From Flavobacteriales bacterium (GTDB lineage Bacteria > Bacteroidota > Bacteroidia > Flavobacteriales_D > Parvicellaceae), in the NCBI GenBank assembly GCA_029251405.1, contig JAQXDK010000016.1, forward strand, positions 1-64,000: DNA of 64,000 nt, read 5' to 3'. The notes beneath the pieces were generated by a model, which had not been told where the DNA came from, did not search any database, and saw nothing but the letters and a program-made list of their open reading frames with translations. Shown here piece by piece: positions 1 through 64,000 of this stretch; position 1 is the first letter of the stretch; the number at the start of each line of letters is the position of its first letter. The position numbers and the translations under genes are program-made.

Positions 1-106
1 TCTAAAACCTCTTTTATTCGGTTCATTTTTTTGAATTGTATAATTCAGTCTGCAAAATAGTAATAATAATTAAATATCTCACTAAATGAGCATAAAAACA
101 ATCACT

Positions 107-216
107 CAATTTGGGTAGCGGTGGGGAAGTGAAAGCTCTTTTGCTGCGGAGGCACGGAGCAGGAAATGTGCTTGAACGTGCGGTTGGCTTTTCTTTTTAC
201 CAATGGCATACAACGA
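107..216. other. GC-richer structured non-coding patch beside recombinase
   Basis: The first 256 bases hold no credible gene. Positions 107-216 are clearly richer in G and C than the AT-rich surroundings. They contain short internal symmetry, including CGGAG repeated directly at about 147 and 155 between TGCT and AGCA arms, and the sequence GGCATACAACG near 206. The patch lies just beyond the 3' end of a tyrosine recombinase gene, as a recombination site or cassette boundary might. This role is inferred: no second copy was seen in the window. It could equally be a remnant of an RNA gene or a repeat element. Confidence 0.4.
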
Positions 217-244
217 GGGGATAAACGTATTACGTTTATTCCCC
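217..244 (+). terminator. Hairpin with short T-run
   Basis: GGGGATAAACG (217-227) and CGTTTATTCCCC (233-244) are inverted repeats with a five-base loop and one bulged base. TTTT follows on the plus strand. This fits a rho-independent terminator for transcription coming from the left. It also lies 13 bases from the stop of the minus-strand recombinase, so it may be part of a recombination site instead. On the minus strand no T-run follows. Confidence 0.45.
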
Positions 245-256
245 TTTTACACTAAA

Positions 257-1090
257 TTACAAAAAATTCAAACTATCAGAAGGGTTTTGGATGTTCTTAA
301 GGTGTGTATTACTTACGTGGGTATATATTTGAGTAGTCTTAATGTCACTATGTCCCAAAATTTTTTGAATGAATCTGATATCAGTTCCGTTTTCTAATAG
401 ATGGGTTGCAAAACTGTGTCTCAAAGTATGAGGAGTTACTTTTTTATAAATTCTTGCTTTTAAGGCAGAGTTTTTTATTATCTTTTGAATACTTGTTGTT
501 GAATATTTTCCTCCATTTTGGCCAACTATAAGATAATTAACGGGTAAATATTTTTTATAATACTTTCTAAGTAGTTCTAATACTTGATTGGTTAACTGAA
601 CCTGTCTATCTTTATTTCCTTTACCTTTTCTGATGTGAATTATCATTCTGTTATTATCAATATCATTTAAGCTAATATTAATTAATTCCGAAATTCTTAA
701 CCCACAGGAATAAATAACAGCTAAAATGGTAAGGTGTTTTAAATTATGAGTATTGCTAAACAATAATTGTATTTCATTTTTACTTAGAATAGTTGGAAGC
801 TTCTTTTCTTTTCTAGGTCTTTCAATTATATAATACTCTCTTTTCTTTCCCAAACACTTTTCAAAATAAAATTTAATGGCATTAATGTGCTGGTTCTGAG
901 TGCTTTTAGAATAGTTGTTTTTTATTAAGTAAAATAAGTATTCAATTATGTCATCTTTAGTTAATCGGTCAATTTCTATTTTATAAAAGTATTTTTTAAA
1001 GGATGTTAAACAAGCGATATAAGTCTTTACTGTACTATTGCTATAACCACCAACTATAAGTATTTTTTTGATATTTTGAAGTTCCATCAT
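257..1090 (-). CDS. Solitary tyrosine recombinase/integrase (XerC/D-like)
   Basis: Site-specific recombinase that would cut and rejoin DNA through a tyrosine intermediate. Counted from the ATG at 1090 (277 residues), the catalytic set is complete: R132 in CGLRISEL, a lysine in RKGKGNKDR (about 155-157), H221 and R224 in HTLRHSFATH, H247 in ILGHSD and Y256 in IYTHV. An N-terminal SAM-like core-binding domain (about 8-75) precedes the catalytic domain. The tail NIQNPSDSL resembles the C-terminal SPLD-type end of integron integrases, but the long extra helix region of IntI is absent. A GTG at 1138 would add 16 residues, but the ATG fits family N-termini better. A second recombinase at 59.9-60.8 kb looks like the housekeeping XerD, so this one is probably an element-associated enzyme. 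Confidence 0.9.
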   Translation of the reverse strand: MMELQNIKKILIVGGYSNSTVKTYIACLTSFKKYFYKIEIDRLTKDDIIEYLFYLIKNNYSKSTQNQHINAIKFYFEKCLGKKREYYIIERPRKEKKLPTILSKNEIQLLFSNTHNLKHLTILAVIYSCGLRISELINISLNDIDNNRMIIHIRKGKGNKDRQVQLTNQVLELLRKYYKKYLPVNYLIVGQNGGKYSTTSIQKIIKNSALKARIYKKVTPHTLRHSFATHLLENGTDIRFIQKILGHSDIKTTQIYTHVSNTHLKNIQNPSDSLNFL

Positions 1091-1144
1091 GTTTACAAAC
1101 TTTTTAATTGATTGTGTATTTAATAGGTAATTAAGCACTTTTTA

Positions 1145-1158
1145 CCGTTTTTAAACGG
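1145..1158. promoter_or_regulatory. Palindrome between recombinase and zinc-ribbon gene
   Basis: CCGTTT-TT-AAACGG is a perfect 6-2-6 inverted repeat in the 101-base divergent region between the recombinase start (1090) and the zinc-ribbon gene start (1192). It could be an operator for one or both genes. The assignment is inference from position and symmetry only. Confidence 0.3.
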
Positions 1159-1191
1159 ATATAATTACTTTTACTTGAAAATAAACTTCTT

Positions 1192-1566
1192 ATGGGTCTA
1201 AAAACAGATAAACTTTGTATGGAATGTCAAACTCCTTTAATTGGGAGAATTGATAAGAAATTCTGTAATGATATGTGTAGAAATTCCTATAATAACAATA
1301 TTAACAAAGATGCTAATGAATACGTAAGAAAAGTAAATGTAATTTTACGTAAAAACAGAAGGGTGTTGTCCTTTTTTTTAAAAGGAAATAATAAAACGAA
1401 AACTACTAAAGAACAACTTTTATTAAACGGATTTAATTTCTACTATTACACTAACGTTTATAAAACTAAGCAGGGAAAAACTTATTTCTTTGTTTATGAA
1501 TTGGGCTATTTAGAATTGGAAGACGAACAATACGCACTTGTTAAAAAAGAAGAATACGTTAAGTAA
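1192..1566 (+). CDS. Conserved Bacteroidota zinc-ribbon protein
   Basis: A 124-residue protein with four cysteines in a CxxC...CxxxC arrangement (C9, C12, C25, C29) near the N-terminus, in the context LCMEC and KKFCNDMC. This is typical of a small zinc ribbon. The rest is basic then aromatic (FNFYYYTNVYKT, YELGYLELEDEQYAL) and resembles a conserved but uncharacterised flavobacterial family often found near aroQ and xerC-like genes. The cysteine pattern is seen; zinc binding is inferred and the function is unknown. aroQ follows after six bases, so the two are probably co-transcribed. Confidence 0.85.
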   Translation: MGLKTDKLCMECQTPLIGRIDKKFCNDMCRNSYNNNINKDANEYVRKVNVILRKNRRVLSFFLKGNNKTKTTKEQLLLNGFNFYYYTNVYKTKQGKTYFFVYELGYLELEDEQYALVKKEEYVK

Positions 1567-1572
1567 TTCCTT

Positions 1573-1989
1573 ATGAAAAAAATAATTATTATTAATGGAC
1601 CTAACCTTAACTTAATAGGTAAAAGAGAGCCTAAAATTTATGGAAATAGTTCCATGGAAGATTACCTATCAGAAATCAGAAATAATTTTCCTGAAATTCA
1701 AATTGATTATTTTCACTCTAACGTTGAGGGTGACTTAATTAATAAACTTCAAGAAGTTGGTTTTTCATACGACGGGGTTGTGCTAAATGCTGGAGGATAT
1801 ACCCACACTTCAATAGCGATTTCAGATGCAGTAGCAGCTATACAAACATCAGTTGTTGAAGTTCACATTAGTAATGTATACAAAAGAGAAGATTACAGAC
1901 ATCAGTCGTTAATGGCAAAAAACTGCATTGGGATTGTAGCAGGTTTTGGGCTCCATTCATATAAAATGGCAATAGATTCATTTTTATAA
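1573..1989 (+). CDS. aroQ: 3-dehydroquinate dehydratase, type II
   Basis: Catalyses the third step of the shikimate pathway, dehydration of 3-dehydroquinate to 3-dehydroshikimate, in the cytoplasm. The 138-residue length is normal for the dodecameric type II family. The GPNLNLIG signature opens the protein. The catalytic tyrosine is Y23 in the flexible loop (PKIYG), N72 lies in LNAGGYTHTS with H78, and the catalytic histidine is H98 in VEVHISN. It follows the zinc-ribbon gene by six bases. Its 3' end overlaps that of the convergent maf gene by six bases. Confidence 0.97.
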   Translation: MKKIIIINGPNLNLIGKREPKIYGNSSMEDYLSEIRNNFPEIQIDYFHSNVEGDLINKLQEVGFSYDGVVLNAGGYTHTSIAISDAVAAIQTSVVEVHISNVYKREDYRHQSLMAKNCIGIVAGFGLHSYKMAIDSFL

Positions 1990-2580
1990 ATCAATTATTT
2001 CATTTATTTCTCTGTAAAGTTTGTGAAGGGGTAATCCCATAACATTAAAAAAATCTCCTTCCATTTTTTGAATTCCAACATATCCCATCCATTCTTGAAT
2101 CCCATAAGAACCCGCTTTATCCATCGGTTGATATTTTTCTATGTAATAATTAATTTCATCATCGGAAAGTTCATAAAAAGTTACCTTTGTAACGTCGTCA
2201 AAAGTACGAATAGAACCATTTAATAAAATACTAACACCAGTATACACTTCATGAGTGTTTCCAGAAAGTTTTCTCAACATTTTAAAGGCATCATTTTTTG
2301 AGATGGGTTTTCCCAAAATTTCGTTTTGATAAATAACTACAGTGTCCGCAGTAATATAGAGCTCGTCTTTGCTTGCATTTTCTAAATAAGCAGCAGCTTT
2401 CAGTTTTGATAAATAGCTAGCAACTTCACTTACATGCAAAGTTTTAGGATATATTTCATCAATTTCCTTGCTAACTATTTTGAAATTAGAAAAAATATTT
2501 TGTATTAATTCTTGCCTTCTAGGAGATTGAGAAGCTAGTTTTATTTGCAGATGTTTTATTTTTTTATCTAATAAATTCAT
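1984..2580 (-). CDS. maf: Maf-family nucleotide pyrophosphatase
   Basis: Hydrolyses non-canonical or modified nucleoside triphosphates, and homologues have been linked to septum control. The 198-residue protein starts with LASQSPRRQELIQ, the Maf signature for nucleotide binding. It also has ITADTVVI, the GKPxxxxxA motif (GKPISKNDAF), SGNTHEVYTGV and KAGSYGIQEW, all typical of the family. It is the last gene of a minus-strand operon and overlaps the UbiA-family gene by four bases (ATGA type), which suggests translational coupling. Exact substrate choice (dTTP/UTP versus 7-methyl-GTP) cannot be read with confidence. Confidence 0.95.
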   Translation of the reverse strand: MNLLDKKIKHLQIKLASQSPRRQELIQNIFSNFKIVSKEIDEIYPKTLHVSEVASYLSKLKAAAYLENASKDELYITADTVVIYQNEILGKPISKNDAFKMLRKLSGNTHEVYTGVSILLNGSIRTFDDVTKVTFYELSDDEINYYIEKYQPMDKAGSYGIQEWMGYVGIQKMEGDFFNVMGLPLHKLYREINEIIDL

Positions 2581-3428
2581 AATAATAAGTAAAGTCCAAT
2601 TCCAGCCAAAACAAATTGTAATTTAATGAGAGAACTAATTATTTTAAAATTTTTACTTTTTTCAAGATATAATCTATAAAAAGTTATAATTAGGACGATT
2701 AATTGTAAAGAATAAAAAAATAAGTATCTGATTTCGTAATTGGTTTCCTTTACACAGTTTAACACAAATACAAATTCAACCGCAAGTAAAATAAAAATAT
2801 ATGAGTAGGTAACTTTCTTTCCTAGAGCTATCGGAAGTGTGTAGCTACCAGTTTTTTGATCTCCTTTAATGTCTTCCAGGTCTTTAATAGCCTCTCTTTT
2901 TAAAGTGATTAGAAAACAAAATATACTGAAGATTATTATAATATTTTCATTGGAATTATAATTATTGAAATTAAAATATTGATTACTTATACCCTGTGGT
3001 ATTAAAATAACAATGGAACAAAGCAAGGCAACAGCTGTATTACCTATTAGTGGAAGATGTTGCAATTTAAGAGAATACAGTAGTACTAAAATGTGTAGGA
3101 ATAATATCAATAAAAACCACCCACCAAAAAGAGAAGATATTAGTAAAAAGAAAAAAGAAAGTGAAAAATGAATAAAGTAACTTTTTAGATAATAACCTGA
3201 ATCTAGATCTATAATAGATTTGTTGTTTATTTTATCGCTTTGTAAATCATAATAATTATTGATTAAATATCCTGAAGCAGTAGTTGTTATGGCCGCCAAG
3301 AAAAGATAAACATGGTTAATTTCAAATGCAATTCCAGTAGCATAGATATGCAACATTAAACCCCAAAAAATAAAACTGAGTAATGCTAGGTTTAGTAATC
3401 TAACAGCCTTAAAATAATTCTTTACCAT
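2577..3428 (-). CDS. UbiA-family prenyltransferase
   Basis: A 283-residue integral membrane protein with about eight to nine hydrophobic helices. It carries the two aspartate motifs of UbiA prenyltransferases that bind Mg-diphosphate: NNYYDLQSDKINN near residues 56-68 and DLEDIKGDQKTGSY near 185-198. Bacteroidota homologues in this gene neighbourhood are usually named geranylgeranylglycerol-phosphate geranylgeranyltransferase. That name is by similarity, and a quinone or other lipid acceptor is possible. It overlaps maf by four bases and kdsC by seven. Confidence 0.85.
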   Translation of the reverse strand: MVKNYFKAVRLLNLALLSFIFWGLMLHIYATGIAFEINHVYLFLAAITTTASGYLINNYYDLQSDKINNKSIIDLDSGYYLKSYFIHFSLSFFFLLISSLFGGWFLLILFLHILVLLYSLKLQHLPLIGNTAVALLCSIVILIPQGISNQYFNFNNYNSNENIIIIFSIFCFLITLKREAIKDLEDIKGDQKTGSYTLPIALGKKVTYSYIFILLAVEFVFVLNCVKETNYEIRYLFFYSLQLIVLIITFYRLYLEKSKNFKIISSLIKLQFVLAGIGLYLLL

Positions 3429-3940
3429 GAGAAGGCATCGTCATCCATCCATTTGTCTTGAACTCTCATCGTTTGTTCTAATACGTCTCTAACACATCCT
3501 TTACCTCCTTCTATATGGGAAATATAATCACAAACTTCACGTATCTCAACACTTGCATCGTTAGGACAAGTTGCTACTCCAACTTCCTTCAAACAAGGTA
3601 AATCAGGAATGTCATCACCCATGTAAAGAGCATTTTCAAGTTTTAGATTATTCTTTTTTAAATGCTCCTTTAGTAGAGGTAGTTTATTACTTACTCCAAT
3701 ATATACGTGTTTTATTCCCAGTCCTTCCAATCTTTTTTGAACCATTTTAGACCTTCCTCCAGTGATAATTACAATATGGTAACCCTTTTTTACCGCATGT
3801 TGAAGTGCATAACCGTCTTTTGTATGCATGGTTCTTACCAATTCTCCGCTGGATTCTAAGGCAACAGTTCCATCCGTTAAAACTCCATCAACATCAAAAA
3901 TAAAAGTGTGAATTTTAGAAAGTCTTGTCTTGTAACTCAT
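3422..3940 (-). CDS. kdsC: KdsC-type HAD phosphatase
   Basis: Predicted 3-deoxy-D-manno-octulosonate 8-phosphate phosphatase, making Kdo for the lipopolysaccharide core. The 172-residue single-domain HAD protein has motif I FDVDGVLTDG (nucleophile D16 and D18), motif II threonine in IITGG, the KdsC-typical GGRSKMVQKRLEGLGI and motif IV GDDIPDLPCL. The length and the lack of a large cap fit the tetrameric KdsC family. It overlaps the DUF2520 gene by 26 bases and the prenyltransferase gene by seven, within one operon. A different sugar-acid phosphate substrate cannot be excluded. Confidence 0.92.
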   Translation of the reverse strand: MSYKTRLSKIHTFIFDVDGVLTDGTVALESSGELVRTMHTKDGYALQHAVKKGYHIVIITGGRSKMVQKRLEGLGIKHVYIGVSNKLPLLKEHLKKNNLKLENALYMGDDIPDLPCLKEVGVATCPNDASVEIREVCDYISHIEGGKGCVRDVLEQTMRVQDKWMDDDAFSW

Positions 3941-4706
3941 TTTGGTGTTTTTTAATGATTTTTTTTGTAAATAATTGATAAATATCTTGTAAGTCTTTGT
4001 CTTCTTTCAAACTATTTAATTGTCTTTCAATAACTTTCAAATCTGCTCTCACAGCAGGACCGGTTTGTAAAGTATGACCAGGAGTGTCTAAAATATTTTG
4101 AAGTGATTTCTCAATTAAGGGTTTTAAGTCTGTAAAATCCAGCTGGTATTTCTTGCAATATTCCTTAACCTCACTAAGAAGGTAATAGGTAAAGTTATTA
4201 GCAGCTACTGCAGCTACATGCATTTTATTTCTTGCTTCAGAGTCTTTAACAGAATATCGAAGATTATTTAAAGAACATAGATTAGAAAGTAAAGAGAGGT
4301 CTTTTTTAGTAGAGGCTTCAATTAAAAATGGAACTTTATCCCAAGAAATATCCTGATTTTTTTTTATAGTTTGAAGCGGATAGAAGCAACCCCATCTATT
4401 GGTTTTTAATTCTAAGACACTACTTTCTAAATTTCCGGAAGTATGTACTATAAATGGGTTCTTAAGTTTTAATTTTCTTAAAATATCTAAATATGAATCA
4501 TCACTAACTGAGATTAAATAAAGATCGCTATTTTGTGATATTTCGTTATAATTTGATTGGTATAGATGGGGATCTAAACTTTTAGTATTAATACTTGATC
4601 TGCCAAATACACCGTCGATAATAAAATTATTTCTTAAAAATAGTTTGGCCAACTCTGTAGCTACATTTCCAGTTCCTATAATTGATATGTGTTTAATGAC
4701 ACTCAA
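3915..4706 (-). CDS. Rossmann-fold DUF2520 oxidoreductase-like protein
   Basis: A 263-residue protein with an N-terminal NAD(P)-binding fold (IIGTGNVATELAKLF, residues 8-22) and a C-terminal all-helical DUF2520 domain (MHVAAVAANNFTYYL onward). This architecture resembles F420-dependent NADP reductases and prephenate or pyrroline-5-carboxylate reductase relatives. Physiological substrate is unknown. It is joined to kdsC by a 26-base overlap and overlaps the HEAT gene by four bases. The DUF2520-kdsC-UbiA-maf order recurs in flavobacteria, which suggests an envelope-related role, but this is inference. Confidence 0.88.
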   Translation of the reverse strand: MSVIKHISIIGTGNVATELAKLFLRNNFIIDGVFGRSSINTKSLDPHLYQSNYNEISQNSDLYLISVSDDSYLDILRKLKLKNPFIVHTSGNLESSVLELKTNRWGCFYPLQTIKKNQDISWDKVPFLIEASTKKDLSLLSNLCSLNNLRYSVKDSEARNKMHVAAVAANNFTYYLLSEVKEYCKKYQLDFTDLKPLIEKSLQNILDTPGHTLQTGPAVRADLKVIERQLNSLKEDKDLQDIYQLFTKKIIKKHQNELQDKTF

Positions 4707-5230
4707 TATTTTTTACCGAATTCTAAAATAATATCGTTCATAGACTGAATTAATTCTTTTTCCTTACTGTCTTCTGCGTCATAAAGCGATTCTTGTAATA
4801 GGGTAGAGGCTTGAAATAAATCGTCTTCATTAAAGGGACCCTCCAAATTTTCCAGAACTGTCAATCCTTCTAAAATCACCATGAAACCTCCCGAAATACA
4901 TCCTTCTACAAGTTCTGGAATATGGTCCGTCATATCTATTCCTGAGCTCCATATAGAGAATAATATTAATTCTTTAACCTCATCACTACCAGTATCTAAA
5001 TGGGGTAATAAAAAGTCTAAAATTTCTTTATTTTTTAATTCAGAGAAAATATTTTTTACATCCTGCTTTATTTGACTGTTATCAGTTTTTTCGTAAAGTT
5101 CAATTAAAGGAGTAATTAGTTGTTCATTTCCTTTAGCTCTTGTTTTGGTTAGTGCCTTAGTAACAATGGAATGATCTTCATTTAATAAATCTTCCTTAAG
5201 TTGATTAATTACTTTTTGGTGTGTACTCAT
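4703..5230 (-). CDS. HEAT-repeat-like hypothetical protein
   Basis: A 175-residue, acidic, fully helical protein with repeated amphipathic units such as LITPLIELYEKTDNSQIKQ and ILDFLLPHLDTGSDEVKEL. These look like HEAT or Armadillo repeats, which usually act as protein-binding scaffolds. There is no signal peptide or catalytic motif. It is the first gene of the operon HEAT-DUF2520-kdsC-UbiA-maf and has a TAATTTTG promoter element about 20 bases upstream. I do not recognise a named family and the function is unknown. Confidence 0.75.
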   Translation of the reverse strand: MSTHQKVINQLKEDLLNEDHSIVTKALTKTRAKGNEQLITPLIELYEKTDNSQIKQDVKNIFSELKNKEILDFLLPHLDTGSDEVKELILFSIWSSGIDMTDHIPELVEGCISGGFMVILEGLTVLENLEGPFNEDDLFQASTLLQESLYDAEDSKEKELIQSMNDIILEFGKKY

Positions 5231-5249
5231 TATTTTTTGTATTGTGATT

Positions 5250-5257
5250 CAAAATTA
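5250..5257 (-). promoter_or_regulatory. -7 promoter element of the HEAT-kdsC-maf operon
   Basis: On the minus strand the sequence reads TAATTTTG, a full match to the Bacteroidota -7 consensus TAnnTTTG, 20 bases upstream of the ATG at 5230. A clear TTG at the -33 position was not found, so the call rests on the -7 element alone. Confidence 0.5.
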
Positions 5258-5302
5258 TAGAATTCTAATCAATAGAAGTTTAACTTTTAATTTTTTTAAA
5301 AA

Positions 5303-5953
5303 CTATCTTCTTCCGAAAATACTACTTCCAATTCTAACCATATTACTACCAGCTAAAATAGCTTCCTTATAATCTCCACTCATCCCCATTGAAAGGGTGT
5401 CGAAATCTTCAGTGAAGTATTTTTTTAATTCTTCGAAATTGGACCTTAATATTTCAAATTCTTTTTTTACTAAGTTTTTATTTTCTGTGAAGGTAGCCAT
5501 TCCCATAACTCCTTTTATAATTATATTTTTCCACAGAACATGTTGCTCTAGTTCTATAAATTTTTTTATTTCATCAAGATCAAATCCAAACTTGTTTTGT
5601 TCTTTAGCTATGTGAATCTGTAACAAGCAATTTATTTTCTTGTTATTTTTCAACCCCTGTTTATTAATTTCTTTGAGGATTTTCACAGAGTCCACACCGT
5701 GGATTAAGTGTACAAATGGAGCAATGTACTTCACCTTATTACTTTGCAAATGCCCTATCATGTGCCAACGAATATTTTTGGGTAGAACCTCGTATTTTTG
5801 AACCAATTCCTGTACTTTGTTTTCACCAAAATCTAAATGCCCTTTGGAGTTAGCTTCCAATATTATTTCAGAGGATTTGGTTTTAGAAACAGCTACTAAC
5901 GTAACGTTTTTTGGAAGATTTGTTTTAAGAATATTTATTTTTTCACTTACCAT
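5303..5953 (-). CDS. YggS-family PLP homeostasis protein
   Basis: A 216-residue single-domain alanine-racemase-fold protein that binds pyridoxal 5'-phosphate and keeps the PLP pool balanced. The PLP lysine is K24 in VAVSKTK. Further family marks are FGENKVQEL, IRWHMIGHLQSNKVKYI, the loop SMGMSGDYKEAI and the phosphate-binding end VRIGSSIFGRR. Length is slightly shorter than E. coli YggS but complete. It overlaps the upstream hydrolase gene by 11 bases, so the two are likely co-transcribed. Confidence 0.95.
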   Translation of the reverse strand: MVSEKINILKTNLPKNVTLVAVSKTKSSEIILEANSKGHLDFGENKVQELVQKYEVLPKNIRWHMIGHLQSNKVKYIAPFVHLIHGVDSVKILKEINKQGLKNNKKINCLLQIHIAKEQNKFGFDLDEIKKFIELEQHVLWKNIIIKGVMGMATFTENKNLVKKEFEILRSNFEELKKYFTEDFDTLSMGMSGDYKEAILAGSNMVRIGSSIFGRR

Positions 5954-6884
5954 GAAATACGGTTTTTTCTATCCAATTATAAATATAATTATATACCTCT
6001 TCTTTATTTAACTCGTTTAACATTTCATGTCTTCCGTTTGAAAATAGTTTGATTTCTATTTTTTTGAAATTATTTTTTTTATAAATATTAAAAAGCTTTT
6101 GCACTCCCTTGCCATAGTCACCAACAGGGTCCATTTCTCCACTGAAAAATAATACGGCTTTATTTTTATCAGCTCTTCTTATTTCCGATTTATAATTTAC
6201 GCGCATAGCACCATACGCCAAATCAACAAAAAATTGATTTTTAAAAATTTGCATGCAGAACGAATCTTTTATGTAAGCATCTACTGCTTTTTCGTCTCTA
6301 GTCAACCAATCCTTTTTAGTCCTAGGTTTCTTAATTTTTTTATTAAAATCTCCCATAACTAAAAACTGAAGAAATTTAGAAGGAGTACTTTTTCCAAAAA
6401 GAAAGCTATTAAGTCGGGCTATTAATCCCCCAATATGTCCTTTTAATCCTGGATGGGCGCCAGTAGCAGAAAAAATATAAAAGTCTCCAATATTAGGATA
6501 ATTAGAGGCTAGCGATCTTGCTAAAAAAGAACCCATAGAATGCCCAAGAATAATGGTGGGGATTTGCTTAAATTCTTTGGCAATCTTTTCAGTAAGATAT
6601 TTAATATCTAATACTACTTTATTCCAACCATCATTTTCACTAAAAACACCGATGTCTTGCAAACTATGAGCAGTTTTGCCATGTCCTCTCAAGTCCATAG
6701 AATAAGCATAAATCTCTTTTTTATTGAGCCAATTTGCGAATTCATTATATCTATAACCATGTTCACTCATTCCGTGTATTAATTGAATTAATGCCTTAGG
6801 TTTTTTTACCGGCCAGTGATGTACAGTAATTTGTTGATTGTCGTGAGATGGGATTTTTTCTTCGAAATAGTCTAGATTTCTCAT
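5943..6884 (-). CDS. Alpha/beta hydrolase, monoacylglycerol-lipase-like
   Basis: A 313-residue serine hydrolase of the Hydrolase_4 type. The oxyanion region is LIHGMSEHGYRY, the nucleophile elbow is GHSMG, the acid is probably the aspartate of GEMDPVG, and the catalytic histidine is in NGRHEML. These fit the lysophospholipase/monoacylglycerol lipase family. No signal peptide is visible, so it is probably cytoplasmic. The natural lipid or ester substrate is not known. It heads a two-gene operon with yggS. Confidence 0.9.
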   Translation of the reverse strand: MRNLDYFEEKIPSHDNQQITVHHWPVKKPKALIQLIHGMSEHGYRYNEFANWLNKKEIYAYSMDLRGHGKTAHSLQDIGVFSENDGWNKVVLDIKYLTEKIAKEFKQIPTIILGHSMGSFLARSLASNYPNIGDFYIFSATGAHPGLKGHIGGLIARLNSFLFGKSTPSKFLQFLVMGDFNKKIKKPRTKKDWLTRDEKAVDAYIKDSFCMQIFKNQFFVDLAYGAMRVNYKSEIRRADKNKAVLFFSGEMDPVGDYGKGVQKLFNIYKKNNFKKIEIKLFSNGRHEMLNELNKEEVYNYIYNWIEKTVFHGK

Positions 6885-6980
6885 GAAATTAAAGGTACAA
6901 TTCTTATTTAGAATCCACTATTTTTCATTTATTAACAATTTAAGTTCTGAACATTAATTTAATGTGCGTTTATTTTTATT

Positions 6981-6988
6981 TAATTTCG
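6981..6988 (+). promoter_or_regulatory. -7 promoter element of ccsBA
   Basis: TAATTTCG ends eight bases before the ATG at 6996 and differs from the consensus TAnnTTTG at one position. The same TAATTTCGCC string occurs on the minus strand before mtaB (58536-58545), which supports a real promoter type. The leader would be very short. Confidence 0.35.
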
Positions 6989-6995
6989 CCAACCA

Positions 6996-9900
6996 ATGAA
7001 AATCTTTAATTATATACTATCGGCTAGGTTCATGTCTATCTTGTTATTTATTATGGCTGCTGCTATTGGAACAGCAACTTTTATTGAAAATGAATACGAT
7101 ACCATTACGGCCAAAGAACTCGTTTATAATGCCAAATGGTTTGAATTGGTTTTACTATTGTTATTACTCAATTTCATTAATAATATTAAAACCTATCAGT
7201 TGTTAAAATGGAAAAAATGGTCCGTTTTACTTTTACATTTTGGATTTATTATTGCTTTAGTTGGTGCTTTTGTATCTAGATACATTGGCTATGAAGGCGT
7301 TATGTTGATTCAAGAAAGTGATAGTTCTTCTGAAATTTATTCATCTGAACCTTACTTCCAAATCAAAACACACAACGACAGTATTCAATACAACGAAGAA
7401 CAACAACACAATTTTTCTAAGGTATTTACTTCTTATCCAGATACAAAGTTTGAATTTCCTGGAAGAGGTTACGTTTCAGTTCAAGTAACAAAAAGAATTC
7501 CTAATGCTCAAAAGGAATTCATTAAAGATACACCAGGAGGTAAGTTGTATTTGCATTTAGTTTTACCTGGTAGAGAAAATCTTTACTTATCAAATGGTGA
7601 AGTAGTAGTAAAACAAGGGGTTCCATTTGCTTTTAACAACAACGATAGAGAAGATGCTGTAAAGTTTTTTTACACGAATAATCAGTTACAAGTATTTGCT
7701 CCATTCGAAATAAATAAAGTGGATATGGCTAGTCTTACTGTTGAAGACAGGCAAAGCGGGAAAGAAATACCACAAGACACATTGGTGCCCAATAAACTTC
7801 ACGATATTGCCGTGAGAAATCTTGTTTCTTTTTTAGGATTACAAGTAATGGTTAATAGTGTTGAACAAAAAGCAAAATTAGAATATGTTTCAACAGATAA
7901 CGATGATCTACCTGATGCCTTGCTTACTACCGTTAAAGTCGGGCAAGATTCTAAAACAGAATTTGTCTTGGGCAAATCAGGAATAAGACCCGTTCCAACC
8001 ACTTTAAAGTGTGGAGGATTGTTCTTTTCGATTGCTTATGGTGCAAAAAATATTGGACTCCCATTCCAAGTAGGTTTAACGGATTTTCGATTAATGAAAT
8101 ACCCAGGTTCTGAAAGTCCAAGTAGTTATGAAAGCGATATCAATATTACTGACGAATTGAATAATTTTGATCAATCCTATAACTTATTTATGAATCATGT
8201 GGTTGATTACGGGGGATTTAGATTTTTTCAGTCTAGTTACGATTGGTCCAATGATCAAAATAAAAAAGCAGGGTTAGATCCAGACATTACTATACTTTCG
8301 GTAAATCACGACATTATTGGAACATGGATTACTTATTTGGGTTACTTATTACTAGCAGTGGGTTTATTAGGTACTCTTTTCAATCCATCTTCTAGGTTTG
8401 TCGAAGTAAGAAAAAAGGTGATCAAAATGAGAAATAAAAGAAAAACTGCTTTAACAACTATTGCAGTATTATTTATAACCAACTTATTTGCTTTAGAAAA
8501 TTACAGTTACAAACCAATTCCCTCTGTTCAGGCGGATTCAATGGGTGTGCTTTTGGTACAAACCTATGAAGGAAGAATTCAGCCAACCCATTCACTAGCT
8601 TTTGATATTTTTCATAAAATTTCCAAAAAAAATAATTTCACTACTTCTGATAATCAAGTGTTAAATCCAATGCAAATTTTAGTTGATATGATGTTGGATA
8701 AGCCTTACTGGTTAGATCAGAAAATAATATATATAAGAAAAGGTGATGCTACAGGATTGTCAGATTCTTTGGGAATTGAAGGTAATTACGCTTCAGTAAA
8801 TGATTTTTTTAATGATGATAAAACTGAAAAGTTAAAAAGCCAAATTCAAGTTAGTTTTTCTAAAAAAGACATCAATAAAAGTTTTTTTGATAAAGAACTT
8901 ATAAAGGCTAATGAAAGAATGAACATTGTTCTTCAAACTATGAATGGAAGTTTACTTAAAATATTTCCAATTGCTGGGAGTAAAGATAATAAGTGGGTGA
9001 ATTGGGTCGATCCATATGCAGAGCTACCTATAGATACAACTGACGAACATTTATCTAAAATATCACTTTCTAGACTGTTTAAATCATACATAATGGATTT
9101 AAGAGAAGCTAAAAAGTCTAATAATTACGAATCTGCTCAGTCGCTGCTTAATTTTATAAAAGCTTATCAAATTAAAACATCCCCTACTGAAATACTTCTA
9201 TCCAAAAACCAAATTCAAAGAGAAATTTCTTACAACAAATCTAACTTATTTGTCAAAGTCAAAAATTACTATGGTTATTTAGCCGTTTTTCTTTTGATCT
9301 TTTCTTTTTGGGATGCCCTAATTAAAAAAGGAAACAAATTAAATAAAATTGTCAATTACACTTTATGGGGATTTATAACTCTACTAACTGTTGTCTTTTT
9401 TATGCATACTTATTCTTTGGCTCTAAGGTGGATAGTTACAGGACACGCACCATGGAGTAATGGATATGAAGCACTTACATTTATTGCCTGGGGAGGAGTT
9501 TTAGCTGGATTTTTATTTATTAGAAGTTCTAAAATTACATTAGCAGGAACCGCTTTATTAGCTTTTTTTACATTAATGACTGCTGGTCATAGTAGTTTTG
9601 ACCCACAATTAACAGACTTACAGCCTGTACTTAAGTCTTATTGGTTGGTGATACATGTTGCTTGTATTACTATAAGTTACGGCTTTTTGGGTTTGGGGTT
9701 TATTCTTGGATTAATCAACACAGTCAACTACTTATTTCTTAAGAAAGACAATAAAAATTTAAAATCAATTATTACTGAACTAACCCATGTGAACGAAATG
9801 ACGCTTACCATTGGACTAGCTCTAGCTACAATAGGTACTTTTTTAGGAGGTATTTGGGCCAATGAATCCTGGGGAAGGTATTGGGGATGGGATGCTAAGG

Positions 9901-10187
9901 AAACGTGGGCTCTAGTAATTGTTCTCACTTATGCCATTGTTTTGCACTTTAGATTGATTCCTGGTTTAAAGAGTAAATTCACTTTCAATGTAGCCTCTGT
10001 ATTTGCTTTTTCGAGCGTTTTAATGACTTTTATTGGTGTGAACTACTACTTATCCAAGGGACTGCATAGTTATGCTCGTGGAGAGACGCCTGTGTTTCCT
10101 ACGTGGGCATGGATTACAATTGCTTCAATTATTGCCGTTACAGTTGCAGCTTGGTGGAATAAAAGAGGTTTAAAGTCAAGTAACTAA
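6996..10187 (+). CDS. ccsBA: Fused ResB/CcsA cytochrome c biogenesis protein
   Basis: System II cytochrome c maturation: carries heme across the inner membrane and attaches it to CXXCH motifs of periplasmic apocytochromes. The 1063-residue protein begins with ResB-like helices (about 10-30, 45-62, 70-95). A long periplasmic part follows, then a further membrane segment near 445-470. The C-terminal CcsA half (about 745-1063) has the tryptophan-rich heme motif WGRYWGWDAKETW near residues 958-970. Fused ResB-CcsA proteins of this size are normal in Bacteroidota. The 3' end overlaps tsaD by four bases. Confidence 0.95.
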   Translation: MKIFNYILSARFMSILLFIMAAAIGTATFIENEYDTITAKELVYNAKWFELVLLLLLLNFINNIKTYQLLKWKKWSVLLLHFGFIIALVGAFVSRYIGYEGVMLIQESDSSSEIYSSEPYFQIKTHNDSIQYNEEQQHNFSKVFTSYPDTKFEFPGRGYVSVQVTKRIPNAQKEFIKDTPGGKLYLHLVLPGRENLYLSNGEVVVKQGVPFAFNNNDREDAVKFFYTNNQLQVFAPFEINKVDMASLTVEDRQSGKEIPQDTLVPNKLHDIAVRNLVSFLGLQVMVNSVEQKAKLEYVSTDNDDLPDALLTTVKVGQDSKTEFVLGKSGIRPVPTTLKCGGLFFSIAYGAKNIGLPFQVGLTDFRLMKYPGSESPSSYESDINITDELNNFDQSYNLFMNHVVDYGGFRFFQSSYDWSNDQNKKAGLDPDITILSVNHDIIGTWITYLGYLLLAVGLLGTLFNPSSRFVEVRKKVIKMRNKRKTALTTIAVLFITNLFALENYSYKPIPSVQADSMGVLLVQTYEGRIQPTHSLAFDIFHKISKKNNFTTSDNQVLNPMQILVDMMLDKPYWLDQKIIYIRKGDATGLSDSLGIEGNYASVNDFFNDDKTEKLKSQIQVSFSKKDINKSFFDKELIKANERMNIVLQTMNGSLLKIFPIAGSKDNKWVNWVDPYAELPIDTTDEHLSKISLSRLFKSYIMDLREAKKSNNYESAQSLLNFIKAYQIKTSPTEILLSKNQIQREISYNKSNLFVKVKNYYGYLAVFLLIFSFWDALIKKGNKLNKIVNYTLWGFITLLTVVFFMHTYSLALRWIVTGHAPWSNGYEALTFIAWGGVLAGFLFIRSSKITLAGTALLAFFTLMTAGHSSFDPQLTDLQPVLKSYWLVIHVACITISYGFLGLGFILGLINTVNYLFLKKDNKNLKSIITELTHVNEMTLTIGLALATIGTFLGGIWANESWGRYWGWDAKETWALVIVLTYAIVLHFRLIPGLKSKFTFNVASVFAFSSVLMTFIGVNYYLSKGLHSYARGETPVFPTWAWITIASIIAVTVAAWWNKRGLKSSN

Positions 10188-11218
10188 GTTATCGGAAATC
10201 TTGCTGTAGCTTGGGCTCCAAGATTTGAAAAAATATTTTCTCTTTCCATAAAAAAACCGCTCATTGCTATCATGCCAGCATTGTCAGTGCAATAATCAAT
10301 CTTAGGAATAAACGATCTTAAATGGTTGTCTTTTCCATATTTTAAGAAAACTTTTCTTAAGTGTGAATTCGCTGAAACACCTCCAGCAAGAGCAATATCT
10401 TTACAAGGATACTTTTCTAAGGTTTTATCTAAAATTTTAATTAAATACTTTGTAAGGTGATTTTGGTAAGAAGCACAAATATCATTTAAATTATTTTTAA
10501 CAAATTGTGAATCTTTTTGAGTTTCTTTTCTAATAAAATTTAAAAACTGGGTTTTTAAACCACTGAAACTATAGTTGAAATTCCCGGCTTTTGGAAATGT
10601 AAATGTGAATTTATTTTCATCACCATTTTTAGCTAGCTTATCAATGATAGGTCCAGCAGGATATCCCAATCCTAAGACCTTTCCCGCTTTATCAAATGCT
10701 TCTCCAACTGCGTCGTCGATTGTGCTGCCAATAACTTTCATTTTTAAAGGACCATCTACTAAGACAATTTGAGTATGTCCACCAGAAACAGTAAGGGATA
10801 AGAAAGGGAAATTAGGAGTGTCAAATTCTTGATCATTTTCTTTGATAAAATGTGCATGAATATGTGCTTTCATGTGGTGAACTTCTATTAGAGGAATATC
10901 TAACGATAAGCTCAATGATTTAGCAAAAGAAGTCCCTACAAGTAAAGACCCTAAAAGACCAGGCCCTTTAGTAAAGGCAATACTGGTTAATTGATTTACT
11001 TCTACATTTGCTTTTTTTAAGGCTGTACTAACTACGGGAATAATATTTTCTTGATGTGCTCTGGAAGCAAGCTCTGGTACAACGCCTCCATACTGTTCGT
11101 GAATGGATTGGTTGGCAGTTACATTAGAATAAATAATGCCATTTATTAATACAGCTGCAGAAGTGTCGTCACAACTAGATTCTATACCAAGAATGATACT
11201 ATCTTTGTTTTTATTCAT
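10184..11218 (-). CDS. tsaD: tRNA t6A synthesis protein TsaD
   Basis: Transfers the threonylcarbamoyl group to A37 of ANN-decoding tRNAs. The 344-residue ASKHA-fold protein has GIESSCDDTS at the start, the metal-binding HMKAH (H115, H119), SGGHTQIVLV, DDAVGEAFDKAGK and GGVSANSHLR. Length and motif order are complete. The start codon lies only nine bases from the TTG start of the divergent tamB gene, so its promoter must sit inside tamB coding sequence. Confidence 0.98.
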   Translation of the reverse strand: MNKNKDSIILGIESSCDDTSAAVLINGIIYSNVTANQSIHEQYGGVVPELASRAHQENIIPVVSTALKKANVEVNQLTSIAFTKGPGLLGSLLVGTSFAKSLSLSLDIPLIEVHHMKAHIHAHFIKENDQEFDTPNFPFLSLTVSGGHTQIVLVDGPLKMKVIGSTIDDAVGEAFDKAGKVLGLGYPAGPIIDKLAKNGDENKFTFTFPKAGNFNYSFSGLKTQFLNFIRKETQKDSQFVKNNLNDICASYQNHLTKYLIKILDKTLEKYPCKDIALAGGVSANSHLRKVFLKYGKDNHLRSFIPKIDYCTDNAGMIAMSGFFMERENIFSNLGAQATARFPIT

Positions 11219-11227
11219 TCAAAATTA

Positions 11228-14200
11228 TTGAAAGTTAATTCCAAAAATACCATTTCATTTTCAATTAGTTTATTAATTAACGTATTTGAATTACTATTAA
11301 TTCTACTAATTTCTTTTTTCTATACCTTAAGAGTACCCTATTTTAAAAACAGTATTGCACATGAATTAACGGAATATTTAAATCAGGAATTAAACACCGA
11401 AATTAAAGTAAAAGAGGTTTCTTTTGGAAGTTTCAAGACTTTAGAATTAAACGATCTTTTAATACCAGACCAAAATGGAGACACAATTCTATATGTCCCA
11501 AGTGTATATTTAAGCATGCATAAAATAAGCTTGCTTAGCAACAGTTTTCATATTAGTAAGTTAGTTTTTAATAACGCTCAAATTAATATTAAAAAAAATA
11601 AAGGAGCCACAATTTATGAGTTTGAATATTTGCTTAATAAATTTGAAAATAACCAACGGAAAAGTGAAAATTATCAATTACTGATTGACGAAGTTCAAAT
11701 TTTAAACAGCACTTTTAATCATGATAATTCGAATATTTTAGAAGTTAGTCATAAGTTTGATTACCAGTGTTTTAGACTATTTAAAATGAATCTTTTGTTT
11801 AAAAAAACAAGTTTAGATAAAAATGCAATAAGTACCAAAGTAAGCAATTTCAATTTTAAGTCTAATCAAGGATTAGACTTAATAAGTTTAAATGGTAATC
11901 TTTATTTAGATTCAAGTAAAATAAAAGTGTCTGAATTGGATCTAACAACCACTAACAGTTTTTTAAGAACAAAAGAATTTAACTTGTTTCTCAACAATAA
12001 AAATAACCCAGATTCTGAAATATTTAATTTTAAGAATTTAGCATCAAATATCTCGGCTCTAGACTTTAATTTATTTTCAAATTATGAAGTTGATACAAGT
12101 TTTGAAATAACTCTAAATAGTAATTTGTATGCTACTAATGATTATTTAGATTTTAAGAATTTATCTATTCAGTATATAAACTCTGACTTAAGTGGAGACT
12201 TAAACATTCGAAACTGGAATAACAATAATTTATTAGCTTATGATTTTGATCTTCACTCTGAAAAATTAAGAAGAAATGATTTATTTAAATTAGAAGAAAG
12301 TAAACATTTTAATTTACCCCCATTAATTAAAAATAAATTATTGAAATTAAATGACTTTAAATTTTTTCTTTCAGGTAATGGAACATCTACTAATATTAAA
12401 TCCAATTTTATATTCAACTCTTCTATAGGTAATCTATCTGGTTCTTTAGATTTTTTGAAAAATGAATTTTCTGACATTTCGTACGATGTGAATTTAATTG
12501 CAGAAAATTTTTCAGGCAACTTAATTTTTGATGAATTAGATATCGAAAATTTTGATGCCAACGTAAAAATTAATGGTAAAGGACTTTACAAGGAAGATAT
12601 TGATTTAAAAATTGATGGATATTTTTCTGATTTTACCATGAATAACTATCAATATGAGGATATCACTATTACAGGGGCGTTTAAAAATAGAGCATTTAAT
12701 GGTAATTTGAAATTATCAGATAAATCTATTGATTTAACCTTTGATGGGAATGTAGATTTTAATAAAGTACCCACCGAATTTGATTTTTCTTTAAAAATAT
12801 CTGATGCTTCTCTGGACCAAATTGGGATAACTTCTAACCATCCAAATGCAAAACTGTCTTTTGTATCTTACTTTAATGGTTTTGGTAATAATTGGAAGGA
12901 TTTCACAGGTTATGTGAATCTTGACAGTATATTTTTTGTTGAAAATAACCAAGTTTATAATTTTGGGGAAATTCAATTTGACTCTCAAACCAATGATTAT
13001 TATCACTTAATAAATTTTAAATCTGATGTATTTTCTTTTAATATTTCAGGAGATTTCAAGTTTGATGAATTATATAGTAATTTACAATATTCTGCCTCTA
13101 AAATTCTACCTAATTTAATTCCAGAAACCAGTCCGTTTATAAAAGACCAGTTCTTTGATTTAGATTTAACCATTCACGATTTTCAACGTTTAAATTCATT
13201 TGTTTATCCTAGCTTGAATATTTCTAACAATGCTCATTTAAATTTTAGTTATTCAAAGAATGAAAATGTTTTTGATGTGAATTTAGCTGCACAAGAGATC
13301 ATTTTTAATGATTGGCATTTCAAAAAATTAGAGTTATTTTCCAAACCAAGAAATGAATTTAGTTTAGATTCTAATTTCAATTTTATTATCCAAATAGACT
13401 CTGTCAATAAAAGAAAATACCAAATAACAAATAATATATCTGTCAATACTTCAATTTCAAATAACCAAATAATTTCTGATGTGCAGTGGGGTACTCAAGA
13501 CTCTTTATTTAAAGGAAATATTCTTTCAGAAATTAATTTATTTAACGATACAACTTTTGATATCCATATTTTAGATATGTTTTTAAAAGATTCTTTAATT
13601 GGAGTTTGGAATATCACAGATACAGCCCTTTTTAGTTATAAATCAGGTCGTGTGGAATTAGATACTGTGTATTTTAAAAATGACTCACAATCTGTTATTA
13701 TCTATGGAGATATTGGATCTAGTGTAAAGGATACTTTTAATATATCTTTAGCTAATATATCTTTAGCTAATTTTCCAGAGTATTTTAATATTCATAGAAA
13801 AAATATGGACTTGTCCGGTATTTTAAATTCTAATATTGACATTTATTCTTTAACGAATAATTTTCATTCTTCATCAGAAAGTAGCTTAAGTAATTTTATT
13901 CTCAACGATTATGCTATTGGAAAATTAAATTTCTCATCTAAGTGGGACTATTTACAGCAAAGCTTTATTTTAAATGGTGGATTGTTAAACGAAAATTTTG
14001 AAAAGGAAGTAGAACTTGTGAATTGCTCGTACCAACCCTCTAAAGATCTTTTAAATAGGTTAAGTGGTTATGTTTCTTTTAACAACACTCAACTAGATTT
14101 TTTAAACCCTTATTTACCCAATGATTTTTTAACTGGACTAAACGGTGGACTAAATGGAGATCTTAGGGTTTCTGGAAGCTGGAACCAACCTGTATTTAAA

Positions 14201-15706
14201 GGAATTTTAAATATCGATGATGTAGCTCTTAAATTAAATCAATACAATTCAATGTATAAAGTGGCTGGTAAATTGATTGTTAAGGATAGTTCTGTTGAAA
14301 TTCTAAACGGAACTATTAAAGATGTATTGAATGTTTCTGGAGAAATTTCAGGTCGCTATCATCACGATAATTTTTCTAAATATTCACTCGATTTGGGTTT
14401 GAGTTTTGATCAACCTTTGTTGCTAATGAATAATTCTTACAAAGAAAATCCTTATTACTATGGTAAAGCTTTTATTACCGGCTATTCTTCCATAACCTAT
14501 GACAGTATTAATGATTTATCTATTAAGGTTAATGCTAAAACTGAAGAAAACACTAGTTTGTATTTACCCCTTTATGGTAATGAAGAAGTAGTTCTACACG
14601 ATTTTATTTCTTTTAGAATTAAAGACTCTGTCAAATCTGAAGAGTTAATTCCTGTTATTGGAAATAAAGAAAAACTAAATATTGATATTGAATTAGAAAT
14701 TACTGATGATGCTGAGGTGAAATTGATTTTTGAAGATTTGGTTGGAGATGTTATGGAGGCTAAGGGTGAAGGGAATATAAAGCTAAATATTAACCAAAAT
14801 TATGATATTTCAATGTATGGAAATTATACAATTAGTCAGGGTGAGTATGTCTTCGCTTTAAAAGAATTTATAAATAAAAAATTTATACTTAGAAAAGGAG
14901 GTGAAATTACTTGGTTAGGAGATCCTTATACTGCTAAGATTGACCTTAGTGCCATTTATCCTTTAAGAACCAGCTTGTTTAATATTTTACCTGAAATAGA
15001 AAGAGATAACTGGAAGCATAAAAGTTTAGTAGATGTTTACATTAATTTAGAAAATGATTTAATGAATCCCGATGTAAATTTCAATGTCAAGGTTCCAAAA
15101 GCTAACGAATCTGTAAAAGCCAGTTTACAAAGCATATTTTCTAATAATGAAGAGTTGAATAAACAAGTTTTTTCATTATTAATTTTAAACCAATTTATTA
15201 CTCCAAACCACCTCAATGTTGGTGATAATGGAAAGCGTTACGATTTGTCAACAAGTGAAATGTTGTCGAATCAACTTGGAAATATGATTTCTTCTTTTAC
15301 AGATGAATTCGATATTGGGTTTGATTATTCTCTTGGTGATCCCATTTCTAATGATAAACTTACTGTTGCCATGTCTACTCAACAATTTAACGATCGTCTA
15401 AGTATTCAAACAAATTTAGGAATGTCTCAATCCAATAACTTAACTCAGAACCCTAATACTTTCATTGGAGATGTAAATGTAGAGTACAAGTTAAATAGTG
15501 TTGGTAACGTCAGTATTCACGCTTACAATGAATCTAATGAATATGATTTGTCCAATCAAAACCAATCGAATTATACTCAAGGTGTAGGCATTTCTTACAA
15601 ACAAAGTTTTAATTCTCTTTCAGAATTAATATGTGAAATGAAAAATCTTTTTTCTCTAAAAACAAAAAAACATATTGATTGTCAAAATTCAGGATTTGCA
15701 CAATAG
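11228..15706 (+). CDS. tamB: TamB-like (AsmA/DUF490) envelope protein
   Basis: A 1492-residue bridge protein thought to move phospholipids or help assemble proteins between inner and outer membranes. One N-terminal membrane helix (about 12-34) is followed by a very long, beta-rich, asparagine- and serine-rich region. The DUF490/TamB domain is recognised near the C-terminus (YGNYTISQGEYVFALKEF and LLILNQFITP). The only plausible start is TTG at 11228, because the next in-frame ATG is about 97 codons inside. The divergent tsaD start is nine bases away and the 3' end overlaps recQ by 18 bases. A 15-base tandem duplication lies in the middle. Confidence 0.88.
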   Translation: MKVNSKNTISFSISLLINVFELLLILLISFFYTLRVPYFKNSIAHELTEYLNQELNTEIKVKEVSFGSFKTLELNDLLIPDQNGDTILYVPSVYLSMHKISLLSNSFHISKLVFNNAQINIKKNKGATIYEFEYLLNKFENNQRKSENYQLLIDEVQILNSTFNHDNSNILEVSHKFDYQCFRLFKMNLLFKKTSLDKNAISTKVSNFNFKSNQGLDLISLNGNLYLDSSKIKVSELDLTTTNSFLRTKEFNLFLNNKNNPDSEIFNFKNLASNISALDFNLFSNYEVDTSFEITLNSNLYATNDYLDFKNLSIQYINSDLSGDLNIRNWNNNNLLAYDFDLHSEKLRRNDLFKLEESKHFNLPPLIKNKLLKLNDFKFFLSGNGTSTNIKSNFIFNSSIGNLSGSLDFLKNEFSDISYDVNLIAENFSGNLIFDELDIENFDANVKINGKGLYKEDIDLKIDGYFSDFTMNNYQYEDITITGAFKNRAFNGNLKLSDKSIDLTFDGNVDFNKVPTEFDFSLKISDASLDQIGITSNHPNAKLSFVSYFNGFGNNWKDFTGYVNLDSIFFVENNQVYNFGEIQFDSQTNDYYHLINFKSDVFSFNISGDFKFDELYSNLQYSASKILPNLIPETSPFIKDQFFDLDLTIHDFQRLNSFVYPSLNISNNAHLNFSYSKNENVFDVNLAAQEIIFNDWHFKKLELFSKPRNEFSLDSNFNFIIQIDSVNKRKYQITNNISVNTSISNNQIISDVQWGTQDSLFKGNILSEINLFNDTTFDIHILDMFLKDSLIGVWNITDTALFSYKSGRVELDTVYFKNDSQSVIIYGDIGSSVKDTFNISLANISLANFPEYFNIHRKNMDLSGILNSNIDIYSLTNNFHSSSESSLSNFILNDYAIGKLNFSSKWDYLQQSFILNGGLLNENFEKEVELVNCSYQPSKDLLNRLSGYVSFNNTQLDFLNPYLPNDFLTGLNGGLNGDLRVSGSWNQPVFKGILNIDDVALKLNQYNSMYKVAGKLIVKDSSVEILNGTIKDVLNVSGEISGRYHHDNFSKYSLDLGLSFDQPLLLMNNSYKENPYYYGKAFITGYSSITYDSINDLSIKVNAKTEENTSLYLPLYGNEEVVLHDFISFRIKDSVKSEELIPVIGNKEKLNIDIELEITDDAEVKLIFEDLVGDVMEAKGEGNIKLNINQNYDISMYGNYTISQGEYVFALKEFINKKFILRKGGEITWLGDPYTAKIDLSAIYPLRTSLFNILPEIERDNWKHKSLVDVYINLENDLMNPDVNFNVKVPKANESVKASLQSIFSNNEELNKQVFSLLILNQFITPNHLNVGDNGKRYDLSTSEMLSNQLGNMISSFTDEFDIGFDYSLGDPISNDKLTVAMSTQQFNDRLSIQTNLGMSQSNNLTQNPNTFIGDVNVEYKLNSVGNVSIHAYNESNEYDLSNQNQSNYTQGVGISYKQSFNSLSELICEMKNLFSLKTKKHIDCQNSGFAQ
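13739..13768 (+). repeat. In-frame 15-base tandem duplication in tamB
   Basis: The 15-base unit AATATATCTTTAGCT occurs twice in a row with no mismatch, giving the peptide NISLA twice (NISLANISLAN). It is in frame and adds five residues to a repetitive beta region. A replication slippage event is the simplest reading. Confidence 0.9.
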
Positions 15707-17590
15707 GTTATTCACTAAAAAAATCCTTTCGTTTTTAATCATATTTTTTAGTATTTTATTATAAGTCTCATTTTCAATTATTCCTTGAAATTGTTTGAAT
15801 AAATAGTTGGGAGATTTGGGTTCGTATTGAAGTAAAATTAAAATGGCATTTTCGATGATGTTAGTGGGGTTGTGATCTTTCTTTAAACCCATCGTACAAT
15901 TGTCGCAATTGTTACATTTTTCATTTGATTTTTCTCCAAAATAATTCAATAATTTTTTATTTCTACACGTGGTTCTAGATCTTGTGAAGTTCATAATTGC
16001 CTTTATCTTTTGCTCTTTTAAATCCTTTTGACGAAGATGGTTTACCGATAACCTTAGTGTGTTGATGTTAGGCCTTGGTTTTTGAAATTGAATTGTGTAA
16101 GAAGATTTTTTTTCATTGTATGCTACAATGTTAAGCTCATTTAGACGGTTTAGTTGGCGGATGGTTTCTTTTGTTTCTTGATCTAATCTTTTAGAAATTA
16201 TTTGTTCACTAATAGCAATATTTTGATTGTTAATATTAGAATAACTCCTAATTAAAACATCAATTATTTTTTCATATTGAGTATGTTTTTTTAAGAAAAT
16301 ATTTAAATTTTTAAGGGGTTCAATAATTTGCAGTTGAGAAAATTCATATTTATTAATTTCTTTTATGTATTCTTCTTTTTTTAAATAATTAAGACAAGCC
16401 ATAGTACCGAGTCTAGGTAAATTTGTTTTTTGAGCTATTAGATCAATATCTACGGAGTAGTTTTTTTCAGAACTATATCCCATCGCTATTTGATGATGAT
16501 TTGAAATAGTTTGAAATACTTTTTTTATAGCATCTAAAGAAGGGTATTTAATTAAATGTCTTTTTTTGATGTTATCTAAATCAGATTCATTTTTTAAAAC
16601 TAGTGAGTAAGCAGTTTTCCCATCTCTTCCTGCTCTACCTGATTCTTGGTAAAAAGCTTCTATTGTGTCCGAGATTTCATAATGTATAACACTTCTTACG
16701 TTCGATTTATTAATACCCATACCGAAAGCACTTGTAGCAACCATTGTATTAAATCGGTTATCAATCCATTGTTTTTGCTTTTTAGTTCGTACATCAAAAT
16801 CCAATCCACCGTGGTAGAAGTTGGTTTTAAAACCATTTTTGTTTAAAAGATTACTTAAATATTCTGATTTATTTCTTGTTCTTACATAAATAATAGAACA
16901 TTCTTTTTTTAAAGTTTTAAGTAATACATCTTCTTTGTTACTACAATCTATAATCTTATAAATAATGTTATTTCTTATAAAAGATTTCTTTACAATATTA
17001 AATTCTTTAAATAAAAGTTGAGATTGAATGTCTTTTACAACTTCTTTGGTTGCCGTAGCTGTAAGAGCAATAAATGACACCTCTGGTTTCCATTTTTTTA
17101 GATAGGATATATTTCTAAAGTCTGGTCTGAAATCGTTTCCCCATTCAGAAATACAGTGTGCCTCATCAACAGCAATAAAATTCACGTTCATTTTCTTAAA
17201 TCTCTCTTCAAATATTCTGCTGTTAATTCTTTCTGGCGATATAAATAAAAACTTTACATTTCCATAAATGACGTTATCTAAAATACGATCTATGTCTTTA
17301 AAACGATGGTTAGAATTTAAATAGGTCGCGTTGATTCCTTTTTTTTGAAGATCACTTACTTGGTCTTCCATTAGAGCGATTAGCGGAGATATTACAATAC
17401 ACGTTCCTTTTTTTAAAATGGCAGGTAATTGATAGCATAAAGATTTGCCGCCACCAGTTGGAAGAAGAGCTAGGACATCTTTGTTCTCAATAACATTATC
17501 GATTATTTCTTCTTGAGAATCTCTAAATTTGGTAAATCCCCAATATTTTAAAAGAATTTCAGATTTTGATTCATTTTCATTGAAATTCAT
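15689..17590 (-). CDS. recQ: RecQ-family ATP-dependent DNA helicase
   Basis: A 3'-5' DNA helicase for recombination and fork repair. Walker A is LPTGGGKS (about 43-50), followed by the DEAH box in DEAHCISEWGNDFRP. Motif VI is YQESGRAGRDG. The RecQ zinc-binding domain has cysteines in RTTCRNKK and EKCNNCDNCTMG. The C-terminal part is short and I see no HRDC domain, so this is a 633-residue RecQ without HRDC. It overlaps the 3' end of tamB by 18 bases and is divergent from ilvE. Confidence 0.95.
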   Translation of the reverse strand: MNFNENESKSEILLKYWGFTKFRDSQEEIIDNVIENKDVLALLPTGGGKSLCYQLPAILKKGTCIVISPLIALMEDQVSDLQKKGINATYLNSNHRFKDIDRILDNVIYGNVKFLFISPERINSRIFEERFKKMNVNFIAVDEAHCISEWGNDFRPDFRNISYLKKWKPEVSFIALTATATKEVVKDIQSQLLFKEFNIVKKSFIRNNIIYKIIDCSNKEDVLLKTLKKECSIIYVRTRNKSEYLSNLLNKNGFKTNFYHGGLDFDVRTKKQKQWIDNRFNTMVATSAFGMGINKSNVRSVIHYEISDTIEAFYQESGRAGRDGKTAYSLVLKNESDLDNIKKRHLIKYPSLDAIKKVFQTISNHHQIAMGYSSEKNYSVDIDLIAQKTNLPRLGTMACLNYLKKEEYIKEINKYEFSQLQIIEPLKNLNIFLKKHTQYEKIIDVLIRSYSNINNQNIAISEQIISKRLDQETKETIRQLNRLNELNIVAYNEKKSSYTIQFQKPRPNINTLRLSVNHLRQKDLKEQKIKAIMNFTRSRTTCRNKKLLNYFGEKSNEKCNNCDNCTMGLKKDHNPTNIIENAILILLQYEPKSPNYLFKQFQGIIENETYNKILKNMIKNERIFLVNNLLCKS

Positions 17591-17618
17591 ACTTTTATAT
17601 AAGTCACTATTATTTTAC

Positions 17619-17626
17619 TACTTTTG
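17619..17626 (+). promoter_or_regulatory. -7 promoter element of ilvE
   Basis: TACTTTTG matches TAnnTTTG exactly and lies 26 bases before the ATG at 17653. The region around -33 holds only a weak TTT, so the -33 box is not convincing. Confidence 0.55.
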
Positions 17627-17652
17627 CCAGAAATAGTTTCTTACTAAGATAA

Positions 17653-18720
17653 ATGAAAGTTTCAACTTTTAAAACTAAAACTCAATTAACAAAAAATAGT
17701 AGATTACCCCAAGTAAATTGGGAACAACTACCTTTTGGAAAATTATTTTCTGATCACATGTTTTCTATGGATTACATCAATGGTCAGTGGACCAACTTTA
17801 CTTGTTCCGAGTATGGTAACATAAGTTTATCACCGGCGATATCAGCTTTACATTATGGTCAAAGTTGTTTTGAAGGAATGAAGGCTCATCGGAATTTAAG
17901 TAACGATATTGTTTTGTTTAGACCTTATGAAAATGCCAAAAGATTTAATCATTCTAATGCAAGAATGTGTATGCCTGAAATTAATGAAGATCTTTTTGTA
18001 GATGCCATTTCAGAATTAATATCAATTGATAATGAATGGGTTCCAAAGAATTCAAATCACTCGTTATACATCAGGCCATTTATTTTTGCTACGGATCCCT
18101 ACATAGGAATAAGACCTTCTGATAGTTATAAATTCATGATTTTTACTTGTCCAGTTGGGGATTATTACAATGAACCTGTTTCAGTAAAAATTGAAACGGA
18201 ATTTTCTAGAGCTGTAGAAGGTGGAACTGGTTCAGCTAAAGCTGCTGGTAATTATGCTGCTGCATTGTATCCGGCAATGCTTGCAAGTGAACAAGGCTTT
18301 AGACAACTTATTTGGACAGATGCTAAAGAGCATAAATACATTGAAGAAGCAGGAACTATGAATGTTATTTTTATAATAGATAACGTTTTAATTACTCCGC
18401 TTTCTGGAGATACTATTTTAGATGGAATTACTAAAAGGTGTGTAATTGAAATTGCAAGAGATTGGGGAATGGAAGTTCAAGAAAGGAAAATTGAAGTAAA
18501 AGAAATTTTAACTGCTCTTAAAAATGGTAAATTAACAGAAGCTTTTGGAGCAGGAACTGCTGCAACCATTGCACCAATTTCTAATATATCATTAAACGAC
18601 GAAAACTTTGTTATACCTGCATCCAATCCAGACCATTTCCATGTGAAAGTATTAGACTACCTAGCTAAATATAAAAGGGGAGAAGTTGAAGACAAATTCA
18701 ACTGGCTTAAAATACTTTAA
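17653..18720 (+). CDS. ilvE: Branched-chain amino acid aminotransferase
   Basis: PLP enzyme of fold type IV that interconverts leucine, isoleucine and valine with their 2-oxo acids. The 355-residue length matches the eukaryotic-like class II BCAT subfamily. The PLP lysine is K196 in GTGSAKAAGNYAA. Other family blocks are ALHYGQSCFEGMKA, LYIRPFIFATDP, EEAGTMNVIFI and EAFGAGTAATIAPI. It is monocistronic as far as the sequence shows and converges on the thiolase gene with a 32-base gap. Confidence 0.96.
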   Translation: MKVSTFKTKTQLTKNSRLPQVNWEQLPFGKLFSDHMFSMDYINGQWTNFTCSEYGNISLSPAISALHYGQSCFEGMKAHRNLSNDIVLFRPYENAKRFNHSNARMCMPEINEDLFVDAISELISIDNEWVPKNSNHSLYIRPFIFATDPYIGIRPSDSYKFMIFTCPVGDYYNEPVSVKIETEFSRAVEGGTGSAKAAGNYAAALYPAMLASEQGFRQLIWTDAKEHKYIEEAGTMNVIFIIDNVLITPLSGDTILDGITKRCVIEIARDWGMEVQERKIEVKEILTALKNGKLTEAFGAGTAATIAPISNISLNDENFVIPASNPDHFHVKVLDYLAKYKRGEVEDKFNWLKIL

Positions 18721-18752
18721 TAAAATCATCAAGGAACTACTAGAAAAGTTCG

Positions 18753-19931
18753 CTAATTTAAGTTTCTAATAATTAGTGCTGATGCACCACCACCACCATT
18801 ACAAATTCCTGCTGCACCTATGTTTCCATTATTTTGTTTTAAAACATGGATTAAGGTTACAATAATTCTACTACCACTTGAACCAAGAGGATGTCCCAAA
18901 GCAACTGCTCCACCATTTACATCTACTTTATTAGGTTCTATATCTAGAAGTTTAGTATTAACTAAGCCTACAACTGAAAAAGCTTCATTTAATTCCCAAA
19001 AATCTACGTCTTTAACAGATAAATTTGCTTTTACTAATGCTTTATTTATAGCTTTTGTCGGAGTTGTGGTAAACCATTTAGGTTCTTGTGAAGCGTCTGC
19101 ATAACTAATAATTTCAGCTAGGGGTTTGATATTTAAATCTTTAGCTTTTTCTTCAGTCATTAAAATAACTGCAGAGGCACCGTCATTTAACGTAGATGCA
19201 TTTGCTGCAGTTACTGTCCCATCCTTAGAAAATACAGGTTTTAAATTTGGAATTTTTTCTATTTTAACATTATTAAACTCTTCATCTGCTTTGATAACGA
19301 TGTCTTCTTTTTTCCTTTGAGGAACAGAAACTTTTACAATTTCGTCTTTAAATAAACCGTTAGAAGAGGCAGAGCTTGCTTTTTGGTAAGATTCAATAGC
19401 AAATTGATCTTGTTCTTCTCTGGATATATTATATTCTTTAGCACATTCATCAGCGCAAGTTCCCATGTGTACTTTATTGTAAACGTCTGTTAATCCATCT
19501 TTAACCATTCCGTCAACTAATTGAATATCCCCTAGTTTTTTAGCTTTTCTGGCGTTATAGTAATGTGGGACACTAGACATGTTCTCCATTCCCCCAGCTA
19601 CTACAATTTCTGAATCACCACATTTTATGCTTTGAACAGCTAGAGAAATAGCTTTCATTCCTGAGGCACAAACTTTATTTATTGTTGTACAAGGAGTATG
19701 CTCTGGTATACCAGCATATATGGCTGCTTGTTTACAAGGTGCTTGTCCTAAATTTGCCTGAAGTACATTCCCCATATAAACTTCGTCAACTAGTTTAGGG
19801 TCTAAACTCACGTCTTCTAGAACTCCTTGAATAGCTATTGATCCTAACTTAGTAGCTGGAATAGAAGAAAGTGATCCTCCAAAACTACCCATTGGTGTTC
19901 TTTTCGCTGCAACAATTACTATTTTTTTCAT
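18753..19931 (-). CDS. Acetyl-CoA C-acetyltransferase (thiolase)
   Basis: Condenses two acetyl-CoA to acetoacetyl-CoA or cleaves 3-ketoacyl-CoA. The 392-residue protein has the full thiolase set: nucleophile C88 in NKVCASGMKAI, H347 in NGGAVALGHPLG and the acid/base C377 in CNGGGGASAL. Length fits a biosynthetic-type or degradative-type tetrameric thiolase. No partner 3-hydroxyacyl-CoA dehydrogenase or HMG-CoA synthase gene sits beside it, although an HMG-CoA lyase is found 7 kb away. Direction in vivo is not clear. Confidence 0.95.
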   Translation of the reverse strand: MKKIVIVAAKRTPMGSFGGSLSSIPATKLGSIAIQGVLEDVSLDPKLVDEVYMGNVLQANLGQAPCKQAAIYAGIPEHTPCTTINKVCASGMKAISLAVQSIKCGDSEIVVAGGMENMSSVPHYYNARKAKKLGDIQLVDGMVKDGLTDVYNKVHMGTCADECAKEYNISREEQDQFAIESYQKASSASSNGLFKDEIVKVSVPQRKKEDIVIKADEEFNNVKIEKIPNLKPVFSKDGTVTAANASTLNDGASAVILMTEEKAKDLNIKPLAEIISYADASQEPKWFTTTPTKAINKALVKANLSVKDVDFWELNEAFSVVGLVNTKLLDIEPNKVDVNGGAVALGHPLGSSGSRIIVTLIHVLKQNNGNIGAAGICNGGGGASALIIRNLN

Positions 19932-20032
19932 TCTCTAAATTTACTTTTAATTTTTTAAGAAAAATTAATTAATAAAAATAAATTAATATTGGAAATGGTG
20001 ATTATTAATAGTGTTCATTTCAAAAACTATGT

Positions 20033-20040
20033 TATTTTTG
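20033..20040 (+). promoter_or_regulatory. -7 promoter element of tRNA-Ser(GCU)
   Basis: TATTTTTG is a full match to TAnnTTTG and ends 11 bases before the mature tRNA start at 20052. The same TATTTTTG lies before the other serine tRNA (60898-60905). Confidence 0.6.
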
Positions 20041-20051
20041 CATACCTAATT

Positions 20052-20135
20052 GGAGAGGTGGCAGAGTGGTAATGCAACAGCCTGCTAAGCTGTCAACGAG
20101 CAATCGTTGCCAGGGTTCGAGTCCCTGTCTCTCCG
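20052..20135 (+). tRNA. tRNA-Ser(GCU)
   Basis: Acceptor strands GGAGAGG and TCTCTCC pair over seven positions, followed by discriminator G. The anticodon stem ACAGC/GCTGT encloses the loop CTGCTAA with anticodon GCT, which reads AGC and AGT serine codons. A long variable arm (CAACGAGCAATCGTTG) is present, as expected of class II serine tRNAs. The T-arm has GGTTCGAGTCC. CCA is not encoded. Confidence 0.97.
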
Positions 20136-20138
20136 CAT

Positions 20139-20169
20139 AAAAAAAGCCTCAATGTTTTGAGGCTTTTTT
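20139..20169. terminator. Bidirectional terminator after tRNA-Ser(GCU)
   Basis: GCCTCAA (20146-20152) and TTGAGGC (20157-20163) form a seven-base stem with a TGTT loop. Six T follow on the plus strand and seven A precede it. It therefore works for the tRNA and for the converging thioredoxin operon, whose last gene ends at 20192. Confidence 0.9.
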
Positions 20170-20191
20170 GTTTTTTAAATCAAATGAATTT

Positions 20192-20446
20192 TTAATCGAT
20201 AGATCCTTGTACTCTTTTCATGAAATCATTCAACGCAACTTTTTTAGATGCCCCTCTTTCAATGGCATTACTAACCTCAGTTGCCCCATATAAATTAGAC
20301 AAAATTTCACCAATAACATCCATCTCATCATCTTTAATATTGGAGTTTTCAGTTAAGTTTTCAAGTACAGAAATGGTTTCTTGGATATAATCCGAATCAT
20401 TTTCTTCGATAAACTGAACAATATGTTTAATTAGCGGCAGCCTCAT
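20192..20446 (-). CDS. DUF6952-family small protein
   Basis: An 84-residue acidic helical protein beginning MRLPLIKHIVQFIEENDSD. It resembles the uncharacterised Bacteroidota DUF6952 family, which ends with NDFMKRVQGSID-like sequence as here. A longer frame upstream to 20542 lies inside the thioredoxin gene and is not credible. The ATG at 20446 overlaps the thioredoxin end by 20 bases. It is the third gene of a peroxiredoxin-thioredoxin-DUF6952 operon, so a link to peroxide or thiol metabolism is likely but not shown. Confidence 0.85.
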   Translation of the reverse strand: MRLPLIKHIVQFIEENDSDYIQETISVLENLTENSNIKDDEMDVIGEILSNLYGATEVSNAIERGASKKVALNDFMKRVQGSID

Positions 20447-20741
20447 CAATGAAATTAAATAAAACTTCTGTTTTGTTGGTTTGTACTTGATTAACCAAAG
20501 ATCCTTTTTTAAAAAAAGCAAAGGTTGGTAAATTAGAAACATCAGCTAATTTCCTAGAATTAGGATTTTTTTCGGCATCAATTACTAAGAAATGTAAAGA
20601 TTCATTTTCTAAAGATTTCTTTTTAAACTTTGGCTTCATAATTCTACAATTACCACACCAACTTGCCGAGAACTGTACTAAAACTTTATCGTTTTGTTCG
20701 ATTTCCCTTTTTAAAGAATCGGTATTTAGTTCTGTTAACAT
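20427..20741 (-). CDS. Thioredoxin-family protein
   Basis: A 104-residue cytosolic thioredoxin fold, with the active site WCGNC at residues 28-32 and the cis-proline in VSNLPTFAFF. The dipeptide between the cysteines is GN instead of the usual GP, which should alter redox potential. There is no signal peptide. Its start overlaps the peroxiredoxin stop by one base (TAATG), pointing to coupled translation. The natural partner is probably the peroxiredoxin next to it. Confidence 0.92.
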   Translation of the reverse strand: MLTELNTDSLKREIEQNDKVLVQFSASWCGNCRIMKPKFKKKSLENESLHFLVIDAEKNPNSRKLADVSNLPTFAFFKKGSLVNQVQTNKTEVLFNFIDEAAAN

Positions 20742-21382
20742 TAGTTGTTAGATAAGTAATCTGCTACTCCGTCTCTGTTAGCGCTCATAGCATCTTTTCC
20801 TTCTTCCCAGTTAGCAGGACAAACTTCACCAAATTTTTGATTGTGCGCATAAGCATCAATTAACCTTAAAAACTCACCTACATTTCTTCCAACTGGAAAG
20901 AAATTCATTCCCTGATGGAATACCATTCCGTCTTCATCTAATAAAAATGTTGCTCTGTAAGGAATACTACTTCCATCGACTTGAACAGCGTCTAATTCTT
21001 CATCGTACCTATCGTTAGTGGTGTCTAAAACTCCTAATATATTGGCTAAATTTCTATTAGTATCTGCTAAAATTGGATAAGTGACGCCTTCAATTCCACC
21101 ATTGTCTTTTGATGTACTTAACCAAGCAAAATGTACCTCTGCCGTATCGCAAGATGCGCCTATGACCATAGTGTTTCTCTTTTCAAATTCAGGTAGTGCT
21201 TCTTGGAATGCATGAAGTTCTGTAGGACATACATAAGTGAAATCTTTAGGATACCAAAACAAAACAACTTTTTTCTTGTTTTTTAAAGCTTCTTCTAGCA
21301 CATTAACTTGAAAGGTGTCGCCCATATCGTTCATGGCGTCTACACTAATACTTGGAAATTTTTTTCCTACAAAATTTGACAT
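20741..21382 (-). CDS. Typical 2-Cys peroxiredoxin (AhpC/Prx1 type)
   Basis: Reduces hydrogen peroxide and organic peroxides with thioredoxin-type electrons. The 213-residue protein has the peroxidatic cysteine C52 in FTYVCPTEL and the resolving cysteine C188 in EVCPANW, both typical. Length and order match the Prx1/AhpC family. It leads the operon with a thioredoxin and DUF6952. The upstream 87 bases before the divergent VOC gene are AT-rich and I could not fix a clear promoter. Confidence 0.96.
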   Translation of the reverse strand: MSNFVGKKFPSISVDAMNDMGDTFQVNVLEEALKNKKKVVLFWYPKDFTYVCPTELHAFQEALPEFEKRNTMVIGASCDTAEVHFAWLSTSKDNGGIEGVTYPILADTNRNLANILGVLDTTNDRYDEELDAVQVDGSSIPYRATFLLDEDGMVFHQGMNFFPVGRNVGEFLRLIDAYAHNQKFGEVCPANWEEGKDAMSANRDGVADYLSNN

Positions 21383-21469
21383 AACTTAATTTTAAATATT
21401 TATATTTTACCAAATTTAATTCAAACTAATTTTAATGAGGGTAAATAATGTTAAAAATTTTTAATTCCT

Positions 21470-21898
21470 ATGGATAATAATATTCAACAAACCCCATTTC
21501 ATCTTGCTATACCCGTTTCTAATCTTAAAAAAGCTAGAGAATTTTATTCTATTGCATTAGGTTTTGTAGAGGGGCGGTCCAGTTCTGATTGGGTAGATTA
21601 TAATTTTTTTGGACATCAATTGGTAATTCATAAAACTTCTAATCGAAATATAAATAATCATAACGATGTAGATGGCCACAGCATCCCAGTTCCTCATTTT
21701 GGAGTTATTCTAAATATGAATGTTTGGATTAACTTTAAAGAAAGGCTTATGAGTCAAAATATTAAATTTGTTGTTGAACCTCATATAAGATTTGAGAATA
21801 CTGCAGGTGAACAGGCCACCATGTTTTTTTTAGACCCCTGTGGTAATGCACTAGAAATAAAAGCTTTCCATGATATAACTAATCTCTTCAAAAAATAA
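21470..21898 (+). CDS. VOC-family (glyoxalase-fold) protein
   Basis: A 142-residue single VOC unit pair with HLAIPVSNLKKAREFY at the start and FFLDPCGNALEIKAF at the end. The histidine near residue 12 and the glutamate in LEIK are at the usual metal positions. Substrate is unknown, as is common for this family (glyoxalase, dioxygenase or resistance types). The next gene (DUF2461) starts four bases after its stop, so they are co-transcribed. Confidence 0.9.
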   Translation: MDNNIQQTPFHLAIPVSNLKKAREFYSIALGFVEGRSSSDWVDYNFFGHQLVIHKTSNRNINNHNDVDGHSIPVPHFGVILNMNVWINFKERLMSQNIKFVVEPHIRFENTAGEQATMFFLDPCGNALEIKAFHDITNLFKK

Positions 21899-21902
21899 GA
21901 AA

Positions 21903-22571
21903 ATGCAACTAGATCCTTCGATTTTCAATTTTTTAAATGCCCTTAAAAAAAACAATAATAGACCCTGGTTTAAAGAAAATAAATCGGTTTTTGACATGCA
22001 TAATAAAAATGTGAAATATTATTTTAAATCTTTTTTCGAACAAGAAAAAGAACAATTCAATTGGGAAAGTTTTAAAGTTTTCAGAATATATAAGGATGTG
22101 AGATTTTCTAAAGATAAGCTTCCTTACAAAACACATTTTGCTATTGCTTTTCATAGATTGAAGCCAAAATTCAGAGGTGGTTTTTATGTGCATATTCAGC
22201 CCGGAAACACCTTTATCGCTAGTGGATTTTGGGCTCCTGAAAAAGATGATTTATTTAGAATTAGAAAAGAAATTGAGTCAGATAGCGATTATTTTAGAAA
22301 AGTTATAGAAAGTAAGAAGATTGTAGATGTCTGGGGTTCAATTAAAGGGAACTCATTAAAAATAGGCCCTAAAGGTTTTGATAAAAATCACCCAGCTATC
22401 GACCTTTTAAAGTATAAGCAATTCCTCTATGTGAAAAATTTTAAAGATCAAGATGTGTTTTCAAAAGATTTCACTAAAAAAATTAGAGACTATTTTAGCC
22501 ATCTAATCCCTTTCCACGACTATTTTAGTGATGTTTTAACTTCTGATTTGAATGGTCAATCAATTTTGTAG
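21903..22571 (+). CDS. DUF2461-family protein
   Basis: A 222-residue protein of the conserved DUF2461/TIGR02453 family, with the marks NNNRPWFKENK, FRIYKDVRFSKDKLPYKTH, GGFYVHIQPG and SGFWAPEKDDLFRIR. The family is widespread but has no proven activity. It forms a two-gene unit with the VOC gene. The 3' end overlaps the convergent NUDIX gene by 16 bases. Confidence 0.93.
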   Translation: MQLDPSIFNFLNALKKNNNRPWFKENKSVFDMHNKNVKYYFKSFFEQEKEQFNWESFKVFRIYKDVRFSKDKLPYKTHFAIAFHRLKPKFRGGFYVHIQPGNTFIASGFWAPEKDDLFRIRKEIESDSDYFRKVIESKKIVDVWGSIKGNSLKIGPKGFDKNHPAIDLLKYKQFLYVKNFKDQDVFSKDFTKKIRDYFSHLIPFHDYFSDVLTSDLNGQSIL

Positions 22572-22999
22572 ACAGTTTTAATCATATTTAGTACTTTTTT
22601 GTCGATAGGAAATTCTAATTTATTTTCATCTAATGTTTCTAGATTTATCCACTCAAATACAGGTAAGTTTTTAAGTGGTGTTTTAGATGAGTTTTTGATA
22701 TTATTTTTCAGCCTAGCAGTGTAATAAATAGAAATTAATTGTTCCTTATTATTAAATTGGCTTATTTGAAAAAAATCGGTGGTGTAAAAATGCTCTACAT
22801 CTAATAGTTGCCGATTCATTTCTTCATTAAATTCTCTTTTTAAGCCGTCAATTATACCTTCTCCAAATTCCAAGCCTCCACCAGGAAACTTGTATATTTC
22901 TTTTCCAAATATTAATTCCTTGCTTAAAAGTATTGCGTCATCTTTTACAATTAATCCATAAACTCTAATATTGAATGAGCTTACTGATTTATTCATCAA
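22556..22999 (-). CDS. NUDIX hydrolase
   Basis: Hydrolyses a nucleoside diphosphate linked to another group. The Nudix box Gx5Ex7REUxEE spans about residues 41-60 with E47, R55, E56, E59 and E60 visible. The usual G near the end of the box is replaced by N62, a mild variation. Length 147 is typical of single-domain members. It overlaps prfC by 11 bases and lies downstream of it on the same strand. The substrate is not predictable. Confidence 0.9.
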
Positions 23000-24581
23000 G
23001 TTTAAATTCAGATGTCTTGTGGAAAGTAATCTTAGGATAATCTCCTTCAGCTTGATTTAATAAAAATATGCTTGGAGCTAAAAATACAGGATTTTTATCT
23101 TTGTCATAGGCAATATTCGCAGTTTTTCTTTTAATGAAATCTTCTAATGAGTTTTCGTCACTACTTGTCATCCAACAAGCTTTAAAGAAATTTCTAGAGT
23201 TAAAACTACAACTAGCACCATATTCTTGTTTTAATCTGTATTGTATAACTTCAAATTGCAATTCTCCAACTGTTCCAATAATTTTTCTATTTCCAGGTTG
23301 CATAATAAAAAGTTGAGCAACACCTTCATCAGTAAGCTGACTTAATCCTTTTTCTAGTTGCTTGGTTTTCATAGGATCATCATTTTGAATTTCCTTAAAA
23401 ATTTCGGGTGAAAAACTAGGAATACCTTTGTAGTTTAGGTTTTCACCCTCAGTTAACGAATCACCAATTTTAAAGGTTCCGGAGTCATATAAACCAATAA
23501 CATCTCCAGGATATGCACAGTCGACAACAGATTTAGAGGAAGCCATGAAACTTGTTGGATTAGGGAATTTTATTTTCTTCTTTAATCTGGTATGAAAATA
23601 AAATTTATTTCTTTCAAATTTCCCAGATACAATCCTTAAAAAAGCAATTCTGTCTCTATGTTTAGGATCAATATTTGCATGAATTTTAAAAACAAATCCA
23701 CTAAACTTATTTTCCGTTGGTTGAACCACTCTGAGTTCGGTTTCTCTAGATTGAGGGGTGGGAGAGACCTCAATAAATGAGTCTAATAGTTCTTGTACAC
23801 CAAAATTATTTAACGCAGATCCAAAAAATACTGGTGCTACTTTTCCAGCTAAGTAATCTTCTTGATTAAAATCTCCATAAACACCATTAATCAGCTCTAC
23901 TTCATCGTTAAGCATGTTAGTTTCTTCACTACCAATAAAATCAGATAATTTGGGGTCGGTAAGACCATCAATTTTATAAACTTCTTTTTCTATACCTGTT
24001 TTGTTTCCACTAAATAGATTCAATTCACTTTTATGTATGTTATAAACACCTTTAAAAGTAGCACCTATGCCGATTGGCCAACTCATAGGTTTTACTTTTA
24101 TAAGTAGTTTCGATTCTATTTCATCTAATAAATCAAAAGCGTCTTGCCCCTCTCTGTCCATTTTGTTAATAAAAACTATAACTGGTGTATCTCTCATTCT
24201 ACACACTTCCATTAGTTTTTCTGTTTGTGCCTCAACACCGTTAGCACAATCAATTACCATAATTACACTATCTACAGCAGTTAATGTTCTGTAAGTATCT
24301 TCGGCGAAATCTTTGTGACCAGGAGTATCTAAAATATTGATTTGACGATTTCTATAATTGAAAGCCATAACAGAAGTAGCAACGCTTATTCCTCTTTGTT
24401 TCTCAATTTCCATAAAGTCGGAAGTAGCTGATTTTTTTATTTTGTTGTTTTTAACAGCCCCAGCGCTTTGTATTGCACCTCCAAATAAAAGTAACTTTTC
24501 TGTCAATGTTGTTTTCCCAGCATCAGGATGAGAGATGATTCCAAATGTTCTCCGCTTATCTATTTCTTTTAAATTTCCCAT
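22989..24581 (-). CDS. prfC: Peptide chain release factor 3
   Basis: GTPase that recycles release factors RF1/RF2 from the ribosome after termination. The 530-residue protein has the G1 loop HPDAGKTT (about 18-25), G3 DTPGH and G4 NKMDRE, with [10 protein letters not shown] switch I typical of RF3. Domains II and III follow with [10 protein letters not shown] and [13 protein letters not shown]. Length is standard. It is the first gene of a two-gene unit with the NUDIX gene. Confidence 0.97.
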
Positions 24582-24690
24582 TTAAATGCGAATATAATAC
24601 TAATGATTTCATTGTGAAAAAATCTACTAATTCTTCAAACAAAATCGTTTAACAAACTATAAAACAGTGGTTATTGCTTATATTTATAAC

Positions 24691-26985
24691 GTGAAAAGAT
24701 TATTATTATTCCTATTTGTAGCAACCCAGCTGTATTGCTTTGGTGCTGACGACTACAATATTAAGTTGATAAGCCAAACTAACAATACCCTGATAGTTGA
24801 ATTTAATTTACAAAACTATCGTCTTTCTAAAATTGATGCATCAGATCCTTATTTGTACCAAAATTTCATAGTAAATGGAGGAGTTCCTATCTTAAAAACA
24901 GGAGAACCAGAACTCTTAAAATTCACTTCCAATATCCAATTACCCAACACAGGATCAACTAGTTATTCTGTTTTAGAAACAGAATTCTTAGAATTAGAAA
25001 ATATTAATATAACTCCTTCAAAAGGTAATTTGTATAGAAACATTGATCCAAATTCTATTCCATTTACAGAAGGTCCTGTTTATTCATACGATACTGATTT
25101 CCCTAATAACTTACTTACTATGGGAAAACCTTACATACAAAGAGATATTAGAGGCCAGACACTGAGTTTTATACCTTTTAAATTTAATCCTTCAAAAAAA
25201 ACAGTTAAAGTTTACAATAAAATTAAAATCGAAATTTCATTCAACCCAAATATTACTGGCAAAAATGAAATTAAAATACCTGTAAGAAGAAAAATAGCTG
25301 AAGAAACTAACTTAATTTACAACAGAAGGTATTTAAATTACGTTAACTCTAGATATAACCCTTTAGGACAAGATGGTAAGATGTTAATAATTGCTCCGTC
25401 CGAGTATATTTCTGATCTTGATGCACTTATTTCTTGGAAACGGAAGTCTGGTGTGGATGTTGAAATAGTCAATGTTGATGATATTGGAAACAATGAAATT
25501 AATATTTACAATTATGTAAGAAATTATTACAATCAAAATCCTGACTTTTTATACTTATTATTAGTTGGAGACCATAACGATGTAGCCTCTTACAATGCGG
25601 GTTCTACTGGTGGATGGATGTCAGAATCTAAATGGTCCGATTCTAAATACGGATTAGTTTCTAATTCAAACGACTGGTATCCAGATGTTTACGTTGGAAG
25701 ATTCAGTCCTTCTAATTCAAATGATTTAAATACCATGATCCAAAGGAATTTAGAATACGAAGTAACTCCTTTGATTTCTGATTATTATCAAAATGCTTTA
25801 GGAATTGGTTCTAATGAAGGTAATGGATACGGTGATGATGGTGAATCCGATTGGCAACACTTGAGAAATATAAGAACTGATTTGTTAAATTTTGGCTATC
25901 AAAACGTATATGAGTTTTACGATGGTAGTCATGGAGGTGAAGATCAAAGTGGAAATCCAAATTCTTCTATTATTTCTAACGCTCTAAATAGTGGAGTTTC
26001 TCTTTTTAATTATACTGGCCATGGAGATATCAACTCTTGTGCAACAGGAAATTTTACGAGTTCTCATGTTAATTCAGCAACCAATTCTGGAAAATACCCT
26101 TTTGTAATATCTGTTTCATGTAATAACGGAACTTTTACTTCCGGGACTTGTATTTCTGAAGTTTGGCAAAGAGCTAGTCATTTGAACAGCCCAACAGGTT
26201 CTATTGCAGCAGCAGGATCATCTATATTAATGTCTTGGGCTCCACCTATGGCTACACAAGATGAAATAGTTGATATATTGGTAGAATCTTATGCTTATAA
26301 TAAGGTTCAAACTATAGGGTCATTGTTTTACAGTGGTCAGATGAAAATGTTAGATGATTACCCAAATGCTGGTAAAGAAGTAATAGAGACCTGGATCTTA
26401 TTTGGTGATCCAACTACTTTTTTTAGATCTAAAACTCCATCAGATTTTATAGTTTCGCATGACGAAGAACAAGATTTAGGAGTAAGTTCTCTTTCAGTTT
26501 TTTGTGATGAACAGGACGCAAAGGTTACTTTATGGAATGGTGACTCTTTAATAGGGAAAACCAATGTTTTAAACGGTCAGGCAGATTTTATCTTTGATAG
26601 TATTAATCAAATAGATACTTTAGAAATTATTATAAGCGCCTATAATAAAACCCCATATTTTGGAAATCTTCGAACCACTTCGCCAGATATCAAACCAGTT
26701 AGTAATTTTACAGATTTTTTATTTGGACCCAATCCATTAGGATCTGATTTCCAATTAAGTTTAATCTTTGAATTAAATGAAGATCAGGAAGTGATTTTCG
26801 AGATATTTAATGCCCTTGGGCAAAAAATTTACAAACAAATAGAAACTTTATCTTCTGGGTTTTATGGTCCTGATCGAACACCTTTAGTTTTAAATTTAAA
26901 TAAAATAAATCTTAAGACTGGTATTTATTCATTTTCAACTAATATTAATAACATACAGTATGTTAAACAACTCTTTGTTCCTTAA
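24691..26985 (+). CDS. Secreted C25 (gingipain-like) cysteine protease, T9SS cargo
   Basis: A cell-surface or secreted cysteine protease. Counted from the GTG at 24691 (764 residues), a signal peptide (KRLLLFLFVATQLYCFGA) leads a C25-type propeptide (about 20-205). The catalytic domain has His about 444 in YTGHGDINSC and Cys about 477 in VISVSCNNGTF. The 33-residue spacing is the same as in gingipain RgpB (H211/C244). The tail beginning near FGPNPLGSDF is a type A sorting domain for the type IX secretion system. A GTG at 24667 would put eight residues before the signal peptide, so I prefer 24691. The C25 domain is rather divergent. Confidence 0.9.
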   Translation: MKRLLLFLFVATQLYCFGADDYNIKLISQTNNTLIVEFNLQNYRLSKIDASDPYLYQNFIVNGGVPILKTGEPELLKFTSNIQLPNTGSTSYSVLETEFLELENINITPSKGNLYRNIDPNSIPFTEGPVYSYDTDFPNNLLTMGKPYIQRDIRGQTLSFIPFKFNPSKKTVKVYNKIKIEISFNPNITGKNEIKIPVRRKIAEETNLIYNRRYLNYVNSRYNPLGQDGKMLIIAPSEYISDLDALISWKRKSGVDVEIVNVDDIGNNEINIYNYVRNYYNQNPDFLYLLLVGDHNDVASYNAGSTGGWMSESKWSDSKYGLVSNSNDWYPDVYVGRFSPSNSNDLNTMIQRNLEYEVTPLISDYYQNALGIGSNEGNGYGDDGESDWQHLRNIRTDLLNFGYQNVYEFYDGSHGGEDQSGNPNSSIISNALNSGVSLFNYTGHGDINSCATGNFTSSHVNSATNSGKYPFVISVSCNNGTFTSGTCISEVWQRASHLNSPTGSIAAAGSSILMSWAPPMATQDEIVDILVESYAYNKVQTIGSLFYSGQMKMLDDYPNAGKEVIETWILFGDPTTFFRSKTPSDFIVSHDEEQDLGVSSLSVFCDEQDAKVTLWNGDSLIGKTNVLNGQADFIFDSINQIDTLEIIISAYNKTPYFGNLRTTSPDIKPVSNFTDFLFGPNPLGSDFQLSLIFELNEDQEVIFEIFNALGQKIYKQIETLSSGFYGPDRTPLVLNLNKINLKTGIYSFSTNINNIQYVKQLFVP

Positions 26986-26997
26986 GCAACTAAAAAA

Positions 26998-27846
26998 ATG
27001 AAATTAATTGAGTGTCCAAGAGATGCTATGCAGGGTTTTTCTAGTTTTATTCCCACTAAGATTAAAATCAAGTATATAAATGAGCTTCTTAAAGTAGGTT
27101 TTGACACCATAGACGTAGGAAGTTTTGTCTCAAAAAGACAAATTCCTCAGCTTGCAGATACCAAGGAAGTACTTCAAAGTATAAATTTAAAGGATACGAA
27201 ATCTAAACTGCTGGTTATTACCGGGAATTTAAGAGGTGCAGAGGAAGCTGCAGGATTTGATGAAGTTACATATATAGGATTTCCCTTTTCAATTTCAGAA
27301 TCTTTTCAAAAGAAAAATATCAATTCTTCGATAAATGATTCTTTAGTTATTTTGGATAAAATTCAAAACTTATGTGTTAAAAAAAATAAAAAACTTGTTA
27401 CTTATTTTTCCATGGCATTTGGTAATCCCTATGGTGACGAATGGAGTACTTATATTGTGGCTCACTGGGCAGAAAAACTCCTTAAAGATTTTGGGATTAA
27501 TATTTTATCTTTAAGTGATACCATTGGTTCTAGTGACCCAAGTAGCATAAGTTGGTTATTTTCAAAACTTATTAGAGAATTTCCAGAAGTGGAATTCGGC
27601 GCTCATCTGCATTCTAATTCTAAAGACGTAAAAGAGAAAATTAACGCAGCTTATCTTGCTGGGTGTAGAAGATTTGATGGTGCTCTAATGGGAATAGGGG
27701 GTTGTCCAATGGCTAAGGACCAACTTATCGGAAATATGCCTACTGAAAAGATCATCGATGTTTTATCAAATTCTGGAGAACGATTAGAAATTAATCACGA
27801 TGTGTTAAAGACTTCACTGGATATGGCAAAAAATATTTTTATTTAA
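26998..27846 (+). CDS. mvaB: Hydroxymethylglutaryl-CoA lyase
   Basis: Cleaves HMG-CoA to acetoacetate and acetyl-CoA, the last step of leucine breakdown. The 282-residue TIM barrel of the HMGL family has ECPRDAMQGF at the start (RDGLQ in many homologues), the metal ligands in AHLHSNS and the active-site cysteine in GIGGCPMAKD. It starts 12 bases after the protease gene and may be read with it. With ilvE and the thiolase, it gives part of a leucine/acetoacetate route. Confidence 0.93.
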   Translation: MKLIECPRDAMQGFSSFIPTKIKIKYINELLKVGFDTIDVGSFVSKRQIPQLADTKEVLQSINLKDTKSKLLVITGNLRGAEEAAGFDEVTYIGFPFSISESFQKKNINSSINDSLVILDKIQNLCVKKNKKLVTYFSMAFGNPYGDEWSTYIVAHWAEKLLKDFGINILSLSDTIGSSDPSSISWLFSKLIREFPEVEFGAHLHSNSKDVKEKINAAYLAGCRRFDGALMGIGGCPMAKDQLIGNMPTEKIIDVLSNSGERLEINHDVLKTSLDMAKNIFI

Positions 27847-27950
27847 ATTTTAACCATAACTTTTTTATCATTTAAACGTAATATCAGTTAATAAAAATAT
27901 TGATTCGTTAAGATTCAAGAAGAATTATGCTGATATTTGTTTGAATAGTC

Positions 27951-30900
27951 GTGATTAAAAGAATTTTATATACCATATTTATTTCTTTACTAGCTTTAAA
28001 TATAGGTTATGCACAAGATGCAGACCCTATTTTAATAATAGCGGGTTCGGTTAGAGATAATTACGGCAAGAAACTTAGCGGTGTAAAGGTATCTGTTAAA
28101 AAAAATAATCAACCATTAACAAGTAAAACAACTACTGGTGGTAAATACGATGTTATTGAAGCACCATTTGGCTTTATTTATTTGCTGTCCTTTGAAAAAA
28201 ATGGGTATGTAACCAAGTCAGTATTAATCGACGCAAAAAACGGATATTTTAAAGAAGACCAAGGTGACAGTCAAATTCCTCTAGACATGACTATCTTTTC
28301 AGAGGAAGAAAATATTGATTACTCTACAATAACCGATCAACCAGTGGGGAAACTTAGAATTTTTGAAGATGGATTAGAGCTCGATAACGTATACAATTCT
28401 CAAAGAAAAACAGAAATCGATAAGTTTTTTGAGCAGATAGAAAATCAAGCCAAACAAAAAGAATTAAAGTTTAACAACTTAGTAACGGATGGAAATAAAT
28501 TATTTTCAAAAAAAGAATATGCCAATGCGATACTTAAGTACGAAGAAGCATTAAAAATTAAAAGTGACAATGTAGTATCAAGTCAACTGGCTAATGCAAA
28601 AAAGAATCTAGAATTAGCAGCTGAACAAACAGAACTTCAAAATAAATACGATGAATTTATTTCAACTGGAGATAAATCTGTATCGGGTTCAGATTTTAAA
28701 ACTGCTTTAGAAAATTTCAATAGAGCAAAAGAATTAATTCCAGGAAATAAATTAGCCTACAGTAAAATTAAAGAAGTCGAAAAATTAGAACAAGCTGCAA
28801 AAGACCAAGAATTAGCTCAGAAATTTAATAGTAAAATGATTGAAGCCAAATCATCATTTGATGGTAAAGCTTACGATAAAGCAATATCACTTTACAACGA
28901 AGCTGCCAAAATAGATCCAAGTAGTAAAAGTCCTAAGGAAAGAATTGATGAAATTAATTCATTACTTGCTACTCAAAAATCCAATGAAGAAGAGTATCAA
29001 TCACTTATTAAAAAAGCAGACGAACAGTTTGCGAAACTTTCTTATGATGAAGCAATTTCTAATTATAAAAGAGCCTTATTAATGAATCCAGATGAATCTA
29101 TTTTAAAAGAAAAAATTAATAAAGCCGAATTAGCCATAAAAGAAGCATTAAAAAAATCAGAAATTGAAAAGAAATTTCAAAACATCATTAAAAATGCAGA
29201 TTTACAGCTGAAAAATCTAGAATATGAACAGGCAAAGTCGTCCTTTCAAAAGGCTCTAGCTATTAAAAGTGAGGATAATTATTCTCAGGAAAAAATAAAA
29301 TATATTGACACCAAATTACAAGAAATTATTGATGGTAACAATCAAAAAGAAAAGATTTTAAAAGAATATCAGCAAGCTATTGTTAGTGCGGACAAACTGC
29401 TTGGAGAAGATAAATTACAAGAAGCCATAACTTCTTACGAATTAGCCAAGAAAATAAAGGCAGATGAAAGTTATCCTGATCAAAAAATAAATGAAATAAA
29501 AATTAAATTAACACATCTCGCTAACCAAATAAAAGAAAAAAATAAAAAAATAGACGACCTAGTTAAAGAGGCTGACGCAGCTTTCAAAAATAAAAACTGG
29601 AAATTATCTCAAGAATTATATAATGACGCATTAGATTTAGATAATTCTCAAAAACATCCACAAGACCAATTAGCAATTATTACAGATAAAATTAATGAAG
29701 AATCTAAACAAAATGAAGAATCTAAACAAAAACTCGAAAAGTTCAATGACTTATTAAAACAAGGAGATCAGTCAGTTAAAGAAAAAAATTATCAAACGGC
29801 GATGAACAAATTCAGCGAAGCCCAAAATGTATTTTCTGATGATGCAGCAGTGAAACAAAAAATTAACCATTTAAATAAACTTATTGCAGATCAATCAAAG
29901 GCCAACAGTTTAGATAGTAATTACAACCAACTAATTACCCAAGCCGACCAGTTAAGGGACAATGATGATTTTGATAATGCGATTAAAACATATAATCAAG
30001 CCATTAAACTGAAACCTCTTGAATCTTATCCAAAGTCTCAGATAGAACTTATTAATAATAAGATTGCTAATTTATCAAAAGAAAAAATTCAATCCCAGTA
30101 CGCTGATATCATTAAAAATGCAGACCTACTGTTCAATGATCAATCTTATGAAGAAGCTCTAAAAAAATACGATGAAGCTAACGAGATTTCTCCTAATGAA
30201 CCATATCCAATAGACAAGATAAGAGCTATTAAAAAATTATTAATTGAAAAGGAATCCAAAGACAATCAGTATCAACGTTTTATCAATCAAGCTGACAATG
30301 AATTCGAGTCTGGTAATTGGAAAATAGCTTTAACAGACTACAAGTCAGCTGTTAATATATACGACAGAGAACATCCTAAAGATAGAATAGAAGAAATAAA
30401 TAAAAAGTTAGAAGAACTCAAAGCACAAGAAGACATGACTTCTTCAGAAAAAATTAAATACGACGATCTTATAAAAGAAGCTGATCAGTTTTACACAGAA
30501 AAAAAGTACAGTCAATCAAAAGAAAAATTTCAGCAGGCTTTAAATCTTTTTAGAAACGAATATTATCCTAAAAAGAAATTAGCTGAAATAGAATTGATTT
30601 TAAAAGAGATAGAAGTTTCAAATGTTCTTATTGAACAATACAATAACTTAATTTCTAAAGCTGATGCGCTTAGACTAGAGAATAAATTAGAAGAAGCAAA
30701 AGTTCTGTATCAAAAAGCAAATGATTTAAATCCTTCCAACCCAATTGCTCAAGAAAAAATAGTTTTAATTAACGAATCTATCGATAAAATAAATAAAGAA
30801 AATCTAAAAGTAGAATACGACCAGTTAGTAAAAAAAGCTGATGATTTTTCCGCTTCTAAAAACTACCAAAAAGCTAGAGAATTTTACAAGAAGGCCAATA

Positions 30901-33023
30901 GTTTTGAAATTACTAATGGAGTAGATTTTAGCAGTGGATCAATTTCTAGAAAAATTATTGAAATCAACCAACTGATAGCCGATGAATCCAATTCTAAATT
31001 AGATTCAGAGAAACAAAATTCTGACAAAGAAAAATACGAACTATTAATTCAAAAAGCAGCAGGTTTTAAGTCTAATAATGATTTATTGAAATCTAAAGAA
31101 TTGTATTTAAAAGCAAGTAAAATACTTCCAGACGAACCGCTCCCTACTGAAGAAATTAAAGAGATAGAACAATTAATGTTATCAAACATAGAAAACGAGT
31201 CTAAATCTAAGTATGAAAATTATATTTCCAAAGCAGAGCAATTTTTTACAAACAATAATTTCGATAAGTCTGTTACATATTATAGAAAAGCTTTATCGGT
31301 TTTACCTGATGATAATCTAGCTAAAGAAAAAATAAAGGAAGTTTCAAAGGCTAAAATTGATTATTTAAACAACATAGAAAAACAGAAGCAGTACAATACG
31401 CTTGTTAAACAAGGAAATAGATATTTTGAATCTAAAAATTATTCTATGGCAATAATATCCTTTCAAAATGCTTCTAAAATTGACCCTGATCAGCAATTGC
31501 CAAAGACTAAAGTCATCGAAATAAATAAGCTATTAGACGAATCTTCAAATAACGGTTTATCCAACAATCAATCTATCTTAAATAGTTACAGTTTACTGTA
31601 TGGTCAAGAAGTTACTGGTAAGTATGATGAAGATAAAATTGAAGAAATTTTAGGTAGTGATAATAAAGGAAATTCAGAAATAGATAACATGAACTCTGAA
31701 TTTAAAAAAGATTTACAGCAACAAAATAATTTAAAATATACAACTCAACAAGAATTAAAATCTAATTATCAAACAGAGCAAGTAAACTTGTTCTATAAAA
31801 ATATTCAAAAAAGTTACGAGAATAGCGATGATGCTAGATGGAAGAATATTCCTAAAGTGATTGATTATAAGTTCATCAACTCTTCTAATAAGGGAGAAAT
31901 AGCTCTTACAAGTTTAGATAAGACCATGAGAAATCACGAAAGTCTTGACAAGCAAAATATTAAACTGGAAAACAAACAAATAGTAAGAGCTGAAATTATA
32001 GCCAAAAACAATTTAGTTACTGATAACTTTTTTGATGAAAAATCTTTAATAGAAATGGAAAGAGTTAAAAAAGGCATTTCGGTTACCTATGCAAACTTTA
32101 TCAATAATGAATCGCTTAATTATCAAATGGAACTAGATAATTTAGTCAGGTCAAATAATATTAATATGTGGGCAGTTGGAATTGATAATTTTAAACAAGA
32201 ATCTGAATTAATTAAGGAGAATACGGAAGGCCATTACGGTAACATCACCTATAATAATCACATTTCCTCAGAAAATATGTTAACTCTTTTTAATGAAGCC
32301 AATGATCATCTAGATAAACCAAGAATTGAAAAAAATATTCCTTCTTTTGGTTATTATGAAAACGATTATTTTGATTTAAAATCTAGTAATAGTTTTAAAA
32401 ATATTTTGAACACTTATAACCAGTTCGAAAATACTCAGAAATTGGTATCTAAAACACAGGATTTCACCATTGCTGCTGATGATTCAAGAAAAGAAAATGT
32501 AAATGTTGTAGACCACTACACAGATAAAGAAATTTCAAAAAAATCCATATGGAGCGATGTAAGCAATGATAAAGTTTACAACCTACACTTTTTAAACAAC
32601 ATGTATAGAGATGACCTTGATGTTGCTAATGAAGGTCGTGAGGACAGTAGAACTGACAATGTAAATGATTTAGAGAGCTATAATAATAATTACTATTCTT
32701 CTGTAGAAAAATTTAGTCAAAACGATAAGGATGCAGATTATTTCAATGCCCAGCAATTAGATAACGCTAAATCTAGAATGGTTAATTTAAATTCTATAAA
32801 GAATATTCAAAAGCTTGCTCAATTATTTCCAGAAGGTGTTACTGAAAAAATTTACGAACAAAAAGACAGTAATGGAGATGTTTCTGTGGTAACCATTATT
32901 CGAATTGTTGTTAAAGGAAATAAAGGAGATGAGTATAAAAAAGTAAGATCAAAATGGGGGATAGGATACTTTAAAAATGGCGGGGTGATTTCTCAAAATA
33001 TCTGGGATACTGAAACTAACTAG
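27951..33023 (+). CDS. Giant envelope protein with 17 TPR-like repeats
   Basis: A 1690-residue protein starting at GTG, with a signal peptide ending near GYAQ (residue 22) and a carboxypeptidase-like regulatory beta domain (about 27-110). I count 17 repeats of 58-65 residues between about 170 and 1200. Each has the pattern LI-x-KAD-x3-F-x4-Y-x2-A-x3-Y-x2-A followed by a YPxxKIxEI-like linker, so a long alpha-solenoid. The rest (about 1200-1690) is rich in N, D and S, with a more conserved end (FPEGVTEKIYE, KVRSKWGIGYF). It probably works in the periplasm or at the outer membrane as a scaffold. No enzymatic motif is seen and no function is known. Confidence 0.85.
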   Translation: MIKRILYTIFISLLALNIGYAQDADPILIIAGSVRDNYGKKLSGVKVSVKKNNQPLTSKTTTGGKYDVIEAPFGFIYLLSFEKNGYVTKSVLIDAKNGYFKEDQGDSQIPLDMTIFSEEENIDYSTITDQPVGKLRIFEDGLELDNVYNSQRKTEIDKFFEQIENQAKQKELKFNNLVTDGNKLFSKKEYANAILKYEEALKIKSDNVVSSQLANAKKNLELAAEQTELQNKYDEFISTGDKSVSGSDFKTALENFNRAKELIPGNKLAYSKIKEVEKLEQAAKDQELAQKFNSKMIEAKSSFDGKAYDKAISLYNEAAKIDPSSKSPKERIDEINSLLATQKSNEEEYQSLIKKADEQFAKLSYDEAISNYKRALLMNPDESILKEKINKAELAIKEALKKSEIEKKFQNIIKNADLQLKNLEYEQAKSSFQKALAIKSEDNYSQEKIKYIDTKLQEIIDGNNQKEKILKEYQQAIVSADKLLGEDKLQEAITSYELAKKIKADESYPDQKINEIKIKLTHLANQIKEKNKKIDDLVKEADAAFKNKNWKLSQELYNDALDLDNSQKHPQDQLAIITDKINEESKQNEESKQKLEKFNDLLKQGDQSVKEKNYQTAMNKFSEAQNVFSDDAAVKQKINHLNKLIADQSKANSLDSNYNQLITQADQLRDNDDFDNAIKTYNQAIKLKPLESYPKSQIELINNKIANLSKEKIQSQYADIIKNADLLFNDQSYEEALKKYDEANEISPNEPYPIDKIRAIKKLLIEKESKDNQYQRFINQADNEFESGNWKIALTDYKSAVNIYDREHPKDRIEEINKKLEELKAQEDMTSSEKIKYDDLIKEADQFYTEKKYSQSKEKFQQALNLFRNEYYPKKKLAEIELILKEIEVSNVLIEQYNNLISKADALRLENKLEEAKVLYQKANDLNPSNPIAQEKIVLINESIDKINKENLKVEYDQLVKKADDFSASKNYQKAREFYKKANSFEITNGVDFSSGSISRKIIEINQLIADESNSKLDSEKQNSDKEKYELLIQKAAGFKSNNDLLKSKELYLKASKILPDEPLPTEEIKEIEQLMLSNIENESKSKYENYISKAEQFFTNNNFDKSVTYYRKALSVLPDDNLAKEKIKEVSKAKIDYLNNIEKQKQYNTLVKQGNRYFESKNYSMAIISFQNASKIDPDQQLPKTKVIEINKLLDESSNNGLSNNQSILNSYSLLYGQEVTGKYDEDKIEEILGSDNKGNSEIDNMNSEFKKDLQQQNNLKYTTQQELKSNYQTEQVNLFYKNIQKSYENSDDARWKNIPKVIDYKFINSSNKGEIALTSLDKTMRNHESLDKQNIKLENKQIVRAEIIAKNNLVTDNFFDEKSLIEMERVKKGISVTYANFINNESLNYQMELDNLVRSNNINMWAVGIDNFKQESELIKENTEGHYGNITYNNHISSENMLTLFNEANDHLDKPRIEKNIPSFGYYENDYFDLKSSNSFKNILNTYNQFENTQKLVSKTQDFTIAADDSRKENVNVVDHYTDKEISKKSIWSDVSNDKVYNLHFLNNMYRDDLDVANEGREDSRTDNVNDLESYNNNYYSSVEKFSQNDKDADYFNAQQLDNAKSRMVNLNSIKNIQKLAQLFPEGVTEKIYEQKDSNGDVSVVTIIRIVVKGNKGDEYKKVRSKWGIGYFKNGGVISQNIWDTETN
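28455..31550 (+). repeat. Region coding for 17 TPR-like repeats
   Basis: About 3.1 kb made of 17 tandem units of roughly 175-195 bases, related at the protein level but well diverged at DNA level. The recurrent core is KADxxF...Y..A...Y..A. Units 3, 4, 9, 10 and 16 are closest to the consensus. The array is old rather than newly expanded, except for a small 18-base duplication at 29694-29729. Confidence 0.85.
29694..29729 (+). repeat. In-frame 18-base tandem duplication
   Basis: The 18-base unit AATGAAGAATCTAAACAA occurs twice in a row, coding for NEESKQ twice in the linker between repeats 7 and 8 of the TPR-like protein. It is exact and in frame. Confidence 0.9.
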
Positions 33024-34879
33024 TTCTTTATTAATTTTTCTGAATATATTTTATCTCCATTATTTTCAAAAATCACCAAATAATTACCAACAGCTAAACT
33101 GTTTACATTGAATGAAACTCTTTGAGGTCCACTTTTCACGTAATCATTATATAGTACCTGTACACTTCTACCATCCATTGCGAAAATCGAAATTTTAACA
33201 TCCATACCTTCTTCTAAAGTAAAGTCATAATAAACAACGTTTTCACTAGGGTTAGGAAATAAAATACCATTTTTAAAGGAAGGTTTTAGAAATAAGTGAG
33301 GAAGTCTTTCTCTGCAAGTATCCGATACTGCAACACTGCTAATCCAGCTTCCGTTAGAATTAATTTTACCAAACATTCCCGAAATCCAAGTTCTGCAAGG
33401 GTCGTTATATTTTCTTTGAATTCCTGTATAATCTCCCCATCTATCTATATTTCCTGATAATCTACTTATAGCTCTTGTGCCTTTGTGTAATTTGGTAAAA
33501 CTACTGCATTCACTGTCATTATTAACATAGACACACGATACGCCGTTGGTGTCAACTACAGAAGTGTAATTAAAACCAATTACGCATTCTTTTTCATTAG
33601 GATTTATCGCTGTGGATGCAATATTTGGATATCCAAAATCAACAACAGAATCTGAGATTATTGTTGATTCTACATAGGGATTGGAATTGTAATTGTAAAT
33701 AATTCCATGAAATATCCCTGCGTTTCCACTGTTAGTATCCATAGAGTGATTCACAAATTGAATCCAGTCTTCATCTATTATTGCTCCTAATACTCTAGAG
33801 TCATTAGTAGATAATTGTTTTCCGTTATATTGCTCTCCGTTAGGACTTAAAAAATAGTGATCATTTACACTAAGTCTTTGAATATCAATAGTAGCATCTT
33901 CTGAACTTTGAGAATCTTCAATTTTTATTAAGTATAGCGTGTCACTTTCTATAGAAAAATTTTTGTTACTTAAGAAAAATTGTTGCTTATCTTGTAACTC
34001 TCTTGCTCCTCTAACTGGGTGAATATTTCTTATGTTTATTGAATCGTCTTTGAGCTCAGACCAAAGATTAAAAGATAATGAATCAACACCGTTATAACCA
34101 CTGAATTTATCTATTTGCCAGATTAAAGATTCTTTAAAACCAAGTTGCCAGCTGACTCCATCTAGTAATAAGTTTCCTGTAATAAATAAATCATCTTTAG
34201 TTAGTGAAATTGCAGGGTAATCTGTCCAGTGTCCAGTGTCTAAAGCATCACCTTTTAGCATATAAACGTTCCAATCATCTAATGGGTGATTGGTTGTTGA
34301 AAAAGCAACACATACATGACTATTTCCAGGTTTGTTACCCACTAAAAAAACCATGATAAATCGATCTTCTTCATGGTCGTAAATAAATTTTGGATCGTAT
34401 TTTTTTACAAATAGAAGATTTGTAAAGGAAGATGTTATTGAATTAAGTGTAGTTCTTAAAAGAAGCGAATCGTTATTTAAGTCATATACAATGTAGGACG
34501 AATTAATACCAGCGATAATAATATCATTATTAGAAATTGCTAAAGTATTATCATTAGGAACTTTATTATTAAATAAATTACCTTCAAAACCATTTTCAAT
34601 AAGAAAAGTAGGTTGGTTAAAAGATCTCTTTTTAATATTTCCCCCTTTCCTAGGAAACTTATTAGTTGCTATTTTTTTTTGGTTTAGTAAGAAGTTGTTA
34701 TAACTGTTGCCCCCAGGATGCATCATTTCCATTGACTGAACAGCAACATTCCAGTTGTCTCTAAATTCGTTAAGGTTAACAGTTTGTTTTTTTGAGCTAT
34801 GATAAACTTGTAAATTTTGTCCCACGCTACTAAATACCATAGTAAATACAATAAGGAGCGATAAAATTAAATTTTTCAT
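33020..34879 (-). CDS. Secreted protein with type IX sorting domain
   Basis: A 619-residue secreted protein with a clean signal peptide (MKNLILSLLIVFTMVFSSVGQ) and a type A T9SS C-terminal domain starting near ILFPNPSENVVYYDF and ending GNYLVIFENNGDKIYSEKL. The middle (about 80-500) looks like a beta-propeller type structure with repeats such as HWTDYPAISLTKDDLFITG, but I recognise no catalytic site. It overlaps the 3' end of the giant TPR-like gene by four bases and lies five bases downstream of the Nramp-like gene, so it is probably in that operon. Confidence 0.85.
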   Translation of the reverse strand: MKNLILSLLIVFTMVFSSVGQNLQVYHSSKKQTVNLNEFRDNWNVAVQSMEMMHPGGNSYNNFLLNQKKIATNKFPRKGGNIKKRSFNQPTFLIENGFEGNLFNNKVPNDNTLAISNNDIIIAGINSSYIVYDLNNDSLLLRTTLNSITSSFTNLLFVKKYDPKFIYDHEEDRFIMVFLVGNKPGNSHVCVAFSTTNHPLDDWNVYMLKGDALDTGHWTDYPAISLTKDDLFITGNLLLDGVSWQLGFKESLIWQIDKFSGYNGVDSLSFNLWSELKDDSINIRNIHPVRGARELQDKQQFFLSNKNFSIESDTLYLIKIEDSQSSEDATIDIQRLSVNDHYFLSPNGEQYNGKQLSTNDSRVLGAIIDEDWIQFVNHSMDTNSGNAGIFHGIIYNYNSNPYVESTIISDSVVDFGYPNIASTAINPNEKECVIGFNYTSVVDTNGVSCVYVNNDSECSSFTKLHKGTRAISRLSGNIDRWGDYTGIQRKYNDPCRTWISGMFGKINSNGSWISSVAVSDTCRERLPHLFLKPSFKNGILFPNPSENVVYYDFTLEEGMDVKISIFAMDGRSVQVLYNDYVKSGPQRVSFNVNSLAVGNYLVIFENNGDKIYSEKLIKN

Positions 34880-34884
34880 AAATT

Positions 34885-36138
34885 TTATAGATTTAAGATA
34901 ATGTATATAATACTAAATGAAATAAGGTAAAATATTCCTAATAACGACAATAACTTTAACCATTTAGGTGGCTGAAATTTATTTGGTAATTGTTTTTTTA
35001 TAACTAAATAATTAAAAATAGCTATGACTGGAGCAACTATAAAAGACAGTGCAGTTGCAAAATTAACCAATATACCGAAGTTGCCAGAATACTCATATTT
35101 ACAAATAATTACAAAAGTGCCAGACAAAAGAAGAAGAAGAATGATGTTGTAAAGTCTAGTGCCGTAGTTGTATTTGAGAGTGACTAATTCGAAAGTTTTT
35201 TTCACAGATCTGCTGTAGCCATCAAATACAGCTATGCAAGTACCAAACATAATGGAAAATGTGCTACAAGCGATAATAATATAACTCCAACTCCCAAATA
35301 CTTTAGTATATAGATTAACAACTTGGTTAGCAAATAAATGACTTTCTGCAGGTAGTTTATTTTCAGTTTTAAATATAAGAAATGCTCCCATTGTCATAAA
35401 CATGATCGATAGAAGTCCGGAAATTATGTATCCAAAATTAAATTCTGATAAGGTTTCTTTTAAGCTAGGGTGGTATTTTGTCGATTGGATTTTTTCAACA
35501 GTCCAAAGACTATTCCAAGTACTTAAATCAACAGCTGTGGGCATCCACCCCATAAGAGGAATAATAAAAAATAGTGCTTCTTTTTTTAATGAGAAATATT
35601 CAGAAAAATTAATTCCATTACCAACAGGCCCTTTGAAAATACAAAGTATAAAAGCAATAACAGTTGAAAATAACAATACAAGGCCAATGACTTTTATTAA
35701 TTGATCTAAGACTTTAAATTTTCCAATTACTAATAGAATCCCACAAATAGAAAGAATTAAAATAGTTGATTCAATGTTGTTAAATCCAATTTTCTGTAGT
35801 TGGAACAAGTTTTGCATGAACCCTGTAGTTACTTTAGCTACGGCTGCGCAAACAAAAAACATGGAGCCTATGGTGATTAAAAAATAGCACCAAAGAGCCC
35901 ACTTACTCAACTTTAAATAACCGTCTATAATGCTTTTCCCTGTCGCATTTGCATACCTGGATCCATATTCAAAGAAGGGGTATTTCAAAATATTTGCTAT
36001 TAATACAGCCCATAACAATCCAAAACCAAATAATGCTCCAGCTTTTGTGCTTTGTACTAAATGAGAGACACCAATAGCAGTACTCGCAAATAGTATTCCT
36101 GGACCTAAGGTTTTTTTTAAAGATTGTAAACGATTCAT
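34885..36138 (-). CDS. Nramp-family transporter with altered metal-site motifs
   Basis: A 417-residue inner-membrane protein with about 11 helices. GPGILFASTAIGVSHLV is the first helix and GWMPTAVDLSTWNSLW is in the sixth, both matching the Nramp fold. In classical Mn/Fe transporters the first helix has DPGN and the sixth MPH. Here these read AIGVSH and MPT, so the metal ligands are not the usual ones. This points to a divergent Nramp-like branch whose substrate may not be manganese or iron. It is divergent from bshC with an 89-base gap and sits upstream of the T9SS protein gene. Confidence 0.85.
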   Translation of the reverse strand: MNRLQSLKKTLGPGILFASTAIGVSHLVQSTKAGALFGFGLLWAVLIANILKYPFFEYGSRYANATGKSIIDGYLKLSKWALWCYFLITIGSMFFVCAAVAKVTTGFMQNLFQLQKIGFNNIESTILILSICGILLVIGKFKVLDQLIKVIGLVLLFSTVIAFILCIFKGPVGNGINFSEYFSLKKEALFFIIPLMGWMPTAVDLSTWNSLWTVEKIQSTKYHPSLKETLSEFNFGYIISGLLSIMFMTMGAFLIFKTENKLPAESHLFANQVVNLYTKVFGSWSYIIIACSTFSIMFGTCIAVFDGYSRSVKKTFELVTLKYNYGTRLYNIILLLLLSGTFVIICKYEYSGNFGILVNFATALSFIVAPVIAIFNYLVIKKQLPNKFQPPKWLKLLSLLGIFYLISFSIIYIILNL

Positions 36139-36227
36139 AGTTTAATCTATTCTAATTTAACCTTTTCATTTATATTTTTTTTAGCTTCGATAAAACAAAT
36201 CTTTAAGAATTGAAAATTTAATAGATA

Positions 36228-37790
36228 ATGGAAATCCCTTTAATTGATAATTTTTATAAAAACAATATTTTAAAGGAGCTTTTTGAAGAGGATTCTAAGC
36301 TAAAAAATTTTCATAACGGTTTATCTATTGATAGCATTGGTCTAGAATTTCTTGATGAAAGAGATATTAATGAAACTCAAAGAAAAATACTATATAATGT
36401 TGTCAATGAGCAGTATTTAGATGCTGGAATAACTTGTCCTTCTAATCTAGAATCAATTAAAAATAAAGGAACCTTTACCGTCACTACTGGGCATCAACTT
36501 TGTGTATTCGGAGGCCCTCAGTACTTTATTCACAAAATAATTTCAATACTTAAATTAGCTGAACAATTAAAAGAAAAATTTCAACATAAGAATTTCATCC
36601 CGATTTTTTGGATGGCATCTGAAGATCATGACTTTAAGGAGATTAGTGAGCTTCATGTTTTTAATAAAAAGTTAAGTATAGATAAAGAAGATTCAGTTGA
36701 AGTAGGTAAGATAAGTCCTGAAATATTTAAGCCAATTTTAAATCAATTAAAAGAGATTTTTAAAAACGATGAGAGATTTAAAACATTAGATGCTATTTTT
36801 TCGAATGCTTTAAATACAAAATCTTGGTCTGCAGCTACTCGTTACTGGTTACACCATATTTTTAAAAATGAGAATTTAATTATTTTAGATGCAGACGATC
36901 ACAGACTTAAAAATATTTTTGCTCCAGTTATTAAAAAAGAAATAGAGTCTCAGTTTGTTTATAATAGTGTTTCGGAAACTAATAATAGTTTAAAAAAACA
37001 TAATTTTATTCCGAAAATAAATCCCCGAGAATTAAACTTATTTTATTTAAATGATGATCTGCGACAACGAATTATTTTTGAGAAAGATACTTTTACTATT
37101 GGAGATAAAACTTTTAATAAAGATCAATTAATAGAAGAGTTAGGAAATGCACCAGAAAGGTTCAGTCCTAATGTTTTATTAAGACCTTTATACCAAGAGA
37201 ACATACTTCCTAATTTAATTTATGTAGGTGGTCCGTCTGAAATTTCTTATTGGGCGCAGTTAAAAAACACATTTTCAATGGTTGATTTAAATTTCCCTAT
37301 TTTAATGTTAAGAGATCATTTTATTTGGATGAATGAAAAAACAATTAAAAAATGGCTGAGTTTTGGTTTTAGTATAGATGATTTGTCTAAGAAACCTGAA
37401 CTATTAATCAAACTAAATTTGGAAAAAAATTCTTCAGAAAATCTTGATTTTAATAAAGAGAATGAGCTGTTAAACCAAATCCAGTTTTCTTTGCTAGAAA
37501 AGTCAAATGGAATAGATGTCTCCTTAAGTCAGTCTGTTGAGGCTTCTGTAAAATTAACGAAAAACACTTTGGATAAATTACAGAAAAAGTTCTTGCAAGC
37601 AGTCAAAAGAACTCAAGATCATAAAGTAAATCAAATTATCAAAATTTCTTCTCTAGTTCATGAAAATGGAAAGTTAAAAGAACGATCAGAAAGTTTTATA
37701 TCTAGTTATATAAGACACTCAAATGATTATATTGAGAAATTGAAAAAAGCTTCTAATCCAGACGTTAGAAGTTTAAAATTGGTTACTTAA
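36228..37790 (+). CDS. bshC: Bacillithiol synthesis cysteine-adding enzyme BshC
   Basis: Adds cysteine to GlcN-malate in the last step of bacillithiol synthesis. The 520-residue protein has the BshC marks TVTTGHQLCVFGGPQYF, NFIPIFWMASEDHDFKEI and VYVGGPSEISYWAQLK-like sequence, plus a C-terminal coiled coil (about 430-500). Length is standard. It means bacillithiol, rather than glutathione, is the likely main small thiol. bshA and bshB are not in the window. The 3' end overlaps the DUF6686-like gene by 18 bases. Confidence 0.96.
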   Translation: MEIPLIDNFYKNNILKELFEEDSKLKNFHNGLSIDSIGLEFLDERDINETQRKILYNVVNEQYLDAGITCPSNLESIKNKGTFTVTTGHQLCVFGGPQYFIHKIISILKLAEQLKEKFQHKNFIPIFWMASEDHDFKEISELHVFNKKLSIDKEDSVEVGKISPEIFKPILNQLKEIFKNDERFKTLDAIFSNALNTKSWSAATRYWLHHIFKNENLIILDADDHRLKNIFAPVIKKEIESQFVYNSVSETNNSLKKHNFIPKINPRELNLFYLNDDLRQRIIFEKDTFTIGDKTFNKDQLIEELGNAPERFSPNVLLRPLYQENILPNLIYVGGPSEISYWAQLKNTFSMVDLNFPILMLRDHFIWMNEKTIKKWLSFGFSIDDLSKKPELLIKLNLEKNSSENLDFNKENELLNQIQFSLLEKSNGIDVSLSQSVEASVKLTKNTLDKLQKKFLQAVKRTQDHKVNQIIKISSLVHENGKLKERSESFISSYIRHSNDYIEKLKKASNPDVRSLKLVT

Positions 37791-38117
37791 TATTTTATGG
37801 ATTTGTATCATGTATTTTGATTGAAAAAACAATTCTGTTAATTGCTCAAATTGATGCAAGTTGAATACTAAATTTATATTTTCAATATCAGTATTTATAA
37901 CCACATAATTTTTACCGTTATTTTCATATATATAGTTTTCTATATGGCAATCAATATTTTGAATATTATTATAAAATTCTTGAAAATCTTCTAGCTTGCA
38001 AGTGTAATGTAGATTATTAATCACCAAAGCAATTTTTTCACATTTTTTACATTGCACAATAATACCTAGATCATTTTCATGTAAAATATGTTCATGATTA
38101 GATGTTTCCTTAAACAT
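37773..38117 (-). CDS. DUF6686-like small cysteine protein
   Basis: A 114-residue protein with a CxxC near residues 23-26 (VQCKKCEK) in the context LGIIVQCKKCEKIALVINN, then further cysteines in HYTCKLED and IDCHIEN. This resembles the Bacteroidota DUF6686 family, though I am not fully sure. Metal or cluster binding is plausible. It overlaps the upstream hemerythrin-like gene by eight bases, so the two are one unit. Confidence 0.7.
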   Translation of the reverse strand: MFKETSNHEHILHENDLGIIVQCKKCEKIALVINNLHYTCKLEDFQEFYNNIQNIDCHIENYIYENNGKNYVVINTDIENINLVFNLHQFEQLTELFFQSKYMIQIHKILSNQF

Positions 38118-38829
38118 CTTTAAGATCTAACTCCTCCATTAAGTTCAATACTTTATTGGTAAGTACATGGTCTTCAATTTCTGCGTGGATATTTAAATCT
38201 TTTTGAAAAATGCTCATTTGATTAAGGAAAACTTCAAAGAAGGATAGTTTTTTACTATCAACTTTATAATTAATTAAAAGCCTTTGAAGATTATTTATTT
38301 CTTCACTATTTTTTTGATGATTTTTTAATTGATTTAGAACATTGTTTTTATTTTCTAACAAATAGATTAAATTTTCTTGTGAATTGGTTTTTGAATAGTT
38401 TACCAATACTTTACAAAAAGGAAATAAATTCTGTTCTTCATTTTTAAAATGTATAACTATGTCTTTTTTATATTCTTTAAAAAACTTAATAAACAGTAAA
38501 TTAAATGAGTGTTTTTCATGTAAGAAAGATTTATCTAGACTTTGCTCAATTTCAGGTATCCTTTTATTTAAGTAATAACTGTGAGACTTTTCAAGATAAT
38601 CTATCAAATCTAATATTTGATAACTTTCAAATGTTTTATTTTTAGCTAGATTTATATTGTTGTAACACTCTGCTAGGTCTACCAAGAGATTAGTATTGAT
38701 GTTATTTTTTTTACATATATCTTCTAAGTTGTTGTTGGACTCTGAATCGATATCATACCTTAAAAATAAATGTGTAATTGCTCTGTCGTATTCAGTGATG
38801 GTCTTTGGAGAAAGTAATTTTGAAATCAT
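38110..38829 (-). CDS. Hemerythrin-domain protein, RIC/ScdA-like
   Basis: A 239-residue cytoplasmic protein likely to carry a di-iron centre. Counted from the ATG at 38829, candidate ligands are H83 in EKSHSYYL, H104/H107 in LHEKHSF, H127 and E131 in VIHFKNEEQNLF, and H215, E217 and H221 in NIHAEIEDHVL. This resembles iron-sulfur cluster repair proteins (RIC, YtfE, ScdA) active under nitric oxide or oxidative stress. The N-terminal ScdA-type CC motif is missing. A TTG at 38847 overlaps the -7 promoter box, so the ATG is the better start. It precedes a DUF6686-like gene and follows a strong palindrome. Confidence 0.82.
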   Translation of the reverse strand: MISKLLSPKTITEYDRAITHLFLRYDIDSESNNNLEDICKKNNINTNLLVDLAECYNNINLAKNKTFESYQILDLIDYLEKSHSYYLNKRIPEIEQSLDKSFLHEKHSFNLLFIKFFKEYKKDIVIHFKNEEQNLFPFCKVLVNYSKTNSQENLIYLLENKNNVLNQLKNHQKNSEEINNLQRLLINYKVDSKKLSFFEVFLNQMSIFQKDLNIHAEIEDHVLTNKVLNLMEELDLKDV

Positions 38830-38844
38830 TTTAAACTTTATTAA

Positions 38845-38875
38845 CAAAGTACATGATTTAATATATAGAAATCAA
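38845..38875 (-). promoter_or_regulatory. Promoter of the hemerythrin-like gene
   Basis: On the minus strand TTG (38875-38873) lies 21 bases from TACTTTG (38851-38845), close to the -33 TTG and -7 TAnnTTTG boxes (one T short). The predicted transcript start is near 38838, giving a short leader before the ATG at 38829. The -33 box overlaps the palindrome at 38871-38898. Confidence 0.5.
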
Positions 38876-38898
38876 TACCTAATATTAGGTATATTGAT
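38871..38898. promoter_or_regulatory. Long palindrome, probable operator
   Basis: The perfect 12-base palindrome CCTAATATTAGG (38878-38889) is flanked by ATCAATA on the left and TATTGAT on the right, with a two-base offset, so the symmetry spans 28 bases. It covers the -33 box of the hemerythrin-like gene promoter. There is no T-run after it, so a terminator for the upstream DUF2490 gene is less likely. A Crp/Fnr or Rrf2-type regulator is a guess; the half site is not a clean match to either. Confidence 0.65.
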
Positions 38899-38899
38899 G

Positions 38900-39544
38900 C
38901 TAAAATTTGTTGCTAATTTTAAAGCCAAAGATGTTGAACGATTTAGGAAATTCAACATTAACATCGTTAATTTTAAGGTACTTAAATTCTAAACTTGTTT
39001 TTTTACTAAGTTTATATTTTAATCCAGTTCCAAATCTGTTTTTGGTATAGTTGTTAATAAAATCTCCATTCATTAAGAAGTACAATTCGTCATATAGATA
39101 AACACTTATTTTTTTAGATACCTTGTATTGAATTTTTAATCTGGTTCTTTCAATTAATTCATTTATTTTGGAATTGCTGATTTGGTACTGTGTTCTCAAC
39201 CTAAAATCAATTTTAAAATCAGAAATTTTATTTCGAAAAGATAAATCGTTATGAAATCTATTAGAAGTTGTATAAGAATAGTCGTCGTTTATGAATTTCA
39301 ATCTCCAAGCAAAGGAGGTACTTAGTTTTTTACTTAATTTTCTATCCAATGAGACTTGAGAATATATTTGATTTATTTGTCTAGAGTTGTCAAATGTTCT
39401 TAGTTCTGTTTTATTACACCACGAAGTTTTCTTATTAATTTTAAAAATGGAGCTTAATTTAGTCCATGTTCCAAAATCCTGATAAGGACTTTGTGAAAGC
39501 ATCAGTAATGGAGCGAAAACTAGAAGAACTAATAGTTTCTTCAT
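38900..39544 (-). CDS. DUF2490-family outer-membrane barrel protein
   Basis: A 214-residue protein with a signal peptide (MKKLLVLLVFAPLLMLS) followed by alternating amphipathic strands (LRTFDNSRQINQIYSQVSLDRKL, WRLKFINDDYSYTT). The family-typical FGTWTKLSSIFKINKKTS is at the start and a C-terminal aromatic residue (NKF) suits barrel insertion. It probably sits in the outer membrane; substrate is unknown. Two bases separate it from the lipoprotein gene upstream, so they form an operon. Confidence 0.82.
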   Translation of the reverse strand: MKKLLVLLVFAPLLMLSQSPYQDFGTWTKLSSIFKINKKTSWCNKTELRTFDNSRQINQIYSQVSLDRKLSKKLSTSFAWRLKFINDDYSYTTSNRFHNDLSFRNKISDFKIDFRLRTQYQISNSKINELIERTRLKIQYKVSKKISVYLYDELYFLMNGDFINNYTKNRFGTGLKYKLSKKTSLEFKYLKINDVNVEFPKSFNIFGFKISNKF

Positions 39545-39546
39545 TT

Positions 39547-39951
39547 TTAAATGTAATTAGCTATTCTAATGGTATCTAATTCATTAACGGTATTAGATTC
39601 GTTTATGGTTATACTTTGTATAATTACACTATCCTGTCCTTTAGGACAGTTCTGACAATCACTGTATACAAACACTTCATAATACCCTTTGTTTAAATAA
39701 TTAAACTCAAAACTTCCATCATAGCTAGTGCTTTGATCATCGTTGTAATTATTATTATCGTTTCCGTATATGATAAAAACATCTACATCCTGGGCATCGT
39801 ATGTATTTTCTGTAGTCCCATCAATAATATTAATATTGTCAATTATTACTTTTCCTTTAATTGAAGATCGTCCGCCAATGCCTTCAGATTTTGTACAAGA
39901 GAAAGTTAGAAATGTAAAAAGGATTGCTATAATTTTAAATTGGTTCATCAT
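39547..39951 (-). CDS. Small lipoprotein with Ig-like or CNA-B-like fold
   Basis: A 134-residue lipoprotein. The signal sequence ends with a lipobox, FLTFSC, putting the lipidated cysteine near residue 19. The mature part resembles a small beta domain of the carboxypeptidase-regulatory type (GKVIIDN...YDGSFEFNYLNKGYYEVFVYSDC). It probably faces the periplasm or the cell surface. It precedes the DUF2490 gene by two bases and follows the TonB receptor with a 95-base gap. The function is unknown. Confidence 0.75.
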   Translation of the reverse strand: MMNQFKIIAILFTFLTFSCTKSEGIGGRSSIKGKVIIDNINIIDGTTENTYDAQDVDVFIIYGNDNNNYNDDQSTSYDGSFEFNYLNKGYYEVFVYSDCQNCPKGQDSVIIQSITINESNTVNELDTIRIANYI

Positions 39952-40046
39952 ATCTTATTCTGTAAATAGAATCTAATGATAATAAAAATAAATTATAAAT
40001 AACTTTTACAATGACAAAAAGATCAATTTATTCTAATTATAATTTT

Positions 40047-42470
40047 TTAAATTTTAATTGCTAAGCAAACATAGAAATTCCTAGGCATAGATGGAATTAT
40101 CCCCGGACCAGGATATCCAACCGCTCTTCTTGTGAAATAAATTCTATTAGTTAAATTATTAATTCCAGCCTCTAATTGTACTTTCTTGTAATTATATTTT
40201 ACTGATAAGTCCATAACAGAGTAGGAAGGTATTTTCCCAATGACAGCATTACTTTGTTTTTCTGCGTTTGTAGCGTCGGTATATTGTTCTTGATTGAAAC
40301 TAAATTGGTAAGAAATAGAAAGCTTTTTTAAAGAAAAATTAATTCCGGACTTTAGAATAACTGGTGGTACCATTTCTACTTTTTTTCCAAAGAACGCTGG
40401 TTCATTAGAGGATATATATAAAGCATCGTTGTATGCGAAATTGAGGAAAGTTGACAAATTATAAGTCTTTTTATCGCTACTAAAATTAGTCCAATTAATT
40501 TCTAATACAGTTTCTACACCCAATGTTCTAGACTTGGAAATATTTGTTCGGTATTGGTAAGTATTAAAAAGACTTGAATCTGTTTCTAAAGTAGTTCCAA
40601 TTCTGTTATTATAATATAAATAGTAAAAAGAAGCGTCAAAATAAACAATGTCTTTTATCTTTCCTCGAATTCCAAGATCAGAATTAAAACCTCTTTCATC
40701 TTTTAAAATGGGGTCTATTCTAAAGTTGGGATTTCTTATTTGCATATCTGCAAAATTCACACTTCTGTAATTTTCAGAGATATTTGAATAGCATTCAATT
40801 TTTGATGAAATTTTGTAATTGAAACCAATACCAGCAAGTAAAAAGTCTCTGTCGTTAGTCCTGTTAATATTTATTACCGTGTCAAAAACTATATTTCCTG
40901 CAAGATCTGGGTATTCAATTCTATAGTTTCCTTCAGCAGAAGTGGATATATACTCGTAACGTAACCCAGGAGTAATACTTAGTTTTTCACTTAAATTAAA
41001 TATATGTTCTGCGAACAATGAAAAATTTAAACTTGGAAAATTATAATTACTTTCAATAAAGTCGGAAGAAATACTTTGTTTATTGTTTATAAATTGAAAA
41101 TTAGCATCACTTCCATTGCTTGCTTCACCTTGTATTCCTTTACTTTTTCCTTTGTAAATTCTAGCTCCAATTAAAAATGCCCATGGAAGATTTCTCTTTT
41201 CATATAAATGAATGAGTCTTGTTTCGTTACCAATATTTTTAAACTGTCCAGAAATTAAATTTCTTTCTAACATAGGATCAGCTCTATTAATTTGATCCAA
41301 GTAGCCTAAAGATTCTCTCGAAGCAATAAGTCCAAATGTTCTGGAGTTTATTTTAGTCGAGGAAGTCAATTCATAATTTAGATTAAAGGCAGCTAAATTC
41401 CAATCTACCTTAAACCAATTCCGAGTTCTTAAAGAAGTATCAGGATTTAAATTAAATTGTTGGTCAGTTAATCCTCCAGGCTGTTGAGCCAGATAATTCA
41501 TCTTAGTAAATTCTAAGTTTATACTTCCCATTTCATTAAAATTATTGGTAATACTTATATATCCGTTTTTTACATTAAAGTTAGAATTAGCTCTCCAGTC
41601 GTTACCAAATTTATAATTAACATAACTGTAATATTTCCATTTTTTAATAGTTCCTCCTGTACTTAAAAATGAATTATTCAAATTGTAAGAACCTAAAGTT
41701 TGTCTAAAAGTTGTTTCATTTTTTTTATTAGGGTTTCCATTCTTCAGCTTAAAATTTATTAATCCTCCAAATTGTGGTCCAAACTGAAGTGAGGCTGCTC
41801 CTCTTATAAATTGAATCTCCTTCACAGCTTCACTGGGAGGACTGTAGTAACTTTCCGGGTAACCTAAAGCATCAGCACTAATATCGTATCCATTTTGTCT
41901 GGTATTGAAATTTGAATTTCTACTAGGATTTAATCCTCTTCCTCCAAGACCTAATTGAATTCCTGCTCCGTCACTTTCCCAAATATTTAAACCTGGTATT
42001 TTAGCATAAATTTGGCGACTAAGATTTACAGCTTTGTTAGCATCAGTTTTTTCTAAGTCAATAGCCTCACTTTTTTTTCCTTGAGTAATCATTACACCTT
42101 CAATTGCTCTAAGTCTTCTTATATTAAATGTTCTTTCTTCTGTGAATTCATATTCTTCAAGCTTATAATTGATCTCATTCAAATAAATATTTTGAATTTT
42201 ATTTTGAAGAGAATCAATATTGATTCGAACTAATTTTTTTTCATATCCAAATGCATAGAAAAAGACATCATATTTTCCCATTTCTATTTTTGGGGAGTTG
42301 TAAAATCCAGATGAGTTACTGTAGATTATTTTATCGATAGAATCAAAGTAAATAGTTGCATTAGGAATTATAGATTCTGTCTCGTCATATACAAATCCAT
42401 ATATTTTACCTTTTTGAGAAAAAGTAAAACCGTAAATTATAAATAATAAAAAGGTGATTTTAATCCTCAT
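40047..42470 (-). CDS. TonB-dependent outer-membrane receptor
   Basis: Imports a substrate, probably an iron complex, through the outer membrane. The 807-residue protein has a signal peptide (RIKITFLLFIIYGFTFS), a carboxypeptidase-like beta domain (about 20-95), a plug (about 120-240, with GLGGRGLNPSRNSN and EIQFIRGAASLQFGPQFGG) and a 22-strand-type barrel ending YVCLAIKI. The plug reads like FecA-type receptors. It is the last gene of a four-gene unit with HTTM, imelysin and DUF4856 proteins, overlapping HTTM by 11 bases. The iron link comes from this context and a Fur-like box, not from the receptor alone. Confidence 0.92.
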   Translation of the reverse strand: MRIKITFLLFIIYGFTFSQKGKIYGFVYDETESIIPNATIYFDSIDKIIYSNSSGFYNSPKIEMGKYDVFFYAFGYEKKLVRINIDSLQNKIQNIYLNEINYKLEEYEFTEERTFNIRRLRAIEGVMITQGKKSEAIDLEKTDANKAVNLSRQIYAKIPGLNIWESDGAGIQLGLGGRGLNPSRNSNFNTRQNGYDISADALGYPESYYSPPSEAVKEIQFIRGAASLQFGPQFGGLINFKLKNGNPNKKNETTFRQTLGSYNLNNSFLSTGGTIKKWKYYSYVNYKFGNDWRANSNFNVKNGYISITNNFNEMGSINLEFTKMNYLAQQPGGLTDQQFNLNPDTSLRTRNWFKVDWNLAAFNLNYELTSSTKINSRTFGLIASRESLGYLDQINRADPMLERNLISGQFKNIGNETRLIHLYEKRNLPWAFLIGARIYKGKSKGIQGEASNGSDANFQFINNKQSISSDFIESNYNFPSLNFSLFAEHIFNLSEKLSITPGLRYEYISTSAEGNYRIEYPDLAGNIVFDTVININRTNDRDFLLAGIGFNYKISSKIECYSNISENYRSVNFADMQIRNPNFRIDPILKDERGFNSDLGIRGKIKDIVYFDASFYYLYYNNRIGTTLETDSSLFNTYQYRTNISKSRTLGVETVLEINWTNFSSDKKTYNLSTFLNFAYNDALYISSNEPAFFGKKVEMVPPVILKSGINFSLKKLSISYQFSFNQEQYTDATNAEKQSNAVIGKIPSYSVMDLSVKYNYKKVQLEAGINNLTNRIYFTRRAVGYPGPGIIPSMPRNFYVCLAIKI

Positions 42471-43845
42471 ACTTTAAGATCCATTCTTTATGTTTTAATC
42501 CTCTTTTTATGTTGCTTAAATTAACATTACTATTTATAAAATCTTTACTTCCTTTATTGAATAAACTGACCTTTACTTTAGCTGTGATTTTAGGATTTTC
42601 GCCTAAATAAATAATTTCACCATTAGATTCGTTTATTGTTGAATCTTTAAACTCTGATGACAAGAAGTGTGCAAATTGTAAAATCATGTCTGGTTGTGTT
42701 GCCATCATTTTTTCTTGTTGAGGAGTTAGATAATTTTGATTTTCGATTAACATTTTGCGATTCATTCTGGGCTCATGAATAAAAAACTGAGCATAACCAG
42801 CTTTTTCAATGAGCATTACCCTCCAACTAAATCTGTAGCCTTGTTCTGTCCAAAAAAGTTTTCCAGGGTACAATAGAAATCTTAAAGGAAGTATTAATTG
42901 GAGAATAAAAAAGACTGTTAATAACAACTTAATTAACAAGTTTTTTTCCTTTTTAGAGTTAATTATTTCATTTTGGTATTTTTTTAAAAATTTATTTTTA
43001 TTAATAAAAGAGAGTAATTTTTCATGAAATTCATCACTAAAGAAAATTAGAGTAGTAAAAATCATTACTAATGGAAAAACTCCTATTGGAAACATAATAG
43101 ATGTTAGTATGTGGAATAGGACCACTAACAAATAGCCATAAATTCTATATCTTCTATTTATTAGTATAAAAAATATGAGTAGATCGAATAAGGCACCAGA
43201 CCAACTGAATATATATGCTGCATAGTCATTTAGAAATAAGTTCCCAAAGAGGGGGAAGTCTGACTGGTGTTTTAACCAGTTAGAAAGCGGCTGGGCTTCA
43301 ATTAACCAGTGGTAGTTTAGCTTTGCTATTCCAGCAAAAAAGTATACAACACCAACCTGTAATTTGATGATATTTATTTTCCACGCTTCTATAAATCTTT
43401 TCTCTTTTGTTATTCCCAGAAGATTATCTATTGATAAAAATTTATTAGCTGGCAAGAATATCATTATAAAACTCATTAAGGAAATAAAATAATAATGATT
43501 TAGATAATTAGTTTTATCAATTAATTCAATGTAGGTAAAAACTAAGAAAAACATAACAGCGCTGATTCTGTAAAAAAGCCCTAAAGTAATTAGTAAAGAA
43601 AATACAAGTAACAAAGCAAAGGCGCCATAAATGAAATTTTCACCTACTGGTGATATCCAATCGAAGCCTTTGTAGGTGAAAAAATATGTCGGTTTTAGAT
43701 AAAGATCATAAACCCAACCTTTTAAAATGAATCTTAAGGTGCTTGTAAATAATATGATACCAAAAAATATACGGAATACTACTAGGGGATATATGCTTAC
43801 AAAATTCTTTGTTAAATGGTTAAACCATTTATTAATCTCCATCAT
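42460..43845 (-). CDS. HTTM-domain integral membrane protein
   Basis: A 461-residue protein with about eight or more membrane helices in the HTTM domain (about 12-300), related to vitamin K-dependent gamma-carboxylase. Helices such as YPLVVFRIFFGIILFTSTL and GENFIYGAFALLLVFSLLI are clear. The C-terminal part (RVMLIEKAGYAQFFIHEP...) is soluble and likely periplasmic. HTTM genes often sit beside imelysin genes in Bacteroidota. The reaction is unknown. It overlaps the imelysin gene by 14 bases and the receptor by 11. Confidence 0.88.
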   Translation of the reverse strand: MMEINKWFNHLTKNFVSIYPLVVFRIFFGIILFTSTLRFILKGWVYDLYLKPTYFFTYKGFDWISPVGENFIYGAFALLLVFSLLITLGLFYRISAVMFFLVFTYIELIDKTNYLNHYYFISLMSFIMIFLPANKFLSIDNLLGITKEKRFIEAWKINIIKLQVGVVYFFAGIAKLNYHWLIEAQPLSNWLKHQSDFPLFGNLFLNDYAAYIFSWSGALFDLLIFFILINRRYRIYGYLLVVLFHILTSIMFPIGVFPLVMIFTTLIFFSDEFHEKLLSFINKNKFLKKYQNEIINSKKEKNLLIKLLLTVFFILQLILPLRFLLYPGKLFWTEQGYRFSWRVMLIEKAGYAQFFIHEPRMNRKMLIENQNYLTPQQEKMMATQPDMILQFAHFLSSEFKDSTINESNGEIIYLGENPKITAKVKVSLFNKGSKDFINSNVNLSNIKRGLKHKEWILKYED

Positions 43846-45028
43846 TGTCTTGATAGGTAATTAAGACTCCTAACCCTGAAGTCATATCTACTTTAATAAA
43901 AGGAACCAACTTTTGCAATTCTTCATAAGAATTCAGTAGAGCATCTTTGTTATTCATAATTGCCTCACTTAAAGGATTGTTGTAATTATTTAATTCTTCC
44001 AGTATAGTAACAATTTGGTTGTCAATTACCTTTGAAAGTTGCATGTTATTATATTCTGCGTTTACAAAGTTCATGTAATCATCTAGCCCTAATCCATTAT
44101 CATTATTTATGTAACCAGAACCATTGATGAAATTTCTAATGGAGTTTATACATCTTGTGGTGTTTTGTAGTGATTTTCCTGAGTAATAACATTCTACTAA
44201 ATGAGGAAGCTCTTGTTGTGAAAAACCATTAAATACTCCTAGCGGAAGTCCAATTTTCCCTCTTCTTACATAAAATTCGTAATGAAGACACAATGCATTA
44301 ATAATGTTACTTATTGAACTGCCCTGAGAGTTACTTGAAAAGCCAGAATTATTGATTTCAAAATCATTTATAAAATTACTTTTATGGTTTATCCATTCAT
44401 TATTTACATAATTAATATTAACCATTAAATCATCTGTAATTGCTTTAAGATATTCTTTGGCATTTGCGTTAGATATATAATAATTTATCAATTGTAAATC
44501 TGAATATCCAGGTTTGTGGAGTAAATAATCAAGGGCTTGTAAACCTTTAGAATCGTTGTAAGTAGCATTATGAAAATTCCATTCAGCATTTAAAATAGAA
44601 TTATTTACTTCAGTGGTGTCAATTGGATAGGTATTTGTCTGAGATCTTAAAAGAATATATTCTGAAGGTCCAAAATCTAAAAAAGCAATATCCTGCCAAT
44701 TTAGATGAGTCTCTTCCCAAGAAGACCTCAAATTATTTAAGTTAATGATATTCGGACTTAATATAAATAAATCGGTGCTGGTATTTAGAAGAGTTACTTT
44801 GTTTTTATAAGATTCTATAGAGGGTAAAATATAGTTGTTGGTAAGGTTGGTAAGCAAATCGAACTTATCGAAGTCTTGGTATTGGCAACTGTTGTCATTT
44901 TTTTCTGCTTCATTGCTGTAGTTAATGGCAACAGGATCGGTACAGCCTTTTTTTTGACAACTAATACACATCAAAAGAATCAGTATGAAGAATAATGTGT
45001 AGCTTAAAACAAAAGATTTATATCTCAT
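43832..45028 (-). CDS. Imelysin-family lipoprotein
   Basis: An approximately 398-residue lipoprotein with the lipobox LLMCISC and mature start CQKKGCTDPVAINYS. The imelysin (IrpA) fold is seen in IAFLDFGPSEYILL, NAEWNFHNATYNDSKGLQALDYLL and SKVIDNQIVTILEE. Imelysins are iron-regulated periplasmic or surface proteins. The start at ATG 45028 gives a clean signal; an upstream frame to 45055 would cross into a hairpin. The N-terminal CTDPxAxNY module is shared with the DUF4856 protein. It lies between DUF4856 and HTTM genes. Confidence 0.88.
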   Translation of the reverse strand: MRYKSFVLSYTLFFILILLMCISCQKKGCTDPVAINYSNEAEKNDNSCQYQDFDKFDLLTNLTNNYILPSIESYKNKVTLLNTSTDLFILSPNIINLNNLRSSWEETHLNWQDIAFLDFGPSEYILLRSQTNTYPIDTTEVNNSILNAEWNFHNATYNDSKGLQALDYLLHKPGYSDLQLINYYISNANAKEYLKAITDDLMVNINYVNNEWINHKSNFINDFEINNSGFSSNSQGSSISNIINALCLHYEFYVRRGKIGLPLGVFNGFSQQELPHLVECYYSGKSLQNTTRCINSIRNFINGSGYINNDNGLGLDDYMNFVNAEYNNMQLSKVIDNQIVTILEELNNYNNPLSEAIMNNKDALLNSYEELQKLVPFIKVDMTSGLGVLITYQDNDGD

Positions 45029-45040
45029 ATATTTATAATA

Positions 45041-45078
45041 AAGCCCAATACACACTAATTAGCGTGCATTGGGTGCTT
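45041..45078 (-). other. Intercistronic hairpin between DUF4856 and imelysin genes
   Basis: A 38-base inverted repeat lies in the 69-base gap between the DUF4856 stop and the imelysin ATG. Pairs are AAG/CTT, CCCAAT/ATTGGG, CAC/GTG and CTAA/TTAG. On the plus strand two A-C mismatches break the stem, but in the minus-strand RNA these become G-U pairs. This asymmetry favours a structure in the operon mRNA. No strong U-run follows on that strand, so attenuation or mRNA stabilisation is likelier than full termination. Confidence 0.7.
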
Positions 45079-45097
45079 GTTTTTTTAATAGATTATT

Positions 45098-46237
45098 TTA
45101 GAAATCATTTTTCTTGTCAGTCAATCCGCTAGCAGCTGCAACTTGATCAATACTGGAGTTTATTTCCATAATGTTTTGACTTATTCCAGCAACAGACTGT
45201 TCAATTTGGTTCACTATACTCATCACTTCTGTGTAAGACATGTCTGGGTTGTCTGTCACAAATTGAATTCCATAAATAAAGGCTAAAGCTTCTGACATAC
45301 TGTGGTTAATAGAAGATTGATCACCGCCAGAACTTACTTGAGCTTTAACATCGTTTAAATAATGCAGAGCCATTCCTGCAACCATTTGTTTGGATTCAGA
45401 TTTAATAATTTCAGCTTGGTATAATGCATCAGCGATATTACCGGACGCAATTGCAGCTCTACCAGTTCTAAAAGCAGTTGCAATATCAGTAGCACTTCCA
45501 ATATTATCTTCTAAATATGATTTATTTGCATATTTCCCCCAGAATCTATTAGTTCCGTTTGTTGGGTAATCAGGAGCATCTGTAAAGTAGCCATAAGCTT
45601 CGTCCCAATGATGTTCCATTTCTGTGTAAAATTCACCTTCTATAATTTCTGTATTATCGTCTTCAGAAATCCCACCTAAATAGTTGGAAGTCAACTGGCT
45701 AACAAAACAGGCGCTCATTAGTCCTTTTTCTATCACCTGAGTCCATTCTAATCCTGAAGAATCTTGAAGATAAGAAGCATTTGAACTGGGAGTAGCAGCA
45801 GCTGCAGCAGTCATCCATCCTTCAAACATAGCTTGAATTCCAGCATCACCTAATGCAGTTTTACTTTTTAATTGTTTACCATTGTCATCTAATTCGGAAT
45901 CATCCCAATTAGTGTAAGTATTATCATACATTGAAAGTAGAACTGCAGCATCTAAAGTTACAGCAGCATTATTGTTTGCTGTTTTCAAGTAAGTTACCAT
46001 TTCAGAAAGCATATCCATTCTTGCGGTTTGTCCAGTAAATGATACGGTGTTGTTGCCGTTTAAATCTGTAAATTCATAATTTTGAGGAACAGTATATGAA
46101 TAGTCGCAGTTGTTGTCAGTTTTTTCAGCATTTGAGTCGTAATTAGCAGCTGTGGGATCCATACATCCTTTTTTTGCACAACTTGCGAAAAGTACTGTTG
46201 CTATTAAAAGCATTGAGATTTTATTAATTAATGTCAT
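45098..46237 (-). CDS. DUF4856-family lipoprotein
   Basis: A 379-residue lipoprotein whose signal ends ATVLFASC with the lipidated cysteine just before AKKGCMDPTAANYD. The rest matches the DUF4856 family of Bacteroidota, structurally like imelysin, with ALGDAGIQAMFEGWMT and EMEHHWDEAYGYFTDAP, the latter histidine- and acid-rich. A TTG at 46267 overlaps the -7 box, so ATG 46237 is the better start. It is the first gene of the iron-type operon and has a promoter and Fur-like palindrome upstream. Function is unknown; iron or another metal is inferred from neighbours. Confidence 0.86.
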   Translation of the reverse strand: MTLINKISMLLIATVLFASCAKKGCMDPTAANYDSNAEKTDNNCDYSYTVPQNYEFTDLNGNNTVSFTGQTARMDMLSEMVTYLKTANNNAAVTLDAAVLLSMYDNTYTNWDDSELDDNGKQLKSKTALGDAGIQAMFEGWMTAAAAATPSSNASYLQDSSGLEWTQVIEKGLMSACFVSQLTSNYLGGISEDDNTEIIEGEFYTEMEHHWDEAYGYFTDAPDYPTNGTNRFWGKYANKSYLEDNIGSATDIATAFRTGRAAIASGNIADALYQAEIIKSESKQMVAGMALHYLNDVKAQVSSGGDQSSINHSMSEALAFIYGIQFVTDNPDMSYTEVMSIVNQIEQSVAGISQNIMEINSSIDQVAAASGLTDKKNDF

Positions 46238-46264
46238 AACTAAATTTTGAGTTTTAATTTTAGA

Positions 46265-46295
46265 CAAATGTAGCTGCAGTTCTGCTTTGAGACAA
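46265..46295 (-). promoter_or_regulatory. Promoter of the DUF4856-imelysin-HTTM-receptor operon
   Basis: On the minus strand TTG (46295-46293) is separated by 20 bases from TACATTTG (46272-46265), a full match to the TTG / TAnnTTTG promoter. The transcript should start near 46258, about 20 bases before the ATG at 46237. A small inverted repeat AATACCA (46294-46300) / TGGTATT (46307-46313) covers the -33 side. Confidence 0.75.
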
Positions 46296-46312
46296 TACCA
46301 TTTTTGTGGTAT

Positions 46313-46329
46313 TTTAGAATGATTCTAAA
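46313..46329. promoter_or_regulatory. Fur-family-like operator (8-1-8 palindrome)
   Basis: TTTAGAATGATTCTAAA is a perfect 8-1-8 inverted repeat, the layout of Fur/PerR/Zur operators. It lies 17 bases upstream of the -33 box of the DUF4856 operon. The centre allows no RNA loop, so it is a DNA site and not a terminator for the upstream DUF423 gene. Iron-type neighbours support Fur, but PerR or Zur cannot be ruled out from the half site alone. Confidence 0.65.
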
Positions 46330-46337
46330 TAAGAGTT

Positions 46338-46730
46338 TTAAATTTCAATTTTAAAAAGGAGAAGTAGCCAAGATAAAACTAGAAGGGAACCGCCAATTGG
46401 AGTGGCTGGTATTAAAAAACTTTTGATGAAATGATCTGGACCTAAAAAGACATTGGTCATAGCAATCAAATACAAAGAAAATGAGAAAAGTAAAATTCCG
46501 ATTGTTAATATTAGAAAAGGAGGTTTTTGAATAATGTTTATTTTTTTTAAAATCACAAAACTTAATAATCCCAACGAATTGATAATTTGATAAAAAACTC
46601 CTTTATTCCATATGTCTAATTCATAATTTGAAAAAATATCTTGAAGTGCATGTGCACCAAAAGCTCCCAATATTATTGCTATTAAAATACCTAAAATCGA
46701 AATTTTTAAAAATAACCGTTCTGAATTCAT
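46338..46730 (-). CDS. DUF423-family small membrane protein
   Basis: A 130-residue protein with four hydrophobic helices of the DUF423 family, with the marks GAFGAHAL, YQIINSLGLL and TPIGGSLLVLSWLLL. It lies in the inner membrane; the function of the family is not established. ATG at 46730 is preferred over the TTG at 46754. The stop is followed closely by the Fur-like site and the DUF4856 promoter. Confidence 0.9.
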   Translation of the reverse strand: MNSERLFLKISILGILIAIILGAFGAHALQDIFSNYELDIWNKGVFYQIINSLGLLSFVILKKINIIQKPPFLILTIGILLFSFSLYLIAMTNVFLGPDHFIKSFLIPATPIGGSLLVLSWLLLLFKIEI

Positions 46731-46786
46731 ATATTGGCGTAAATATAAAGTCAAAAATTATAAGAGGCTTTATTTAATGAATACTT

Positions 46787-48127
46787 ATGAAAAAAATTTT
46801 AGTAATTGGTGCGGGTAGATCGTCTACTTCTTTAATTAAATATTTATTAGAAAATTCTGAAAAAGAACAATGGAAGGTCACAGTTGTTGATTTTAATATT
46901 GATTTAGCTTTAAAAAAGACAAATAAGCATCCCAACTCTTTTACATCTAAGTTAGACGCTAATAATGATGAAGAAAGAAGAACATTTATATCCAATGCTG
47001 ATATTGTAATATCAATGCTTCCAGCTAGAATGCATTTTAAGGTATTAAAAGATTGTGTGGAATTTGGAATTCATGTCATTACACCAAGTTATATTACTGA
47101 CGAAATAAAGCTTCTAAATAGCGATGCTTTAGAAAAAGACGTGTTAGTTCTAAACGAATTAGGACTAGATCCTGGTGTTGACCATATGTCTGCGAAGAAA
47201 ATGATCGATGACGTTCAATCTAAAGGAGGGGAGTTGATAGGTTTTGAATCATTTACTGGTGGACTTGTTGCCCCAGAAAGTGATAATAATCCATGGAATT
47301 ATAAGTTTACTTGGAACCCAAGGAATGTTGTTTTAGCTGGTCAAGGTGGAGCTGCAAAATTCATACAGGAAGGTAAATACAAATATATTCCTTACAACAA
47401 ACTTTTTAGAAGAACAGAGATTATCGAAATAGATGATTTTGGGAAATTTGAAGGGTATGCTAATAGAGATTCTTTAAAATATCGATCTATATATGGATTA
47501 CAAAATATACCAACAATGTATAGAGGAACATTAAGAAGGGTTGGTTTTTGTAGAGCTTGGAATATTTTTGTTCAACTTGGATTAACAGACGATTCTTACA
47601 TTGTCGAAGGATCAGAAAACATGACCAATAGAGATTTTATAAATTCCTTTTTAAGATTTAATACAAATGACTCAGTAGAATTAAAATTGCGTCATTATTT
47701 AAGAATTGAACAAGACGATTACATTTGGGATAAATTAATTTGGTTAGGATTGTTTGAAAACAAGAAAATCGGAATCAAAAATGCTACTCCAGCTAAAATG
47801 CTTCAGAAAATTTTAGAAGAAAAATGGACTTTAATGCCAGAAGATAAAGACATGATTGTAATGTGGCACAAATTAAATTATACAATTAATAAAAAGCGCT
47901 TTAGATTGATTTCTCATATGGAATATATTGGTAAAGATGCAGATTACACAGCAATGAGCGATACTGTAGGTTTGCCACTTGGCATAGCTGCAAAAATGGT
48001 TTTAAATGGAAAAATTAGAAGTAGAGGAGTGCTCTTACCAACAGATCAAGAAATTTACACATCAGTTCTTGAAGAGCTAGAGACATACGGTGTGAAATTT
48101 AAAGAAGAGCTGACTCAGGTGACTTAA
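46787..48127 (+). CDS. Saccharopine dehydrogenase-family oxidoreductase
   Basis: A 446-residue NAD(P)-dependent enzyme with the Rossmann motif IGAGRSSTSLIKYLL (about 7-21) and the C-terminal saccharopine dehydrogenase domain (GLDPGVDHMSAKKMI, ESFTGGLVAPES). In Bacteroidota the match is to the glutamate-forming half of the lysine degradation pathway (LYS9-like). Single-domain form, not fused to lysine-ketoglutarate reductase, so a separate partner would be needed. It is monocistronic as seen. Confidence 0.9.
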   Translation: MKKILVIGAGRSSTSLIKYLLENSEKEQWKVTVVDFNIDLALKKTNKHPNSFTSKLDANNDEERRTFISNADIVISMLPARMHFKVLKDCVEFGIHVITPSYITDEIKLLNSDALEKDVLVLNELGLDPGVDHMSAKKMIDDVQSKGGELIGFESFTGGLVAPESDNNPWNYKFTWNPRNVVLAGQGGAAKFIQEGKYKYIPYNKLFRRTEIIEIDDFGKFEGYANRDSLKYRSIYGLQNIPTMYRGTLRRVGFCRAWNIFVQLGLTDDSYIVEGSENMTNRDFINSFLRFNTNDSVELKLRHYLRIEQDDYIWDKLIWLGLFENKKIGIKNATPAKMLQKILEEKWTLMPEDKDMIVMWHKLNYTINKKRFRLISHMEYIGKDADYTAMSDTVGLPLGIAAKMVLNGKIRSRGVLLPTDQEIYTSVLEELETYGVKFKEELTQVT

Positions 48128-48268
48128 GTTGTTTAGTGACTTTGAATTTTTTAAAAACCTCTAATATTTTGGATTTTTTGGTGTTATAATTCTGAAGAAA
48201 TGTTTAACGATGTTCATAAAAATGTTGATTATCGTAATATAGTTTGGACTTTTGACGCATTAATCATT

Positions 48269-48276
48269 TAATTTTG
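48269..48276 (+). promoter_or_regulatory. -7 promoter element of desaturase 1
   Basis: TAATTTTG matches TAnnTTTG exactly and lies 15 bases before the ATG at 48292. TTTG tracts at 48243-48246 and 48251-48254 are candidates for -33, but spacing is 22 and 14 bases. It shows that a TTG at 48274 cannot be the start, since it lies inside the promoter. Confidence 0.5.
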
Positions 48277-48291
48277 TTAAAATATTTAGAA

Positions 48292-49377
48292 ATGAATTTT
48301 CAACCAGTAGCATTTGACAAGACTAAATCTTTATTTGTTAAAACCCTCAAAAAGAGGGTAGATGATTATTTTAAAACTAATAAAATATCCAGATACGCTA
48401 ACTTTAGAATGTATTTTAAAAGCATCTCCCTTATTACTTTTTATTTTGGTTCTTACGCAACATTATACTTTTTCAACGAATCTTTTCTCTCCCTCGTTCT
48501 TTGGTTCATGATGGGAATAGGGATGTCAGGTATTGGAATGTCTGTCATGCACGATGCAAACCACGGTGCTTATTCAAAAAATAAAAACATCAATAAATTT
48601 TTCGGTTTTTTTATAACTTTTCTTGGCGGGTCCTACATAAATTGGAAAATCCAACACAATGTCCTACATCATACCTACACCAACATATCGTCAATGGATG
48701 AAGATTTAGATTCTGGTAAACTATTTAGATTTTCTCCAGATCAAAAATTAAGAAAACATCATAAATATCAGCATTTATATGCTTGGTTTTTATATGGTCT
48801 AATGACTATACAATGGTCCATGGATAAGGATTTTTTACAGCTTGTACGTTATCATAAAAAAGGACTTTTAAAAATTCAAAAAAAGAATTTCACCAAAGAA
48901 ATGTTCCTGTTGGTGATTTATAAAATCATTTACTACGGTTATGTATTAATACTCCCTTTAATATTTTTTAAAACTTGGTGGTTGGTTTTGTTAGGTTATT
49001 TCACCATGCATTACACCTGTGGTTTGATTTTAGCTGTTGTGTTTCAATGTGCTCATGTTATGGAAACAAACGAATTCAAATCACCAAATAGTGAAAGAGT
49101 CATCAAAAAGAATTGGTTTGAACATCAGCTAAACACAACTTGTAACTTCGCTATGAATTCAAGACTATTGTCTTGGTTTATTGGTGGTCTTAATTTTCAA
49201 ATTGAACATCATTTATTCCCAAATATATGCCATGTACACTATAAGAAATTAAGCAAGATAGTACAGTCTACAGCTAAAGACTTTAACATTCCTTATAAAT
49301 CCTACAAAAACATGTTCAGCGCAGTTTATAATCACTATAAATTTTTAAAGCACCTAGGATCGTTCAATGTTGCATAA
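48292..49377 (+). CDS. Membrane fatty-acid desaturase 1
   Basis: Adds a double bond to an acyl chain using a di-iron centre at the membrane. The 361-residue protein has the three histidine boxes HDANH, HNVLHH and QIEHH; the Q in the last box is typical of front-end desaturases. No fused cytochrome b5 domain is present. Membrane segments surround the boxes. Position and specificity cannot be read. A paralogue with long identical blocks follows 107 bases later on the same strand. Confidence 0.92.
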   Translation: MNFQPVAFDKTKSLFVKTLKKRVDDYFKTNKISRYANFRMYFKSISLITFYFGSYATLYFFNESFLSLVLWFMMGIGMSGIGMSVMHDANHGAYSKNKNINKFFGFFITFLGGSYINWKIQHNVLHHTYTNISSMDEDLDSGKLFRFSPDQKLRKHHKYQHLYAWFLYGLMTIQWSMDKDFLQLVRYHKKGLLKIQKKNFTKEMFLLVIYKIIYYGYVLILPLIFFKTWWLVLLGYFTMHYTCGLILAVVFQCAHVMETNEFKSPNSERVIKKNWFEHQLNTTCNFAMNSRLLSWFIGGLNFQIEHHLFPNICHVHYKKLSKIVQSTAKDFNIPYKSYKNMFSAVYNHYKFLKHLGSFNVA

Positions 49378-49484
49378 TCATTGAACAAAAATAGTTATTG
49401 TTATATAAATACTTTTATTTACTTAAAATTTAGATTATCTCAACTATCAAAAACATACAATTCGACACTTCCAAACCTGAGTTT

Positions 49485-50516
49485 GTGAAGGTTCTAAGGA
49501 AAAGAGTAAATAATTATTTTAAGGAGAACAATATTTCTAAAAATAATAATGCAAACATGATTTTTAAAACATTTTTCATGTTGGCTTTATACATTGTTCC
49601 TTATGTTTTTATTTTGACATTGAACTTATCTACTATTACCGTGCTCTTACTTTGGGCATTAGTTGGATTTGGTATGGCGGGCATAGGCTTATCGATAATG
49701 CACGATGCTAACCACAATGCATATTCAAAAAACAAAAATACCAATAAATGGGTAGGTTATTTTCTAAACATAGTTGGAGGGTATGATTTAAATTGGAGAA
49801 TTCAGCACAATGTACTACACCATACTTATACCAATATAATAGGAATGGATGAAGATGTTGATGCTGGCATGATTTTAAGATTTACTAAAGACCAGAATTT
49901 GAAATCTTATCACAAATTACAACATATTTATGCTTGGTTTCTATACGGGTTACTAACTATCTCCTGGTTGTTAAGTAAGGATTTTATTCAATTATTTAAA
50001 TACAACAAAAAAGGTCTTTTAAAGTCTCAAGGTATTTCATTTCCAAATGCTTTAATTTCACTTATATTTTGGAAATGTATTTATGTTTTTTTCATTTTAG
50101 TTCTACCGACTCTCGTAACAGGTAATCTGGGAGTTAATATTGCAGGTTTTTTTGTGATGGAATTTATAGCTGGTTTTTTTCTGTCTACAGTCTTTCTTTG
50201 TGCTCACATAGTTGACCAAACTGAATTCCCAAAACCTGATAGTGATGGAGTTATTTCTAAAAATTGGTATGTGCACCAACTTGAAACTACTGCAAATTTT
50301 TCAAACACTAAATCCTTTTTCTCCTGGTTTATAGGTGGTCTTAATTATCAAATCGAACATCATTTGTTTCCTAATATTTGTCACGTCCATTATCACGATA
50401 TTTCTAAAATAGTTAAGAAAACCGCTGAGGAGTATAATCTACCTTATCATGCTAGTAATACTTTCATGAGTGCTTTAAAGCACCATTATCTACATTTAAA
50501 AGAGATGAGGAATTAA
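49485..50516 (+). CDS. Membrane fatty-acid desaturase 2
   Basis: A paralogue of the preceding desaturase with boxes HDANH, HNVLHH and QIEHH, 343 residues from GTG 49485. The frame stays open up to 49434 and the extra residues IQFDTSKPEF align with VAFDKTKSLF of desaturase 1. The true start is therefore probably upstream, but only non-usual codons (ATT 49434, ATC 49437, ATC 49446, ATA 49455) exist there. A TACTTTTA box at 49410-49417 fits a transcript start near 49424. It may start at ATT or carry a lost start codon. The 3' end converges on hutF with a six-base gap. Confidence 0.88.
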   Translation: MKVLRKRVNNYFKENNISKNNNANMIFKTFFMLALYIVPYVFILTLNLSTITVLLLWALVGFGMAGIGLSIMHDANHNAYSKNKNTNKWVGYFLNIVGGYDLNWRIQHNVLHHTYTNIIGMDEDVDAGMILRFTKDQNLKSYHKLQHIYAWFLYGLLTISWLLSKDFIQLFKYNKKGLLKSQGISFPNALISLIFWKCIYVFFILVLPTLVTGNLGVNIAGFFVMEFIAGFFLSTVFLCAHIVDQTEFPKPDSDGVISKNWYVHQLETTANFSNTKSFFSWFIGGLNYQIEHHLFPNICHVHYHDISKIVKKTAEEYNLPYHASNTFMSALKHHYLHLKEMRN

Positions 50517-50522
50517 AATTCT

Positions 50523-51884
50523 CTAGATTTTCTCTCTTAATTTACACATAGTTATATTGTAATCTCTTACATATTTTTCGGTACCGTTTACGCCTCTCTT
50601 AACTCCTTTGCTGTAAGTATTTTTTATGTATCTAATGTCTCCAGTGTAAAAAATTGTATTTAATAAATTCTCTGTACTAGCATTAAAAATTAGGGGAAGA
50701 TTTTCGTTTATATCTAAGAAATTTAATGGATGTTTTTTTTCAAAAAAATCATCTCTATTAATACCCATTGCTTTCATGCCATTAAAAAAAATAGAATTCA
50801 TAGCAAGGTGCCCAGCATTACCAGTTTGATTATTATAAAATGTTTTTCTACTGTTAGTTTGGAGTCGTTGCCCATAATCTAACAATTTAATTTCCTCAAA
50901 AGGAGATAATCCAATATGACTATCACTGCCTATGCACCAATTCCCAGATTTGTTTTCATATTCTCTAAAATCAAAAAAACCATCGGCAAGATTCCCTTCA
51001 GTAGTTGGGCAAAGAATAACGTTAGAATTATTTTTAGATATTAGATCGACTTCTGTTTTATTCAAGTGAGTAGCATGAACTAAATGGTGGTTTTCATCAA
51101 TTTTAAAATTATTGTAAAGCCACTCTACAGGTCTTTGATTGTAATGATTGATACAATCATTGACTTCTTTCAACTGTTCTGAAATATGTAAGTGAAAAGG
51201 ATATTTATTTTGATTGAAATTATTTAGATCGGTGATCATAAAATCTTTTACAGCTCTTATAGAGTGAACCCCTATTCCTAATTTACTATTGTATTTTGTG
51301 CATTTAGCTTGACTACTTTCAATTAGTTGAAGATAATTTTCTGAATTTTTGTGAATGAATCTTCTCTGTTCTTTATGGTGTTTAGTGTTAAAGTTACCTT
51401 GATTGTAAAAAACAGGAACTAGGGTAATGTCAATTCCTACTTCTTGAGCAGCAAGTAGAACTCTTTCACCCATTTCAGATATATCAGAATACTGTTGTCC
51501 ATCTTTATCATGGTGTAAATAGTGAAATTCTGCAACATGTGTATAACCATTAGCTAACATTTCACTATATAACATGGTTGCAATATTTTGAAAGTCGTCA
51601 GGGTTAATATTTAACGCTAAGTGATACATGTTTTTTCTCCAAGACCAAAAATCAGAATTTGAACTAACTAAATGATTTTCTGTTGCTCCTGCCATTGCGT
51701 ATTGAAAAGCATGAGAATGGGCATTTGGAATTCCAGGTATAGCGATTGAAATTATTTCGTCATATTCCGAACCATTATAATTTTCTTCTATTTCACTTAT
51801 TATTCCCTCTTTATTTATGGAAATACAAGTGTTAAAATTCCATCCATTTTTTTGTAATATTTTTTTAAAAAAGAATTTTTTCAT
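50523..51884 (-). CDS. hutF: Formimidoylglutamate deiminase
   Basis: Converts N-formimidoyl-L-glutamate to N-formyl-L-glutamate and ammonia, step four of the five-step histidine pathway. The 453-residue amidohydrolase has metal ligands in NAHSHAFQ, HLHISEQ and the aspartate of GSDSHIGLSP, and the HutF marks HPLNFLDIN-like tail and TEGNLADGFF. It overlaps hutG by four bases, giving a tight hutG-hutF operon on the minus strand. hutH starts 10 kb away. Confidence 0.94.
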   Translation of the reverse strand: MKKFFFKKILQKNGWNFNTCISINKEGIISEIEENYNGSEYDEIISIAIPGIPNAHSHAFQYAMAGATENHLVSSNSDFWSWRKNMYHLALNINPDDFQNIATMLYSEMLANGYTHVAEFHYLHHDKDGQQYSDISEMGERVLLAAQEVGIDITLVPVFYNQGNFNTKHHKEQRRFIHKNSENYLQLIESSQAKCTKYNSKLGIGVHSIRAVKDFMITDLNNFNQNKYPFHLHISEQLKEVNDCINHYNQRPVEWLYNNFKIDENHHLVHATHLNKTEVDLISKNNSNVILCPTTEGNLADGFFDFREYENKSGNWCIGSDSHIGLSPFEEIKLLDYGQRLQTNSRKTFYNNQTGNAGHLAMNSIFFNGMKAMGINRDDFFEKKHPLNFLDINENLPLIFNASTENLLNTIFYTGDIRYIKNTYSKGVKRGVNGTEKYVRDYNITMCKLREKI

Positions 51885-52678
51885 GTTAATTTTTCAATAA
51901 TGGTGCTAAATGTCTGCTCTAATAGTTTTTTTATTATTTGTGCTTTTTCAAAATCGTATGCACTTTCGTTGTTTTTCATGTATAGATCTTTAGACATCTC
52001 CAATTGTATCGCATTTATGTTTTGCTCTGGTTGCCCAATAGATCTTGTAATATATCCACCTTTGAATGGTGTATTTATTTTTAAATCAAGATTTGATTGA
52101 TTCAATTGTTTGACAACAAGTTCAGTTATTTGTTTGTCACAACTTTTGCCATCATTATTTCCAATAATGAGATCTGGAAAAGGATTTTCATGAATTGAAG
52201 AAACAAATCTTTTAATGGAATGTGCGTCCCAAATTACAACCCTTCCATATTTGTTTTTAAAATAGTTAATTAATTGTTTTAATTTTTGGTGATAGGGCAG
52301 AAAGTAATTATCTACTCTTGCGGATATTTCGGAATGATTTAGGTTGTAATTTTTTTTATAGATTGGTTCGCCATTAAAATTAGTCTCAGGACAAATGGCA
52401 GTTATTATTCTTCCGTCGTTATACAACGGTTGATTTTTTGGATTTCTATTTAAATCAACTACCCATCTAGATAAATCAGCCTTTATTGTTGTAACTCCCA
52501 GCTTTGGAGCAAAGTCATATAATTGATCTAAAAACCAATCGGTATCGTCCAAAATATTGAGCTGTTCGTTATTGAATTTATCTAACAATTTATCAGGTAT
52601 AAAAGTGCCACTATGAGGAATGCTAAGAATAAAAGGTATTTTTTTACCAGTTGGTGAAGTTATTTTAAAAACATCCAT
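51881..52678 (-). CDS. hutG: N-formylglutamate amidohydrolase
   Basis: Hydrolyses N-formyl-L-glutamate to glutamate and formate, the last step of the same pathway. The 265-residue protein has SIPHSGTFIPDKL, DLNRNPKNQPLY, VIWDAHSIKRF and IQLEMSKDLYM, all family motifs. It is the first gene of the hutG-hutF operon. The divergent moxR gene starts 96 bases away. Confidence 0.93.
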   Translation of the reverse strand: MDVFKITSPTGKKIPFILSIPHSGTFIPDKLLDKFNNEQLNILDDTDWFLDQLYDFAPKLGVTTIKADLSRWVVDLNRNPKNQPLYNDGRIITAICPETNFNGEPIYKKNYNLNHSEISARVDNYFLPYHQKLKQLINYFKNKYGRVVIWDAHSIKRFVSSIHENPFPDLIIGNNDGKSCDKQITELVVKQLNQSNLDLKINTPFKGGYITRSIGQPEQNINAIQLEMSKDLYMKNNESAYDFEKAQIIKKLLEQTFSTIIEKLT

Positions 52679-52774
52679 AGTTTATTTACATAATTTTGAT
52701 AAACATTGAAATATATACTACAATATGCACATTTCAAAAACTTAATTTAATATATATTTAACAAAAATATATTT

Positions 52775-53734
52775 ATGTACCAATCTGATGTCGAAGCAGC
52801 CGATGCTTTTTTAGAAAAGTTTAAAGTACTAAAAAAAGAAATTTCAAAAAAAGTTATTGGCCAAGAAGAGGTTATTGACCAAGTTCTTATTAGTGTTTTT
52901 GCTAAAGGTCATGCGCTATTAGTTGGTGTTCCAGGATTAGCTAAAACATTGATGATTAATACCATATCTGAATCTATGGGGCTTTCCTTTAACCGAATTC
53001 AATTTACTCCAGATTTAATGCCTTCAGATATCATTGGTGCAGAAATTTTAGATGAGTCAAGAAATTTTAAATTTTTAAAAGGTCCAATTTTTTCTAATAT
53101 TGTATTAGCCGATGAAATCAATAGAACTCCCCCTAAAACTCAGGCAGCATTATTGGAGGCTATGCAAGAGAGAAGCGTGACAGTTTCTGGTAAAAACTAT
53201 TTATTGGATAATCCTTTCTTTGTTCTTGCTACTCAAAACCCAATAGAGCAGGAAGGTACTTATCCATTACCAGAGGCTCAGTTAGACAGGTTTATGTTTA
53301 ATATATTGGTGAAATATCCAACTTTTGAAGAAGAATTATCTATTGTAAACGAAACAACGGGTTCTATTTCTAAAACCATCGAAAATGTTATTTCAGCAGA
53401 TGAAATTGTTTTTTTTCAAAATTTAGTTAGAAAAGCACCTATAGCTTCAAATGTGGTAGAATATGCAGTTAACTTGTCTTCTAAGACTAGGCCTAAAGAA
53501 CCTTTAGCTACTGAGGATGTCAAAAAATACATTTCCTGGGGCGCTGGTCCAAGAGCTTCTCAATTTTTAGTAATTGGAGCAAAGTGTCACGCGTTAGTAA
53601 ATGGAAAGTATTCTCCAGACATAGAAGATGTTAAAGCGGTTGCTAAACCTATACTAAGGCACAGGATTGTAAAAAATTATATTGCTGAAGCAGATGGAAT
53701 GAGTATCGACGGAATTATAGATAATTTACTGTAA
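52775..53734 (+). CDS. MoxR-family AAA+ ATPase
   Basis: A 319-residue AAA+ chaperone-like ATPase with Walker A GVPGLAKT (residues 51-58), Walker B in LADEINR (110-116), and the MoxR-typical ATQNPIEQEGTYPLPEAQLDR sensor region. In many Bacteroidota moxR is followed by DUF58 and VWA genes. Here the next gene is on the opposite strand, so no such partners lie downstream. Its client is unknown. It converges on the GLPGLI gene with a one-base gap. Confidence 0.94.
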   Translation: MYQSDVEAADAFLEKFKVLKKEISKKVIGQEEVIDQVLISVFAKGHALLVGVPGLAKTLMINTISESMGLSFNRIQFTPDLMPSDIIGAEILDESRNFKFLKGPIFSNIVLADEINRTPPKTQAALLEAMQERSVTVSGKNYLLDNPFFVLATQNPIEQEGTYPLPEAQLDRFMFNILVKYPTFEEELSIVNETTGSISKTIENVISADEIVFFQNLVRKAPIASNVVEYAVNLSSKTRPKEPLATEDVKKYISWGAGPRASQFLVIGAKCHALVNGKYSPDIEDVKAVAKPILRHRIVKNYIAEADGMSIDGIIDNLL

Positions 53735-53735
53735 A

Positions 53736-54455
53736 TTACCACTCAAATAAATATCCAATAATTCTTCCCATCCAAGGGTTTGATTTTGCTTTTAGTTTCA
53801 GTTCTGTTTTTAACTCTAATTCAGTATATGTTTTCTTAATTTTTATATCAGAAGTGATTTCATCTATGTTTTGGTACTTTTCGTTAACTATTTTTGCAAA
53901 ATATACAACACCACCATCTTCAGTTGCTAACCCTAAAATAGTTCCTGGGAGTCCGTTAAATGTTTCTGGACCGGTAGATGCAATAATTTGGTCGGTATAC
54001 CATGCGTAAATTCTGGTACTATCATTTTTAGGCCAAATCGCTCTTCTACAACTGTATCCAGCAATATTTCTTTTTCTCTCGGTTATTTTCCAAGTCCTTT
54101 TAATCAATTCGTCTTTTACTGTTTTTCGGTCACCGAATAAATTATAGATGGAGACTCTTTGGTCATTTTCAAAATCTTGTATTACTGTATTTTTTGAAGT
54201 AGCCCAGTCTGCTTTTGAAGGTACAGCTGATTCAACGGGTAGGAATACAGATTTTTCTGGGCTAAAGTGAAGGTTGAATCTATCAACTTTCATTTTTTCT
54301 CCTCTTAGCCACCTTTGAGATTCCGGAGTTTTATACTTCTTAAGAAGATTGGTTTTTCTTTCAAAAAGAATTACCCCATGGGTAATCTGTCCATTTGCGA
54401 AGCTAAAATTTAGGACAAGAAATAATATAGAAATGTTTTTAATGAAATGATTCAT
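53736..54455 (-). CDS. GLPGLI-family secreted protein
   Basis: A 239-residue protein with a signal peptide (ending SFANGQ) and the name-giving motif, here GLPGTILGL, near residue 167. It belongs to the GLPGLI family of Bacteroidota, usually found beside a large outer-membrane barrel gene, as here. Function is unknown. It overlaps the barrel gene by 17 bases and is probably co-transcribed with it. Confidence 0.9.
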   Translation of the reverse strand: MNHFIKNISILFLVLNFSFANGQITHGVILFERKTNLLKKYKTPESQRWLRGEKMKVDRFNLHFSPEKSVFLPVESAVPSKADWATSKNTVIQDFENDQRVSIYNLFGDRKTVKDELIKRTWKITERKRNIAGYSCRRAIWPKNDSTRIYAWYTDQIIASTGPETFNGLPGTILGLATEDGGVVYFAKIVNEKYQNIDEITSDIKIKKTYTELELKTELKLKAKSNPWMGRIIGYLFEW

Positions 54456-57213
54456 CTTGCATTTTAGTTTTGTTGTTATTAAATCGGTAGGTCAATCTGG
54501 CTAAAAAATATCTTGATATGATGGTAGTTTTGTTGTCAATAATTACGTTATTTTGAATCAACCTTTGAGCAATAATATTTTGATTTAAAATATCGTTTCC
54601 TTCTAAAGACAGTATTAAATTTTCATTTTTATTAAATCTTTTTTCAATTGAAAAATTGATAATAAAGAAATTTATATTGTAATCTTCTGACCTTTGAGTG
54701 TTAATGGTATACTCCGATTCGGTAAATAAGGTCATTTTCCAAGGAAGTTCAATTTCTAGATCTAAAAAAAAGTTTTGTGTAACAAAGGGTTGACTATTAA
54801 TGTTTAAGCTGTTAGAAGGCTTGGAATAGCTTAATTCACCACCAATTTCGATATAAGTAGAATCTGTATCCCATTCAAAAGAAATTTCATTTGCTTGAGA
54901 AAGGGTAGTGGTAACATTTTTTAAACTACCGATCACACTGTTGGTAATATTGTAATTGGACTGATTACTTATTCGTATTCCAAGAGGAGAGTTTCCTAAT
55001 GGAATTTTACCACCAATATAAAAAGAGGTAAATTCATTTGCAGTAGAGTCCATATTAATTGTTTTGGAAATGGTTCTGCCAAAATTATCATACGATATTT
55101 CATTAGAGAAAGGATTCATTACTCTTCTGTAGGTCAAATTAGACCAAATATAACTGCCTGTTAAGCCCTTCCAGTGATTGTAAGAAACATTCAATTGGTG
55201 AGAATAATCAGGTCTTAAGTCAGGATTGCCTTCTACTATTTTATTAGGATTAGAATTGTTTTGAACCGGTTGAAGTTGATTTAATGAAGGTTGTCTTGAG
55301 TTAGTCTTGTAATTAAATCTTATTCTTTGGGAGTTGCTAAATTTATGTCTGTAATTTATTTGAGGTAAAAGATCCCAAAAATTCAAAGAATCAGTCAAGG
55401 GGTTATTAAATTCATCAAAACTTCTTAACTGAACATTTCTAATATATCCACCAATTTTCAAACGGTCTCTTTTGTATCGGTATACACTAAAAAAACCAGC
55501 TCTGTTAGTTGATTTTACATTGTTAAAACTATTTGAATACTGCTCATCTTGAATATCGTATTCTCCTGAAAATAAATTTTTATTGAAAGTATTTCTTTCT
55601 TGATTCCCCATGTTGATTTTATATAGGTGTTCTAAATCAATACTCCACTTTTTGCTAATAGGCTCTCTAAAAAGAAGTTGAGATTTATAGTTGGTGGAAG
55701 CTGATACAAATTTTTGCTTTTGATCAATCGTATCATTTATAGCAGTATTGAAAGAATATTCGTTTTCGGTGTAGTTGTCCTGGGTTTCATCATTTTCAAA
55801 TTCGCTGTAGACCAAGGCATATTTTAACAGCCTATCTTTTTTCTGGAATTCTCTTTTCAGTCTGATTTCTGTCTTAAAATTATAACTTTTAGAATCATGG
55901 TCTTGATTTACTATTGATTTTGAGTTTGCATTCGTGTCGTTATCAGCAAAGAATGAATTTTTTAAAGTGTCATTATTTGAAGAGTTTGATAAACTGTAAC
56001 TAGGCAAAATTTCTAAAGTAGTTGCAGTATCTAATTGTATTTCAATTCTGGCATTTAAAAGATGATCTTGACTTTCTTGAACAGAAGTATTTCTTTCTTC
56101 AACAGTAAAGGAAGTGTCTCTAAGTAGGTATTGTAAATTTCTATCGGATTTTGCAGTAAGTGAGGATTGATTGTTAGTATAGTTAAATCCAATCTTTACT
56201 TTTTCACCAATTTTATCAGAATAAAAAATACCAGACTTGAGTGTCTTAGGGATTCCGTTATTGTTATATCCCCCAGATCCTCCCCACCAATTTCTATTAT
56301 CATCACTAAAAAAATTTCCATTATCTGTGCTCAAACCATACTTTTTAATATCTCCATATCCGAAATTTGCTCTAGGAGTATTAGATGCTAATGAAAAAAT
56401 AGATAATTTAAAGTCTTTATTGAATCTGTTAAAAAGTAATTCTCCTTCGTAAAAATCATTAAAATCACTTCCACCAGAAATCCTACCAAAATATCCTTTT
56501 TTAGCGTCTTCTTTTAGTCTTAAATCCATTACTTGAATAGTTTCATCAGCTGTTTCATCGGAGTCGGTGTTTTCTTCCTCGTAAATTTCTACACTTTCAA
56601 TACTTTTTGCACCTAAATTTTTAGTTGCTATTGTTGGATCTGTTCCAAAGAACTCGTCACCATCAACTAAGACTTTATTTACCTCTCTACCTTGAGATGT
56701 AATACTTCCATTTTTATCAACTTCAATTCCAGGAAGTTTTTTTAATAAGTCTTCTACTACTGCATTTTCTTTTGTTTTAAAAGAGTCGGCTAAAAAAACT
56801 AAGGTGTCGCCTCTAAAGAAAACGGGGTCTTTGTAGGCGTAAATCGTAACTTCATTCATCATTTCACTTTGTTCGGGCAAAATAGTGTTGTTAAGATTTA
56901 AAGACAATCGATCATTAGAAGGGAAAAAGAAAATAAATTTATCATCGTTTTTATGGTGAGAAATAATGATTTCTACAGTGTCAATCGGAACATTAAAATA
57001 AAAACCACCATTGTCATCAGTTCTCTTAAAATCTATCATTACAGAATCTGATAACCGAACCAACATTACAACAGCATTTTTTTTAGGTGTATCGTTTAAA
57101 GTGTCTATAATGTTTCCAAAAATAGACATGTTCTGTGCTTGTGCATTTAAATTAAAAAAGCCTATAAATAAAATAATTATTATATTGTAATTCAGTGTTT
57201 TAATATTATTCAT
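54439..57213 (-). CDS. Large outer-membrane beta-barrel protein (TonB-receptor-like)
   Basis: A 924-residue outer-membrane protein with a signal peptide, a carboxypeptidase-regulatory-like domain (about 28-115), a plug-like part (LLKKLPGIEVDKNGSITSQG, about 160-230) and a large barrel ending FLARLTYRF. It lacks an obvious TonB box and belongs to the barrel type that pairs with GLPGLI proteins. The pair may serve export, peptide handling or envelope assembly. Start follows a 21-base gap after the mtaB stop. Confidence 0.88.
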   Translation of the reverse strand: MNNIKTLNYNIIIILFIGFFNLNAQAQNMSIFGNIIDTLNDTPKKNAVVMLVRLSDSVMIDFKRTDDNGGFYFNVPIDTVEIIISHHKNDDKFIFFFPSNDRLSLNLNNTILPEQSEMMNEVTIYAYKDPVFFRGDTLVFLADSFKTKENAVVEDLLKKLPGIEVDKNGSITSQGREVNKVLVDGDEFFGTDPTIATKNLGAKSIESVEIYEEENTDSDETADETIQVMDLRLKEDAKKGYFGRISGGSDFNDFYEGELLFNRFNKDFKLSIFSLASNTPRANFGYGDIKKYGLSTDNGNFFSDDNRNWWGGSGGYNNNGIPKTLKSGIFYSDKIGEKVKIGFNYTNNQSSLTAKSDRNLQYLLRDTSFTVEERNTSVQESQDHLLNARIEIQLDTATTLEILPSYSLSNSSNNDTLKNSFFADNDTNANSKSIVNQDHDSKSYNFKTEIRLKREFQKKDRLLKYALVYSEFENDETQDNYTENEYSFNTAINDTIDQKQKFVSASTNYKSQLLFREPISKKWSIDLEHLYKINMGNQERNTFNKNLFSGEYDIQDEQYSNSFNNVKSTNRAGFFSVYRYKRDRLKIGGYIRNVQLRSFDEFNNPLTDSLNFWDLLPQINYRHKFSNSQRIRFNYKTNSRQPSLNQLQPVQNNSNPNKIVEGNPDLRPDYSHQLNVSYNHWKGLTGSYIWSNLTYRRVMNPFSNEISYDNFGRTISKTINMDSTANEFTSFYIGGKIPLGNSPLGIRISNQSNYNITNSVIGSLKNVTTTLSQANEISFEWDTDSTYIEIGGELSYSKPSNSLNINSQPFVTQNFFLDLEIELPWKMTLFTESEYTINTQRSEDYNINFFIINFSIEKRFNKNENLILSLEGNDILNQNIIAQRLIQNNVIIDNKTTIISRYFLARLTYRFNNNKTKMQDESFH

Positions 57214-57234
57214 ATAAATATTTAATTTAACTTT

Positions 57235-58530
57235 TTAAGTGGATATAGTTCCAAATGCTTCAATACTTGAATTTACACTATCGATTCTTACTTTTTGAAT
57301 GGTATTCAATATTCCTTCTTTAAATGGGATTTTAACTTTGACATAATTTTCAGTAAATCCTATTAAAAAATCGTCTTCGTGAGTTTCCAAAAGTACATTA
57401 TTAATATTTCCTATATTGGAATTATAAAATTTCAATTTTAGTTTTAAACTTAAAATTCTTAGTTGCTTACTTCTTTTCCTTCTTTCCTCCATGGGAATTA
57501 AATTATCCATTCTTGGGGCGGTCGTATTGGCTCGTTCAGAATAAGTAAAAACATGAAGGTACGATATAGGGAGAGATTTTAAGAAATCAATCGTTTTATT
57601 AAATTCATCTTCAGTCTCACCAGGAAAACCTACAATAACATCTACGCCTATACATGCATTAGGCATAAGACCCTTAATAAGTTTTATTCTTTTTTCATAC
57701 AGTTTTGTATCATATCTCCTTCTCATCTTTTTGAGAAGATTATCGGATCCACTTTGTAAAGGGATGTGAAAATGTGGAGTGAATTTATTGGAATGACTTA
57801 CAAAATTAATAATATCATTATTCAAAAGATCTGGTTCAATAGATGAAATCCTAAACCTCGAAATCCCATTTACAGAGTCTAATTTTTGAATAAGTTGATG
57901 AAAGTTTTCATTGGTTCCATTTCCAAAATCTCCAATATTGACCCCTGTGAGTACGACTTCTTTTATTTCAGATCTTCCAATTTCTTTAGCTTTAGCAACA
58001 GTTTCACTAACGCTACCGCTTCTACTTTTACCTCTTGCTAGTGGAATTGTACAGAAGGAACAGAAATAATTGCACCCATCTTGAACCTTGAAAAAGGACC
58101 TCGTTCGGTCACCCAAACTAAATCCTGGGTAAAAAGTTTTTACATTTTTTATAGGTTCATTTCTTAAAATAGTTTCTTGATTCTCAAAACCATTTTTTAA
58201 ATAATTTTTAATATTGAACTTTTCTTGAGCCCCGAGTACTAGACTAACACCCTCAATTTTGGTGATTTCATTGGGTTTTAATTGAGCATAGCATCCGATA
58301 ACGATCACAAATGCCTTAGGATTATATTTAAGAGCTTTTCTAACAATATTTCTACATTTTTTATCGGCTTGATCAGTAACTGAACACGTATTAATCACAT
58401 AAATATCAGCACCAGTTTCAAAATCTACTTTAGCAAATCCTTCGTTTTCTAAATCCCTAGCTATGGTACTGGTCTCAGAGAAGTTAAGTTTACAACCTAA
58501 AGTATAAAATGAAGCTGTCTTGATATTCAT
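57235..58530 (-). CDS. mtaB: tRNA t6A37 methylthiotransferase MtaB
   Basis: Radical SAM enzyme that turns t6A37 into ms2t6A37 in ANN-reading tRNAs. Cysteines of the first cluster are C13, C49 and C80; the radical SAM CxxxCxxC is C153, C157 and C160 (GCNYFCSFC). A TRAM-like C-terminal region follows. Length 431 is normal. It complements TsaD, which makes t6A, in the same window. The promoter string TAATTTCGCC lies at 58536-58545 on the minus strand. Confidence 0.95.
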   Translation of the reverse strand: MNIKTASFYTLGCKLNFSETSTIARDLENEGFAKVDFETGADIYVINTCSVTDQADKKCRNIVRKALKYNPKAFVIVIGCYAQLKPNEITKIEGVSLVLGAQEKFNIKNYLKNGFENQETILRNEPIKNVKTFYPGFSLGDRTRSFFKVQDGCNYFCSFCTIPLARGKSRSGSVSETVAKAKEIGRSEIKEVVLTGVNIGDFGNGTNENFHQLIQKLDSVNGISRFRISSIEPDLLNNDIINFVSHSNKFTPHFHIPLQSGSDNLLKKMRRRYDTKLYEKRIKLIKGLMPNACIGVDVIVGFPGETEDEFNKTIDFLKSLPISYLHVFTYSERANTTAPRMDNLIPMEERRKRSKQLRILSLKLKLKFYNSNIGNINNVLLETHEDDFLIGFTENYVKVKIPFKEGILNTIQKVRIDSVNSSIEAFGTIST

Positions 58531-58577
58531 ATTTTGGCGAAATTAATACTTTTTTATTTGATTTATGTATTACGTAA

Positions 58578-58608
58578 TTTGTATATAACATCAATATTAA
58601 TATATTTG
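58578..58608 (+). promoter_or_regulatory. Promoter of the glutathione-peroxidase gene
   Basis: TTTG (58578-58581) and TATATTTG (58601-58608) are separated by 19 bases, a textbook Bacteroidota -33/-7 pair. The ATG at 58641 lies 32 bases after the -7 box. Confidence 0.75.
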
Positions 58609-58640
58609 TTTAACTTTTAATCAATTTAATTAAACAAAAA

Positions 58641-59162
58641 ATGAAACATATTATATCTCTATTATTAATTCTAAACATAACATTCATGAATGCTCAAAAT
58701 TCTTTACACGATTTTAACATCACTACTATTGATGGAGAACAAAAATCATTATCAAATTTCAAAGGAAAAAAACTCTTACTAGTAAACACAGCTTCTGAAT
58801 GTGGGTTTACCTCTCAATACGAAGCACTTCAAAAGGTTCACGAACAATATGGTGATCAGCTAGTCATTATAGGATTTCCAGCTAATAATTTTGGTGGTCA
58901 AGAACCAGGTTCAAATTCGGATATAAAATCGTTTTGTAAAAAGAATTATGGTGTTTCTTTTTTAATGTCTAATAAAGTCAGTGTGAAAGGTGCAGATATA
59001 GATCCTATGTTTGGTTGGTTAAATCAGCAAGAAAACAGTTCTTACAAGGGAGACATCATGTGGAATTTTGAAAAATATTTAGTGGACGAAAATGGGCAAT
59101 TAATTAAAAGATTCAGAAGCACTACTAAACCAAACTCTTCTGCAATCACCAGCCTATTGTAA
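58641..59162 (+). CDS. Exported glutathione-peroxidase-family thiol peroxidase
   Basis: A 173-residue GPx-fold peroxidase with a signal peptide (MKHIISLLLILNITFMNAQ), so probably periplasmic. The catalytic tetrad is C54 (NTASECGFTSQY), Q87 (NNFGGQEPG), W141 and N142 (MWNFEKYL). A second cysteine C99 in SFCKKNYGVSF matches the resolving position of yeast Gpx3. It should therefore act as a thioredoxin- or thiol-linked enzyme and not need glutathione. It is alone on its transcript as seen. Confidence 0.94.
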   Translation: MKHIISLLLILNITFMNAQNSLHDFNITTIDGEQKSLSNFKGKKLLLVNTASECGFTSQYEALQKVHEQYGDQLVIIGFPANNFGGQEPGSNSDIKSFCKKNYGVSFLMSNKVSVKGADIDPMFGWLNQQENSSYKGDIMWNFEKYLVDENGQLIKRFRSTTKPNSSAITSLL

Positions 59163-59224
59163 ACATTAAGATTTCTTAACATATTTCAATATTCATATTT
59201 CCTATATTTATATAAATATTCTAT

Positions 59225-59929
59225 ATGGAAAATGTATCAGGAAAAAAAGTGCTAATCACTGGAGGAAGCTCGGGTATTGGTAAGGCAACTGCTAAAATGT
59301 TAATTCAACATGGAGCTATTGTTTCAATTACAGGTAGAGATAAAGAAAAACTAGAAAATGTTGCTAGTGAAATAAACGCTATTCCTATTCATTTAGACGT
59401 TAGTAAATACAATTCAATTGCTGTTAAGGTTTTAGATGCGTTTCATTCTATGAAAGGAATAGATGTTTTAATAAATAATGCAGGAATTGGTGAATTTGCA
59501 AGATTAGAAGATGTTAAAATTAGCCAATTTGAAAAGATATTTTCAACCAATGTCTTTGGCTTAACCATGTTAACTCAAGAAGTGGCAAAATTCTTTAAAA
59601 CACAACAGCACGGTTCTATTATTAATATTGGATCTTCTGCTGCTACAGCTGGCTTTCCTTCAGGATCTGTTTACTGTGCGTCTAAATTTGCTCTCAGAGG
59701 ATTAACAGAATGTTGGCGACACGAGCTTAGACGTGAAAATATTAGAGTGATGTTGATTAACCCAAGTGAGGTCACTACTGCTTTTAATAACAAGAAAAGA
59801 TTAGAAAGAGAAAATGAGCCCAAAAAATTAACCCCTGACGAAATCGCCCATTCCATTGTTTCAGCAATAAGAATGGATGATAGAGGATTTATTCCTGAGT
59901 TAAATGTATGGGCTACCAACCCATTTTAG
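59225..59929 (+). CDS. Short-chain dehydrogenase/reductase
   Basis: A 234-residue classical SDR with the cofactor motif TGGSSGIG (about 12-19), NNAG near residues 84-87, serine in GSSAATAG and the catalytic pair Y150 and K154 in YCASK. It resembles FabG-like reductases but the substrate is unknown. An arginine near residue 38 (TGRDKEK) suggests NADPH use. The 3' end overlaps xerD by 17 bases. Confidence 0.92.
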   Translation: MENVSGKKVLITGGSSGIGKATAKMLIQHGAIVSITGRDKEKLENVASEINAIPIHLDVSKYNSIAVKVLDAFHSMKGIDVLINNAGIGEFARLEDVKISQFEKIFSTNVFGLTMLTQEVAKFFKTQQHGSIINIGSSAATAGFPSGSVYCASKFALRGLTECWRHELRRENIRVMLINPSEVTTAFNNKKRLERENEPKKLTPDEIAHSIVSAIRMDDRGFIPELNVWATNPF

Positions 59930-60830
59930 TTTTTTCTATCGGATGATGGTCAAGAATACTTTGTTTTAGATAGTTTTTATCCAAATGTGTGTAGATTTCT
60001 GTAGTTGTTATTGATTGATGTCCCAACATCTCTTGTACCGCTCTTAAATCAGCTCCACCTTCTACTAAATGGGTTGCAAATGAATGCCTTAGAGTATGAG
60101 GAGATACAGTTTTCGTTATGCCCGCTTTTTCAGTAAGTTTTTTAATGATTTTAAAAATCATCACCCTTGAAAGTTTGCTTCCATTTTTGTTTATAAAGAC
60201 ATGGTCTACAAAATCTTTGTTAATTTTTTGATGCACTCTTACCTCTTCTAAATATATTTTCAGATGCTTAGAAGCCATTTTACCCAACGGCACTAGTCTT
60301 TCCTTATTTCCTTTACCAATAACTCTTATAAAGCCTTCTTTCCAATAAATTTCAGATATTTTTAATTCTAACAACTCTGTTACTCTTAGCCCACACCCAT
60401 AAAGTACTTCTAAAATAGCTAAATTTCTTTCCCCATCTATTTTTGATCTATCTACTTCATTGACAATAAGATCTATTTCTTCGATTGTGAGAAATTCAGG
60501 TAGTTTTTTACCTGTTTTTGGGTTTTCTAATAAATTACTTGGATTAGTTTTTATAATTTTTTCTAAAATTAAATATTTAAAAAAGGATCTTATGCTGGAA
60601 ATAATTCTGGATTGAGAACGTGCACTAATTTTTAAGGTATTTAATTGAGATAAATAATCTTGAAAATCTTCGTGTTTAATAAATTTAATTTTTTTTGAAG
60701 AATCACCATTATTAAAAAAAAGATTCATTTTTTGAATGTCTCTACAGTAGGCTTCAACCGTGTTTCTTGATAAAGATTTTTCAATTTTTAAATAATTTTG
60801 ATATCCATTGATATAATTTTGCCAAGACAT
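59913..60830 (-). CDS. xerD: XerD tyrosine recombinase
   Basis: Resolves chromosome dimers with XerC at a dif site. The 305-residue protein has all catalytic residues: R149 (CGLRVTEL), K173 (GKGNKERLV), H245 and R248 (HTLRHSFATH), H271 (LGHQS) and Y280 (EIYTHL). An N-terminal SAM-like domain spans about 1-90. Its sequence is the standard XerD form, unlike the more divergent recombinase at the left edge. It is divergent from tRNA-Ser(UGA) and overlaps the SDR gene end by 17 bases. Confidence 0.95.
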   Translation of the reverse strand: MSWQNYINGYQNYLKIEKSLSRNTVEAYCRDIQKMNLFFNNGDSSKKIKFIKHEDFQDYLSQLNTLKISARSQSRIISSIRSFFKYLILEKIIKTNPSNLLENPKTGKKLPEFLTIEEIDLIVNEVDRSKIDGERNLAILEVLYGCGLRVTELLELKISEIYWKEGFIRVIGKGNKERLVPLGKMASKHLKIYLEEVRVHQKINKDFVDHVFINKNGSKLSRVMIFKIIKKLTEKAGITKTVSPHTLRHSFATHLVEGGADLRAVQEMLGHQSITTTEIYTHLDKNYLKQSILDHHPIEKTKMGW

Positions 60831-60876
60831 ACCACTAAAATAGTGATTATATGTTTAATTTATTAGTAAAAAATAG

Positions 60877-60905
60877 TTGCTATAATAATGTTTTTTCTAT
60901 TTTTG
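60877..60905 (+). promoter_or_regulatory. Promoter of tRNA-Ser(UGA)
   Basis: TTG at 60877-60879 and TATTTTTG at 60898-60905 are separated by 18 bases. The mature tRNA begins 11 bases after the -7 box, the same distance as for tRNA-Ser(GCU). Confidence 0.7.
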
Positions 60906-60915
60906 CCCATCGTTA

Positions 60916-61000
60916 GGAGAGTTGGCAGAGTGGTCGAATGCGGTAGTCTTGAAAACTATTGTGCCGTAAGGTACCGGGGGTTCGAATCCCTCACTCTCCG
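60916..61000 (+). tRNA. tRNA-Ser(UGA)
   Basis: Acceptor GGAGAGT pairs with ACTCTCC, with discriminator G at 61000. The anticodon stem GTAGT/ACTAT encloses the loop CTTGAAA with anticodon TGA, which reads UCA and other UCN codons. A long variable arm (TGTGCCGTAAGGTACC) and the T-loop TTCGAAT are present. CCA is not encoded. Confidence 0.97.
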
Positions 61001-61011
61001 CTACTTTATGA

Positions 61012-61035
61012 AACCCCGATTTATCGGGGTTTTTT
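61012..61035 (+). terminator. Terminator after tRNA-Ser(UGA)
   Basis: CCCCGA (61014-61019), loop TTTA and TCGGGG (61024-61029) are followed by six T. It ends the tRNA transcript and lies before the TlpA-like gene, which argues against longer reading frames that start upstream. Confidence 0.92.
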
Positions 61036-61070
61036 GTTTCTTACTTTTTGTAACTATTTTTCTTATGATC

Positions 61071-61610
61071 ATGTCACAAAAAAAAATCACTATTGTAGGA
61101 GTTGCTGTTTTTGCAATATCTGTTTTCCTTTACTATTCTTTTGTATTTAACAGTGCTGTTCAAGGAAATAAAGCCCCTGATTTCACAATCGGTTTAATTA
61201 ATGAAAGTAAATATTCATTAATCCAGTCAGAAGGAAATTATGTCTTATTAGACTTTTGGGCTTCTTGGTGTAGCCCGTGTCTAAGGGAAATTCCTACACT
61301 TATAAAAATTAGTGAAAAATATAAATCTTCTTATTTCGAAAATAGATCACAGCTGGATATAGTAACAGTTGCTCTTGAGAAAAGAGGAGAAAATTGGAAA
61401 AAAGTTGCTTTGAAATTTAAATTTAATTGGGATTATCAGTCTGTAGAATACCATAACTTTATATTAAACTCTTCTTTAGCAAACCTATATGGAGTTTTAG
61501 AAATTCCTTCAAAATTTTTAATCGGTCCCAATGGAAATATTATTCTTTCTAAAACTTCCTATTCAGAAATTGAGCAATACTTAGATCAAAGAATAATTAA
61601 GAACCAATAA
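61071..61610 (+). CDS. TlpA-like membrane-anchored thioredoxin
   Basis: A roughly 180-residue thioredoxin-fold protein with an N-terminal membrane anchor (KKITIVGVAVFAISVFLYYS) and the active site WCSPC in DFWASWCSPCLREIP. The cis-proline region is VLEIPSKFLIG. It likely reduces disulfides in the periplasm, for example for cytochrome c maturation, which fits with ccsBA elsewhere in the window. The frame is open from 60888, but that part lies within the tRNA and terminator. ATG 61071 (or 61065) is the credible start. Confidence 0.88.
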   Translation: MSQKKITIVGVAVFAISVFLYYSFVFNSAVQGNKAPDFTIGLINESKYSLIQSEGNYVLLDFWASWCSPCLREIPTLIKISEKYKSSYFENRSQLDIVTVALEKRGENWKKVALKFKFNWDYQSVEYHNFILNSSLANLYGVLEIPSKFLIGPNGNIILSKTSYSEIEQYLDQRIIKNQ

Positions 61611-61666
61611 CTAGTATTGTATTATTCATGACATCTTAATTTATATAATTTTATACTTTTACACCT

Positions 61667-62998
61667 ATGCAAAAGCCTTCCATACCAAAGGGGACTAGAG
61701 ATTTCACTCCTTATCAAATAAGTAGAAGGAACTATATTTTCAATAGTATAAAATCTAAGTTTGAGAAATTTGGTTTCTCACCCATAGAAACTCCCTCCAT
61801 GGAGAAGTTAACTACCCTTAATGGGAAATACGGTACTGAAGGAGATCAGTTACTCTTTAAAGTACTTAAAAGGGGAGCAAAATTTGAAAAAGTATTATTA
61901 AATTCTAATACAAATACACTAAAATCAAATGATTTTTCTGATGAGGCGCTTCGATACGATTTAACGGTTCCATTTGCAAGATATATAGTACAACATCAGA
62001 ATGATATTTCTTTTCCTTTTAAAAGGTATCAAATTCAACCAGTATGGAGAGCAGATAGACCTCAAAAAGGTAGATATAGAGAATTCTACCAGTGCGATGC
62101 TGATATTGTAGGAACAAAATCTTTAATCTGTGAAATAGAATTAATTAGTTTAATCTCTGAAATTTTAAATGAATTTAAGCTGACGAATCATTCAATAATG
62201 ATAAACAACAGAAAAATTTTATCAGCTTTGATAGATTTATGTCATTCGGAAGCTTATTTTTCTAAAATCACTGTAATTATAGATAAAATTGATAAAATTG
62301 GTGTTGATAAAGTAGTTGCTGAGCTAAAAGAAAATATACCCAATTCCGAATGCTGGAAACTTTTTGAAGAGTTGTTTTCAATCACAGGCTCTGAAAATAT
62401 TCTAGAGTGGCTTAATAAGAAGCTAACCAATAGTGAGGTAGGGCAAAAGGGCATTGAAGAATTAATCTACATTGTTGATCATTCTAAAAAAATGGGTATT
62501 AAAAATCTAAAAATCAATATTTCTTTAGCCCGAGGACTAGATTATTACACAGGTTCAATTTTTGAAGTTATTTTAAATGACAGTTCAATGGGCAGTATAG
62601 TTGGAGGGGGTAGATACGATGATTTAACTAAAATGTTTGGGCAAAACGATTTGTCAGGCGTTGGCATATCATTTGGAGCAGAAAGAATTTTTGATTTAAT
62701 GAACGATTTAAATTTATTTCCTGATGGATTGGACCACTCTCCAAAATATATGATAATTGACCAATCCGGAGATTCAATTAATGGTTTAAAGCTTTTAAAT
62801 TATCTTAGAGACAGAGAGGTGTCTACCATTTTATATCCAGATGAACATAAAATTAAAAAACAGTTGAAATATGCTCATCTAAATAATATTTCTTTTGTTG
62901 TATTTATAAATCAAGAGTTTCATTCAAAAATGCAAATAGAACTTAAAGATATGAAAACAGGTGTTCAAGAGCAACATGAAATTTCTAATCTAAATTAA
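61667..62998 (+). CDS. hisS: Histidyl-tRNA synthetase
   Basis: Charges tRNA-His. The 443-residue class II synthetase has motif 2 in YQIQPVWRADRPQKGRYREF, the HisRS mark RYDLTVPFARY and LARGLDYYTGSIFEV, and motif 3 GGGRYDDL. A C-terminal anticodon-binding domain starts near 350. Length is normal. It precedes hutH by only seven bases on the same strand, so both are likely on one transcript. Confidence 0.97.
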   Translation: MQKPSIPKGTRDFTPYQISRRNYIFNSIKSKFEKFGFSPIETPSMEKLTTLNGKYGTEGDQLLFKVLKRGAKFEKVLLNSNTNTLKSNDFSDEALRYDLTVPFARYIVQHQNDISFPFKRYQIQPVWRADRPQKGRYREFYQCDADIVGTKSLICEIELISLISEILNEFKLTNHSIMINNRKILSALIDLCHSEAYFSKITVIIDKIDKIGVDKVVAELKENIPNSECWKLFEELFSITGSENILEWLNKKLTNSEVGQKGIEELIYIVDHSKKMGIKNLKINISLARGLDYYTGSIFEVILNDSSMGSIVGGGRYDDLTKMFGQNDLSGVGISFGAERIFDLMNDLNLFPDGLDHSPKYMIIDQSGDSINGLKLLNYLRDREVSTILYPDEHKIKKQLKYAHLNNISFVVFINQEFHSKMQIELKDMKTGVQEQHEISNLN

Positions 62999-63005
62999 AT
63001 AAATA

Positions 63006-64000
63006 TTGAATCAATTTTTCTCCATAACTCCCAAAGGCTTAAGTCTTTCAGACATTAGAAATATTATTTCGAATCGCTTGAGATTATCTCTTTCTTCAGA
63101 TTCAGTTGAGAGGATAAATACTAATAGAAGATATTTAGAAGAAAAATTAAAAAATAACGACCAAGCTTTCTATGGAATTAATACGGGTTTTGGCTCTTTG
63201 TGTGATCAAAAAATTTCAAATGAAGAGTTAAAAAAATTACAAATTAATTTAGTTATTTCTCATGCCTGTGGAGTAGGCAAAGAAATAGAGTTACCTATTG
63301 TGAAGCTAATGCTGTTGCTCAAAATTAATGCACTTTCTTTTGGTTTCTCTGGCATAAGGCTTGAAACTGTAGAAAAATTGATTTTCTTTTTTAATAACGA
63401 TATACTTCCTGTAGTGTTTGAATCAGGATCCTTAGGAGCCTCTGGTGACCTAGCTCCTTTGGCACATTTGTCGCTACCCTTAATTGGTGAAGGAATGGTT
63501 TATTACCAAAATAAGAAAGTTAAATCGAGCGAGTTATTAAGGAATCTCAATCAAGAAATAATTGAATTAGACTCTAAAGAAGGATTGGCGCTTTTAAACG
63601 GCACTCAATTTATGGCTGCTCACGCAACACATTCATATTTAAAGTTAGAGTCACTTTTTGAATGGTCCAATAAAATAGCAGCTCTTTCTTTAGATGCGTT
63701 TAACTGCAGGCTTAGCCCCTTTGATCCAAAACCACATCAATTAAGACTTTACCCAGGACAAAAATATTGCGCATCAAAAATTTCTAAATTTCTAATGGAT
63801 AGTGACTTAGTTGGAGTTAAAGAAAAATCTGTACAAGATCCTTATTCTTTTAGATGTATTCCTCAGGTTCATGGAGCCAGTTTTGATGTTCTGAACGATT
63901 TTTCCAGTAAATTAAGTATTGAAATAAATTCCGTCACAGATAATCCAATTGTTTTTGATGATGAAGATGAAATTATTTCAGCTGGTAATTTTCATGGACA
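63006..64000 (+). CDS. hutH: Histidine ammonia-lyase (partial, cut by window end)
   Basis: First step of histidine breakdown, removing ammonia to give urocanate. The frame opens at 63003 after the stop TAA at 63000, and TTG 63006 is the only suitable start, giving MNQFFSITPKGLSLSD. About 331 residues lie in the window. FYGINTGFGSLCDQ and the MIO-forming ASG in SGSLGASGDLAPLAH are clear, with LLNGTQFMAAHA, QDPYSFRCIPQVHGA and VTDNPIVF after it. The end lies outside. hutF and hutG are 10 kb to the left; hutU and hutI are not seen. Confidence 0.95.
   Translation, partial: MNQFFSITPKGLSLSDIRNIISNRLRLSLSSDSVERINTNRRYLEEKLKNNDQAFYGINTGFGSLCDQKISNEELKKLQINLVISHACGVGKEIELPIVKLMLLLKINALSFGFSGIRLETVEKLIFFFNNDILPVVFESGSLGASGDLAPLAHLSLPLIGEGMVYYQNKKVKSSELLRNLNQEIIELDSKEGLALLNGTQFMAAHATHSYLKLESLFEWSNKIAALSLDAFNCRLSPFDPKPHQLRLYPGQKYCASKISKFLMDSDLVGVKEKSVQDPYSFRCIPQVHGASFDVLNDFSSKLSIEINSVTDNPIVFDDEDEIISAGNFHG

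Follow-up and report, generated by a model that had tools for sequence, protein, structure and literature searches.

We found that a 64,000-nucleotide stretch of Flavobacteriales DNA (the window) carries four genes that almost certainly form a Fur-controlled iron operon, with Fur predicted to bind its promoter. The HTTM protein encoded by the third gene is, by its modelled fold and active site, a homologue of human GGCX; we do not claim that it is a GGCX-like protein carboxylase.

A four-gene operon and its promoter

The four genes run in one direction on the minus strand, as described in an earlier note on this DNA. The first, called mechanically from a TTG at 45098-46267, encodes a DUF4856 lipoprotein (PF16148, E 1.7e-47; 162.6 bits versus a cut-off of 22.3) and likely starts at an ATG at 46237 rather than at the TTG, giving 45098-46237. 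It is followed by an imelysin-like lipoprotein gene at 43832-45055 (PF09375, E 2.5e-25), for which an ATG at 45028 is the likely start (43832-45028), by the HTTM protein gene at 42460-43845 (PF05090, E 4.3e-70) and by a TonB-dependent receptor (TBDR) gene at 40047-42470. The imelysin and HTTM genes overlap by 14 bases (43832-43845) and the HTTM and TBDR genes by 11 bases (42460-42470), in agreement with the same note, and its assignment of the first two products as lipoproteins also held, the lipobox cysteine being invariant in 59 aligned DUF4856 and 51 aligned imelysin homologues. The receptor has a barrel (PF00593, E 1.6e-31, 111.1 bits) and a plug (PF07715, 25.1 bits), both above the Pfam cut-off; the barrel is siderophore/FecA-like and is accompanied by an N-terminal carboxypeptidase-regulatory-like domain. 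The HTTM protein also contains a VKGC lumenal domain (PF22777, VKGC_lumenal_dom, E 1.9e-46), which the earlier reader had not seen.

The imelysin matches the profile of 3pf0 over its full length (E 2.3e-19), through the very end of the protein, LGIRVGFNSTDGD. Its GxxxxE-type motif reads GLQALD/GFPALD, in which the histidine is absent as in IPPA and the acidic position holds Asp rather than Glu. Judged by these sequence features the protein is an imelysin of the IPPA/PA4372 kind. An acidic DGD or DSD tail closes almost all complete imelysin copies; the DGD tail was considered as a recognition signal for VKGC and rejected, since it is found also in VKGC-less operons and in Psychrobacter IPPA. 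The model of the DUF4856 protein is all-helical and confident (pLDDT 93.6), and a Foldseek search with it gave no clear PDB match (best E 0.53). Its comparison with the imelysin fold stayed under the helical-bundle background (VIA Z 5.3 for 3n8u, rank 33), and hhalign aligned the signal peptide only. Within DUF4856 the motif TEMEHHWDE is invariant and NHxLSE nearly so; from sequence, its HxxxE-like patterns could be metal binders.

A Bacteroidota-type promoter, TTG-N20-TACATTTG, is present at 46265-46295 on the minus strand (TTG at 46293-46295, TACATTTG at 46265-46272), as the earlier note had claimed, and the 8-1-8 Fur-like palindrome that it placed at 46313-46329 is exact (TTTAGAAT-G-ATTCTAAA). 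The 19-mer around it, TTTTAGAATGATTCTAAAT (46312-46330, unstranded), shares 17/19 positions with the Riemerella anatipestifer Fur consensus ATTTAGAATTATTCTAAAT (PMC5609570) and has the top score in the window. No site scoring 17/19 occurred in 20 Markov-simulated 64-kb sequences. When the best site within 200 bases ahead of DUF4856 was taken in 123 operons, 106 had a Fur box of at least 15/19, compared with 1.7% of shuffles. The source genome encodes two FUR-family genes.

A corresponding block is found in Riemerella, where RAYM_09779 (TBDR), RAYM_09784 ('vitamin K-dependent gamma-carboxylase'), RAYM_09789 (imelysin) and RAYM_09794 (hypothetical) are upregulated on iron restriction and listed as Fur-regulated (PMC5609570). 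This block shares with our operon the three named products in the same locus-tag order, iron/Fur regulation and the same Fur consensus. It differs in having a hypothetical protein at the DUF4856 position, and this protein would, from its position, be DUF4856; in the 2017 study the block is a table entry only, with functions not assigned (PMC5609570). The phylum-wide conserved Fur box and the published Riemerella regulation bear out the link to iron and Fur drawn from the window. The iron response of the gene set is not new, being already visible in the published Fur regulon.

A second palindrome, ATACC-N8-GGTAT, was overlooked by the earlier reader. It lies at 46295-46312 (unstranded), overlaps the -33 TTG element and is conserved in close relatives; in aligned promoters of relatives it is conserved better than the Fur box. 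It was present in 40 of the 68 promoters of the first operon set (shuffles 0.015%), always with a spacing of 8, and spacings of 3-7 and 9-14 were never seen. In the second operon set it was found in 0 of 55 promoters. The source genome has three exact sites: one in the operon promoter, one within an ORF, and one at 38875-38892 (unstranded) upstream of a gene at 38110-38847 on the minus strand, which by domain search encodes a hemerythrin (HHE) domain protein. This count alone is unremarkable, as a reversed control pattern occurs 2 times per strand, and we regard the palindrome as an operator because of its conserved position and spacing, not its genome-wide count. The palindrome also precedes the hemerythrin-domain gene in 7 relatives having that gene near the operon. 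Since it stands before both, here and in these relatives, the hemerythrin-domain gene and the iron operon are likely co-regulated by a common regulator.

Conservation of the gene set in Bacteroidota

In a first scan, DUF4856-containing GTDB genomes yielded 79 loci, and the order DUF4856-imelysin-HTTM-TBDR recurs in most of the complete ones. A second survey, which avoids the DUF4856 bias, took the VKGC lumenal domain as its query in 296 Bacteroidota genomes; 68 genomes, from 40 of 140 genera, have the domain. Regions were then fetched around 77 VKGC matches. At 60 of these loci VKGC is immediately preceded by imelysin and followed by a TBDR, all on one strand, and 55 of the 60 have DUF4856 too; at the other 17 it lies outside this setting. 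Conservation of the neighbourhood across Bacteroidota had been named as a check in the earlier note, and the order does recur. In the 296-genome sample VKGC and imelysin occur together in 61 of the 68 VKGC genomes (Fisher p 3e-45), and VKGC and DUF4856 in 46 genomes (p 3e-32).

Eight genomes, 5 of them closely related, carry the operon without any detectable VKGC. On the imelysin tree these operons are nested among VKGC-bearing ones, with at least 3 label changes, and VKGC therefore seems to be an accessory component, with the two lipoproteins and the receptor as the core. A di-heme DHOR enzyme adjoins imelysin in all 9 imelysin genomes without VKGC. VKGC as a strict replacement for DHOR beside imelysins was considered and rejected, since two loci (L148 and L179) have DHOR and VKGC in one cluster.

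Two further known systems resemble this arrangement. The Fur-regulated imelysin-DUF1111 operons of Proteobacteria, with their IPPA/PA4372-type imelysin (3pf0), share the full-length profile with C-terminal DGD, the GxxxxE-type motif without histidine, and Fur control; however, they pair the imelysin with another imelysin and a di-heme enzyme, whereas in our operon its companions are DUF4856, VKGC and a TonB receptor. The Leptospira LruB locus (imelysin, di-heme oxidoreductase, imelysin, with a TonB receptor nearby) likewise has imelysin genes induced by iron limitation near a TonB receptor, but there a di-heme enzyme takes the place of VKGC and DUF4856 is not mentioned (PMC13066512).

The HTTM protein as a probable VKGC-type enzyme

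The kinship of the HTTM protein to a carboxylase family, proposed earlier, is right and closer than had been thought. Searched by sequence, the protein hits human GGCX structures (E 6e-32), and the AlphaFold2 model (pLDDT 88) superposes on GGCX over 429 of 461 residues at 3.2 A (Foldseek E 1.6e-20; VIA Z 30.3). The protein thus combines the HTTM and VKGC lumenal domains with the full GGCX-type fold, at about 24% identity. It does not have the complete propeptide-binding domain for protein substrates: when superposed it stops near GGCX residue 507, so that the C-terminal part of that region is absent, and the Arch is missing as well.

In the 2025 cryo-EM work on GGCX, K218 is the base and N159, H160 and Y395 contact the glutamate side chain; the naphthoquinone pocket is formed by F286, F294, F299, H160, V210, M401 and W223, and the tail tunnel by A214 and G259 (PMC12589487). 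Human K218 corresponds to K175 of the HTTM protein. In 103 operon copies (the window and 102 others), the positions of K218, N159, H160, W223, F286, F294, F299, A214, W399 and M402 are invariant, G259 is kept in 100, and V210 and Y395 (Tyr/Phe) are nearly invariant. Human GGCX and the bacterial protein thus have in common the catalytic lysine, N159/H160 and the vitamin K pocket. They differ at M401, which is Val in all 103 copies, at K217, which is mostly Ala or Ser, and at the substrate-backbone contacts N158 and R436, which are changed to Leu and to Gln/Met. Our reading is that the quinone chemistry is kept and that the substrate would be held otherwise than in GGCX, with activity predicted from the conserved residues. 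On its fold and conserved residues, we consider it quite likely that the HTTM protein is competent for catalysis as an enzyme of the VKGC type.

If the homologue were instead catalytically dead, it could serve as a chaperone or scaffold for assembly of the lipoproteins or receptor. Loss of VKGC from operons that otherwise persist, and the differences at K217, M401 and N158, would suit this reading, but a dead enzyme would not be expected to keep the catalytic lysine and the aromatic residues of the quinone pocket in 103/103 copies, and K217A in GGCX impairs substrate binding, not catalysis (PMC12589487). We regard a dead enzyme as improbable. The earlier note had suggested a surface-to-cytoplasm metal route with the HTTM protein as its inner-membrane permease, which accords with a multi-helix membrane protein encoded between the periplasmic lipoprotein and receptor genes. 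We reject this, at a probability close to nil, because the protein has the fold and the catalytic residues of GGCX, an enzyme, and the operon persists without the HTTM gene in at least 3 separate lineages. It is also very improbable that the operon handles a different metal, or a non-iron ligand, with Fur control incidental. Imelysins have no proven ligand, and IPPA and PIBO bound neither ferric ion nor heme in thermofluor assays (PMC3143127); however, the Fur box is conserved throughout the phylum and expression in Riemerella responds to iron (PMC5609570).

Substrate, mechanism and meaning

From the gene content and order, the Fur box, the VKGC fold and the catalytic residues, we favor on balance a Fur-repressed iron-uptake chain leading up to a VKGC-type enzyme that acts on an operon component or an imported ligand; that it catalyses a reaction, what its substrate is and which way iron moves are the parts that we infer. 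On iron limitation Fur would leave the promoter, and the TonB receptor would take a ferric complex into the periplasm, where the IPPA-type imelysin and DUF4856 lipoproteins may bind the complex, its ligand or the receptor. The inner-membrane GGCX-type HTTM enzyme would use menaquinol and O2 to generate a strong base, as GGCX does. This base would abstract a proton from a periplasmic substrate, with CO2 most likely being added to glutamates of a partner protein from the same operon. Iron would cross the inner membrane via a separate transporter.

Gene clustering suggests that the substrate is probably a partner protein; that an operon protein becomes carboxylated we propose only tentatively. 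No glutamates specific to VKGC-bearing operons were found: in the 8 VKGC-less genomes (5 closely related), all well-conserved Glu residues of DUF4856, imelysin and TBDR are still there. VKOR, which recycles vitamin K epoxide in animals, was not found in the source genome, a further difference from the human system, and showed no association with VKGC in the 296-genome sample (16 shared, 16.5 expected). The menaquinone synthesis gene menB is present, and therefore the cofactor can be remade. The equal Glu conservation, the missing VKOR and the absent propeptide-binding parts speak against simple Gla formation. The changed N158 and R436 and the survival of the operon without VKGC in at least three lineages also count against the chain that we favor. 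We think it unlikely that VKGC in the operon works as a menaquinol-dependent carboxylase, turning Glu into Gla in the partner lipoproteins or receptor so that these become metal-binding proteins for iron capture, as a native bacterial vitamin K-dependent modification system that occurs widely in Bacteroidota and is induced by iron starvation.

The same equal conservation of protein glutamates would suit an enzyme that acted not on a protein but on an imported small molecule, whether a siderophore or an organic ligand; it might, for instance, abstract a proton from this molecule, carboxylate it or oxygenate it, and so release iron. Loss of the GGCX propeptide-binding parts and of N158/R436 with retention of the quinone pocket, and clustering with a siderophore/FecA-type receptor, also fit a small substrate. 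Against it, the residues that hold the Glu side chain in GGCX are retained (N159, H160 and, for the most part, Y395), and no VKGC is known that acts on small molecules. We consider a small-molecule substrate rather doubtful.

We found no functional description of the four-gene set in the literature searched, and to that extent it is the uncharacterised system that the earlier note supposed; the set itself was already listed in the Riemerella Fur regulon. What is new is that the VKGC active site is intact, that the linkage extends across the phylum, that VKGC is repeatedly absent, and that there is a second operator.

VKGC-type enzymes are familiar from blood clotting and bone. Here a VKGC with the catalytic lysine, the glutamate-side-chain contacts and the vitamin K-pocket aromatics (M401 being Val) stands in an iron-regulated operon found in about one fifth of the sampled Bacteroidota genomes. 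The iron-uptake chain that we favor would add an enzymatic step to a theme of iron uptake in which imelysin, a modifying or redox enzyme and a TonB receptor come together. With three defined candidate partners, a vague question about the role of bacterial VKGC becomes a short list of experiments, and this relative of the human vitamin K-dependent clotting carboxylase would make it possible to test directly if bacteria employ such chemistry.

Palindromes at the operon and hemerythrin promoters

The promoter of the iron operon contains the palindrome ATACC-N8-GGTAT at 46295-46312, and we found the same palindrome at 38875-38892, 5' of the adjacent hemerythrin gene. The ATACC and GGTAT half-sites are spaced by exactly 8 in 40 of 68 related promoters.

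Genes downstream of the operon

The operon is followed by genes encoding a DUF2490 protein and a 134-aa lipoprotein (38900-39951), which are found after the operon in the closest relatives only (loci L002, L003, L004 and L019). Approximately 4 kb downstream of the operon, on the same strand, is a gene for an NRAMP-like membrane protein (34885-36138), a candidate inner-membrane metal transporter encoded outside the operon.

VKGC homologs and operon variants

A second Bacteroidota VKGC group is not in the iron operon and is directly preceded by ribF, encoding FAD synthetase/riboflavin kinase (checked in L149, L164 and L180); L154, L157, L165, L168, L169, L181 and L182 resemble these loci in their ORF sizes and may belong to the same group. 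K218 and H160 (human GGCX numbering) are also retained in this group.

A PF04116 fatty-acid hydroxylase-family membrane protein is encoded within or after the operon in two loci lacking VKGC and in Tenacibaculum (L022, 12871-13827; L023, 12985-13923; L071, 10447-11424). In Tenacibaculum the receptor gene precedes VKGC.

Imelysins end in DGD-COOH or DSD-COOH phylum-wide (43832-43850 in the window), and Psychrobacter IPPA has the same kind of C-terminal end as these Bacteroidota proteins. In L148 and L179 the di-heme enzyme DHOR, imelysin, VKGC and a TonB receptor are encoded in a single cluster, a hybrid arrangement in which the DUF4856-imelysin-VKGC-TonB receptor operon is combined with the imelysin operon of the proteobacterial type.
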